40,445 bases of DNA from Sphingomonas sp. GTDB lineage: Bacteria > Pseudomonadota > Alphaproteobacteria > Sphingomonadales > Sphingomonadaceae. Position numbers and translations under genes: made by a program. The DNA lies in contig JANXUU010000033.1 of assembly GCA_025356055.1 (NCBI GenBank), forward strand, positions 1-40,445. Reading direction: 5' to 3'. This document shows, piece by piece, positions 1-40,445 of the stretch. Numbering within the stretch: position 1 is the first letter of the stretch; every line of letters starts with the position of its first letter. The notes under the pieces were generated by a model. It searched no databases. It worked only from the letters and a program-made list of their open reading frames with translations, and had not been told where the DNA came from.

Positions 1-130
1 CCCATACCCCCTCGGCATAGGGCGTCCAGTGTGGGCCATCCCCGAAGTCGAGATTGGCGAGGAAGTGATCGCGGTTGCGGTCCGCCGGAGCGAGGCCGTC
101 GGTCATGTTGCTGAAGACAGCTGAGGGCAT
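1..130 (-). CDS. 5' end of a cupin-like protein gene (partial, runs off window)
   Basis: The first 43 codons of a minus-strand gene are present. The ATG at 130 is preceded by GGAG at a good distance, whereas the in-frame ATG at 106 has no ribosome binding site, so 130 is preferred. The visible protein contains HFLANLDFG and then HWTPYAEGVW, which resembles the start of small cupin-fold proteins and dioxygenases such as ChrR-like or acetophenone dioxygenase-like cupins. The metal-binding part of any cupin would lie outside the window, so the assignment rests on a short stretch and is tentative. No partner genes are visible; the next gene on the same strand ends at 194. Confidence 0.4.
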   Translation of the reverse strand, partial: MPSAVFSNMTDGLAPADRNRDHFLANLDFGDGPHWTPYAEGVW

Positions 131-193
131 CGGGGGTCTCCATCTGCGAGGATGCCTGTCGCGCAGGCGAGCTCAACCTGCGTTGCCGGGCCT

Positions 194-1015
194 TTATTGT
201 CCACTCGCTAAGGCTGGTGCCGCGTCTCGGCCGGTGATTAGCGGACCTGCCGGCGGCGGCGGGAATTCCATCCCGGCAATCGCCGCGCCGGGTGAGCCGC
301 GCGTGACGGCCCCATAAATCGCTCCGCCAACGGGGCTGAAGGTGATTAGCTCGATCAGCAGCAGCGTGCCGATCATCGTCCCGATCCCCCAACGCCATGC
401 GGGATGAACGTGTCCACTGCGTCGGACATCGGCGACGACGCCGGCCAGAGGGAACAACAGCGACGCAGCGAACGTCACTTCCCACGCGAACGGCGGTAAG
501 AAAGGCATCGGCAACAGCCGCCCGAAAGCGGGCCCGAGCAACATCGACATGGCGCAGAAATGCAGCCGGCGATGCCAGTCGGTGCGGCGGCGCATGACGA
601 TCGCCGCGCTCGTCAATCCGGCAAAAGCGAAGAGCGACAAGGGGTCGAATACGAGGAAATGTACGGGACGGAAGAAGAACGGCACCTGGCCGCGGCGGAT
701 CATCGCCACGGTCACCCAGCAGCCGAGCACGACCATCGCCACGATCCAGCCGGTCGCGATCCAGCCGAGCCGACGGTGAAGGGCCATATTCTTGGTCGCG
801 ACAAAAATATTCTGCAGAAGGTAAAGGACCACCCAGCCCATGAACACGGCCGCGTGGGCGTGGACGAGCAGCGGTGAGTGAAAAGTCGAGCGGCCCGCCG
901 CCAGCTGAGTCGAGAAGCCGATGAAAATGAGCAGCGTCATCGCGATTGCCGAGCGAAGGAAAAAGCGCTCGTCTTGCCCCGACGATGAAGGCGGATGGAT
1001 TGCCAGCGTTGCCAT
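194..1015 (-). CDS. Uncharacterised multi-span inner-membrane protein
   Basis: A 273-residue hydrophobic protein. The start at 1015 (MATLAIHPPSSS) is chosen because GAGGGGG lies just upstream; the longer open frame to 1189 runs into the promoter region of the divergent gene. After a short cytoplasmic N-terminus there are about seven membrane segments. Conserved-looking landmarks are HAHAAVFMGW near residue 50, ALHRRLGW near 80, WHRRLHFCAMSM near 150 and a C-terminal Pro/Gly-rich tail. The pattern of His residues next to helix starts recalls DUF2306-type membrane proteins, but I cannot place it in a named family. It is transcribed divergently from the gene starting at 1189. Function unknown. 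Confidence 0.7.
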   Translation of the reverse strand: MATLAIHPPSSSGQDERFFLRSAIAMTLLIFIGFSTQLAAGRSTFHSPLLVHAHAAVFMGWVVLYLLQNIFVATKNMALHRRLGWIATGWIVAMVVLGCWVTVAMIRRGQVPFFFRPVHFLVFDPLSLFAFAGLTSAAIVMRRRTDWHRRLHFCAMSMLLGPAFGRLLPMPFLPPFAWEVTFAASLLFPLAGVVADVRRSGHVHPAWRWGIGTMIGTLLLIELITFSPVGGAIYGAVTRGSPGAAIAGMEFPPPPAGPLITGRDAAPALASGQ

Positions 1016-1188
1016 GAATGCCCCCTCAGTTCTGTCGGAAGCCGTAAAGGAAGTCAGCCAACCGCTCAATCGCGCGGAAGGGGACGGCGGCGAGCCAAGT
1101 GCGAATAGAGAGTCTCGTTCGTGCCGAACGCCAGTTTCCTCCTTTTCGAGGATCTTGCGCACGGGTTGGCAATATGGCAGCAGGAACA

Positions 1189-2016
1189 ATGCAGTTGCAT
1201 TGCAGCATCGTTGTCGTTGTCCAGAGTCTCGCTTTCATCCTCGCTACTCCTGGGTCTGCCGCAACGCGCGAACCGAACGAGAAATGGGTCGTAAACTATG
1301 CCAACGCGCAATGCGTCGCGTCGCGTAACTATGGCACGGTCGAAAGGCCGCTCGTCCTGGTGCTCAAACCCTCGCCGATAGGCAGCGTCATGCAACTCTC
1401 GATGCTCCGCAAGGGAGGAAGCGGCGACGGCCCGGCGGATGAGGCAAGCGGCGAAATCCGTGCCGACCAGGAGCGCCCGATTTCGGTCAGCATTTTGTCG
1501 TTCGGTAGCAAGCGCGGCATTCTTTCATCGCGCATCAACCTGACGGCTGATCAATTCGCGGCGGTCCGACGCGCGAGCAAGATCACTATCCGCAACGCGC
1601 AGATCAACGAGACGCTGGCGCTGTCTCAGCTCCCCCAATTGATGAAGAGCATCGACGCGTGCGTCGCAGACCTTCAAATCTTCTGGAATATCGCCCCCGA
1701 CGCGCGGGCAAAGCTGACAAGTCGCGCTGACCCCCACACCTCGTTGGTGGGTATTTTCAGCAGCGACGACTACCCTGGGGTTGCATTGCAGAAACAGGAG
1801 GAAGGCGCGGTGGAAATCGTGCTTTTGATCGATGAAAAGGGGGGCATTGCTGAATGCGTCGTCACCCGGACCAGTTCGGTGGCGGCCCTTGACGCCCAAG
1901 TCTGCTCAATCATCGCCAAGCGAGCTAAATTCAGCCCAGCGATCGGCGCTGACCAGAAACCAACGAAAGATAGTTATAGCCAGCGCATTGTCTGGAAGAC
2001 CGCGTCCGGCGGCTAG
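1189..2016 (+). CDS. Secreted protein with a TonB C-terminal-like domain
   Basis: A 275-residue protein with an N-terminal signal peptide (hydrophobic VVVVQSLAFILA, cleavage probably after GSAA). ATG 1189 is chosen because AGGA lies five bases upstream; an upstream in-frame ATG at 1174 lacks a site. The C-terminal 80 residues (VEIVLLIDEKGGIAECVVTR, then DAQVCSIIAKRAKFSPA and YSQRIVWK) follow the TonB C-terminal pattern: two beta strands, a helix ending in FxPA, then a final strand. There is no TonB-like transmembrane anchor or proline-rich spacer, so this is a periplasmic protein carrying only the TonB_C fold, a common arrangement in sphingomonads. Two Cys around the domain may pair. Role unknown. 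Its stop overlaps the convergent prmA stop by four bases. Confidence 0.6.
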   Translation: MQLHCSIVVVVQSLAFILATPGSAATREPNEKWVVNYANAQCVASRNYGTVERPLVLVLKPSPIGSVMQLSMLRKGGSGDGPADEASGEIRADQERPISVSILSFGSKRGILSSRINLTADQFAAVRRASKITIRNAQINETLALSQLPQLMKSIDACVADLQIFWNIAPDARAKLTSRADPHTSLVGIFSSDDYPGVALQKQEEGAVEIVLLIDEKGGIAECVVTRTSSVAALDAQVCSIIAKRAKFSPAIGADQKPTKDSYSQRIVWKTASGG

Positions 2017-2897
2017 CTCGGCGCGGTGAGCATAAGCACGCACCATTCGCCTGCGCCGAGTTCGGCGACCGCCATCCCTTGCGCTCCATAGGCCGCGATC
2101 ACCGCGTCGGCCTGGCTATTAAGCAGCCCGGCGAGGACCAGCGTCGCGCCCGGCATCACGGCATTGGCGAAGATAGGCGCGAGGTCAATCAGCGGGCCGG
2201 CGAGGATGTTCGCGATGAGCAGGTCGAACGGCGCGCGGGCGGTGAGGAACGGGTGGTCCATCCCGTCTGCGACGGCGAGGAGCAGTTCGCCGGGGGCATG
2301 GCCGATCTTCACCCCGTTGATCGCGGCATTATCCTGACTAACGTCGATCGAGATGGGGTCGATGTCGGTCGCGATCGCCATCGCCCGCGGCCATAGCGCG
2401 AGCGCGGCGAAGGCGAGCAGGCCGGTGCCGGTACCGATGTCGGCGATGTTGGCGAAATCCCTGCCGGCCAAAGCCTCCAAAGCCCTCAGGCAGCCTGCGG
2501 TGGTGTCATGCTGCCCCGTCCCGAAGGCGAGCCCGGCGTCGATCTCGAACGCCGTCGCGCCGTCGGGGATCGAGCTGCGATGCGTCGGGGTGTGGACGAA
2601 GAATCGTCCGGCGCGGATCGGCTCGAGTCCCGCCTGGCTCATCGTCACCCAATCGATTTCGGCAAGATGCTCGATCTCAGGCTCAGCGCTCTTGGCCAGC
2701 CGGGTTAGCAGGATCAGCTCCTGCGTCGACGGTTGGGCCTCGAAATAGGCATGCAACCGCCAGTCGTCGGGGCGCGCCGGGTCGGGTTCATCGGCAACCA
2801 GCACGGGTGGCTGTTCGTGCATCGCGAACAGTGCGTCGCTGTCGGGCACCGCCTCGGCCTCGGCGCGCGTGCAGGAAAGAGTAACGCGCCAACTCAC
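2013..2897 (-). CDS. prmA: Ribosomal protein L11 methyltransferase PrmA
   Basis: PrmA transfers methyl groups from S-adenosylmethionine to lysines and the N-terminus of ribosomal protein L11. The 294-residue length fits the family. An N-terminal L11-recognition domain (about residues 1-100) is followed by a Rossmann methyltransferase domain with the SAM loop IADIGTGTGLLAFAAL, the acidic strand end ATDIDPISIDV and the NIL motif in LLIANILAGPL. The start is GTG at 2897, which overlaps the stop of the upstream SDR gene (GTGA, four bases), so the two are translationally coupled. A much longer open frame in this phase extends over the SDR gene but is only its shadow. Housekeeping gene, high certainty. 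Confidence 0.9.
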   Translation of the reverse strand: MSWRVTLSCTRAEAEAVPDSDALFAMHEQPPVLVADEPDPARPDDWRLHAYFEAQPSTQELILLTRLAKSAEPEIEHLAEIDWVTMSQAGLEPIRAGRFFVHTPTHRSSIPDGATAFEIDAGLAFGTGQHDTTAGCLRALEALAGRDFANIADIGTGTGLLAFAALALWPRAMAIATDIDPISIDVSQDNAAINGVKIGHAPGELLLAVADGMDHPFLTARAPFDLLIANILAGPLIDLAPIFANAVMPGATLVLAGLLNSQADAVIAAYGAQGMAVAELGAGEWCVLMLTAPS

Positions 2898-3598
2898 CGG
2901 ACAAAGCTCGCCCCGTTGACGTCGATGACCGCGCCGGTCGCGCTCGGCGGGGCGTCGCAGCTCAGCCAGCGGATGACTTCGGCAATTTCGGCCGGTTCGG
3001 CGACACGACCGAGCGGGATGTCGGCAAGGACCTGCTCGCCGCCGCGGCTCGACAGATATTCCTCGGCCATTCCGGTCATGACGAACCCCGGGCATACCGC
3101 AAACGCGAGGATACCCTCGCTCGCGTAGCCCCGGGCGATCGACTTGGTTATGCCGACCATCCCGGCTTTCGAGGCGGCATATTGCCAATGATGGGGAGAG
3201 TCGCCGCGATAGGCGGCACGGCTGGCGACGTTCACGATCCGCCCACCATCTCCCCGGTCGCGATAGTGGTTGAGCGCGAGGCGGCAGAGATCCGCGCTGG
3301 CCTGCAAGTTGATGCCGAGCGTCCGGCCCCATACCGCGTGCCACTCGTCGTCGGACGCATCTTCGGCGACGCCTTCGAACACCCCGGCGTTGTTGACGAT
3401 CACGTCGATCCGTCCGTCCAGTTCGGCGAGTGCCGCTTTCCAAAGCGCGCGCGGGGCGGCGGGATCGACGAAATCAGCTGCGATCAGCCCGCCACCGCCA
3501 GCGGTCGAGTGACCCGCGACGCGATGGCCGTGCTCCCGCAAGAGGAGGAGGGTCGCCGCGCCGATGCCACGGCTCGCGCCGGTCAGAAGAATGTTCAT
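2894..3598 (-). CDS. SDR-family NAD(P)-dependent oxidoreductase
   Basis: A classical short-chain dehydrogenase of 234 residues. The N-terminus gives the cofactor loop TGASRGIG, then NNAGVF, the catalytic Ser in NVASRAAY and the YxxxK pair in QYAASKAGM, and the C-terminal PGFVMTGM. All catalytic elements are present, so it should be active; the substrate cannot be told from sequence. Architecture is FabG-like but it lies next to prmA, not in a fatty-acid cluster, so it is not called fabG. The stop codon overlaps the prmA GTG start, placing it first in a two-gene unit. Confidence 0.85.
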   Translation of the reverse strand: MNILLTGASRGIGAATLLLLREHGHRVAGHSTAGGGGLIAADFVDPAAPRALWKAALAELDGRIDVIVNNAGVFEGVAEDASDDEWHAVWGRTLGINLQASADLCRLALNHYRDRGDGGRIVNVASRAAYRGDSPHHWQYAASKAGMVGITKSIARGYASEGILAFAVCPGFVMTGMAEEYLSSRGGEQVLADIPLGRVAEPAEIAEVIRWLSCDAPPSATGAVIDVNGASFVR

Positions 3599-3657
3599 CC
3601 GCCCCGACTAGCGGGCAGGACTGCTGTTGGGTAGTCGGTACCGTTCTTCGCGGTAAA

Positions 3658-5001
3658 TTACGCCGCAAACTTGGCGACGAACTCGCTGGTGGTCGAGCGG
3701 AAGTCGGCGATGTCCTCGGCGAAGCGACCGAAGCCCTGCTCGACCTGGTCGATGTCGCGCGCGACGCTCTCGGTGTCCGAGCGGATCGCGGCGATGGTGG
3801 AGCTCATCGAGTCGGCGGCAAGCGCGGTTTCGTCGACCGCAGCGGTGATCATCGTCACCGTCTGCGCCTGCAATTCCATCGCCTGACGGATGCGGTCGGC
3901 CGAGTGTTGCACTTCCTCGACCGTCGACTGGATCGAACCGTTGGCGTCGACCGTCTGGCGGGTAGCCTGCTGAATCGCGCTGATCTTGGTGGTGATGTCG
4001 TCGGTCGCCCGAGCGGTCTGGCTGGCGAGGCTCTTCACTTCCTGCGCCACGACCGCGAAGCCGCGACCCGCATCACCTGCCCGCGCTGCCTCGATCGTCG
4101 CGTTGAGCGCCAGAAGATTAGTCTGCGCGGCAATGTCGCGGATGAGCCCAAGAATCGATTCAATCGCCTCGACGTGACCGGACAGCGCTTCGCTGACCTT
4201 TACTGCTTGCTCGGCCTGGCTGCCCGCGCGAGTGGCGACGCCAGCCGCGACCTCGACTTCGGTTCGTGCATCCTCGATGGCGCGAATAAGACCGGCGGCC
4301 GTTTGCGCCGCCTCGCGCATGGCAATCGCTGATTGCTCGGCCGCTGCAGCCACTTCACTGGTCTTGCCGAGCATTCCGCGTGCGGAGTTACTGGTCTGCG
4401 ATGCCTGGTGGCGCAGCTGGTCACTTTCACTGGTGCAACGTTCGACGACGCCGAGCACCTTTTTATTGAACTCGCTAGCTTGGCGCGCCTGGATCGCACC
4501 ATTCTCAATTCGGGTTAGCGCGAGGCAATGATGGACGAAAACGTCGGTTTCCAGCATGTGCATGGCGTTAAGGATGCCGCAAATACGGATTTGCTCGTCT
4601 CGCTCACTTACGGTCGCGAACACCGCCGCGTGCGCAGCTTCGACTTCGCCAGCGATCCCTGCGAGCAGCGTCGACAGGCTGACCCCGGCGGCCATCGCCC
4701 GTTCGACATAGTCCTTGGCCGTTTCTGTCCATGCCCTGTTGCCCAGCCGCTCGAACTTTTCGCGAAGATAGGGGAGGATGCGTTCCGCGAGTGTCTCGAG
4801 TTGAGAGTCGCTAATCGCTTCTTTCACTTCGTCGGACTGACGATACCGTTCCCAGAATCCTTTCGCGATCATGGACTCCGCAGCGACCAGCAAGCGCCAC
4901 ACATCGGCGGCGCGTTCGGGCAGGTTGCCCGCCGGGTCGAACATGCGCAGCCCCTTGGCGATGTCGTAGCTGAGCCCGCTAGTCGAACGGTTGGCAGTCA
5001 T
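3658..5001 (-). CDS. Soluble methyl-accepting chemotaxis-type protein
   Basis: A 447-residue signalling protein. The C-terminal half is a methyl-accepting coiled-coil with the invariant hairpin tip ([22 protein letters not shown] followed by [14 protein letters not shown] around residues 285-325), which contacts CheA/CheW. No transmembrane segment is present, so it senses in the cytoplasm. Residues about 25-185 form an all-helical sensory part; its length and position resemble globin-coupled (protoglobin) receptors, but I do not see a convincing proximal-His motif, so this is only a suggestion. ATG 5001 is preceded by AGGGACC. There are no che or flagellar genes nearby, so it is an orphan receptor. 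Confidence 0.8.
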
Positions 5002-5084
5002 GGTCGGTCCCTTTTCTGGTCCTGACCGCTTTGCCCCCGAATGGTTAATAGGCGGTTAGTGGCACTGCTAATCTTGCATCGCGT

Positions 5085-5119
5085 GGGTCCGCTGCCTAAG
5101 CGGGCCCGGCATCTTTTTT
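5085..5119 (+). promoter_or_regulatory. Terminator-like hairpin in the sdhC leader
   Basis: GGGTCCGCT (5085-5093) pairs with AGCGGGCCC (5099-5107), one G-U pair, loop of five, then GGCATCTTTTTT. It has the shape of an intrinsic terminator on the plus strand and ends 21 bases before the sdhC ATG. It lies between two divergent genes, so it does not close an upstream transcript that I can see; an attenuator or a short leader RNA is possible. Inference only. Confidence 0.5.
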
Positions 5120-5140
5120 CACGTTCAGGCGGACTTTTCC

Positions 5141-5548
5141 ATGCCCCCATCGGCTTCGCGCAACCCCTCCCGGCCTTTGTCGCCGCATCTCACTATCTGG
5201 CGCTGGGGTCCGCACATGATCGTCTCGATCCTCCATCGTGCGACGGGCGGGGCCCTGACTGTCGCGGGTCTGGCGCTGCTGTGCTGGTGGCTGATCGCGA
5301 TCGCTGCGGGGGCGCAGGCCTATGCGACATTCGCCGCGGTCGTAACCAGTCCCCTTGGCTTGCTGGTCCTGATCGGGCTGAGCTGGGCGTTCTTTCAGCA
5401 TAGTTTTTCGGGCATCCGTCACCTCGTCATGGACATTGGCGCGGGGTTTGAACTCAAAATCAACAAGAGCATGGCGATCGCCACCATCGTCGCCTCGCTG
5501 ATCGCGACCGCGGTGTTGTGGGTCTATCTTCTGGGAGTGGTACGATGA
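5141..5548 (+). CDS. sdhC: Succinate dehydrogenase cytochrome b556 subunit
   Basis: SdhC is one of the two membrane anchors of complex II and helps bind haem b and ubiquinone. The 135-residue protein begins with the family signature RPLSPHLTIWRW, continues with SILHRATGG at the start of the first membrane helix and HSFSGIRHLVMD before the third, and has three transmembrane segments. It is the first gene of the sdhCDA unit; its stop overlaps the sdhD start by four bases (ATGA). A terminator-like hairpin just upstream may affect expression. Confidence 0.93.
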   Translation: MPPSASRNPSRPLSPHLTIWRWGPHMIVSILHRATGGALTVAGLALLCWWLIAIAAGAQAYATFAAVVTSPLGLLVLIGLSWAFFQHSFSGIRHLVMDIGAGFELKINKSMAIATIVASLIATAVLWVYLLGVVR

Positions 5549-5940
5549 GCCTTGGCGACAGCAGCACTCCGCTTGGCAAGGTCCGCGGACTGGGCGCGGC
5601 GCGCTCGGGCGGCGGGCACTGGATGGAAGAGCGGATCAGTTCCGTCGCTCTGGTGTTGCTGTCGGTGTGGCTGCTTGCCTCGATCCTGATGCTTCCTGCG
5701 CTCGACCAGAAGACCCTCTACGAATGGCTCCGCTCGCCGCTCGGCGCAGTGCCGATGACGCTGTTCGTGATCCTCTCGTTCGTCCACGGGCTTGAGGGGA
5801 TGAAGGTCATCGTCGACGATTATGTTCACGACGAAGGCAACCGCGTCGCGTGTAACATCGTACTTCTGTTTGCCGCGGCTGGCGGGTCGGCTTTCGCCCT
5901 GTTCGCGCTGGCGAAGATTGCCTTCGGAGTGGCTTCATGA
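5545..5940 (+). CDS. sdhD: Succinate dehydrogenase hydrophobic membrane anchor subunit
   Basis: The second membrane anchor of complex II, 131 residues with three membrane helices. The N-terminal [20 protein letters not shown] and the central [17 protein letters not shown] are typical of alphaproteobacterial SdhD; the latter carries the conserved Asp/Tyr near the quinone site. ATG 5545 overlaps the sdhC stop (ATGA) and the gene's own stop overlaps the sdhA start in the same way, so the three genes are translationally coupled. Confidence 0.92.
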
Positions 5941-7739
5941 GCGACGCTTACAAGATTATCGACCATGTCTATGATGTCGTCGTCATTGGCGCCGGTGGCG
6001 CCGGTTTGCGCGCGACGATGGGCTCGGCCGAAGCCGGCCTCAAGACCGCCTGCGTGACGAAGGTCTTTCCGACACGCAGCCACACCGTCGCCGCGCAGGG
6101 TGGGATCGCCGCCAGCCTGGGCAACATGGGTCCCGACCACTGGACGTGGCACATGTACGATACTGTCAAGGGTTCCGATTGGCTCGGTGACCAGGACGCG
6201 ATCGAGTATCTGTGCCGCGAGGCACCTGCGGCAGTCTACGAGTTGGAGCACGCCGGGCTGCCGTTTTCGCGCACCGACGAGGGCAAGATCTACCAGCGTG
6301 CGTTTGGCGGAATGACCCAGAACATGGGCGAGGGCCCCGCCGCGCAGCGCACCTGCGCCGCGGCCGACCGCACCGGCCACGCGATGCTCCACACGCTCTA
6401 CCAGCAGAGCCTGAAGTATGACGCTGATTTCTATATCGAATATTTCGCGCTCGACCTGATCATGGAGGAGGGGGTGTGTCGCGGGCTGATCGCGATGTGC
6501 CTCGACGACGGGTCAATCCACCGCTTCCGCGCCCAGTCGGTGGTGCTCGCCACCGGCGGCTATGGTCGCTGCTATTTCTCGGCGACCTCGGCGCACACCT
6601 GTACCGGCGACGGCAATGCGATGGTGCTTCGCGCCGGCCTTCCGCTGCAGGACATGGAATTTGTCCAGTTTCATCCGACCGGCATCTACGGCGCCGGCGT
6701 GCTGATAACCGAAGGCGCACGCGGGGAGGGGGGGTATCTGACCAACTCCGAAGGCGAGCGGTTCATGGAACGCTACGCCCCGTCGGCGAAGGACCTCGCC
6801 AGCCGCGACGTCGTGTCACGCTCAATGGCGATGGAAATCCGCGAAGGCCGCGGAGTCGGCGAGAACAAGGACCATATGTTTCTCCATCTCGACCATATCG
6901 ACCCCAAGATACTCGCCGAGCGCTTGCCCGGCATCTCCGAGACCGCGAAGATCTTCGCCGGGGTCGATCTCACCCGCCAGCCGATTCCGGTTACCCCTAC
7001 CGTCCACTACAATATGGGCGGAATTCCGACCAACTTCCACGGTGAGGTCGTCACGATTAAAGACGGCAATCCGGACGCGGTCGTCCCAGGCCTGTTCGCG
7101 GTCGGCGAGGCGGCGTGCGTCTCGGTCCACGGCGCCAACCGGCTGGGCTCGAACAGCCTGATCGATCTCGTCGTGTTCGGCCGCGCCGCCGGGCATCGCC
7201 TCGCCGAGGTGATCAAGCCGCAAGCTGCGCAGAAGCTGCTCGCCAAGGACAGCGCCGATCTCGCGCTCGCCCGGCTCGACAAGTTCCGACATGCCCACGG
7301 AAAAACGAAAACTTCCGAAATTCGCGTCGATATGCAGCGCACGATGCAGGCCGACTGCGCGGTATTCCGTGATGATCGGACTCTGACCGAAGGCGTCACA
7401 AAGATCGACGCGATCTACCACCGGATGAAGGACGTCAGCGTCACCGATCGCAGCCTGATCTGGAACAGTGACCTGATCGAAACGCTCGAACTCGACAATA
7501 TGCTGAGCCAGGCGGTGGTCACCATGCACTGCGCCGCAAACCGCAAAGAAAGCCGCGGCGCGCACATGCAGGAGGACTATCCAACGCGCGACGACGCCAA
7601 TTGGATGAAGCACACGATTGCCTGGTTCGACGGCTGGGGCGGCGAGGGCGGGAAAGTGAAAATCGATTACCGCCCGGTCCACGAATATACGCTCACCGAC
7701 GATATCGAATATATCAAGCCCAAGGCGAGGGTGTACTGA
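5937..7739 (+). CDS. sdhA: Succinate dehydrogenase flavoprotein subunit
   Basis: SdhA oxidises succinate to fumarate and passes electrons through FAD to the iron-sulfur subunit. The 600-residue protein has the FAD-binding GAGGAG at 19-24, the SHTVAAQGG segment with the His (about residue 49) that carries covalent FAD, the substrate-loop HPTGIYGAG, and [21 protein letters not shown] in the C-terminal flavin domain. Full length and intact. It is the last gene of the unit: 24 bases after the stop a strong terminator begins, and no sdhB follows. Confidence 0.96.
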
Positions 7740-7763
7740 GTCGGTCCGGAACACCGAAATATG

Positions 7764-7794
7764 GCCCGCTCGGCAGCGCCGCAGCGGGCTTTTT
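7764..7794 (+). terminator. Rho-independent terminator after sdhA
   Basis: GCCCGCT (7764-7770) and AGCGGGC (7783-7789) form a perfect seven-pair stem with a GC-rich loop, followed by TTTTT (7790-7794). It closes the sdhCDA transcript. Confidence 0.85.
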
Positions 7795-7873
7795 CGTGGC
7801 TGGTAATCGGAACGGATTTGACGGCCAACTGTACGCGACCTAGGATGAGCCGTGCATTAGGAGCGACGAACTG

Positions 7874-9217
7874 ATGAGCGATCCCACCCCAAGCCGCAAA
7901 TTCCTTCGCGCCTTATTGGTCGGGTTCCTCCTCTCGATACCCATCTTCTCGGTCTGGCTGCTGGTCTATGATCGACAGTCGCAATCGACCGAGGCGCGCG
8001 CGTCGATTGCCGCCGGGTGGGGTGGGCCGCAGGTCATCGCCGGACCCGAACTGTCGATCCCGTTCAAGCAGACGGTCAACACCACCGAGCAGGTCAATGG
8101 CCAGCCGGTCGCCCGCACCGCGACGATCGACCGCCGCCTGATCCTCGCGCCTAACGGGGTCGACGCGGCGACCAGCATCGCCCCCGAACGCCGGTCACGC
8201 TCGATCTACGATGTCGTCATTTATCGCGCGCAGACGAAGGGCCGGGCGATGTTCCAGCTGCCATCGGACCTCACCAAGCTTGGCGTGCAGCCCGGCAGCA
8301 TCCAACTCGACCGCGCTGAACTCCGCTTCGGCGTGTCCGATGCACGCGGGCTGTCGGGCAATCCCGATGTACGCGCCGGCGGGGCGAAGCTCGCGCTTGG
8401 GCCGGGCGGGGGCACTAGCCTCGTCGGTACCGGCTTTTACGCCCCAATAGATTTGACCAAGATCGATCCCGCGCAGCTTGCGGTCGATTTCAGCTTTGTG
8501 CTGCGTGGCAACGGCAGCCTCGCCTTCGCACCACGCGCGGGGGACACGGCATGGCACGTTAAATCGACGTGGAGTACCCCGAGTTTCGGCGGCGAGTTCC
8601 TCCCCGACCAGCGCAAAGTTGACAGTTCCGGGTTCGATGCGACCTATCGTATCGGCAACCTCGCGCTCGGCCGCTCGCTGTTGTTCGTCGAAGGCACCGA
8701 AGAGGCCAGGGCCAATGGTTCGTCGGGGCAGGGGGCACAAGCCGCCGCCATCGCCCTCGTGGAACCCGTCGATCTCTATTCGCAGGTCAACCGCGCGACC
8801 AAATGCGGTTTCCTGTTCGTCGGCTTCACGTTCCTCGCCTATTTGCTGTTCGACATCATCGGCGGGGTGCGCGTCGCGACGATCGAATATCTGCTCGCGG
8901 GCGCCGGGCTAGTGCTGTTCTTCGTCCTGCTGCTCGCTGTTGCCGAAGTGATCGGCTTCACTTCGGCTTATTTTGTCGCGTCGGCTGCTATCACTGGGCT
9001 CAACACCGCTTACTCCGCCGCAGTGCTCAAAAGCTGGCGGCGCGCGGCGGTCATCGGCGCGATCCTCGCCGCGCTCTATGCGGTGCTCTATGTCCTGCTC
9101 AGCCTTGACGCCTATTCGCTGCTGATCGGCTCGATCCTGCTCTTCGCAGCGCTCGCCGGGACGATGTACGTCACCCGCCGACTCGACTGGGCGGGATCGA
9201 GCGCCGAACCCGCCTGA
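7874..9217 (+). CDS. creD: CreD-family inner-membrane protein
   Basis: CreD (inner-membrane protein D, Cet in some species) is an envelope protein in E. coli regulated by CreBC; its biochemical role is unresolved. The 447-residue protein has one membrane segment near residues 10-32, a long periplasmic beta-rich domain (about 33-300), and a cluster of five or six C-terminal helices beginning at CGFLFVGFTFLAYLLFD and containing the family signature DIIGGVRVATIEYLLAGAG. AGGAG lies ten bases before ATG 7874. No creBC-type two-component genes are adjacent, so regulation cannot be inferred. Located 80 bases past the sdh terminator, hence probably its own unit. Confidence 0.88.
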   Translation: MSDPTPSRKFLRALLVGFLLSIPIFSVWLLVYDRQSQSTEARASIAAGWGGPQVIAGPELSIPFKQTVNTTEQVNGQPVARTATIDRRLILAPNGVDAATSIAPERRSRSIYDVVIYRAQTKGRAMFQLPSDLTKLGVQPGSIQLDRAELRFGVSDARGLSGNPDVRAGGAKLALGPGGGTSLVGTGFYAPIDLTKIDPAQLAVDFSFVLRGNGSLAFAPRAGDTAWHVKSTWSTPSFGGEFLPDQRKVDSSGFDATYRIGNLALGRSLLFVEGTEEARANGSSGQGAQAAAIALVEPVDLYSQVNRATKCGFLFVGFTFLAYLLFDIIGGVRVATIEYLLAGAGLVLFFVLLLAVAEVIGFTSAYFVASAAITGLNTAYSAAVLKSWRRAAVIGAILAALYAVLYVLLSLDAYSLLIGSILLFAALAGTMYVTRRLDWAGSSAEPA

Positions 9218-9258
9218 TCCAAGTTGCCGTGGCGGTGAAAGCCGCTACGGCACCAAGT

Positions 9259-10137
9259 ATGACTGACAATAACTCTCCGCCCAAACGCGTCTTTCCGACC
9301 TCGAAGGTCGACGCCCAGGCGGCTCGCCATGTCCCCTCGTCGCCACAGACCGAGAGCGCCGCCTACAAGCTGGCTTTCCAGGACACCGAGTTCCTGCTGC
9401 GCGAGGATTTACGCCCGGTGCGCTTCCAACTCGAGCTGCTCAAGCCCGAACTGCTGCTCGACGAGGCTAACATCGCCTCGACCTTCGTCTTCTACGGGTC
9501 GGCGCGAGTGCCCGAACCGGCGATGGCCGACGAGCTGGTCGAGGCGGCGCGAGGCGAGAAGGCCAAGGCGGTGGCGGAAAGACTCAGAGCCAAGTCGCAC
9601 TATTACGACGTTGCGCGCGAGCTTGCCCGGCTGGTCAGCCAATATCCGCTCGACGACGAGGGCAAGCGGCATTTCGTTGTCTGCTCGGGCGGCGGGCCGT
9701 CGTTCATGGCGGCCGCCAATCGCGGGGCGCAAGATGTTGGCAAGGAGTCGATCGGGCTTAACATCGTCCTCCCCCACGAGCAGCTGCCGAACCCCTACGT
9801 CACCCCCGACTTGAGTTTTCAATTCCATTATTTCGCGCTTCGCAAGATGCACTTTCTGCTGCGCGCCCGCGCGGTCGCGGTGTTCCCTGGCGGGTTCGGG
9901 ACATTCGACGAGATGTTCGAACTGCTGACGCTGATCCAGACTGGCAAGATGCGGCCGATGCCGATCCTGCTGTTCGGCCGCGACTTCTGGAACCGGGTCG
10001 TCGATTTCCAAGCACTCGCCGACGAAGGCGTGATCAGCCAGCACGATCTCGATCTGATTACCTGGTGCGACAGCGCCGACGAAGCCTGGGCTGCGGTTCA
10101 GGTGCATTATGACGAGGGGCAACAAGAGCGGGACTGA
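9259..10137 (+). CDS. LOG-family (TIGR00730-type) protein, probable nucleoside-monophosphate phosphoribohydrolase
   Basis: LOG proteins release nucleobases from nucleoside 5'-monophosphates; some activate cytokinins. The 292-residue protein has FVFYGSARVP at the Rossmann start, VVCSGGGPSFMAAANRGA, and the diagnostic PGGFGTFDEMFE loop with the catalytic Arg/Glu. It is longer than the short plant-like LOGs and matches the bacterial form with an N-terminal helical extension. ATG 9259 is chosen; an in-frame GTG at 9229 would add ten residues, and neither has a clear ribosome binding site. Follows creD by 41 bases and converges on the cytochrome gene. Confidence 0.85.
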   Translation: MTDNNSPPKRVFPTSKVDAQAARHVPSSPQTESAAYKLAFQDTEFLLREDLRPVRFQLELLKPELLLDEANIASTFVFYGSARVPEPAMADELVEAARGEKAKAVAERLRAKSHYYDVARELARLVSQYPLDDEGKRHFVVCSGGGPSFMAAANRGAQDVGKESIGLNIVLPHEQLPNPYVTPDLSFQFHYFALRKMHFLLRARAVAVFPGGFGTFDEMFELLTLIQTGKMRPMPILLFGRDFWNRVVDFQALADEGVISQHDLDLITWCDSADEAWAAVQVHYDEGQQERD

Positions 10138-10151
10138 TCCCCGCTCGGGGC
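10138..10151. terminator. Short hairpin between convergent genes
   Basis: CCCC and GGGG flank a four-base loop between the stops of the LOG gene and the cytochrome gene. There is no T tract, so terminator function for either strand is only possible. Confidence 0.25.
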
Positions 10152-10879
10152 TACTTCGTCGCGACGCCCTTGGGTCCGGTGAGCTTAGCCGCGCCTTCGC
10201 CGCCGACGTTTTTCGAGCCGCCGATCGCTGCCTGCTGCTCGGTGAGCACTGCGGTGTTCGGAGCTTTCTGTGCGCCCGCGCCATTCTTGGCTTCGGCAGC
10301 GGCCTTGGCATCGCCCACCGGAGCGCCCGCGGCGGCCTTTGGGTCTTCCTTCGGCGCGGAGGGGAGCGGTTTCGGCGCGTCGCTCTTCGAGTTGAGGTAA
10401 GCAATGACGTTGGCGCGTTCCTGCGGATCGGAGAGACCAGCGAAGGTCATTTTGGTACCAGCGGCGAAAGCTTTGGGGCTGTGCAGCCACGCGCCGAGAC
10501 TGGTCCAATCCCAGTTTCCGCCCTTGCCGCCTAACGCGTCGGACCATGCGAACCCGCGCCCCTTGCCGATGGCGTCGCCAAGCACGCCATAAATATTAGG
10601 CCCGAGCGCATTCGCCCCGCCTTTTTCGGCGTTGTGGCATGCGGCGCATTTCTTGAACACGTCTGCGCCCTTTGCCGCGTCGGCGCTGGCGAGGTAGAAT
10701 TCGATCGGCTTTTCGGCCACCGCGGCGGCTGCGCCTTCCTCGACGACGCCCGCGATCGGGTAGCCCATCTTCTCGGGCCGCTCGTGGTTGAACACCTCGC
10801 CGGTGACAATCGACCCGCCCAGCGCGACGATCCCGGCGGCCAGCACAAACATGGCGATGAAATTGCTTCGGTCGTTCAT
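10151..10879 (-). CDS. Membrane-anchored class I cytochrome c
   Basis: A 242-residue protein. Residues 7-25 form an uncleaved N-terminal membrane anchor, followed by a linker and a cytochrome c fold with one haem site, CAACH at 78-82, LGPNIYGVLG after it, and the likely axial Met in GTKMTFAGL (about 144). The layout is that of CycM/c552-type cytochromes that carry electrons from the bc1 complex to terminal oxidases. The last 65 residues are an Ala/Lys/Pro-rich, low-complexity tail, which is unusual for the family. ATG 10879 is preceded by GAGG. Confidence 0.85.
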   Translation of the reverse strand: MNDRSNFIAMFVLAAGIVALGGSIVTGEVFNHERPEKMGYPIAGVVEEGAAAAVAEKPIEFYLASADAAKGADVFKKCAACHNAEKGGANALGPNIYGVLGDAIGKGRGFAWSDALGGKGGNWDWTSLGAWLHSPKAFAAGTKMTFAGLSDPQERANVIAYLNSKSDAPKPLPSAPKEDPKAAAGAPVGDAKAAAEAKNGAGAQKAPNTAVLTEQQAAIGGSKNVGGEGAAKLTGPKGVATK

Positions 10880-10943
10880 GAAACCTCGTCACGCATGCGG
10901 GGGGTTGGTTGCGCCACGCCCTTAAAGCGGCGCCGGGCAATCA

Positions 10944-11822
10944 TCAAGCGGTGAGCCAATGGTCGATTAGCGTGCGCGCGATTGCAAAGGGCGGCGGAGC
11001 GATGAAGCACGCGTCCAATTCGCCCGCCATCGCCGCTGCGACTTCGTCCCGGCTGAACCAGCGCGCGTCGTCCAGTTCGGTCGTATCGATGACCAGCTCG
11101 TCGCCGAGCGCGCGTGACGTGCAGCCGATCATCAGGCTCGACGGGAAGGGCCATGGCTGGCTCGCGACATAGGTCACGTCGGCAACATGGATACCGGCTT
11201 CTTCGTGAAGCTCGCGCGCCACCGCGGCCTCGATCGTCTCGCCGACCTCGACGAACCCGGCAAGCGCCGAATAGCGGCTCGCGGGATAGTGCGGCTGCCG
11301 CCCGAGCAGCAACCGCCCGTCATGTTCGGCGAGCATGATCACGACCGGGTCGACGCGCGGGAAATGCTCGGCACCGCAGGTATCGCACTTGCGCGACCAG
11401 CCGCCACGCACCGGCTCGGTCGGATGCCCCGAGACCGAACAGAACAAGTGCCGCCGGTGCCAGTTGGCGAGGCTCAGCGCGGCCGCGAACAGCGGCGCGT
11501 CGCGTGTCCCAAGCAGTCCCAGCAGCCCGAAGTGAGCGCGTGAATCAACTGGTGTTGAGCCGTTCGGGAACGGCGAAAATCGCGGCAAGTCCCCGTCGAG
11601 TCCGAGGAACAGCGGCGCCTCGCCCGGCATGAGTGTAGTCCAGCGCAGTTCGCCCTTGTCGTTCAGCGCGGGCGCGCCATTGGCCCACAGCAACGAGCGC
11701 GCCCTAGGATCGCGCGCGAATCGGGCGATCGCCTCGGGATCAGGGCGAAGTGCATCAACGCGGTCTAGCCCCGCGCCGGAAAAAAAGGGTTCAGGCGGCA
11801 AACAGGTCACTCCGTCGGACAA
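10944..11822 (-). CDS. nudC: NADH pyrophosphatase (Nudix, NudC type)
   Basis: NudC hydrolyses NAD(H) to NMN(H) and AMP and can remove NAD caps from RNA. The 292-residue protein has an N-terminal domain, a zinc-ribbon region and a Nudix fold with the full box GFVEVGETIEAAVARELHEE and the NudC-specific SQPWPFPSS downstream. In the zinc ribbon three of four ligands are seen (C128, C146, C149); the expected second Cys at 131 is Ser, so zinc binding may be altered. The start appears to be TTG 11822 with GAGG six bases upstream; GTG 11810 is an alternative. It overlaps the end of mutY by about 32 bases, so the two are probably co-transcribed. Confidence 0.88.
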   Translation of the reverse strand: MSDGVTCLPPEPFFSGAGLDRVDALRPDPEAIARFARDPRARSLLWANGAPALNDKGELRWTTLMPGEAPLFLGLDGDLPRFSPFPNGSTPVDSRAHFGLLGLLGTRDAPLFAAALSLANWHRRHLFCSVSGHPTEPVRGGWSRKCDTCGAEHFPRVDPVVIMLAEHDGRLLLGRQPHYPASRYSALAGFVEVGETIEAAVARELHEEAGIHVADVTYVASQPWPFPSSLMIGCTSRALGDELVIDTTELDDARWFSRDEVAAAMAGELDACFIAPPPFAIARTLIDHWLTA

Positions 11823-12798
11823 GCACCGCCTCGACCGCGCGGCGATAGAGGGTCGGCAGGCCGGCCTCGCTAATCGTGTCGAGCGGCTGCCACCAGCCCT
11901 CGCCGACGGGTTTTGCGAGCGCCACGATAGCGAGGTCGAGGGTGAAGTGGGTGAAGCCGTGCGACACTAGGGCCAGCGACGGGGCGGGGGAAGGGGTGTC
12001 GCCCCACTCGCCGCCCGGCAACGCCGCCATACCGCCAAGTAGCCCTTTGGCGGGCCGCCTTACCAGCCACAGGTGGCCGTCCCGCTCGCTCCACCATGCG
12101 ATGCCGAAGCGGTGAGGTCGCAGGCGCCTGATTTTCGGCGCCGGGAACGCTTCAGGCTCACCACTCGCGAACGCTGCACAATGCATCTTCAGCGGACACT
12201 CTGCGCAACGGGGCGCTTTGGGGCGGCAGATCGTCGCGCCCAGATCCATTATCGCCTGCGCGAAATCGCCAGCGTCATTGTCCGGCGTAATTCCGTCCGC
12301 CAGCGCGCGGATTTCGGACCGAACCTGTGCCACCGGTCGTTCGACCCCGAACAGCCGCGCAACGACTCGCTCGACATTGGTATCGACCACCACCGCGCGC
12401 GCGCCGAACGCAATCGCCGCAATCGCCGCCGCAGTGTAGGCGCCCAGCCCGGGCAAGGCGCGCAGCCCCTCCTCGTCGCGCGGAAACCCGCCCCTCGCCG
12501 CAACCTCCCGCGCACAGGCGGTCAAATTGCGCGCACGCGCATAATATCCAAGCCCGGCCCATTCATTCAGCACGTCCTCGTCACGCGCTGCCGCCAGCGC
12601 CTCGACGTTCGGCCACCGCTCGACGAAGCGCGCGAACCGCGGGACCACCGTCGCGACCGTCGTTTGCTGAAGCATCACCTCGCTCAGCCATACGCGGTAC
12701 GGGTCTTGCGCCGCCTCGCCCGGCAATGCTCGCCACGGCAGATCCCTCGCGTGGATACGATAATGTTCGAGCAGCGACGAAGCGATGTTGGCGATCAC
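11791..12798 (-). CDS. mutY: A/G-specific adenine DNA glycosylase
   Basis: MutY removes adenine mispaired with 8-oxoguanine or guanine. The 335-residue protein has the catalytic Glu in WLSEVMLQQT (E40), the helix-hairpin-helix LPGLGAYTAAAI followed by the catalytic Asp in VVVDTNVERV (D139), an intact 4Fe-4S loop C191-x6-C198-x2-C201-x5-C207, and a C-terminal Nudix-like 8-oxoG recognition domain from about residue 225. GTG 12798 is the start; a longer frame would run through the divergent DUF721 gene. Divergent from that gene with a 27-base gap. Confidence 0.94.
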   Translation of the reverse strand: MIANIASSLLEHYRIHARDLPWRALPGEAAQDPYRVWLSEVMLQQTTVATVVPRFARFVERWPNVEALAAARDEDVLNEWAGLGYYARARNLTACAREVAARGGFPRDEEGLRALPGLGAYTAAAIAAIAFGARAVVVDTNVERVVARLFGVERPVAQVRSEIRALADGITPDNDAGDFAQAIMDLGATICRPKAPRCAECPLKMHCAAFASGEPEAFPAPKIRRLRPHRFGIAWWSERDGHLWLVRRPAKGLLGGMAALPGGEWGDTPSPAPSLALVSHGFTHFTLDLAIVALAKPVGEGWWQPLDTISEAGLPTLYRRAVEAVLVRRSDLFAA

Positions 12799-12825
12799 GC
12801 GCCGCCTATGGCATGAACGCTCAAC

Positions 12826-13377
12826 ATGTCGAAGCGTCCCACCCCGTCCGAAGCTCCGCGCCGTGGCCATGCCCGTGCTGCCGGTGAAATCGCGGGCGAT
12901 ATCAGTGGTATGGCGTTCAAGCGCTTCGGCTTCGTCCAAGGCGCCGTGGTCAGCCGCTGGAAAGAGATTGTCGGCGAGCGTTACGCCCGAGTCTCGACCC
13001 CCGAATCGATCCGCTTCCCGTCGGGCAAGAAATCGGGCGGCACGCTCAGCCTCGTTGTCGAGGGCGCGCATGCCCCGCTGATGCAGCACCTTGCGCCAAT
13101 GATCATTGAAAAGGTCAACCGCTTCTTTGGCTATGAAGCGGTCGCCCGCATCGCCTTCCGCCAGGGCCGCATCGCCGAAACGGTCGCGAAGATTCACCGC
13201 CAAGCCCCCGCACCGGTACCGGCCGAACTCGGCGATGGCCTCCGCCTGATCGTCGACGACGAGCTTCGCGCCTGCCTGACGAGCCTCGCCGGCCAGATCG
13301 CCGCCACCACCGGCCCGCCGCGCGTCGACATCCCGCAGCCGTTCCCGTCTCTTATGAACCTCCCGAAAGTATCTTGA
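12826..13377 (+). CDS. DUF721 (DciA-like) protein
   Basis: A 183-residue protein with the DUF721 pattern: GFVQGAVVSRWKEIVGERYA near residue 35-55, a strand rich in hydrophobics (GGTLSLVVEGAHAPLMQHLAP) and the pair of helices ending in FFGYEAVARIAFRQG. DUF721 is the core of DciA, the ancestral replicative-helicase loader; the C-terminal half here is a separate extension of unknown role. It opens a plus-strand unit; its TGA overlaps the next ATG (TGATG). The order mutY / DUF721 / DsbA / smc is familiar in alphaproteobacteria. Confidence 0.8.
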   Translation: MSKRPTPSEAPRRGHARAAGEIAGDISGMAFKRFGFVQGAVVSRWKEIVGERYARVSTPESIRFPSGKKSGGTLSLVVEGAHAPLMQHLAPMIIEKVNRFFGYEAVARIAFRQGRIAETVAKIHRQAPAPVPAELGDGLRLIVDDELRACLTSLAGQIAATTGPPRVDIPQPFPSLMNLPKVS

Positions 13378-14090
13378 TGAAGCTTGCTCTCTTGCTGATT
13401 GCCACCGTTGCGCTGGCGACCCCGGTTTTCGCAAAGCCGCACCCGACTCATGCCGGGAAAGTCGCCGACTGGACCCGCGTCGCCGCCGCCACCCCCGCCG
13501 GTTTCGTCATGGGCAATTCCGCCGCGAGAGTGAAGCTGGTCGAATATGGCTCGCTGACCTGTCCCCACTGCCGCCATTTCGACGAGACCGCCGCCGCGCC
13601 GCTTGCCACCTATGTCCGCACCGGTCGGGTAAGCTTCGAGTTCCGTCCCTTCATGATCAGCGGCTACGACATTCCCGCGACGCTGACCGCCAGCTGCAAC
13701 GGCCCGGCGAGCTTCTTTCCGATGATGCGCGCGCTCTACTCGGCCCAGCCCGATTGGGTCGCCAAGATGCAGGCAATCCCGGCCGATCGGCTCGAGGTGA
13801 TCCGCAAGCTTGTCCCCGCCGAGCAATTCGCCGCGATCGGTACCGCCGCTGGCTTCCCCGCCTTCGGTGCAGCGCACGGTGTCCCCGCCGCCAAAATCTC
13901 CGCCTGCCTGCGCGACCCGGCCGCCGCCGAGCGCGTGGTGAAAGTCACCGCCGACGCCTCGAACATCTACCAGGTCCGTGGTACCCCGACTTTCATGATC
14001 AATGGCGCCATCGTCGATTACAGCGCCGGCCCGTCGCCCTGGGCAGTCGTCGAAGCCCAGCTCAAATCCTCCCTCGCGAAAGTGAAATGA
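13377..14090 (+). CDS. DsbA-family thiol oxidoreductase (periplasmic)
   Basis: A 237-residue protein with a Sec signal peptide (LALLLIATVALATPVFA) and a thioredoxin fold of the DsbA/DsbG type: EYGSLTCPHCRHF gives the redox pair C62-C65, the inserted helical domain follows, and RGTPTFMING carries the cis-proline. It probably introduces or shuffles disulfides in secreted proteins. ATG 13377 overlaps the upstream TGA by one base; TTG three bases earlier is also open. A second paralogue follows directly. Confidence 0.88.
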   Translation: MKLALLLIATVALATPVFAKPHPTHAGKVADWTRVAAATPAGFVMGNSAARVKLVEYGSLTCPHCRHFDETAAAPLATYVRTGRVSFEFRPFMISGYDIPATLTASCNGPASFFPMMRALYSAQPDWVAKMQAIPADRLEVIRKLVPAEQFAAIGTAAGFPAFGAAHGVPAAKISACLRDPAAAERVVKVTADASNIYQVRGTPTFMINGAIVDYSAGPSPWAVVEAQLKSSLAKVK

Positions 14091-14839
14091 TGAAAAATCT
14101 GGCTCTGCTCCTTGCCGCCGGCGCGCTCGCCGCCACCGGTGCCTGCACCAAGAAATCCGGGGAAGCTCCGGCCGCCAATGTCACAAGCAGCGCGCCGACC
14201 GTCGCCGTCACTGCGCCGGCAAGCGGCGACTGGACCGAAGCCGTCGCCCCGACAGCGGCTGGTGGCTTCGTGATGGGCAACCCCGACGCCAAGGTAAAGC
14301 TGGTAGAATATGGATCGCTAACTTGCCCGCACTGCGCCGCGTTCGACAAGGAAGGCGTGCCGACCTTGCTCGCCAACTACGTCAAGTCGGGCAAGGTTAG
14401 TTGGGAATTCCGCAATTTCGTCCGCGATCCCTATGATCTCGCCGCCAGCCTCGTCGCGCGCTGCAACGGCGCGAAAGGCGTGTTCGGCCTGACCCGCGCG
14501 ATCTACGCTGCTCAGCCCGAATGGGTGGCCAAGCTGCAGGCGGTCCCGCCGGCGCAATCTGAAGCCACCTCGAAACTGCCGCCCGCACAGCAGTTTCCTG
14601 CTCTCGCCAGGCTCGCGGGCTTTCCGCAATTCGCGGCGATGCGCGGCGTGCCCGTGGCCAAGACGGACGCGTGTCTTGCCGATACCAAGGAAATCGACCG
14701 CCTCGTCCAGATGAACAGCGATGCCGTTTCGCAATATAACGTACCCGGGACGCCGACCTTCCTGATCAATGGCACCGTCGTTCCAGACACCGCGACGTGG
14801 GGACTGCTCGAGCCCAAGATCAAGGCGGCGCTAGGCTAG
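14087..14839 (+). CDS. DsbA-family thiol oxidoreductase, probable lipoprotein
   Basis: A 250-residue paralogue of the preceding protein. The N-terminus ends in ATGAC at residue 20, a reasonable lipobox, so it is probably membrane tethered rather than free in the periplasm; a Ser/Ala/Pro-rich linker follows. The fold has EYGSLTCPHCAAF (C80, C83) and PGTPTFLING with the cis-proline. The two proteins share landmarks throughout, which points to a tandem duplication followed by a change of anchoring. The ATG pair at 14087/14090 overlaps the previous stop, and smc starts 26 bases downstream. Confidence 0.86.
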   Translation: MMKNLALLLAAGALAATGACTKKSGEAPAANVTSSAPTVAVTAPASGDWTEAVAPTAAGGFVMGNPDAKVKLVEYGSLTCPHCAAFDKEGVPTLLANYVKSGKVSWEFRNFVRDPYDLAASLVARCNGAKGVFGLTRAIYAAQPEWVAKLQAVPPAQSEATSKLPPAQQFPALARLAGFPQFAAMRGVPVAKTDACLADTKEIDRLVQMNSDAVSQYNVPGTPTFLINGTVVPDTATWGLLEPKIKAALG

Positions 14840-14865
14840 AAACGAGCCTCGGGAGGCATGAAAGG

Positions 14866-17800
14866 GTGCGAATCAGGCGGTTAAAACTCAGCGGATTCAA
14901 GAGTTTTGTCGAGCCTACCGAACTGCGCATCGAGCCCGGCCTTACCGGGGTCGTCGGCCCCAACGGATGCGGCAAGTCGAACTTGCTTGAGGCAATCCGC
15001 TGGGTAATGGGTGAGGGCAGCGCGAAGAGCCTGCGCGGCGGCAGCATGGAAGACGTCATCTTCGCCGGCACCGCGAGCCGTCCGTCGCGTGACTTCGCTG
15101 AAGTCTCGTTGCTGCTCGACACGAGCGAGGGCGACAGCGAGATCACCCGTCGCATCGAGCGTGGCTCCGGTTCGGCATATCGCATCGATGGCCGCGATGT
15201 CCGGGCAAAGGACATTGCGTTGCTGTTCGCCGACGCCGCGACGGGTGCGCATTCCCCCGCGCTCGTGTCGCAGGGCAAGATCGGAGCGGTGATCGCCGCC
15301 AAACCCACCGAGCGCCGGATCATGCTCGAGGAAGCAGCGGGGATTTCGGGTCTCCACGTCCGTCGCAAGGACGCCGAGCAGAAGCTTCGCGCGACCGAAG
15401 CCAACCTTGCCCGGCTCGACGAGCTCCTCGCCGACCAAGAGGCGCGCGTCGGCCAGCTCCGGCGCCAAGCGCGCGCCGCCGAGCGTTATCGCGCGTCCAC
15501 CGGGAGGATCCGAATCGCGGAAGCTCGACTGATTTTCGCGCGTTGGGCTGCCGCCGACCACGCCGCGCAAGTTGCGGATGGCGAAGCGAAGGCGACAGCG
15601 GGCGAAGTGCAGTCGCTTCAGGAAGCGATGACCCGCGCGCAAATCGCGCAGGAGCATGGCGCCGCCGAAGTCTTGCGCCGCCGTACTGCTACGCAGGAAG
15701 CGCGCGACGACGCCCGGAACCTCACCCACGCGCTTGCCACGCTCCGCGCTCGCCGCGACACCGTTGTTCGCCGGCTTGCCGACCTTGAGCAACTCGCCAT
15801 TGCACTTGCCGCCGAAAACGCGAGAGAGCTGGCGCTTGGCGAAGATGCGGCAAGGGAAATCGCCGCTCTCGGAACCGAACGCGAGGCGATCGAGGCGCGA
15901 CTCGCCGACGGTGAAAGTGTCGCCGCTCGGATCGCCGCCGACCTGACGACCGCCGAAGCGACGTCGCGTGACGCCGACGCCGCGCTCGCCGGACTGGTTG
16001 GCACCGACGCGGCAATGCGCGCTGAACGCCGAGTCGCCGAGGCCTCGCTCGACGCCGCTACGGCGCAGTCAACCCGCGCGAAGACCCAGGCCGCGCGGCT
16101 TGCCAGTGAGCAGGCCGCACTCGGGAATGGAGAGGATCATCGCGCCGCACTTGCCTCAGCCGAGGTCCGCGCAGCCGCCGCCGCTATCGCCGCCTCGTCG
16201 GCCGAAACCGCGCTCGCGACTGCCGAGTGTGGCCGTACCGCCGCGGTAAAGCAGCGCGATTCCACCGAAACCGGCCTCGCTACCGCTCGCGCGGTGCTTG
16301 CCGCTGCCGAGGCCGAGCGATCCACGCTGGCTCGCGCGCTCGACCACGGCCGCACTGGCTCAGCGCTCGCGACTATCGCCGCCGACCCTGGCTTTGAGCG
16401 TGCACTCGCCGCCGCGCTCGGCGACGATCTTCGGGCCGACATCGGCGGCAACGGGGCGCGCCGCTGGGAAGGCAGCCAAAGCGGCGACGACCCTTCGCTC
16501 GCCCCCGGCGTCAGTCCCTTAACCGCTCACGTCCGCGCGCCGCCCGAACTGCACCGCCGCCTGGCCCAGATTGGAGTTGTCGAGGCCGACGGGGGCCAGC
16601 CGCTCGGCCTCGGCCAGCGCCTGGTCACTCGGGACGGGCGGGTCCGCCGCTGGGACGGCTTTGTCGTGACCGGCGGCGGGGCGGCAGAGGCTGATCGACT
16701 GGTCCGCGCCAACCGCCTCACCGCGCTAGAAGCTGAGTTGCCTGCGCTCAATGCCTTGGTCGACGCGGCCAGGTTTTCGCGCGACAGCGCCGCCATTGCG
16801 GTCGAAACCCACCGCGCCGCCGCCGAACGGGTCCGCGCCGCCGCCGCCTCTGCTGAGCGCGACGCCCGCGTCGCGGCGCGATCTGGCAATGCTGCCATTG
16901 CCGCGCTCGAGCGCCTCGAGGCCCAGAGAGTTGCTCTCGCCGAACACCGGCACAATCTTACCGTTCTGCTCACTGCGGCCTCCGCCGCCGTTTCCGCTGC
17001 CGATGCGATCCTCGCTGCACTTCGCGAAGCCGCCAGTCTCGGCACCAAAATCGACCTCGCCCGCGACGCCGCGACTCGCGCCGGCGAAGCGGTTGCCGAC
17101 AAGCGCGCCGAGGCATCCATGCGCGCCCGCGAGGCCGCTGCTGCCCAAGAGCGTCTCGCCACCGCCGCGCGTGAAGCCGGTGACTGGCACCGCCGCGCGT
17201 CCGCCGCCGAAACTCGCCTCGCCGAGGCCGCCGACCGAGCCCGCGCGTTTGTAGAAGAACAGGCCGGTCTTGCCCTGCAGCCCGATGCGCTCGCCGAGGA
17301 AATTGCCGCTCTCGAAGCCAAATCAACCGCCGTCGAGGCTTTGACGCTCAGCGCCGCTGCCGCCGATTGCGAAGCCGAAGAGGCGCTGGCCGCTATCGTC
17401 AAGGCGCTAAACCAGGCCGGCGAAGCCTTCGCCGACGCCCGAGAGCGCCGCGCTGGCGCCGACGCCCGCGCCGAAAACCAGGAACTCCGCCGCCGCGAAT
17501 ATGCTGCGATCAGTGGCGAAAAGTTCGAGTGTTCACCACCGCTGCTCCCCAAACGCCTTGGCTTCAACGCCGCTACTCTCGCCCATCCCGATGAGGAATC
17601 AACCGCGCTCGACCGCCTCTCCGCCGAACGCGCGCGCCTCGGTCCGGTCAATCTCGTCGCCGAGACCGAGCTCGCCGAAGTCGAATCCTCTCGTACTATC
17701 GCCGCCGCCGAGTGCGACGAGCTTCAGGAAGCAATCCATCGCCTGCGCGGCTCGATCGGCGGCCTCAATCGCGAAGGCCGCACTCGCCTGCTCGACGCCT

Positions 17801-18264
17801 TCGCCAAGGTCGATACTCATTTCCGCAGCCTGTTCCGAACCTTGTTCGACGGCGGGCAGGCGCATCTCGAACTGCTCGAAAGCGATGACCCGTTCGAAGC
17901 CGGGCTCGAGGTCATGGCGCAACCCCCGGGCAAGCGCCTCACCGCGCTGACCCTGCTTTCGGGCGGCGAGCAGGCGCTAACCGCCGTCGCACTGATCTTC
18001 GCTTTGTTTCTTACCAATCCAGCGCCCATCTGCGTGCTTGACGAAGTGGATGCCCCGCTCGACGACGCTAATGTCGAGCGCTTCTGCGACCTCCTCGACC
18101 GCATGACCGGCGAGACCGACACGCGATACCTCATCGTCACCCACAACGCGGTCACGATGAGCCGCATGCACCGGCTCTTTGGCGTTACGATGATCGAGAA
18201 GGGTATCAGCCGCCTCGTTTCGGTCGATCTTCACGCGGCCAAAACGCTGCTGGCCGCCGAATAA
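14866..18264 (+). CDS. smc: Chromosome segregation protein SMC
   Basis: SMC forms the ATPase arms of the condensin-like complex that compacts and separates chromosomes. The 1132-residue protein has the Walker A loop GPNGCGKSN (31-39), a head segment ending in LLEAIRWVMGEGSAKSLRGG, two long Ala/Glu/Arg-rich coiled coils separated by a hinge around residues 515-620 (DPGFERALAAALGDDLRADI marks its start), and the C-terminal signature LSGGEQALTAVAL with Walker B ICVLDEVDAPLDD. GTG 14866 with GGAGG upstream is the start. Its stop touches the stop of the convergent UdgX gene with no space between. Confidence 0.96.
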   Translation: MRIRRLKLSGFKSFVEPTELRIEPGLTGVVGPNGCGKSNLLEAIRWVMGEGSAKSLRGGSMEDVIFAGTASRPSRDFAEVSLLLDTSEGDSEITRRIERGSGSAYRIDGRDVRAKDIALLFADAATGAHSPALVSQGKIGAVIAAKPTERRIMLEEAAGISGLHVRRKDAEQKLRATEANLARLDELLADQEARVGQLRRQARAAERYRASTGRIRIAEARLIFARWAAADHAAQVADGEAKATAGEVQSLQEAMTRAQIAQEHGAAEVLRRRTATQEARDDARNLTHALATLRARRDTVVRRLADLEQLAIALAAENARELALGEDAAREIAALGTEREAIEARLADGESVAARIAADLTTAEATSRDADAALAGLVGTDAAMRAERRVAEASLDAATAQSTRAKTQAARLASEQAALGNGEDHRAALASAEVRAAAAAIAASSAETALATAECGRTAAVKQRDSTETGLATARAVLAAAEAERSTLARALDHGRTGSALATIAADPGFERALAAALGDDLRADIGGNGARRWEGSQSGDDPSLAPGVSPLTAHVRAPPELHRRLAQIGVVEADGGQPLGLGQRLVTRDGRVRRWDGFVVTGGGAAEADRLVRANRLTALEAELPALNALVDAARFSRDSAAIAVETHRAAAERVRAAAASAERDARVAARSGNAAIAALERLEAQRVALAEHRHNLTVLLTAASAAVSAADAILAALREAASLGTKIDLARDAATRAGEAVADKRAEASMRAREAAAAQERLATAAREAGDWHRRASAAETRLAEAADRARAFVEEQAGLALQPDALAEEIAALEAKSTAVEALTLSAAAADCEAEEALAAIVKALNQAGEAFADARERRAGADARAENQELRRREYAAISGEKFECSPPLLPKRLGFNAATLAHPDEESTALDRLSAERARLGPVNLVAETELAEVESSRTIAAAECDELQEAIHRLRGSIGGLNREGRTRLLDAFAKVDTHFRSLFRTLFDGGQAHLELLESDDPFEAGLEVMAQPPGKRLTALTLLSGGEQALTAVALIFALFLTNPAPICVLDEVDAPLDDANVERFCDLLDRMTGETDTRYLIVTHNAVTMSRMHRLFGVTMIEKGISRLVSVDLHAAKTLLAAE

Positions 18265-19668
18265 TTAGGTCAGTAACTCGACCCGCTCGCGGATCCGGGT
18301 CAGGTCTCGCACGAACAGCGCCCGTTCCTCGGCGCGTCGCTCCTGTTCGGGGATACGCAAAAGGAAGCTGGGATGGACCGTCACCCAGCACTCGCTCCCG
18401 TCGGCGAGCGTCAGCGGGGTGGTGCGCATTCGTGAGATCGTGAGCGTCTTGCCGGTCAGAGATCGCGCCGCGGTCGCTCCGAGCGCCACCGTCACGGCCG
18501 GTTGAATTAACCGACGTTCCTGCTCCTGCCACCAGCGGCAGGCGTCGATCTCGCCGGTATCGGGACGGGCGTGGATACGCTTCTTCCCGCGCAGGACGAA
18601 CTTGAAATGCTTGACCGCGTTGGTGACGTAGGTCGTTGAGCGGACGATTCCTGCCTCTTCCAGCGCGGTGTCGAATATTTGCCCTGCCGGCCCGACAAAT
18701 GGTCGCCCCGCCAAATCCTCCTGGTCCCCCGGCTGCTCACCGACGAAGATAATCCGCGCATTTAGCGGGCCTTCGCCGAACACGGTCTGGCTGGCGCATT
18801 GGTAAAGCTCGCAGCGCGTGCAATGCGCCGCTTCCTCGCGTAGCGCGGCCCAGCTTGCAGCGATATTCCTCGTCGGCTTTGGCATCGCCTCGCTCCGTTC
18901 GATCATCGCCGCCTCGCGTTTCTGTGCGCCCGCGATCAACCCCGCGATCAGCGCGGTCTCGGGCATGTTCTTCCAGTACTTCTTCGGCATTTCCTTGGTC
19001 ATTGCCTTGATTTTGACGCGCGCCGGATTGAAGATTGACGCGTAATAGGTTTTCCACGTCTCTTCGACCGGATCGCCTTGAGGAGTGCCGGCGCGCTCTG
19101 CACCTGGACTTTCGGAGAGCGTCTCCCCGTCCCAATGGATGCAAAGCGCGGGCGTCAGGATCGACCACCGCATTGTCGTGAACCGCCGCATGAAAAAGCC
19201 GGCGGTCTGGCGGACGATGTAATGATCGGGCTCAAACCACGCGATAAACCGGCTGTCACCGTCTTCCTCAATTTCGCGGAATCGGACGAAGGCGTGCATC
19301 TTGTGAACGTCACGTCGAACTTCTTTGGCGAGTCTTTCGATTCTATGGACCAGTGGATCGGCTCGATCCTCCAGCGCCTGCTTGTTTGACCGAAGCTTGA
19401 GCAGCAGCGCGTAGAGCAGCGAAAAGCGTTCCCGGTCGGTGTGACAGATGGCCGATTTGGCGAGGTCGACGAATGAACGTGGCACGGCAAAGCTTGGGCC
19501 GGGTGGGGGCGGGGGCGTGTCGCCGCCGAACAGGTCGGGCTCGCCACCCGCGACGGTCCACACCACCGCGTGCGCCGGAACGCCCGATTCAGCGAGCCCG
19601 CGCGCCGCGTCGCGCCACGCCTCGAAGTCATCTTCGGCGGGTAGCGTGATCCGCAGCGCATCGATCAT
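18265..19668 (-). CDS. DUF4130 - UdgX fusion, uracil-DNA binding/repair protein
   Basis: A 467-residue two-domain protein. Residues 1 to about 255 match the DUF4130/TIGR03915-type putative repair domain (DKMHAFVRFR-like core, AWFEPDHYIV, RRFTTMRWSILTP). Residues 270-467 are a family 4-like uracil-DNA glycosylase of the UdgX type: GEQPGDQEDLAGRPFVGPAG is motif A, HPSFLLR (432-438) motif B, and GKKRIH (361-366) is the UdgX R-loop whose His (H366) in known members bonds covalently to the abasic site, trapping the protein on uracil-containing DNA. C283, C286 and C377 are likely iron-sulfur ligands; H354 sits where family 4 enzymes have the third Cys. ATG 19668 follows GAGGG. Second gene of a pair, 32 bases after the radical-SAM partner. 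Confidence 0.9.
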   Translation of the reverse strand: MIDALRITLPAEDDFEAWRDAARGLAESGVPAHAVVWTVAGGEPDLFGGDTPPPPPGPSFAVPRSFVDLAKSAICHTDRERFSLLYALLLKLRSNKQALEDRADPLVHRIERLAKEVRRDVHKMHAFVRFREIEEDGDSRFIAWFEPDHYIVRQTAGFFMRRFTTMRWSILTPALCIHWDGETLSESPGAERAGTPQGDPVEETWKTYYASIFNPARVKIKAMTKEMPKKYWKNMPETALIAGLIAGAQKREAAMIERSEAMPKPTRNIAASWAALREEAAHCTRCELYQCASQTVFGEGPLNARIIFVGEQPGDQEDLAGRPFVGPAGQIFDTALEEAGIVRSTTYVTNAVKHFKFVLRGKKRIHARPDTGEIDACRWWQEQERRLIQPAVTVALGATAARSLTGKTLTISRMRTTPLTLADGSECWVTVHPSFLLRIPEQERRAEERALFVRDLTRIRERVELLT

Positions 19669-19700
19669 CGGGCCCTCACGAAGAATGGCGGATCAACCCC

Positions 19701-20945
19701 TTAAGCCGCAAACAGCTCCATCTGCTCCGCCTTGGGCGCGACCAGGGCCCTCAGATCGGCACGGTCGGTAAGCAGCGTGGGGCGCCAATCACCAGTGACG
19801 ATGAACGGTCGCATCTTGGCAATCGACACCGTTAGCCGCGCGACATCGTCGAGCATGATCGTCCGCCACCGCCGCGACTTGAGGATGCGCCCGACGGACT
19901 TAGTCCCGAGCCCCGGAACGCGCAGCAGCATCTCTCGAGGCGCGCGGTTGAGATCGACCGGAAAATTCTCGCGAAACTTGAGCGCCCAGGCGAGCTTGGG
20001 ATCGATGTCGAGCGGCAGCATCCCGTCCGCCCCGGTCGTCGACACCACTTCCTTGGGCGTAAAGCCATAAAAGCGCATCAACCAGTCGGACTGGTACAGC
20101 CGATGCTCGCGTATCAGCGGCGGGCGTTTGAGCGGGAGCACTGCGCTTGGGCTCGGGATCGGCGAAAAGGCGGAATAGTAAACCCGACGAAGCCCGAACC
20201 GATCGTAAAGCTGGCTCGCCCGCCCGACGATGTCACCGTCGTTCGCGGCGTCCGCGCCAATGATCATCTGCGTCGACTGGCCCGCCGGAGCGAATTTCGG
20301 TGCCGACTTGAAATGTTTCAGATTATCCTTCGCCTCGACGATCGACGCCTTCATTTCCGCCATTGCCCCCTCGATCTGGCTCTCGGACTTCTCAGGCGCG
20401 AGCCGCTCGAGCCCGGCGCGGGTCGGCAGTTCGACGTTGATCGAGACGCGGTCGGCATGGAGTCCAGCCAGCCGAACCAGCTCGGGGTCGGCGTCGGGGA
20501 TGGTCTTTAAGTGGATATAGCCGCGAAAATCATGATCCTCGCGAAGGCTTCGCGCCACCTCGACGAGCTGCTCCATCGTGTAATTTGACGAGGCAATGAT
20601 GCCCGACGACAGGAACAATCCCTCGATGTAATTTCGCTTGTAGAAAGCAATCGTCAGATTGACGACTTCCTGAGCCGTGAATCGGGCTCGGCGCACGTCT
20701 GAGCTTTTGCGATTGATGCAATAATGACAGTCGAAGATGCAGCTATTGGTCAGCAAAATCTTGAGCAGCGAAATGCATCGGCCGTCGGGCGCATAGGCGT
20801 GGCAGATACCCATCCCCTCGGTCGATCCGATGCCCTTACCGCCGCGGCTGTCTCGTTTCGACGTCCCCGAACTCGCACAGGACGCATCATATTTTGCCGC
20901 ATCGGCGAGGATCGCAAGTTTTTCGCGCGTGTCGAGCTGGGCCAT
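19701..20945 (-). CDS. Radical-SAM protein of the DNA modification/repair type (TIGR03916-like)
   Basis: A 414-residue radical-SAM protein. The 4Fe-4S/SAM motif is C69-x3-C73-x2-C76 inside TNSCIFDCHYCINRK; the start KLAILADAAKYDASCASSG is characteristic of the family that pairs with DUF4130 and UdgX proteins. The C-terminus holds a helix-hairpin-helix (LLRVPGLGTKSVGRIL), a non-specific DNA-binding element, which supports action on DNA. The reaction is not known for this family. ATG 20945 is immediately preceded by a LexA-type box, so the gene and its downstream UdgX partner are probably part of the SOS response. Confidence 0.88.
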   Translation of the reverse strand: MAQLDTREKLAILADAAKYDASCASSGTSKRDSRGGKGIGSTEGMGICHAYAPDGRCISLLKILLTNSCIFDCHYCINRKSSDVRRARFTAQEVVNLTIAFYKRNYIEGLFLSSGIIASSNYTMEQLVEVARSLREDHDFRGYIHLKTIPDADPELVRLAGLHADRVSINVELPTRAGLERLAPEKSESQIEGAMAEMKASIVEAKDNLKHFKSAPKFAPAGQSTQMIIGADAANDGDIVGRASQLYDRFGLRRVYYSAFSPIPSPSAVLPLKRPPLIREHRLYQSDWLMRFYGFTPKEVVSTTGADGMLPLDIDPKLAWALKFRENFPVDLNRAPREMLLRVPGLGTKSVGRILKSRRWRTIMLDDVARLTVSIAKMRPFIVTGDWRPTLLTDRADLRALVAPKAEQMELFAA

Positions 20946-20947
20946 GA

Positions 20948-20962
20948 GTTCACTCTATGTTC
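20948..20962 (-). promoter_or_regulatory. LexA (SOS) box of the alphaproteobacterial type
   Basis: GTTC ACTCTAT GTTC is an exact match to the direct repeat GTTC-N7-GTTC recognised by LexA in alphaproteobacteria (read on the plus strand; GAAC-N7-GAAC towards the gene). It ends two bases before the ATG of the radical-SAM gene. Repressor bound here would cover the start region. The match is seen directly; LexA control is inferred. Confidence 0.75.
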
Positions 20963-21026
20963 GCATGCACCATTTGTCCATAGTCGATCAAAATCAGGCA
21001 GTTGCGATCGGCGCCTCGATATCGGC

Positions 21027-22430
21027 TCAAATGGGCAACAAGTCCGTTTCAGGGGCGATCTTCATGCGGTCGGCGACGAGCAGCTTGAAACCGATGAACG
21101 AGATCAGCCCGACCCCGGCGCTGGCGACATGGATCAGCCAGAAGGTCGGGGTCGGCAGGCTCGAATAGAGCCCGCCGATTTTGCCGACCAGCGCATTGGC
21201 CATGAAGAAGGCGAGATAATAGAGCCCGATCACGGTCGAGTTGATCGACTTGGGCGCCACCTTCGAGAACAGCGCGAGGCTGACCGACAGGAGATGCGCG
21301 AAGCCGATGCTGTTAAGCAAATGGAACAGGAACGGCCACAACAAGCCGATCTTGCCCCCCGCCGGCTGCGACCAGGCGGCGATGACGAGGCACATGCCCG
21401 CGGCTATCGAAAACAGGCTGCCGATAATCATCTTGCTAAGCTCGTCGGGCTCGGTCCGGCTGAGACTCCACCATTTCCAGAACGCCGCGACCGCGACCAG
21501 CATCGAAAAGCTGAGGATCGCGTCGAGCGTGATCAGCCAGCTGCTCGGCAGCGTCATGCCGCCAAAGGTGAGCTGAAAATGCTGATCGCCCCAGATGAGA
21601 TAGGCATTGAAAATCTCCTGGTTGGTCAGCAGCGAAATGGCGAGCATCGGGATGAGGATGACCAGCGCGATCACCCGACCCCACTCGGCACGCGTCAGCT
21701 TGGCGCGCGGCGCGGCGCTGGCGCGGTCGGCGGCGCTCGCGCGGCCATCATCGGCGGGAAGCCAGCGGCTGCCCGACAAATAGATGATCAGCCCGGCGAC
21801 CATCACCACTCCGGCCGCGCCGAAGCCCCAATGCCAGCCGACCTTCTCGCCCAGCGTCCCCGACACCAGCGGCGCGGCGATGACACTGACGTTGATCGCG
21901 ATGTAGAAGATCTGGAACGCCATTGCGCGGCGCAGGTCATTCGGCCCGTACAGCGCCCCGACCTGGCTCGCGATGTTCCCCTTGAACAGCCCGACGCCAA
22001 TCACCAGCGCAAGCAACGCGACGAGGAAGCTGCCCTCGAAAGCCATCAGAAAATGGCCGATCGCCATCGCGATCCCGCCGGCGATCAGCGTCGCCTTTCG
22101 CCCGAACAGCTTGTCGGCGATGATGCCACCGAGGATCGGGGTCGCGTAAACCAGCGAAGTATATGTTCCAAAAATGGCCGAAGCGAGCGGCTGTCCCGTC
22201 AGTCCGGGAAAGAAGGTCGCGTTGAGCCACGCCAGTCCGGCGACATGTTCGACATGGCCCGGGAGCAGCAGATATTTGACCATGTAGAGCACCAGCAGCG
22301 TCTGCATGGAATAATAGGAAAAGCGCTCGCACCCTTCGGTGAAGGCAAGATAGCCCAAACCCCTGGGGTGACCGAGGAAGGCACGGTCGCCCTCCTGTTT
22401 GAAATCTGGAGTGGCGTCTGCAATGGTCAT
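21027..22430 (-). CDS. POT/PTR-family proton-dependent oligopeptide transporter
   Basis: A 467-residue major-facilitator-type transporter. The family motif EGCERFSYYSMQ at residues 27-38 contains the ExxER element of POT symporters needed for proton coupling, and ILGGIIADKLFGRKATLIAGG is the loop between helices 2 and 3. GVGLFKGNIASQVGALYG is the second POT signature. About 12-14 membrane helices are visible. Substrates are probably di- and tripeptides taken up with protons. Start at ATG 22430; a longer frame upstream lacks support. It lies between the radical-SAM gene (same strand, 81-base gap holding the LexA box) and the divergent DUF885 gene. Confidence 0.88.
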   Translation of the reverse strand: MTIADATPDFKQEGDRAFLGHPRGLGYLAFTEGCERFSYYSMQTLLVLYMVKYLLLPGHVEHVAGLAWLNATFFPGLTGQPLASAIFGTYTSLVYATPILGGIIADKLFGRKATLIAGGIAMAIGHFLMAFEGSFLVALLALVIGVGLFKGNIASQVGALYGPNDLRRAMAFQIFYIAINVSVIAAPLVSGTLGEKVGWHWGFGAAGVVMVAGLIIYLSGSRWLPADDGRASAADRASAAPRAKLTRAEWGRVIALVILIPMLAISLLTNQEIFNAYLIWGDQHFQLTFGGMTLPSSWLITLDAILSFSMLVAVAAFWKWWSLSRTEPDELSKMIIGSLFSIAAGMCLVIAAWSQPAGGKIGLLWPFLFHLLNSIGFAHLLSVSLALFSKVAPKSINSTVIGLYYLAFFMANALVGKIGGLYSSLPTPTFWLIHVASAGVGLISFIGFKLLVADRMKIAPETDLLPI

Positions 22431-22578
22431 CGTCGCAGACGTAATGCATCGTAAGCGCGGCGCCAGTCCCCCGTCACGCCCTGCTTGCCTGCTGCGCCGA
22501 AAACCGGGTTTGGGCCGACACGGACTTGCGCCCGCCGCCACCCCAGTTAGGTTGATCTCGACCTAGGGGGGAATATTC

Positions 22579-24339
22579 ATGCGTAACATCCTGATTGCAC
22601 TGGCCGTCACCACGATATTGGCCGCGCCCGCCGCCGCGACGCCTGCCGACGGCCAGTCCTTCCAGCAGCTGATGGACGATTATTGGGCAACGCTCCTGCG
22701 CGAATCTCCGATTGCCGCGAGCCAGGCGGGCGTCACCACTTATGACTCCAAGCTCGATGAGGTCGGGACCGCCGCGATGGACCGCCAGGCAGCGGAGGCG
22801 ACGGCGCTCCTCGCCCGACTGAATGCTATCCCCGCCGCCGGCCTCGACCCCGCCAATCAGGCCAACCGCGCCATTCTCAAGCGTCAGCTCGAAGGCGCGA
22901 TCGAGGGCAATCGCTTCGGCCAGCGGCAACTCCTCTATTCGACGCTCGGCAGCTATCACAACACGCTCGCCGGGCTCGCCGAGCAGCTGCCGTTCCGCAC
23001 CCGCGCCAATTACGACAATTGGCTCGCCCGCCTCGCCCTGATCCCCGAGCGGATGCGCGCCTACACCGACCTCAGCGTCGCCGCCGCGCGCCAGGGCTAC
23101 GTCCAGCCGTGCGTGACGATGACCGGGTTCGAGAGCTCGATCACCGGCGTGATCGCCGCCGACCCTGTCAAATCACGTTTCTATCTGCCCTTCGCCGCCG
23201 CGCGCCCCGCTGCCATTGCGGACGCCGATTGGACCGCGATGCAGGCGCGCGCACGCGACCTGATAGCAAGCCGTATCAACCCCGGCTACCAGGCGTTCGA
23301 CGACGCCTATATCCGCGATATCAAGGGCAAGTGCCGCGCCTTGGTCGGCGCTTCGGCGCTGCCCGGCGGCGGCGCCTATTATGCCTACCAGGTGCGCCAG
23401 CAGACCACGACCGACCTCACGCCAGACGCGATCCACCGCATCGGCCTTGGCGAAGTCGCCCGGATCCGCGCCGAGATGGTCGCCCTCGCCACCAAATCCG
23501 GCTTCGCCACCCGCGAGGCGATGATCGCCGAGATGCGCTCCAATCCTAAATATTTCGCGCGCACGCCGGGCGAGTTGATGGCCGCCGCCGCGCTGCAAGC
23601 CAAGACGATCGACGGCAAGATGCCGAGCCTGTTCACCCGGCTGCCGCGCCTCCCCTATGGCGTGCGCGAGATCCCCGCCGAGACCGCTGCTGGCAACACC
23701 ACCGCTTATTATCAGCCGGGCAGCCCCGACGCGGGGATCGCCGGGACCTATTACGTCAACACCTCAAAGCTCGACCAGCGCCCGTTGTGGGAGCTCCCCG
23801 CGCTTACCGTCCACGAAGCGGTTCCGGGACACCACATGCAGATCGCACTCCAGCAGGAGCTCGAGATGCCCGCCTGGCGCAAATATACCGCCTTCTTTAC
23901 CGCCTTCGTTGAAGGCTGGGGGCTCTATTCCGAGCGTCTCGGGATCGAGCTCGGTATTTACGACACCCCCGAAAAGAACATGGGCCGGCTAAGCTACGAA
24001 ATGTGGCGTGCGTGCCGCTTGGTCGTCGATACCGGACTCCACTCCAAGGGTTGGAGCAAGGCTCAGGCGGTCGCGTATATGAAGGACAACACCGCGCTGA
24101 CCGAAGCCAACATCGACGCAGAGGTGAACCGTTATATCTCTAATCCCGGCCAGGCGCTCGCCTATAAACTTGGCGAACTCAAAATTCGAGAGCTTCGCGC
24201 CCGCGCCGAAACGGCGCTCGGCCCCAAGTTCGACCTTCGCCGCTTTCACGACGCGGTGCTGGGGCAGGGCGCGGTCCCGCTCGACGCACTGGAAGCGCAG
24301 ATTGATGCGTGGATCGCGGCGGAGAAACTGCGCGCCTGA
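22579..24339 (+). CDS. Secreted DUF885 metallopeptidase-like protein
   Basis: A 586-residue protein with a clear signal peptide (ILIALAVTTILAAPAAA) and the DUF885 zinc motif HEAVPGHH at 412-419, followed by the downstream helix FVEGWGLYSERLG, whose Glu is the likely third ligand. The length and order match DUF885 proteins, thought to be peptidases with a thermolysin-like active site; the substrate is unknown. A strong AGGGGGG site precedes ATG 22579. It sits next to a peptide transporter transcribed divergently, so a link to peptide use is conceivable. No truncation. Confidence 0.85.
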   Translation: MRNILIALAVTTILAAPAAATPADGQSFQQLMDDYWATLLRESPIAASQAGVTTYDSKLDEVGTAAMDRQAAEATALLARLNAIPAAGLDPANQANRAILKRQLEGAIEGNRFGQRQLLYSTLGSYHNTLAGLAEQLPFRTRANYDNWLARLALIPERMRAYTDLSVAAARQGYVQPCVTMTGFESSITGVIAADPVKSRFYLPFAAARPAAIADADWTAMQARARDLIASRINPGYQAFDDAYIRDIKGKCRALVGASALPGGGAYYAYQVRQQTTTDLTPDAIHRIGLGEVARIRAEMVALATKSGFATREAMIAEMRSNPKYFARTPGELMAAAALQAKTIDGKMPSLFTRLPRLPYGVREIPAETAAGNTTAYYQPGSPDAGIAGTYYVNTSKLDQRPLWELPALTVHEAVPGHHMQIALQQELEMPAWRKYTAFFTAFVEGWGLYSERLGIELGIYDTPEKNMGRLSYEMWRACRLVVDTGLHSKGWSKAQAVAYMKDNTALTEANIDAEVNRYISNPGQALAYKLGELKIRELRARAETALGPKFDLRRFHDAVLGQGAVPLDALEAQIDAWIAAEKLRA

Positions 24340-24340
24340 C

Positions 24341-24739
24341 TTACTTCGGCGGCACGGTGTCGCCGCTGACATCTGACGCCCGGGCGGTGGCCGCGTCGTG
24401 GATTTCCTGCAGCGCGCAACCGGTATAGCCCGCCGGCCCGACCGCAGAACAGCTCTGCGGCCCGGTCAATCCCTGACGAGCGAACACCCGCGACTGATTA
24501 ACCCAGCTGTTGCGGCTCTGCGGCGGGCCCGACGAGCGCAGCTTGGGCGGAATGCGAAAGCGCTCGGACTCGGGTCGATGGGTACAGACGAAGATTTCGC
24601 CATCAGTCGAGCGCGGGCAGGGGTCGGTACCATAGACGAGAATCTCAGAATTGCGGCTTTGTGCGACTGCGGGCAGCGGCCAGACGGCTACCGATCCGGC
24701 AAGCAGGCCAAGCGCGGCGCCAAGGCTGAGGCTCTTCAT
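24341..24739 (-). CDS. Small secreted protein of a type common in sphingomonads
   Basis: A 132-residue protein with a signal peptide (LGAALGLLAGSVAVWPLPAVA). The mature part contains ILVYGTDPCPRS, EIFVCTHRPESERFRIPPKLR and four Cys in all, which could form two disulfides. I know similar proteins only as conserved hypotheticals in Sphingomonadaceae; no function. ATG 24739 is chosen because AAAGGA lies seven bases upstream; ATG 24754 would add five residues. Its stop abuts the convergent DUF885 stop. It follows coq7 on the same strand after 47 bases. Function unknown. Confidence 0.65.
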   Translation of the reverse strand: MKSLSLGAALGLLAGSVAVWPLPAVAQSRNSEILVYGTDPCPRSTDGEIFVCTHRPESERFRIPPKLRSSGPPQSRNSWVNQSRVFARQGLTGPQSCSAVGPAGYTGCALQEIHDAATARASDVSGDTVPPK

Positions 24740-24786
24740 GAAAAATCCTTTCATCGTCTCAACGGCCGAGCCGCAAGACCGGTTGC

Positions 24787-25323
24787 TCAAATTCGCTTCG
24801 ACAGGCCGATCGCCACCCGGCATCCGGCACGGATCGCCGCAGTCAGCAGCGGATAACCCGCCGCATCGGCCGCGCCATGCGCGCGCGCGGTGTCGCGGTG
24901 CTCGAGCTCTTCTGCCTGGAAATCTTCGATGTCGGCAGTAAGTTCGGGATCGCTGTCGCCAAGCTCCACCAGTTGATCGGCATAGTGGCGGTCGATCTCG
25001 GTCTCGACCGCCTCGGTGCAGGCCATCGCTGCCTGCTCGGACATCAGCGCGGTCGCCGCCCCAAGGGCGAAGCCGGCGACGTTCCACAGCGGCTGGAGCA
25101 AGGTCGGCCGCACCCGCCGCTCAGCCAGTAATTCGTTGAAGCGGTCGAGATGGCGCTGCTCCTGGGAAGCCATCCGAGCGACGAGGTGCGATGCCGCAGT
25201 GCCGCGCCCGAGCACCGCCATCTGCCCCGCGTAAATCCGCGTCGCGCCATATTCGCCCGCTTGGTTGACGCGAAGCATCGCCGCGGCGTCGATCTTGCGG
25301 TCGCCAGGAGTCCAGCGGCTCAT
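24787..25323 (-). CDS. coq7: Ubiquinone biosynthesis hydroxylase Coq7
   Basis: Coq7 is a membrane-associated di-iron monooxygenase that hydroxylates demethoxyubiquinone. The 178-residue protein has two ExxH-type iron sites: E24 in NQAGEYGATRIY, ExxH at E55/H58 (SQEQRHL), Glu in CTEAVETEIDRHY, and EELEHRD near the end of the helical bundle. The length is near that of bacterial Coq7. ATG 25323 overlaps the stop of the DsbB-like gene (ATGA), so it is coupled to it. Downstream on the same strand is only the small secreted gene. Confidence 0.92.
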   Translation of the reverse strand: MSRWTPGDRKIDAAAMLRVNQAGEYGATRIYAGQMAVLGRGTAASHLVARMASQEQRHLDRFNELLAERRVRPTLLQPLWNVAGFALGAATALMSEQAAMACTEAVETEIDRHYADQLVELGDSDPELTADIEDFQAEELEHRDTARAHGAADAAGYPLLTAAIRAGCRVAIGLSKRI

Positions 25324-25844
25324 GCTCGCCGCCCCCGCACGAGCAGCATCGCCACGATCGCCGCCGAGGGAAGTGAAATAAGAGCGTTCCACGCCGCCAG
25401 CGACAGTCCGAGGAAGCGCCACTGAACCTGGTCGCACTGGATCAGCGGGACCTCCATGATCTGCTTGAACACGTCCGCCGTGCTTCCGCCGGTCGTCATC
25501 GTCGAGCAACTGGTGAAGCCCTGGAACACATGCGCCTCCACGCCAGCGTGATAAACTCCGATGGCCCCCGACACGGCGATGCCGAGTGCCGCCAGCGCCA
25601 CGAGCGCACGTGCGCGCAGGTCGCTCGATGCGAACAGGAACGACGCCGCAGCCAGCACGATACCCGCGCCGTGCGGATAACGCTGCCACCAGCACATTTC
25701 GCATGGCCACAGCCCCCCGACATATTGCGAGAACAACGCCCCGCCAAGCAGCCCGAGCGGCACCACCAACGCAATCAGTCGCGCTGCTTGGTTTGCCGGC
25801 ACCGCAGTCCGCGCCGCTGCCCGATTGATCGTTGCCGCGTTCAC
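25320..25844 (-). CDS. DsbB-family disulfide bond formation protein
   Basis: A 174-residue inner-membrane protein with four helices, the CxxC pair C48-C51 (WPCEMCWWQRYPH) in the first periplasmic loop and a second pair C113 (TSCSTM) and C137 (LIQCD) in the other. This is the DsbB layout: it reoxidises DsbA-type proteins and passes electrons to ubiquinone. Two DsbA-type proteins are encoded in this window and the next gene makes ubiquinone, both consistent. The start is GTG 25844, one base after the ctpA stop; the stop overlaps coq7. Confidence 0.87.
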   Translation of the reverse strand: MNAATINRAAARTAVPANQAARLIALVVPLGLLGGALFSQYVGGLWPCEMCWWQRYPHGAGIVLAAASFLFASSDLRARALVALAALGIAVSGAIGVYHAGVEAHVFQGFTSCSTMTTGGSTADVFKQIMEVPLIQCDQVQWRFLGLSLAAWNALISLPSAAIVAMLLVRGRRA

Positions 25845-25845
25845 C

Positions 25846-27171
25846 CTACTTCGCCGCGACCTTGGCGGCCGGCCCCGCAGCCAACCGCTTGAGCGTCTTC
25901 AGCGCATAATCGAGCTGGAAATCCTTTACCCCCTGCGCCTTCAGCTGATCGGCGGTCGCGGTGAAGCGCGGATCCGGCGTCGTGTCGCTCTCGAGCAGCG
26001 CGTCGTCGACCTTTGACTGCCCGAGCAGATGCTTGCGCAGATCGGCCTCGCGCAGCCGCGGACGGTCCTTGTAGTCCGGATCACTCAACTGCGGCACGAT
26101 AATGTCAGGATCAATTCCGCCGGCCTGCACCGATCGGCCAGAGGGCGTATAGTAACGCGCGGTGGTTAGCCGAAGCACGCTCGACGCGCTCATCGGCATG
26201 ACCGTCTGGACGCTGCCCTTGCCAAAGCTGCGCTCGCCCATGACGAGCGCGCGGCGCTGGTCCTGAAGCGCTCCGGCGACGATCTCCGCCGCCGACGCCG
26301 TTCCGGCATCGACCAGCACAACCACCGGCAGTCCGTGCGCGAGGTCGCCCGGATGCGCATAAAAGCGCTCGATGTCGGTCTTCTCGCGCCCGCGCTCGGA
26401 GACGATCTCGCCATGGTCGAGGAAGGCATCGCTGACCGACACCGCCTGGTCGAGCAGCCCGCCCGGATTTGAGCGCAAGTCGACGACATAACCCAGTGGG
26501 TGCCCGCCGGTCGCCGTGTCGATCGATTTCAGCGCGCTTTCGGTCGCCGCCCCGGTCTGCGCCGAGAAGCCGTTGATGTTGATATAGCCAATCTGGTCCT
26601 TGACCTCCCACTTGACCGGCTTGAGCTCAATCTTCTCGCGCACCAGAGAAACGTCGAACGGCTTGTCGCGGCCCGGGCGGACGATGGTCAGCTTGATCTT
26701 GCTTCCCGCCTCGCCGCGCATCTTCTCGACCGCCTCGTCGAGCGTCGATCCGTAGAGCAGCACGCCGTCCAGGTGGGTGATATAGTCGCCCGACTTGAGC
26801 CCCGCGCGCCATGCTGGCGTATCCTCGGTCGGGGCGACGATCTTGACCGCGCCGTCCTCGGTCGAGACGGTGATGCCGAGCCCGCCATAATTGCCGTCGG
26901 TCGTGGCCTTGGTCTGCTGGAAATCGGCCCCTTCCGCATAAGCCGAATGCGGGTCGAGCGCGGCGAGCATGCCGTCGATCGCACCCTTAATCAGAACATG
27001 ATCGTCGGTCTTGTCGACATATTGCGAGCGCACCCGCTGGAACACGCTCATGAACGTCTCCAGCTCCTTGTAAGTGTCGGTATCGGCGGCGGCGAGCTGG
27101 CTCGTCGTGGCCGGGATCAAGGCGAGCGCGCCGACCAGCGCGAGCGGGGGAAGGAGCTTGGCGAAGCGCAT
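25846..27171 (-). CDS. ctpA: Carboxy-terminal processing peptidase (S41, CtpA type)
   Basis: A 441-residue periplasmic serine protease with signal peptide, an N-terminal helical part, a PDZ domain (about 95-180, GGLGITVS to IVRPGR) and the S41 catalytic core. S293 in DAGTASAAEI and K318 in ERSFGKGSVQ are the catalytic dyad. Such enzymes trim C-termini of exported proteins and, with lipoprotein adaptors, control peptidoglycan hydrolases. The neighbour upstream is an EnvC-like gene, as in many alphaproteobacteria, which fits a cell-wall job. 33-base gap to the EnvC-like gene; next gene starts one base after the stop. Confidence 0.92.
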   Translation of the reverse strand: MRFAKLLPPLALVGALALIPATTSQLAAADTDTYKELETFMSVFQRVRSQYVDKTDDHVLIKGAIDGMLAALDPHSAYAEGADFQQTKATTDGNYGGLGITVSTEDGAVKIVAPTEDTPAWRAGLKSGDYITHLDGVLLYGSTLDEAVEKMRGEAGSKIKLTIVRPGRDKPFDVSLVREKIELKPVKWEVKDQIGYININGFSAQTGAATESALKSIDTATGGHPLGYVVDLRSNPGGLLDQAVSVSDAFLDHGEIVSERGREKTDIERFYAHPGDLAHGLPVVVLVDAGTASAAEIVAGALQDQRRALVMGERSFGKGSVQTVMPMSASSVLRLTTARYYTPSGRSVQAGGIDPDIIVPQLSDPDYKDRPRLREADLRKHLLGQSKVDDALLESDTTPDPRFTATADQLKAQGVKDFQLDYALKTLKRLAAGPAAKVAAK

Positions 27172-27204
27172 CGAACACCTTTTTAAGCGAATAGACCAGC
27201 GACT

Positions 27205-28380
27205 CTAGCCGCCTTTGGGAGGGTTGGACAGCATCGTAGATGAAGCAGCGATGAAGGCGGGCGACACAGCGGTCCCGCCGCGGGTCAGATCGACCTCGAC
27301 CGGCCCAAGCGCGCGCCCGAGCGGATCGCCGTGCCGGACGACGCTGCCCTTGGCCAGAGCCGTGCCCGCGTTGACGATCAGCGAAATCCACCCGCCGCCG
27401 TGATCGATGATAACGACGCCGTCTGATCGCCGATAGGGGCCGGCGAATACGATGGTCCCGTCGGCCGGGACGACCAGCGCCGCCCCGCGACGGTTGGCGA
27501 AGCTCAGCCCGCGAGAACGTATGCCGTTGGCGTCGACCGTCCCCAGACCCGCTCGGACCGGTGCGTCGAGCGGCAACTGGTAGGCGATCGGGGGAAGTGC
27601 AGCGCCGCGTTCGCCCGGAATCGGTCGCTCCGGAACGGGATTGAGCATCGCCAGCTCGCGCGCTGCCGACATCGCACTTTGGCGACGCGCTGCTTCTCCA
27701 CCAAGTGCAGCCAGGACTTCGCCTCCGGCCAACGTCTCGTCGCCAGCGCCGAGCGCTTGACCGGCAAAGGCCGATTGCCGCGCCAGCGCGCGCTGTTCGA
27801 GTTCGGCAAATTTGGTGCGCTTGATGTCCAGCCCGGCCCGCTCCGTTGCCAGCCGGTCCCGCGCCGCCGCCGCCGCCACGGTCGCCCTCCGCGCCGCCTC
27901 CAGCTCGCCCGTCAGCGCGGCGGTCCGCGCGCGGATCGCGGGCATCGTCGCATCGAGCAGTGCCCGCACGCGCACGAACTCCTCGGTCGATCCGTCGGAT
28001 AGAGCCAGAAGCGGCGGCCGCCGACCCATCGTCACCAATCCCGCCAGCAGCCCCGCGATCGGCGCCTGTCGCTCACTCAGCCGTGCCTGTCTGACGCCGA
28101 GATCGGCCCTCGCGAAATTCAGTTCGACTTCCGCCGCGCCAATCCGCGCCTCGGCCCCGGCAATCGCCGCCGCCGCCGCGCGCTGCTCTCCCGCCAGCCG
28201 CCCGGCCTCGTTCCCGGCGTGCGACGCGGCCTCGTTGAGCCGCGCCTCCTCTGCCGCCGCCCGCGCCACCTCGGCTCGAGCCGAAACCAATGTCTGTTCA
28301 GGCGATGGCGACGAAGGTCCCACCGCGCCCAGCAACGGCGCGGCGACGATCATCACGGCAAAAGCGAGCAGGCGGCGCAT
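27205..28380 (-). CDS. EnvC-like murein hydrolase activator with degenerate LytM domain
   Basis: A 391-residue exported protein: signal peptide (LLAFAVMIVAAPLLGAVG), a long Ala/Arg/Glu coiled coil (about 30-245) and a C-terminal LytM/M23-like domain (DGTIVFAGPYRRSDGVVIIDH, then GGWISLIVNAG and VEVDLTRGGTAVSP). The zinc ligands of active M23 peptidases (the H-x-H element in particular) are not there, as in EnvC, which activates amidases rather than cutting peptidoglycan itself. ATG 28380 is preferred; ATG 28392 would overlap rlmH. Length and order fit the EnvC family. Confidence 0.83.
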   Translation of the reverse strand: MRRLLAFAVMIVAAPLLGAVGPSSPSPEQTLVSARAEVARAAAEEARLNEAASHAGNEAGRLAGEQRAAAAAIAGAEARIGAAEVELNFARADLGVRQARLSERQAPIAGLLAGLVTMGRRPPLLALSDGSTEEFVRVRALLDATMPAIRARTAALTGELEAARRATVAAAAARDRLATERAGLDIKRTKFAELEQRALARQSAFAGQALGAGDETLAGGEVLAALGGEAARRQSAMSAARELAMLNPVPERPIPGERGAALPPIAYQLPLDAPVRAGLGTVDANGIRSRGLSFANRRGAALVVPADGTIVFAGPYRRSDGVVIIDHGGGWISLIVNAGTALAKGSVVRHGDPLGRALGPVEVDLTRGGTAVSPAFIAASSTMLSNPPKGG

Positions 28381-28384
28381 TGCG

Positions 28385-28807
28385 CTACCCATCGCGATGA
28401 TAGGGGTGGTTCGCAAGGATCGATGTCGTTCGGAACAATTGCTCGGCAAGCATCGCGCGCACGAGCAAATGCGGCCAGGTCGCCGGCCCGAACGACAGCA
28501 GCAGGTCGGCCTCGGCGCGGCCCGCCTCGCCGTGCCCGTCCGCCGCCCCGATCAGGAAACGTGCCTCGCGCTTGCCCCCGTCACGCCAGCCCTCGAGCTT
28601 CTTCGCCAGCGCCATCGAGTTCATCGCCTCGCCACGCTCGTCGAGCGCAATGGTAACGCTGTTGGGCGAGGCGGGTAGAATCGTGCCGCCACGATCGGGA
28701 AGCTCGGTTACCTTCGTCGGCCAGGCAATGCGTTTTAGGTACCGCTCGACCAGTTCGGCCTCGCTCGACCGCCCGATCTTGCCCCGCGCGATGATGTGCA
28801 GCAGCAC
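28385..28807 (-). CDS. rlmH: 23S rRNA (pseudouridine-1915-N3)-methyltransferase RlmH
   Basis: RlmH is a SPOUT-fold enzyme that methylates pseudouridine 1915 of 23S rRNA in the 70S ribosome. The 140-residue protein has LDERGEAMNS, the SAM knot FLIGAADGHG and the C-terminal RTTSILANHPYHRDG ending typical of the family. The start is GTG 28807, directly joined to the stop of the upstream gene (TAGGTG, no spacer). It lies in the common nadD-rsfS-rlmH order, here interrupted by a beta-lactamase-like gene. Confidence 0.93.
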   Translation of the reverse strand: MLLHIIARGKIGRSSEAELVERYLKRIAWPTKVTELPDRGGTILPASPNSVTIALDERGEAMNSMALAKKLEGWRDGGKREARFLIGAADGHGEAGRAEADLLLSFGPATWPHLLVRAMLAEQLFRTTSILANHPYHRDG

Positions 28808-29842
28808 CTAGTGTGCCGTCGCAAAGGCGTCGTAGATCGCCCGCGAAGCGCGCGCGATGATCGCCGACCGATTGGCCCCGCCGCCGCGAGTGAACACGGC
28901 CACCGCGATGCGCCGCCCGCCGCCAAGCTCGATCAGTCCGATGTCATCGGTAATCGTCGAAAACGTGCCGGTCTTGTGCTCAACGATGGTGCCTGCGGAG
29001 AGCAACCCCTTGATCCGGTTGGCGCCGGTCAGGCAGCGCCCCATCGCCGCGATCAGCCAGTCGCGACTCGCCGGGCGCAACAGATCACCCTTGTCGAGCC
29101 GCGCGAGCAACTTCGTGAAGCCGTCGGGTGTCGCCGTGTCACGCTGATCCTTGTCGAAGGCGGCGACCGTTGCGAGATCGGCTCCGTCGTCATCGCTTTC
29201 GCCAGTCGAGCCGGGTGTCACCGGATCCCAGCGGCGCACCGCCTCAGCAGGGGTTTGCCCCGCGGTCACAGCAACCCCGCGCCGGTCGACCAGCAATTGC
29301 GCGATGCTGCGGTCGATACGGATTCCGCTCAAATGGTTGCGCTCCAGCCATTTCTCGACTGTCGCCGGGCCGCCGAGCCTGGCGAGGAGCACGTCGGTCG
29401 CAGTGTTGTCACTGCGCGTCAGCATCAGCTCGATGAGGTTGGCGGCGGACAGCGTGACGCCGGAGTGCGGCGCGAAAAAGACAATCCCGTCGGCGCGCAG
29501 CCGAAGTCGGTCATCGACCGCGATCATGTCGGACAGCTTGGCCCGCCCGGCATCGACCTCGGCAAGGTAGGTCGCGGCGATCGCCATCTTGACCGTGCTC
29601 GCCATCGGGAAAGGTCGGTCGCCATTGACGCTCACCCGCCGACCCGTCGCCACGTCGATCGCCGAAATCCCGACATCGCCCGCCGGCACCTTTGCAATTT
29701 CTTCGAGCCGGTGCTGGAGATTGGCGTCCCGCGCATCGGCCGCCTGGTCGGTCAAGTGAAGTGGCGCGACCGGCTGAAATACCGCCGCCGGGGCCGACTG
29801 CAGCGCCAGCGCGACAATCGCACCAAGCACCGCCGCTATCAC
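28808..29842 (-). CDS. Class A beta-lactamase-like serine hydrolase
   Basis: A 344-residue exported protein with signal peptide and a penicillin-binding fold: S82-T-V-K85 (nucleophile and general base Lys), S144-D-N146 and K290-T-G292 are in the order and spacing of class A beta-lactamases. The omega-loop segment RIDRSIAQLL (175-184) lacks the ExxLN motif that carries Glu166, needed for deacylation in true class A enzymes, and about 35 extra residues (193-232, Asp-rich) follow it. So it may be a penicillin-binding or slow serine hydrolase rather than a resistance enzyme. GTG 29842 abuts the rsfS stop; the stop abuts rlmH. Its place inside the nadD-rsfS-rlmH run is unusual. Confidence 0.75.
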   Translation of the reverse strand: MIAAVLGAIVALALQSAPAAVFQPVAPLHLTDQAADARDANLQHRLEEIAKVPAGDVGISAIDVATGRRVSVNGDRPFPMASTVKMAIAATYLAEVDAGRAKLSDMIAVDDRLRLRADGIVFFAPHSGVTLSAANLIELMLTRSDNTATDVLLARLGGPATVEKWLERNHLSGIRIDRSIAQLLVDRRGVAVTAGQTPAEAVRRWDPVTPGSTGESDDDGADLATVAAFDKDQRDTATPDGFTKLLARLDKGDLLRPASRDWLIAAMGRCLTGANRIKGLLSAGTIVEHKTGTFSTITDDIGLIELGGGRRIAVAVFTRGGGANRSAIIARASRAIYDAFATAH

Positions 29843-30253
29843 CTAGGCCGCGCCGAGCTTGGCGTCCTTCTCGTCGCCAAACGCCCACATCCGCTCGAGA
29901 TTGTAGAAGCTGCGCACTTCGGGGCGGAACAGATGGACGATGACGTCGTCAGCGTCGATCAGCACCCAGTCGGCGACGGGCAGCCCTTCGATTCGAACGA
30001 TCTTGCCGAACTCTTCCTTGATTTTCGCCGCAAGCTTGGTCGCCATCGACGCCACTTGGCGCGACGAGCGGCCGCTGGCGATGACCATGTGATCGGCGAT
30101 GGCGGACTTGCCCGCGAGCGGGATCGACAGCGCTTCGACCGCCTGATCGTCGTCGAGGCTTTTCATGATCAGTGCGTGCAGCGCATCGACGTCAACGGGG
30201 TCCTTGGCGACCTTGGACGAGATCGCGGCAGTCGCGGGAAGGGGGTCGGTCAA
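29843..30253 (-). CDS. rsfS: Ribosomal silencing factor RsfS
   Basis: RsfS binds ribosomal protein L14 and blocks joining of the subunits when nutrients are short. The 136-residue protein has the family core HMVIASGRSSRQVASMATKL and the C-terminal DWVLIDADDVIVHLFRPEVR followed by FYNLERMW. The start appears to be TTG 30253, which overlaps the nadD stop (TTGA, four bases); there is no ATG before residue 30, which is inside the fold. Coupled translation with nadD is likely. Confidence 0.92.
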   Translation of the reverse strand: MTDPLPATAAISSKVAKDPVDVDALHALIMKSLDDDQAVEALSIPLAGKSAIADHMVIASGRSSRQVASMATKLAAKIKEEFGKIVRIEGLPVADWVLIDADDVIVHLFRPEVRSFYNLERMWAFGDEKDAKLGAA

Positions 30254-30873
30254 ATAAGCTCCTGTGGGGCACGACGCGACGCCGGTTGAGCAAAGCGCAG
30301 GTGCCAGTCGGGGTCGAGCGCGCGAAGGCGGGTTGCGGAGGTCGGGTCGGGGGGCAGGCGAAGCAGGCTAATCGCCGGTGCGCTCCAATTCGTCCAACTC
30401 CGTGCCGTGGCGGCGGGGTGGACGAACCGCCGCAGCCAGCCCATCGCGCGAGCCGCGCGGGCGTCACCCTCATACCCCGGGCGCGACAGCACCGCAATCG
30501 GGATGGTGCCCGCCAGCCTGCGCCATGATTTCCACTGATGAAATTGGGCCACAGTGTCGGCCCCCATCAGCCAGATGAAGCGGTCGGCGGGATAGCGGCG
30601 CACGATCGCCGTGACCGTGTCGACCGTGAACCGAGTGCCCAGCCGCACCTCGATATTGCTCACCCTGATCCGCGTTCCACGCGCCATCGCCCGCGCCGTC
30701 GCTAGGCGGGCAGGGTAGGGGGCCATGCCTTTCGCCGCCTTCAACGGATTGCCCGGCGATACCAGCCACCACAACTCGTCAAGCCCGAGCGCTTGCATCG
30801 CGGCCAGGCTAATCCGCCGATGCCCGCGATGCGCCGGATTGAAGCTCCCGCCGAGAAGGCCGATGCGTTTCAA
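30250..30873 (-). CDS. nadD: Nicotinate-nucleotide adenylyltransferase
   Basis: NadD joins ATP and nicotinate mononucleotide to give deamido-NAD in NAD synthesis. The protein has the nucleotidyltransferase loop GGSFNPAHRGH right at the N-terminus, LWWLVSPGNPLK, and FIWLMGADTVAQFHQWKSW. TTG 30873 (MKRIGLLGG...) gives 207 residues and overlaps the toxin stop (TTGA); TTG 30897 would add eight residues and overlap the toxin more. No ATG fits, so expression is probably modest and coupled to the toxin gene. The C-terminal SATRLRAL segment resembles the usual SSTxIR motif but reads SATRLR. Confidence 0.9.
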   Translation of the reverse strand: MKRIGLLGGSFNPAHRGHRRISLAAMQALGLDELWWLVSPGNPLKAAKGMAPYPARLATARAMARGTRIRVSNIEVRLGTRFTVDTVTAIVRRYPADRFIWLMGADTVAQFHQWKSWRRLAGTIPIAVLSRPGYEGDARAARAMGWLRRFVHPAATARSWTNWSAPAISLLRLPPDPTSATRLRALDPDWHLRFAQPASRRAPQELI

Positions 30874-31163
30874 GGTGCTTCGTCCGCGCTCTGCCAATCT
30901 TCTCGATCGTGGCGGATGCGCAGGATAAAGACCCTGTCTTCCTCGACTCGATAAAGCACTGCGTAGGGTGAGCGAGCAATCTTCTTGCGCCGGACCAGCT
31001 CAGTCGCGACGGGGGCCATCAGCGGGAAGTCCTGAAGTCGAGCCATCGCTCCCCTGATTTTCTTCAGCTGGTCGATAGAAATCGTTGGGGATGCGTTGGC
31101 CTGGAGCCAGTCGCGGATCCGGTCGATGTCGAGATCGGCCTGGCGCGAGACGACCAGCCTCAG
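30870..31163 (-). CDS. ParE/RelE-type toxin (short ORF with a rare start)
   Basis: The frame encodes about 97 residues beginning LRLVVSRQADLDIDRIRDWL and ending ARSPYAVLYRVEEDRVFI then LRIRHDREDW, the typical RelE/ParE fold ending with its conserved YRV..D...ILRI.H.R.DW pattern. ParE toxins act on gyrase and RelE toxins cut mRNA; the subtype cannot be settled. No ATG, GTG or TTG is in frame before the conserved start; CTG 31163 overlaps the antitoxin TGA (CTGA) and is the likely start. It has no frameshift or stop, so it looks intact. It ends inside the nadD start codon. Confidence 0.72.
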   Translation of the reverse strand: MRLVVSRQADLDIDRIRDWLQANASPTISIDQLKKIRGAMARLQDFPLMAPVATELVRRKKIARSPYAVLYRVEEDRVFILRIRHDREDWQSADEAP

Positions 31164-31417
31164 GGGATTTTGCTTTCAAGTTCTGCAATCCAGCGATCGA
31201 GTTTGGCCAGCACGACATCGCCATCGATCAACGGGTTATTTGCTGCTGAAACGATCCCTTCTTGGATGAATGCCTGCAGCTCAGCTTCGGCCTCCGCCGC
31301 GCGCTTGATGGCCTTCGCCGCAAACCACGAGCGGCTGCGTCCTTGTGCCTTCGAAACGCGATCGACGAGCGCGAGGGTCTCGGGATCGAGTCGGGTGGTG
31401 ATTACGGAAGAGGCCAT
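31160..31417 (-). CDS. Ribbon-helix-helix antitoxin
   Basis: An 85-residue protein starting MASSVITTRLDPETLALVDRV, an RHH DNA-binding strand and helix (SVITTRLD, then SRSWFAAKAI), followed by an acidic helical tail that would wrap the toxin. This is the ParD/RelB-like partner of the downstream toxin, upstream of it and overlapping by four bases as is normal for such pairs. GTG 31423 is in frame but falls in the putative -10 region, so ATG 31417 is preferred. The dimer probably binds the palindrome at 31433-31444 and represses its own operon. Confidence 0.75.
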   Translation of the reverse strand: MASSVITTRLDPETLALVDRVSKAQGRSRSWFAAKAIKRAAEAEAELQAFIQEGIVSAANNPLIDGDVVLAKLDRWIAELESKIP

Positions 31418-31423
31418 GCCCAC

Positions 31424-31452
31424 TATGTATCACTTGTATACAAGCGACTCAA
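31424..31452 (-). promoter_or_regulatory. Promoter with palindromic operator for the toxin-antitoxin operon
   Basis: Towards the antitoxin gene the order is TTGAGT (31452-31447) as -35, a 17-base spacer, and TACATA (31429-31424) as -10. Inside the spacer lies the perfect 12-base palindrome CTTGTATACAAG (31433-31444), the right place for an RHH antitoxin to block RNA polymerase. Transcription would begin at or next to ATG 31417, giving a leaderless message. Boxes are seen directly; use is inferred. Confidence 0.55.
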
Positions 31453-31465
31453 CGGGCGAGCAGCA

Positions 31466-33037
31466 TCACTCCCACTCGATCGTCCCCGGCGGCTTCGAGG
31501 TGTAATCATAAACCACGCGGTTGATCCCCGCGACCTCGTTGACGATCCGCGTCGCGACACGCGACAGGAACGCCGATTCGAATGGATAGACGTCGGCCGT
31601 CATTCCATCGACGCTGGTAACTGCCCGCAGCCCGCAGACATTGTCATAGGTCCGCGCGTCGCCCATCACCCCGACCGTGCGCACCGGCAGCAGCACTGCG
31701 AACGCCTGCCAGATCGCGTCGTAAAGCCCGGCATTGCGGATTTCTTCGAGGTAGATGGTGTCGGCCTTGCGCAGGATGTCACACCGCTCCTTGGTCACTT
31801 TGCCCGGAATGCGAATGGCGAGGCCGGGCCCCGGAAACGGATGGCGCGCGACGAACGCCTCGGGCAGCCCCAATTCGCGCCCCAGCACCCGCACCTCGTC
31901 CTTGAACAACTCGCGCAGCGGCTCGACCAGCGTCATCTTCATCGTCTCGGGCAGCCCCCCGACGTTGTGATGGCTCTTGATCGTCACCGACGGCCCCCCG
32001 GTGAAGCTGACGCTCTCGATCACGTCGGGGTAGAGCGTTCCCTGCGCGAGGAAATCCGCCCCGCCGATTTTTCTCGCTTCCTCGTCGAACACGTCGATGA
32101 AGGTTGCGCCGATGAATTTGCGCTTGGCCTCGGGGTCGGTGACCCCCGCCAGCCCCGACAGGAACAGCTCCTCGACATCGACATGGACCAGCGGGATGTT
32201 GAACGATCCGCGGAACAGCCCGACGACCTGCTCGGCCTCACCGGCGCGCATCAATCCATGGTCGACGAACACGCATGTCAACTGATCCCCGATCGCCTCG
32301 TGGATCAGCACCGCCGCAACCGCCGAATCGACCCCGCCCGACAGTCCGCAGATGACCTTGCCCGTCCCGACCTGCGCGCGGATTTCGGCGATCTTGGCGT
32401 CGCGATAGGCCGCCATCGTCCACTCGCCCGAACAGCCGCAGATATGCCGCGCGAAATTGGCCAGCAGCTTGCCGCCGTCGGGAGTGTGTACCACCTCGGG
32501 GTGGAACATCATCGAATAGAAGCGCCGCGCCTCGTCGGTCGCGATCGCATAAGGCGCACCTTCGGACCTTGCCACGATCGCGAAGCCTTGCGGAAGCTGC
32601 TCGACCCGGTCACCGTGGCTCATCCACACCTGATGCGTCTCGCCGAGCGACCACAGCCCGTCGAACAGCGCCGAATCGCCAACCACCTCGATGTAGGCGC
32701 GCCCGAACTCCTTGCTGTCCGACGTCGCGACGACCCCGCCAAGCTGATGCGCCATGGTCTGCTGGCCATAGCAGATCGCGAGTATGGGGAGCCCCTGATC
32801 GAAGAAATGCTGCGGCGCGCGCGGGCTGTCCGCCCACATCACCGACGACGGCCCGCCCGACAGGATAATGCCGCGTGGCCGCAGCCGCTCAAACGCCTCG
32901 TTCGCCGCGTTGAACGGGGCGATCTCGCAATAAACCCCCGCCTCGCGCACCCGCCGCGCGATCAGCTGGGTCACCTGGCTGCCGAAATCGACGATCAGAA
33001 TCGTGTCGCCAAAAACTTCGGACGGCTTGGTCGTCAT
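31466..33037 (-). CDS. guaA: GMP synthase (glutamine-hydrolysing)
   Basis: GuaA converts XMP to GMP using glutamine and ATP. The 523-residue protein has a class I glutamine amidotransferase domain (1-200) with the nucleophile C89 in LAICYGQQ and the His/Glu pair in MFHPEVVHT, then the ATP-pyrophosphatase domain with [12 protein letters not shown], and the C-terminal dimerisation domain ending [20 protein letters not shown] 33037 follows GGAG. A 600-residue open frame on the other strand is only a shadow. A terminator-like hairpin lies 17 bases before the start. Confidence 0.96.
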
Positions 33038-33053
33038 GGTGGCTCCGGCGCGC

Positions 33054-33090
33054 AAAAAGAATGCGCGCGACCCCTAAGAGCCGCGCGCAT
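33054..33090 (-). terminator. Hairpin with T tract between the Gly/Tyr-repeat gene and guaA
   Basis: ATGCGCGCG (33061-33069) and CGCGCGCAT (33082-33090) form a perfect nine-pair stem; read on the minus strand it is followed by TCTTTTTG. It is placed to end the transcript of the gene at 33115-33780, but it ends only 17 bases before the guaA ATG, leaving no room for a guaA promoter downstream of it. Confidence 0.75.
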
Positions 33091-33114
33091 CCCTGTCCAC
33101 AAAATGGCCGCGCC

Positions 33115-33780
33115 TTAGTAGCCGCGGTAGCCGTTGTTATAGCCGTAGTTGCCGCGGTTGCGGTCGATCTGGAGGTCGATCACGCGGCCCGAATAGTCCA
33201 CCTTGCAGGTAAAGCTCAGGCTCGGCGCGCCATAACCGCTGCTGTTATAGCCATTCCCGCCATAACCTCCGCCATAACCGCCGCCGTAGCCGCCGTTATA
33301 ACCACCACCATATCCGCTCATGGTCGAGATCACGCCATGAACGCGAAGCGCGCCATTGTTGCGCGCCTCAATGTTGGTGATCCCCGACACGCGGCCGCCC
33401 TGACCATAGCTTTGATTGCCGTAGCCACTGCCATAGCCGCCGCCGTAGCCGCCACCATAGCCGCCGCCGTAACTGCCGCCACCATTCAGGCGAGCCTCGA
33501 CTGCGCCGGAACACTGGTTGACCGCAACGTTCGCCTGAATGTTCTGGCCGCGATACCCGTACGACTGGCCATAGCCGTAATTGCCATACTGGTAGCCGCC
33601 ATACTGGGTTGCAGAAATAACGCTGTTAATAATCTGGCCAACGGCGTTGCCCGGATTATTATTCTGATAGCCGTAATTATTGCCATAGCCCGGGTAATAT
33701 TGCGCTGCTGCAGGGCTTGCCGCGCTAATCACCGCGGCGAGACCGGCCGTTCCGGCCAGGATTTTCTTGAAAGCCGACAT
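33115..33780 (-). CDS. Secreted Gly/Tyr-repeat protein of unknown function
   Basis: A 221-residue protein with a signal peptide (ILAGTAGLAAVISAASPAAA). The mature chain has Tyr/Gly/Asn-rich stretches (28-80) and two blocks of GGGY-type repeats (101-128 and 156-185). Between and after them are ordered parts: NVAVNQCSGAVEARLN, VSGITNIEARNNGALRVHG and SFTCKVDYSGRVIDLQIDRN, each with beta-strand character, and two Cys (90, 192) that could pair. ATG 33780 has GGAG ten bases upstream. The coding strand is set by the signal peptide, the binding site and the terminator after it; the opposite-strand frame is its shadow. Possibly an envelope or surface protein; role not known. Confidence 0.7.
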   Translation of the reverse strand: MSAFKKILAGTAGLAAVISAASPAAAQYYPGYGNNYGYQNNNPGNAVGQIINSVISATQYGGYQYGNYGYGQSYGYRGQNIQANVAVNQCSGAVEARLNGGGSYGGGYGGGYGGGYGSGYGNQSYGQGGRVSGITNIEARNNGALRVHGVISTMSGYGGGYNGGYGGGYGGGYGGNGYNSSGYGAPSLSFTCKVDYSGRVIDLQIDRNRGNYGYNNGYRGY

Positions 33781-33981
33781 AGGAGTCACTCCTTGGTTTG
33801 ATTTCCGAATACGCTCGGGTGCATCAACGCAGATAGCGATGATCGGCTGCATGGCGGCTGAAGCGCGCGTTGCCCGCCGTTCACAATGTTTAGCGAAATT
33901 ATGATTTAACGACGCTGCGTCACGCTTGCATCCGGCGCGTCTTTCCCGTGCAACTGCGCGCGCGGCTGCTAAGGACGAGCC

Positions 33982-35871
33982 ATGCTCGTGGGGATCGACA
34001 GCATTGCGAATCGCGGCGCCAGCCCTGAGCGCAAGTCGCTTTTGCGTTTCATCACTTGCGGTTCAGTCGACGACGGCAAGTCTACGCTGATCGGGCGGCT
34101 GCTGTACGACACGCGCCAGATCTTTGACGACCAGATCCGCGCACTTGAAACCGATTCGGCGCGCCTTGGCACGCAAGGCAAGGCGATCGACTTCGCTCTC
34201 CTCGTCGACGGCCTCGCCGCCGAGCGCGAGCAGGGAATTACGATCGACGTCGCCTACCGCTTCTGTTCGACGGCGACGCGCAAGTTTGTCATCGCTGACA
34301 CCCCGGGCCACGAACAATATACGCGCAACATGATCACCGGCGCCTCGACCGCCGACGCCGCGGTGATCCTCATCGATGCCACCAAGGGTATTCTCACCCA
34401 GACTCGTCGGCACAGCTTGCTTGTCAACTTGATTGGCGTCCGCCACCGCGTTCTTGCGGTCAACAAGATGGATCTCGTCGACGAGGATGGTGAAACGCGT
34501 TTCGCCGAGATCGTCGCCGACTATCGCGCCTTTGCCGTTCAGGCGGGGCTTGGTGAGTTCATTGCCATTCCCGTAGCAGGCGTGCGCGGCGACAATGTCG
34601 TCGATCGCTCGGCGGCGATGCCGTGGTACGCTGGCCCGACGCTGCTCGAGACGCTCGAAGACCTCGAGGTGGACACCGATGCCGCGGCCCGCGCGCCGTT
34701 CTGCATGCCCGTCCAATGGGTCAACCGCCCCGACTCGAGTTTCCGCGGTTTCGCCGGGCTGATCACCAGCGGTGCTACGGAGCCTGGCGATTCGGTGCGC
34801 ATCCTCCCCTCGGGGGTCAATTCGACCGTCGCCCGCATCCTCACGATGGACGGCGACCTGTCTAACGCCCGCGCCGGCCAGTCGGTCATCCTGACCCTTA
34901 CCGGCGAAATCGATTGCGCACGCGGCGATTTCATTGCCGCCGCCAACGATCCCCCCGCAGTCGCCGACCGATTCGAGGCGAGCATCGTCTGGCTCGACTC
35001 CGACCCACTCGTTCCGAGCCGGACCTATTCGCTTAAGCTCGCCAGCCAGGTCGTCGGCGTGACGCTTCAGACACCAAAATACGAACTCAACGTCAACACC
35101 ATGGAGCATCTCGCCGCCAAGACGCTCAAATTGAACGGTATTGGCGTCACCGAGCTCGCTACCGACCGGCCAATCGTGTTTGCTCCTTACACTGAGGACA
35201 AGTCGCTGGGCGGCTTCATCCTAATCGACCGCGTTACCAACGCCACGGTTGCTTGCGGGATGATTCATTTTGCGCTGCGTCGCTCGACCAACATTCACTG
35301 GCAGACACTCAGCGTTGACCGCGCGGCGCGCGCGCGGCTCAAGAACCAGCGCCCCGCCGTTGCCTGGCTGACCGGCCTGTCGGGCGCGGGCAAGTCCACC
35401 ATCGCCAACCTCGTCGAGAAGAAGCTCAACCGAATGAACCGGCATAGCTTCCTGCTTGACGGCGACAACATTCGCCACGGGCTCAACAAGGATCTGGGCT
35501 TTACCGAAACCGACCGAATCGAGAATATCCGCCGCGTCGGCGAGGTCGCGCGACTGATGAGCGACGCCGGACTGATTGTTATTGCCGCCTTCATCTCGCC
35601 GTTCCGCGCCGAGCGCGAAATGGTTCGGGCGATGATTCCGCGGGGTGAATTTCTCGAGGTGTTCATCGACACCTCACTGGCCGAGGCCGAGCGCCGCGAC
35701 GTCAAGGGTCTCTATGCCAAGGCGCGCGCGGGCGAGCTCAAGAATTTTACCGGGATCGATAGTCCCTACGAGGCACCGCTGGCCCCCGAGCTGCACATCG
35801 ACACCACCGCCATGTCGGCGGAAGCTGCCGCCAACGCAATCGTCGAAGCGCTTCTAGATTTGGGAAATTGA
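33982..35871 (+). CDS. cysNC: Sulfate adenylyltransferase subunit 1 / APS kinase fusion
   Basis: A 629-residue fusion. Residues 1-445 are CysN, the GTPase that drives ATP sulfurylase: GSVDDGKST (27-35), DTPGHEQY, NKMD, and the EF-Tu-like barrels. Residues 455-629 are CysC, adenylylsulfate kinase: P-loop GLSGAGKST (465-473), DGDNIRHGLNKDLGF and the lid FISPFRAEREMVR. Together with CysD they activate sulfate to PAPS. AAGGACGAG precedes ATG 33982. CysD is normally encoded just upstream, but here the neighbour is an unrelated divergent gene and no cysD is in the window. Fusions of this kind (NodQ/CysNC) are standard in alphaproteobacteria. Confidence 0.95.
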   Translation: MLVGIDSIANRGASPERKSLLRFITCGSVDDGKSTLIGRLLYDTRQIFDDQIRALETDSARLGTQGKAIDFALLVDGLAAEREQGITIDVAYRFCSTATRKFVIADTPGHEQYTRNMITGASTADAAVILIDATKGILTQTRRHSLLVNLIGVRHRVLAVNKMDLVDEDGETRFAEIVADYRAFAVQAGLGEFIAIPVAGVRGDNVVDRSAAMPWYAGPTLLETLEDLEVDTDAAARAPFCMPVQWVNRPDSSFRGFAGLITSGATEPGDSVRILPSGVNSTVARILTMDGDLSNARAGQSVILTLTGEIDCARGDFIAAANDPPAVADRFEASIVWLDSDPLVPSRTYSLKLASQVVGVTLQTPKYELNVNTMEHLAAKTLKLNGIGVTELATDRPIVFAPYTEDKSLGGFILIDRVTNATVACGMIHFALRRSTNIHWQTLSVDRAARARLKNQRPAVAWLTGLSGAGKSTIANLVEKKLNRMNRHSFLLDGDNIRHGLNKDLGFTETDRIENIRRVGEVARLMSDAGLIVIAAFISPFRAEREMVRAMIPRGEFLEVFIDTSLAEAERRDVKGLYAKARAGELKNFTGIDSPYEAPLAPELHIDTTAMSAEAAANAIVEALLDLGN

Positions 35872-35918
35872 AACCATATTCGACTGCAATTTTAGGCCGT
35901 AGAGGCATAAGCGCGCAA

Positions 35919-36575
35919 CTACAGGAGCATTGAAAGGAGCTTGACCATGGCGAGGAAGTTTTCGGCGACTTTGTCGTAACGATATGGGATTCGGCGAAAA
36001 TGTTTGAGTTTGCGGAAGAAGCGCTCGACCTGGTGGTGTTGGCAGTAGAGCGTCGGGCTGATGCAGTGTTTTCACTTACGATTGGATTTGGCGGGGTGTT
36101 GGCACCGCGCCATGGCCTTCAATCGGGTCGCGGACGCTGCCCGCATCATAGGCTTTGTCGGCCAGTACGATAGTGCGCGGTTCTAGCCGGTCGAGCAAGG
36201 TCAGCGCGGCCGACGCATCGTGCGCCTGACCCGCTGTCACGCCGAGCCGCACGGGCAAGCCTTGCCGATCGACGATCGCGTGGATCTTGGTCGTGAGACC
36301 GCCTCGCGAGCGACCCAGGCAATGATCTCGGCCCCCTTTTTGCGGTCGCAGCCTGCTGGTGCGCCCGGATAGAAGTGCTGTCGATCATCTGGACGTCGCC
36401 GTCTTTAGCTGCCGATATGGCGTCCATCAGCCGGTCCCACACGCCTGCCCGTCTCCAGCGCACGAAGCGATTGTAGCAAGTCGCCCTCGGGCCATAACGC
36501 TCGGGCAGATTACGCTACGGCGCGCCCGAGCGCACCACCCGGAAAAAGCCGTTCAGCACGCAGCGATCCGGTTGT
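35919..36575 (-). pseudogene. Decayed IS5-family (IS427-like) transposase
   Basis: Three overlapping minus-strand frames rebuild one transposase. The first (to about 36340) reads DRCVLNGFF, then a stop TAG (36515-36517) where Trp of the usual SGAPWR is expected, then NLPERYGPRATCYNRFVRW and DVQMIDSTSIRAHQQAA. At the A5G5 run (36332-36341) the frame changes to DHCLGRSRGGLTTKIHA and VLADKAYDA (DDE residues visible). Near 36076 it changes again to ISPTLYCQHHQVERFFRKLK and RYDKVAENFLAMVKL, ending at 35919. The N-terminal third is missing. It cannot make a working enzyme. No clear terminal repeats were found. Confidence 0.85.
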
Positions 36576-36582
36576 GGCACGA

Positions 36583-36701
36583 GAGGGGGACTAGCGAGGT
36601 AAGTTTCGGAAAGCCTCGGCGGGGTAGAATTTCAAGCCCCCGTACAATACGAAAACTCTATTTTCGTTGATTGTCTGGTAACGGCAGAAGGAGTTGATCG
36701 C
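36583..36701 (+). promoter_or_regulatory. Upstream region of the island gene at 36702
   Basis: A1T-richer stretch between the transposase remnant and the first island gene. It contains TACAAT (36643-36648), usable as a -10 box without a convincing -35, and then the inverted repeat at 36649-36667. AGAAGGAG lies eight bases before ATG 36702. No other gene is seen in it. Confidence 0.35.
36649..36667. repeat. Inverted repeat upstream of island gene, possible operator
   Basis: ACGAAAA (36649-36655) and TTTTCGT (36661-36667) are perfect inverted copies around CTCTA. The repeat directly follows a possible -10 box, so a protein bound here would block transcription of the gene at 36702. Confidence 0.45.
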
Positions 36702-37745
36702 ATGAGTGACGATAAGCGAAACTCCACATTCGGGCGGGGCATGAGCCAAGTAAAAATGAACAGACTTGGCCAAACCTCGCCCGAGGAAATCGCCCAAAAC
36801 ACCAACAGAATCAGCATTGTAGCCCCAAAAAGACCCTCGAAGGAAATCACCTCTTCACAAGGCAATCTTGACCTCGAAATCGAAAGGGACATTGGCGGCA
36901 TCGGGATGGGCGTCCTTACGGACGGAACTCCCTACCTGAATCAGCGAGGTTTGGCAGCACTTTGCGGCGTCCAGAATGCTCATATCGGCACTATAAGCAG
37001 CCAGTGGAATGAGGTCGACCAAAAGCCACGCATCGCCGCAATCAAGTCCATTTTAGCAAAGGCGGGCTTCACCGCTCCCACAGCGCACGTTGAGGTCCCG
37101 CATGCAGGAAAATTGCATTTCTGCTACCCAGCGGAGGTCTGCCTAGCAGTCTTAGAATACTATGCATTCGACGCAGGCGCGAACTGCCAGCCAGAGGCGC
37201 GAGATAATTTCCGATTGCTCGCAGGGTCGAAGCTTCGCGAAATGATCTATAGCCAAGTTGGCTACGATCCGACGGGTAAGAACGCGGACCGTTATCGGAA
37301 GTGGCACGAGCGCATTGAGTTAAATCGCCAGTCAGCGCCAAGGGGCTTTTTTCACGTGTTCAACGAAGCGCACACGATTATATACGAGCTTATCCAAGCA
37401 GGTGCGAGCATTGACGAGAAGTTTGTAGTCGACATATCGATCGGGAAGCACTGGTCGGCTTTCTGGGACGCCAACAAGCTCGCAAACGCCTATGGTGAGC
37501 GCTGTCGATATCCGCATCGTTACCCCAACGATCATCCCCAGGCGGCTGCCAGCCCTGAGGCTTGGTGCTATCCTCTCTCGGCACTCGGCTTTTATCGTCA
37601 GTGGTTACAGGACACCTACATCGAAGGAGGTAAGTTTAGCAGTTACCTCGACCGCAAGGTGAAACGCGGCGAGTTGCCACCGTCAGTTGCCCAGCTTGCG
37701 ATTTCGACTCTTGTTCCGGCGCAAATCGAGGGGCCCGTCGCATAG
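36702..37745 (+). CDS. Island protein with antirepressor/KilA-N-like features, function unknown
   Basis: A 347-residue soluble protein, not in a family I can name with certainty. Residues 1-60 are polar and poorly ordered. Residues 64-130 begin GIGMGVLTDGTPYLNQRGLA and ALCGV, a pattern seen in phage antirepressor/KilA-N-like DNA-binding proteins. Then YPAEVCLAVLEYYAFDAGA (142-160), RGFFHVFNEAHTIIYELI (214-231), VVDISIGKHWSAFW (242-255), YGERCRYPHRYP and ALGFYRQWLQDTYI. The overall plan recalls the prophage abortive-infection protein BstA and its relatives, from memory only. G+C is low (53 and 50 % in two 60-base lines counted) against about 65 % for smc. Strong ribosome site. Probably acquired by transfer. 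Confidence 0.75.
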   Translation: MSDDKRNSTFGRGMSQVKMNRLGQTSPEEIAQNTNRISIVAPKRPSKEITSSQGNLDLEIERDIGGIGMGVLTDGTPYLNQRGLAALCGVQNAHIGTISSQWNEVDQKPRIAAIKSILAKAGFTAPTAHVEVPHAGKLHFCYPAEVCLAVLEYYAFDAGANCQPEARDNFRLLAGSKLREMIYSQVGYDPTGKNADRYRKWHERIELNRQSAPRGFFHVFNEAHTIIYELIQAGASIDEKFVVDISIGKHWSAFWDANKLANAYGERCRYPHRYPNDHPQAAASPEAWCYPLSALGFYRQWLQDTYIEGGKFSSYLDRKVKRGELPPSVAQLAISTLVPAQIEGPVA

Positions 37746-37797
37746 TTGCCATTTCAAGGGGTGGAAATCGCGCATCGCGGCGCTATGTCTCCTCAGG

Positions 37798-38073
37798 ATG
37801 GCAATTTTCACGATTATCAAGCAGCCTGGGCCGAACGCCGAGAAGCTGGGTTCGTCAATATCTGCGAAATATCCACTTCACCACTATGATCTAGGGGATG
37901 GAGCGTGGCTAGTCGCTGGCGTCGGCACCGCTAAAGACATCGCCGATCGCCTAGGAATCAGCGACGGCGACAACGGCTCAGCCTTGGTTGTCGAGGCCGC
38001 CTCGTACTACGGGCGCGCGAACCCCGCCATCTGGACTTGGATTAAGGCAAACTGGGGTGCCGGCGGTGGCTAA
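37798..38073 (+). CDS. Small soluble island protein, function unknown
   Basis: A 91-residue protein without signal or membrane segment. It begins MAIFTIIKQPGPNAEKLG and contains YDLGDGAWLVAGVGTAKDIA, then LGISDGDNGSALVVEAASYY and GRANPAIWTWIKANW, a small alpha/beta domain. I recall similar small proteins as unnamed hypotheticals in accessory regions but cannot give a function. ATG 37798 follows CTCAGG; an upstream extension of the frame overlaps the previous gene and lacks support. The next gene starts eight bases before its stop, so the two are coupled. Confidence 0.65.
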   Translation: MAIFTIIKQPGPNAEKLGSSISAKYPLHHYDLGDGAWLVAGVGTAKDIADRLGISDGDNGSALVVEAASYYGRANPAIWTWIKANWGAGGG

Positions 38074-38377
38074 GCCGCCCGCCCCTCCAGCGCCGCCCAC
38101 CGAGCCGGATGACTTTCCGCAAACAACGCCGCGCGATCTCTATGCCACATCCGACATTCGTTTCGTCATGCTTGAAATAGGCAAGCTCACGACAATGGTG
38201 CAGGGCCTCAAGACGACAGCGGACAAGCATGGTGACAAGCTTGATGACCTCTCGCACAAGGTGGCCTTTGTCAAAGGCGCTATGTGGGTCATTGGAGGCG
38301 TGATCACTGTTGGCCTGCTCATACTCGGCTGGTATTTGAGCGGCAAACTTTCTGTCACTTACACTCCTGGCACGTGA
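38066..38377 (+). CDS. Small single-span membrane protein of the island, function unknown
   Basis: About 103 residues, starting at GTG 38066 (GTG 38057 is also open). A Pro-rich N-terminus (KPPAPPAPPTEPDDF) is followed by an amphipathic, probably coiled helix (30-66, MLEIGKLTTMVQGLKTTADK and onward) and one membrane helix (71-91, GAMWVIGGVITVGLLILGW). The plan of coiled coil plus one C-terminal span is shared with phage XhlA/holin-like proteins and with membrane effectors of some abortive systems; nothing more specific can be said. It overlaps the previous gene by eight bases. Confidence 0.6.
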   Translation: MAKPPAPPAPPTEPDDFPQTTPRDLYATSDIRFVMLEIGKLTTMVQGLKTTADKHGDKLDDLSHKVAFVKGAMWVIGGVITVGLLILGWYLSGKLSVTYTPGT

Positions 38378-38497
38378 CGGGGGGTACTTGCGGATTTGGC
38401 CCCGATGAGAAGACTCACGTTTGCCGAACCTGCACAGGCCCGTTGCAACCTTCGACAGGTGTTAGCGAAAATAAACGAGAGGCAGTTTCCCTAACCC
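38378..38497. other. Right-hand border of the island, no gene seen
   Basis: 120 bases between the last island gene and the enoyl-CoA hydratase stump. I see no coding sequence, tRNA or clear integrase site. The junction with host sequence lies near 38520, where homology to the hydratase stops. Confidence 0.4.
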
Positions 38498-38812
38498 TCA
38501 CCAGCAAACTGAGGCACCACCCGGCATCCGGCTTAGCTTGACAATCGCGTCATGGAGCGGCGTCGTGATCGCTTCAATCAAGTCGCAAACACCGTCGCCG
38601 GCAGTTGCAAACGCTTGCACGTCACCTCCAGCGCAAAACATCTTTCCGGCACCGGTGAGAATGACGCAGCGCACGGTGCGGTCATTGTCGCAGCGAGTGA
38701 CTGCATCGAGGAGCGCCTGAGCCATTTTGGCATCGATCGCATTGCCGACCTCGGGTCGGTTGAGCATGAGCGTCGCGATTCCACCCTCGACCTCGACCAG
38801 GACAGGGGTCAC
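38498..38812 (-). pseudogene. Enoyl-CoA hydratase/isomerase, N-terminal fragment
   Basis: The first 100 or so residues of a crotonase-fold protein: VLVEVEGGIATLMLNRPEVG, DAVTRCDNDRTVRCVILTG and KMFCAGGDVQAFA (first oxyanion-hole strand). The family is about 260 residues; after KLSRMP the sequence turns into unrelated GGASVCW and stops. The second half with the catalytic Glu is absent, so it is a broken gene, cut by the island. GTG 38812 overlaps the thiolase stop (GTGA), showing it was once the partner in fatty-acid breakdown. Confidence 0.85.
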
Positions 38813-40005
38813 GCGTTCGCCTCGAGTGCGCCGAGGGACTCGATGATCGTGACATTGGCGATCCCACCGCCCTCGCACATCGTCTGGAGACCGAACCGCT
38901 TGCCGCGTGCGCGGAGCGAATGAACCAGCGTCGCCATGAGCTTGGTTCCGGACGCCCCGAGCGGATGGCCGAGCGCGATCGCCCCGCCGTTGACGTTGAG
39001 CCGGGCGAGGTCGGCATCGAGTTCCTGAAGCCACGCCAGCGGCACGGGAGCAAATGCCTCGTTCACCTCATACAGGTCGATTTCCTCGATCCTACGTCCC
39101 GACCGCTGGAGCGCGCGCCGGGTTGCAGGGATCGGCTCCATCAACATGATAACCGGGTCGCCGGCGGTGACGGTCAAGTTGTCGATCCGCGCAATCGGGG
39201 TCAGCCCATGCGCCTTAAGCGCGCGCTCATTAACGATCAGCACGCCCGAGGCCCCGTCGCAGACTTGGCTGGCATTGCCGGCGGTGACGACCCCGCCCGG
39301 CTTGATCGTCTTGAGCGCCGCGAGCCCCTCTGGCGACGCACCGCGGCGAATGCCCTCGTCGCGGGTGTGGAGCGTTTCATGGCCCTCGGCGTCGACGATC
39401 CTCAGTCCCACGATTTCGTCGGCGAAGGCGCCAGCGTCGGTCGCGGCGGCGGCGCGGCGATGCGATTCCAGCGCGAACGCGTCGAGCTGCTCGCGGGTGA
39501 AGCCATAACGATCAGCGATCATCTGCGCGCCGGTGAACTGGCTGAACTCGGTCACTCCGAATTTCTCGAGCAGTGCTCCGCTCCAGGGGCCTTTGCCTAG
39601 CCCAGCCTGTACCGCAAGCATCGTCGGCGTGCCCATCGGTACACGCGTCATATGCTCGACCCCGGCCGCAAGCACGACGTCCTGAGTCCCTGACATGACA
39701 GCCTGCGCGGCGAAGTGGAGCGCCTGCTGCGAGCTGCCGCACTGGCGATCAATCGTCACGGCGGGGACGGTCTGCGGGAGGGTTGAGGCGAGAACCATGT
39801 TTCGTCCGACGTGAAAGCTCTGCTCGCCGACCTGGCTGACGCAGCCGACGATGACGTCCTCGACTGCCGCCGGGTCGATCCCGCACTTGGCGATGAGGGC
39901 GTCAAGCACCGCCGCGCCCATGTCGGCCGGATGCCAGTCGCGCAGGGCGCCGTTTCGCCGCCCTCCGGCCGTGCGCAACGCTTCGACGATATAGGCTGCG
40001 GTCAT
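38809..40005 (-). CDS. Acetyl-CoA acyltransferase (thiolase)
   Basis: A 398-residue thiolase, which cleaves 3-ketoacyl-CoA with CoA or makes acetoacetyl-CoA in reverse. Nucleophile C89 lies in TIDRQCGSSQQA; NEAFAP, GHPLGASGT and the second Cys in MCEGGG complete the active site. Full length and without frameshift. It is flanked by gene remnants: the ThuA-like fragment overlaps its ATG by four bases upstream and the hydratase stump its stop downstream. The original operon was probably for beta-oxidation of some acyl-CoA; specificity is unknown. Confidence 0.92.
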   Translation of the reverse strand: MTAAYIVEALRTAGGRRNGALRDWHPADMGAAVLDALIAKCGIDPAAVEDVIVGCVSQVGEQSFHVGRNMVLASTLPQTVPAVTIDRQCGSSQQALHFAAQAVMSGTQDVVLAAGVEHMTRVPMGTPTMLAVQAGLGKGPWSGALLEKFGVTEFSQFTGAQMIADRYGFTREQLDAFALESHRRAAAATDAGAFADEIVGLRIVDAEGHETLHTRDEGIRRGASPEGLAALKTIKPGGVVTAGNASQVCDGASGVLIVNERALKAHGLTPIARIDNLTVTAGDPVIMLMEPIPATRRALQRSGRRIEEIDLYEVNEAFAPVPLAWLQELDADLARLNVNGGAIALGHPLGASGTKLMATLVHSLRARGKRFGLQTMCEGGGIANVTIIESLGALEANA

Positions 40006-40307
40006 GGTGCTGCTCCTGCTGACGCCGATGGGTCGGGATCTGGTTTGTCGTTCATTTTGCCCAACGGCGAGTCAATGTCGAACGCGATCGTCCGGCTGCG
40101 CGCTGCCGACCAGGCGCGCGCGGACGGGGACGCGACCCACCGAAGAGCATTGCCGACGAGGGTTCGATAGGCCGGATGCGCAAAGGTCTCGGCTCGCTCG
40201 CCCGGCTGGAGGGTGACCACCGGACTATTCCCCACCGAAGTCGCCCACCCGATGATCGCCGCCTCGGGCGCTTGAGGTTCCTCGCCCGGATCGGGCAGGC
40301 GCCGGAC
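40002..40307 (-). pseudogene. C-terminal fragment of a ThuA-like protein
   Basis: About 100 codons of minus-strand reading: PEAAIIGWATSVGNSPVVTL, QPGERAETFAHPAYRTLVGN and ALRWVASPSA are like the end of ThuA (trehalose-utilisation type, glutamine-amidotransferase-like) domains. The rest of the gene is gone, because the IS3-type element begins at about 40308. Its TGA overlaps the thiolase ATG. The family call is by pattern only. No start codon remains. Confidence 0.6.
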
Positions 40308-40445
40308 TGATCTGCCCCCTTCTGAGTGGTCCAAAATCAATGTTATTTTGGATCACGAAGGAGACTGGGAATGCCATCGAAGAAGCACAAGCCTGAGGAG
40401 ATCATTGGCAAGCTGCGTGAAGCGGAGATCGTGCTGGCGCAGGGA
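40308..40445 (+). mobile_element. Left end of an IS3-family insertion sequence
   Basis: Homology to ThuA stops where TGATCTGCCCCCTTCTGAG begins, like the left terminal repeat (TGAnCTGnCCCC) of the IS407 group of the IS3 family. It is followed by a short leader with the perfect inverted repeat TCCAAAAT / ATTTTGGA (40330-40337, 40345-40352) and then by orfA. The element runs off the window, so its right end and target duplication cannot be seen. Confidence 0.75.
40371..40445 (+). CDS. IS3-family transposase OrfA, N-terminal part (partial)
   Basis: The first 25 codons, MPSKKHKPEEIIGKLREAEI and VLAQG, are the start of the helix-turn-helix protein OrfA (InsE-like) of IS3-family elements. AAGGAG lies eight bases upstream of ATG 40371. 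OrfA is normally joined to OrfB by programmed frameshifting to give the transposase. The rest is outside the window. No damage is visible in this part. Confidence 0.85.
   Translation, partial: MPSKKHKPEEIIGKLREAEIVLAQG

Follow-up and report, generated by a model that had tools for sequence, protein, structure and literature searches.

A probably damage-inducible two-gene DNA-repair operon of a radical-SAM protein and a DUF4130-UdgX fusion in Sphingomonas

Gene content and domain organisation of the locus

The stretch of DNA considered in the current analysis, referred to as the window, comprises 40,445 nucleotides of a Sphingomonas sp. contig. Encoded on its - strand are a radical-SAM gene (TIGR03916) and, following it, a gene for a protein in which a UdgX domain is fused behind DUF4130 (Table 1). 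Together they probably constitute a two-gene DNA-repair operon that is switched on upon DNA damage. Scans of the radical-SAM protein against NCBIfam and Pfam have revealed matches to TIGR03916, Radical_SAM and Fer4_12 only, and the partner is also matched by the Pfam DUF4130 family (140 bits; cut-off 27). All three models of the NCBIfam set TIGR03916, TIGR03915 and TIGR03914, the names of which already tie them together, are matched above cut-off, and the locus is an ordinary member of this set with no difference in kind.

Table 1. Features of the locus, with positions in the window
Feature	Position	Strand	Basis or remark
Radical-SAM protein, 414 aa, TIGR03916 rSAM_link_UDG	19701..20945	-	566.1 bits, cut-off 343.5
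DUF4130-UdgX fusion protein, 467 aa	18265..19668	-	Open reading frame, profile matches
DUF4130 part (TIGR03915)	18955..19638	-	213 bits, cut-off 112.25
UdgX domain (TIGR03914)	18295..18951	-	308 bits, cut-off 189.95; model against solved UdgX, Z about 30
KRIH of the R-loop, cross-linking histidine H366	18571..18582	-	Aligned to the UdgX R-loop
CxxxCxxC (C69, C73, C76), radical-SAM cluster ligands	20718..20741	-	Invariant in 175/175 aligned proteins
Codon of extra invariant cysteine C23	20877..20879	-	175/175
Codon of extra invariant cysteine C48	20802..20804	-	175/175
Codon of extra invariant cysteine C57	20775..20777	-	175/175
Helix-hairpin-helix-like segment, residues 327-358	19872..19967	-	Sequence; in phmmer, weakly similar to a ComEA-related chain (E 0.49)
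Candidate beta-clamp-binding motif QMELF at the C-terminus (residues 408-412)	19710..19724	-	Fits the definition if Met is aliphatic
LexA-type direct repeat, gene strand GAACATAGAGTGAAC	20948..20962	-	Sequence; conservation among relatives
Predicted -35 element TGGACA	20975..20980	-	17 nt before the -10 element; offset conserved in relatives
Predicted -10 element TAGAGT	20952..20957	-	Within the LexA box; at least 4/6 match to TATAAT in 64/79 relatives
Start codon ATG, predicted transcription start	20943..20945	-	7 nt past the -10 element

The DUF4130 and UdgX domains of the partner

UdgX proteins are defined by a motif A with Gln, a histidine in the R-loop and a motif B of HPS (PMC10359453). 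The partner has GEQPG from residue 310, KKRIH from 363 and HPSFLLR from 432, so that the KRIH loop noticed in the original prediction is present with its H366. The structure matches listed for a model of the fusion are all UDG structures, and the UdgX domain shares 46-49% identity with most solved UdgX chains. The UdgX of Mycobacterium smegmatis, which excises uracil and is then linked to the site (PMC10359453), has the same motif A Gln, R-loop His and motif B; its R-loop reads KRRIH rather than KKRIH, and here the domain is fused to DUF4130 and adjoins a radical-SAM gene. Of 125 full-length UdgX partners, 123 retain the cross-linking histidine, and self-trapping on uracil-DNA is therefore plausible where the domain is present.

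The genomic distribution points to DUF4130 as the more regular companion. Among 289 genomes drawn by class, the radical-SAM protein is encoded in 18 and DUF4130 in 18, with 17 in common, which bears out the expectation that the two genes form a functional pair. UdgX is fused to the partner in ten of the 18 radical-SAM genomes, encoded elsewhere in two and not found above cut-off in six, in one of which (G045) the radical-SAM copy lies at a contig end. Of 152 complete partners encoded next to a radical-SAM gene that is itself intact, 26 lack the UDG domain (8/53 in the wider alphaproteobacterial set and 18/29 outside Alphaproteobacteria), a count that leaves out L085, with a UDG match past a broken frame, and L129, beside a truncated radical-SAM gene. 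Six loci (L066, L067, L070, L104, L199 and L202) have no DUF4130 in the nearby stretch although there is space for it downstream, yet all six genomes encode one. In G496 and G508 DUF4130 is found about 3 kb downstream of the radical-SAM gene on the same strand, and in 16 loci a hemerythrin gene is situated between the two genes.

One could suppose that the operon traps uracil during the SOS response and that the radical-SAM protein and DUF4130 serve UdgX only, for instance to release or modify the cross-link that it forms with DNA. The near-invariant histidine and the activity of the M. smegmatis enzyme agree with this proposal, as does the finding that no intact partner among the 80 closest relatives is devoid of UdgX; we consider it unlikely in view of the 26 partners without a UDG domain and the six radical-SAM genomes without UdgX above cut-off. 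UdgX had been taken as the defining partner in the original prediction; the domain and genome counts lead us to reject it as the core partner, and by these counts the constant pair is radical SAM and DUF4130, with the UdgX domain optional. DUF4130 proteins without UdgX would offer a natural minimal system to study.

Cysteines, helix-hairpin-helix segment and C-terminal tail of the radical-SAM protein

Both features originally ascribed to the radical-SAM protein have been found: the cluster motif, spaced C69-x3-C73-x2-C76, and a helix-hairpin-helix-like sequence, LLRVPGLGTKSVGRIL, near the C-terminus. With C23, C48 and C57 the family has six invariant cysteines. Lipoyl synthase and MiaB, which have comparable extra cysteines at the N-terminus, contain a second cluster. 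The predicted structure is of middling confidence overall and poor near the extra cysteines, while the helix-hairpin-helix block has a pLDDT of 89-96.

The C-terminal tail resembles the published beta-clamp-binding motif, Q-phi-x-[LM]-[FL] or Q-phi-x-[LM]-x-[FL] with phi aliphatic (PMC11139829). The motif was first spotted by eye in the same sequences in which it was later counted, and it occurs in 145 of 173 complete C-termini with Met taken as aliphatic and in 126 of 173 without. The QMELF of the window meets the definition only with Met included and is among the 47 tails that fail otherwise. No internal window out of 3298 fits the motif, and it is found in 8 of 648 other long open reading frames, one of the eight being the radical-SAM frame of the window itself. 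A looser tail pattern, drawn up after viewing the tails, is matched by 1017 of 17300 shuffled tails as well. The 28 tails that fail the published definition include 17 of the 29 outside Alphaproteobacteria (QMALW, QMVLW, QMGLW, QGSLF, QGALF and QLSLI), and Trp at the last position has been reported to reduce binding in one peptide (PMC11139829). The DinB model NF002677 has no match in the own genome, and QLPLWG, a parallel from ImuB, does not occur in the main text of PMC10421592. The conserved tail is a candidate tether and may bind the enzyme to the replication clamp. If it does, one could test directly where the enzyme acts, and the candidate substrates would be narrowed to lesions encountered at forks.

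Two residues follow the motif in 51 of 80 sphingomonad tails (QMELFAA in the window), and ClpXP can read a C-terminal AA. The peptide could accordingly be a degradation tag, or else a tail binding some other partner. The motif, however, forms the very end of the protein in 49 of the 64 proteins from other Alphaproteobacteria and in 17 of the 29 from outside the class, which a degron ending in AA would leave unexplained, and we regard this explanation as improbable beside that of a clamp-binding motif.

An action of the radical-SAM enzyme on RNA or a small metabolite has a lower probability still. It is suggested by the top Foldseek matches of the model, namely biotin synthase, lipoyl synthase, viperin and MiaB, and by the three extra N-terminal cysteines that recall two of these enzymes; only the first match is at E below 0.001, and the matches may mirror the common barrel alone. 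The helix-hairpin-helix segment, the clamp-like tail, the SOS control and the often UDG-fused partner favour DNA as the substrate.

Putative LexA-type operator, predicted promoter and proposed mode of action

The putative operator at 20948-20962 reads GTTCACTCTATGTTC on the + strand and, the gene being on the - strand, GAACATAGAGTGAAC in the direction of the gene. It matches the alphaproteobacterial LexA operator GTTC-N7-GTTC (PMC8565304), lies near the predicted promoter and, as originally noted, ends only two bases (20946-20947) short of the ATG. The single exact site in the 40-kb window is at chance level and not significant, since at least one is found in 72 of 100 shuffles (mean 1.37). 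Across the own genome the exact pattern occurs 66 times and a reversed control pattern 49 times; the majority of the 66 sites precede no recognised SOS gene. Sites do precede lexA, recA, a uvrA (partial open reading frame) and an ImuA/ImuB-like pair; LexA itself is identified at 165.2 bits (cut-off 110.95), with the site just upstream of its gene.

The significance of the box rests on its conservation. The search for the same box before orthologues, proposed as a check along with the prediction, has identified an exact repeat near the start in 79 of the 80 closest relatives and in 64 of 65 other copies from Alphaproteobacteria. The background frequency is about 0.01 sites in 360 nt; the counts are not independent events because both sets are related and may share species. 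The spacer bases vary among relatives while the repeat stays. Copies from other Pseudomonadota have CTGT-N8-ACAG in 19 of 29 cases and a one-mismatch form in five more (background 4 of 23 hits, which lie outside the scanned region, in 134,292 bases, or about 0.01 per 360 nt). We take CTGT-N8-ACAG and TTAG-N6-TACTA to be LexA sites. The 65 and 29 copies leave out the own copy (L113) and short radical-SAM matches, including L218 and L129 (one genome, truncated radical SAM).

No recognised site has been found in 6 of these 94 copies (L112 of the 65; L141 and L168-L171 of the 29). In a LexA profile search of 15 genomes, all nine with a site have LexA above cut-off. Among the six without, G198 and G351 have no LexA above cut-off and G618 misses it narrowly; G566, G368 and G650 do have one, with another palindrome preceding lexA, and a motif scan gave no hit for this palindrome upstream of the radical-SAM gene. 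The genomes of the non-alphaproteobacterial loci L169-171 have LexA above cut-off, yet their loci contain none of the LexA motifs tried. The conservation and the change of motif outside Alphaproteobacteria make SOS control of the operon, as originally suggested, very likely. A chance motif, or a ribosome-binding site, is a highly improbable alternative to an operator: one site per window is expected by chance and an AGGA, GGAG, GAGG or AAGG word lies within 15 of the 65 boxes having ATG at +17, but the repeat persists in 79/80 and 64/65 copies despite its varying spacer, which leads us to reject chance where the window-only test could not, and other lineages have a different LexA-type motif in the corresponding position.

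In sphingomonads the operator is predicted to enclose the -10 box. A TTGACA-like hexamer (at least 4/6) occurs at the -35 offset in 56 of 79 relatives and at other offsets (-45 to -1) in at most 12, and the ATG is exactly 2 nt past the box in 65 of 80 genes, the window counted in; this arrangement predicts a leaderless mRNA. The fixed -35 offset has not been seen in the wider alphaproteobacterial set. In a distant blastn search of plasmids with the promoter region, no match spanned 80% of the query.

SOS control of this operon is not new. COG4277 is presumably its radical-SAM/helix-hairpin-helix protein. An SOS-regulated COG1573-COG4277 operon has been described in Bacteroidetes and reported for Verrucomicrobia and Alphaproteobacteria, with 2008 Caulobacter and 2016 Verrucomicrobia papers cited (PMC8565304). 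It likewise consists of two genes, for a UDG-type protein and a companion, under LexA, and is termed base-excision repair there. The passages of PMC8565304 on COG1573-COG4277 make no mention of DUF4130 as constant partner, the clamp motif, the extra cysteines or the promoter overlap. SplB, or spore photoproduct lyase (COG1533), likewise a radical-SAM protein tied to DNA repair and SOS, is listed separately in PMC8565304, and its family model is absent among the NCBIfam and Pfam matches up to E 0.001 in profile scans. The published outline of the regulation was unmentioned in the original prediction.

A literature search covering few subscription papers found no description of the clamp-like C-terminal motif, the six invariant cysteines, the operator enclosing the -10 element with a leaderless mRNA, or the intervening hemerythrin gene; nor did it find a radical-SAM protein with a clamp-binding motif or work joining UdgX, radical SAM and LexA. 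Nor did this search, with its few subscription papers, find a reaction described for the family. The words 'uracil', 'radical SAM' and 'glycosylase' are absent from the main texts of the SOS papers PMC12700426 (Caulobacter, 2025) and PMC9578287.

The model we favour, and consider somewhat more probable than not, is a LexA-repressed, clamp-tethered processing of lesions by a core of radical SAM and DUF4130. Its basis in sequence is the conserved box, the order of the genes, the families to which they belong and the motifs. We infer that LexA binds the box, that the genes are co-transcribed from the predicted start site, and that the radical-SAM protein contacts the clamp, has a second metal site and acts on DNA. 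LexA would repress the operon, and its cleavage upon DNA damage would free the promoter, with mRNA probably beginning at the ATG. The radical-SAM protein would grip DNA through its helix-hairpin-helix and the beta clamp through its C-terminal Q-phi-x-L-F peptide, and would thus work at or behind stalled forks. There a damaged base could be attacked by 5'-deoxyadenosyl radical chemistry, with C23, C48 and C57 perhaps contributing a second metal site, and with DUF4130 as the constant partner at this step; UdgX, where present, might cap uracil or abasic sites left along the way. A more specific proposal is put forward tentatively as a possibility: the damage-induced enzyme, held on the replication clamp and partnered by DUF4130, would use radical chemistry and the second metal site to repair a lesion in a base at the fork or to alter it. 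It would then be a clamp-bound radical-SAM repair system with a new reaction.

The radical-SAM family is common, since 84 of the 398 Pseudomonadota genomes sampled encode a member that scores above cut-off, and it seems to be SOS-controlled in lineages with differing LexA-type sites.

The LexA-type box and its conservation

The radical-SAM protein of the window (414 residues) matches TIGR03916 with 566.1 bits (cut-off 343.5), and the gene that follows it on this strand, 32 bp beyond, encodes a DUF4130 domain (TIGR03915) fused to UdgX (TIGR03914), both exceeding their cut-offs. A LexA-type box had originally been placed two bases before the ATG of the radical-SAM gene, and its coordinates are correct; since this gene lies on the minus strand, the box reads GAACATAGAGTGAAC on the gene strand. 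The convergent SMC gene and the DUF4130-UdgX gene have adjoining stop codons, so that space for a terminator between them is absent.

Features discussed in the text, with their positions
Feature	Position	Strand	Remark
LexA-type repeat	20948-20962	+ (as read)	GTTC-ACTCTAT-GTTC; gene strand GAACATAGAGTGAAC
Radical-SAM gene	19701-20945	-	
DUF4130-UdgX gene	18265-19668	-	
SMC gene	14797-18264	+	
Adjoining stop codons	18262-18267		SMC and DUF4130-UdgX genes
Exact GTTC-N7-GTTC site, same genome	L012:1501-1515		some 245 nt before an ORF
Record labelled Acinetobacter phage MD-2021a (L270)	CAKLQH020000003.1 89422-96555		

From the window alone the box is not above chance, the exact site being present at least once in 72 of 100 shuffles, and the whole genome contains 66 exact sites versus 49 for the reversed control pattern. 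It is conservation, and not the window-only test, that on the sequences compared decides that the box exceeds chance. The search for the same box before orthologues, proposed with the original prediction, was run and found exact GAAC-N7-GAAC close to the start in 79 of the 80 closest relatives, those kept from a search of genome contigs. Among 289 genomes drawn from the class, the radical-SAM family exceeds the cut-off in 18, the genome of the window among them, and the box is found in 17 of these. Over the class and phylum draws, own copy excluded, 64 of 65 alphaproteobacterial copies have the box, in the gene-strand form GAAC-N7-GAAC in 50 and GTTC-N7-GTTC in 14.

Within the region scanned, the 29 copies of other Pseudomonadota all lack the alphaproteobacterial repeat; CTGT-N8-ACAG, the E. 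coli type of site, is present in 19, and 5 further copies have a one-mismatch ACTGT...CCAGT form. For the alphaproteobacterial repeat and CTGT-N8-ACAG alike, background occurrence amounts to about 0.01 per 360-nt window. The motif scan of the alphaproteobacterial and other Pseudomonadota copies recognised no site in 6 of 94; LexA is over the cut-off in three of the six genomes concerned and not in the other three, and in 9/9 tested genomes whose copy has a site. A LexA-type site that is kept in place while the operator sequence varies by lineage is difficult to account for unless SOS control is at work, and such control of the radical-SAM/DUF4130 operon, as originally predicted, is considered very likely.

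SOS control is not new, being already in print in outline: the available part of PMC8565304 describes a two-gene UDG operon of Bacteroidetes (COG1573-COG4277) under SOS control and mentions earlier reports for such a system in Verrucomicrobia and Alphaproteobacteria.

In the genome of the window LexA exceeds the cut-off and an exact site lies just upstream of lexA. Sites also precede recA (RecA match over cut-off), a partial uvrA ORF cut by the end of its stretch (best match UvrA) and a pair resembling ImuA and ImuB, in which a Pfam IMS match is over the cut-off and the ImuA model scores 33.2 bits, below its cut-off of 150. The majority of the 66 sites have no gene recognised as SOS close by. 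One lies upstream of an ORF whose sequence looks mraZ-like (Table).

Among the sphingomonads a TTGACA-like hexamer is located at box positions -18 to -13 in 56/79 (no other offset exceeding 12/79), and box positions +5 to +10 hold a TATAAT-like hexamer in 64/79; the spacing between the two is 17 nt, and both are present in 42/79. The ATG follows exactly 2 nt past the box in 65/80, window counted, which is 7 nt past the -10 hexamer. As the -10 hexamer falls within the box, LexA is predicted to cover it, and a leaderless mRNA would begin at the ATG. A fixed -35 position was not seen in the wider alphaproteobacterial set.

The core pair and UdgX

In the draw of 289 genomes radical SAM and DUF4130 are found in 18 each, with 17 in common; the two exceptions are a copy at a contig end and a truncated radical SAM. 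All six genomes with no DUF4130 in the examined radical-SAM surroundings encode one elsewhere, about 3 kb downstream in two. UdgX is over the cut-off in 24 of the 289 genomes, and among the 18 radical-SAM genomes it is fused in 10, apart in 2 and not over the cut-off in 6 (in one of these the copy lies at a contig end).

The 154 complete partner proteins comprise 125 long DUF4130-UdgX fusions, 28 short forms and one intermediate. Leaving out two short ones, L085 (UDG match past a broken frame) and L129 (beside a truncated radical SAM), the UDG domain is absent from 26 of 152: 0/70 in close relatives, 8/53 in wider alphaproteobacteria and 18/29 outside the class. The co-occurrence and the UDG-less partners together indicate that the core pair is radical SAM with DUF4130, UdgX being an optional addition. 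The pairing originally proposed thus stands for DUF4130 and is to be relaxed for UdgX.

The cross-linking histidine of UdgX is retained in 123/125 long fusions. At least 7 of 45 alphaproteobacterial UdgX domains lack Cys in Fe-S cysteine columns and keep this histidine. In the parts of the literature available, DUF4130 is described as an enzyme with a predicted role in mutagenesis that is associated with radical SAM proteins and UDGs (PMC3765255), and the precise role of UdgX is called largely unknown (PMC10359453).

Tail, cysteines and neighbours of the radical-SAM protein

The most useful new lead is a conserved clamp-like tail. The protein in the window ends in QMELF-AA, and the available part of PMC11139829 defines the clamp-binding motif as Q-phi-x-[LM]-[FL], in which phi is aliphatic and one extra residue is optional. 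With Met as aliphatic, 145 of 173 complete C-termini fit (close relatives 79/80, wider alphaproteobacteria 54/64, outside the class 12/29); without Met 126/173 fit, and QMELF would fail. Controls with Met counted gave 0/3298 internal 20-residue windows and 8/648 other long ORFs, one being the window's own radical SAM. The 28 failing tails hold near forms such as QMALW, QMGLW, QGSLF and QLGFGF. A looser pattern, drawn up only after inspection of the tails, fits 173/173 tails, 23/3298 internal windows and 1017/17300 shuffled tails. No report tying a radical-SAM protein to this motif was found in the literature searched, which was covered in part.

Six cysteines are invariant in 175/175 proteins, the three of CxxxCxxC and C23, C48 and C57, a pattern from which a second metal site may reasonably be guessed. 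The structure model is poor in the C23/C48/C57 region; in Foldseek the fold groups with radical-SAM barrels, biotin synthase being the top match.

A gene for a hemerythrin-domain protein separates the two genes in 16 of 98 radical-SAM loci (L031-L128), namely L032, L038, L042, L044, L045, L046, L052, L058, L061, L089, L092, L093, L100, L107, L110 and L117, and is absent from this position in the window. Pfam Hemerythrin is over the cut-off in the L093 copy, the sole copy scanned. The product of the intervening gene might shield an oxygen-sensitive enzyme.

Relatives of the radical-SAM gene occur in 158 of 72,556 records of a plasmid collection, 58 of them from Phaeobacter and 142 predicted non-mobilizable. 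In the record labelled as Acinetobacter phage (Table), glyS and glyQ adjoin the radical SAM and a DNA metabolism protein; the record looks like a bacterial contig misfiled as phage.
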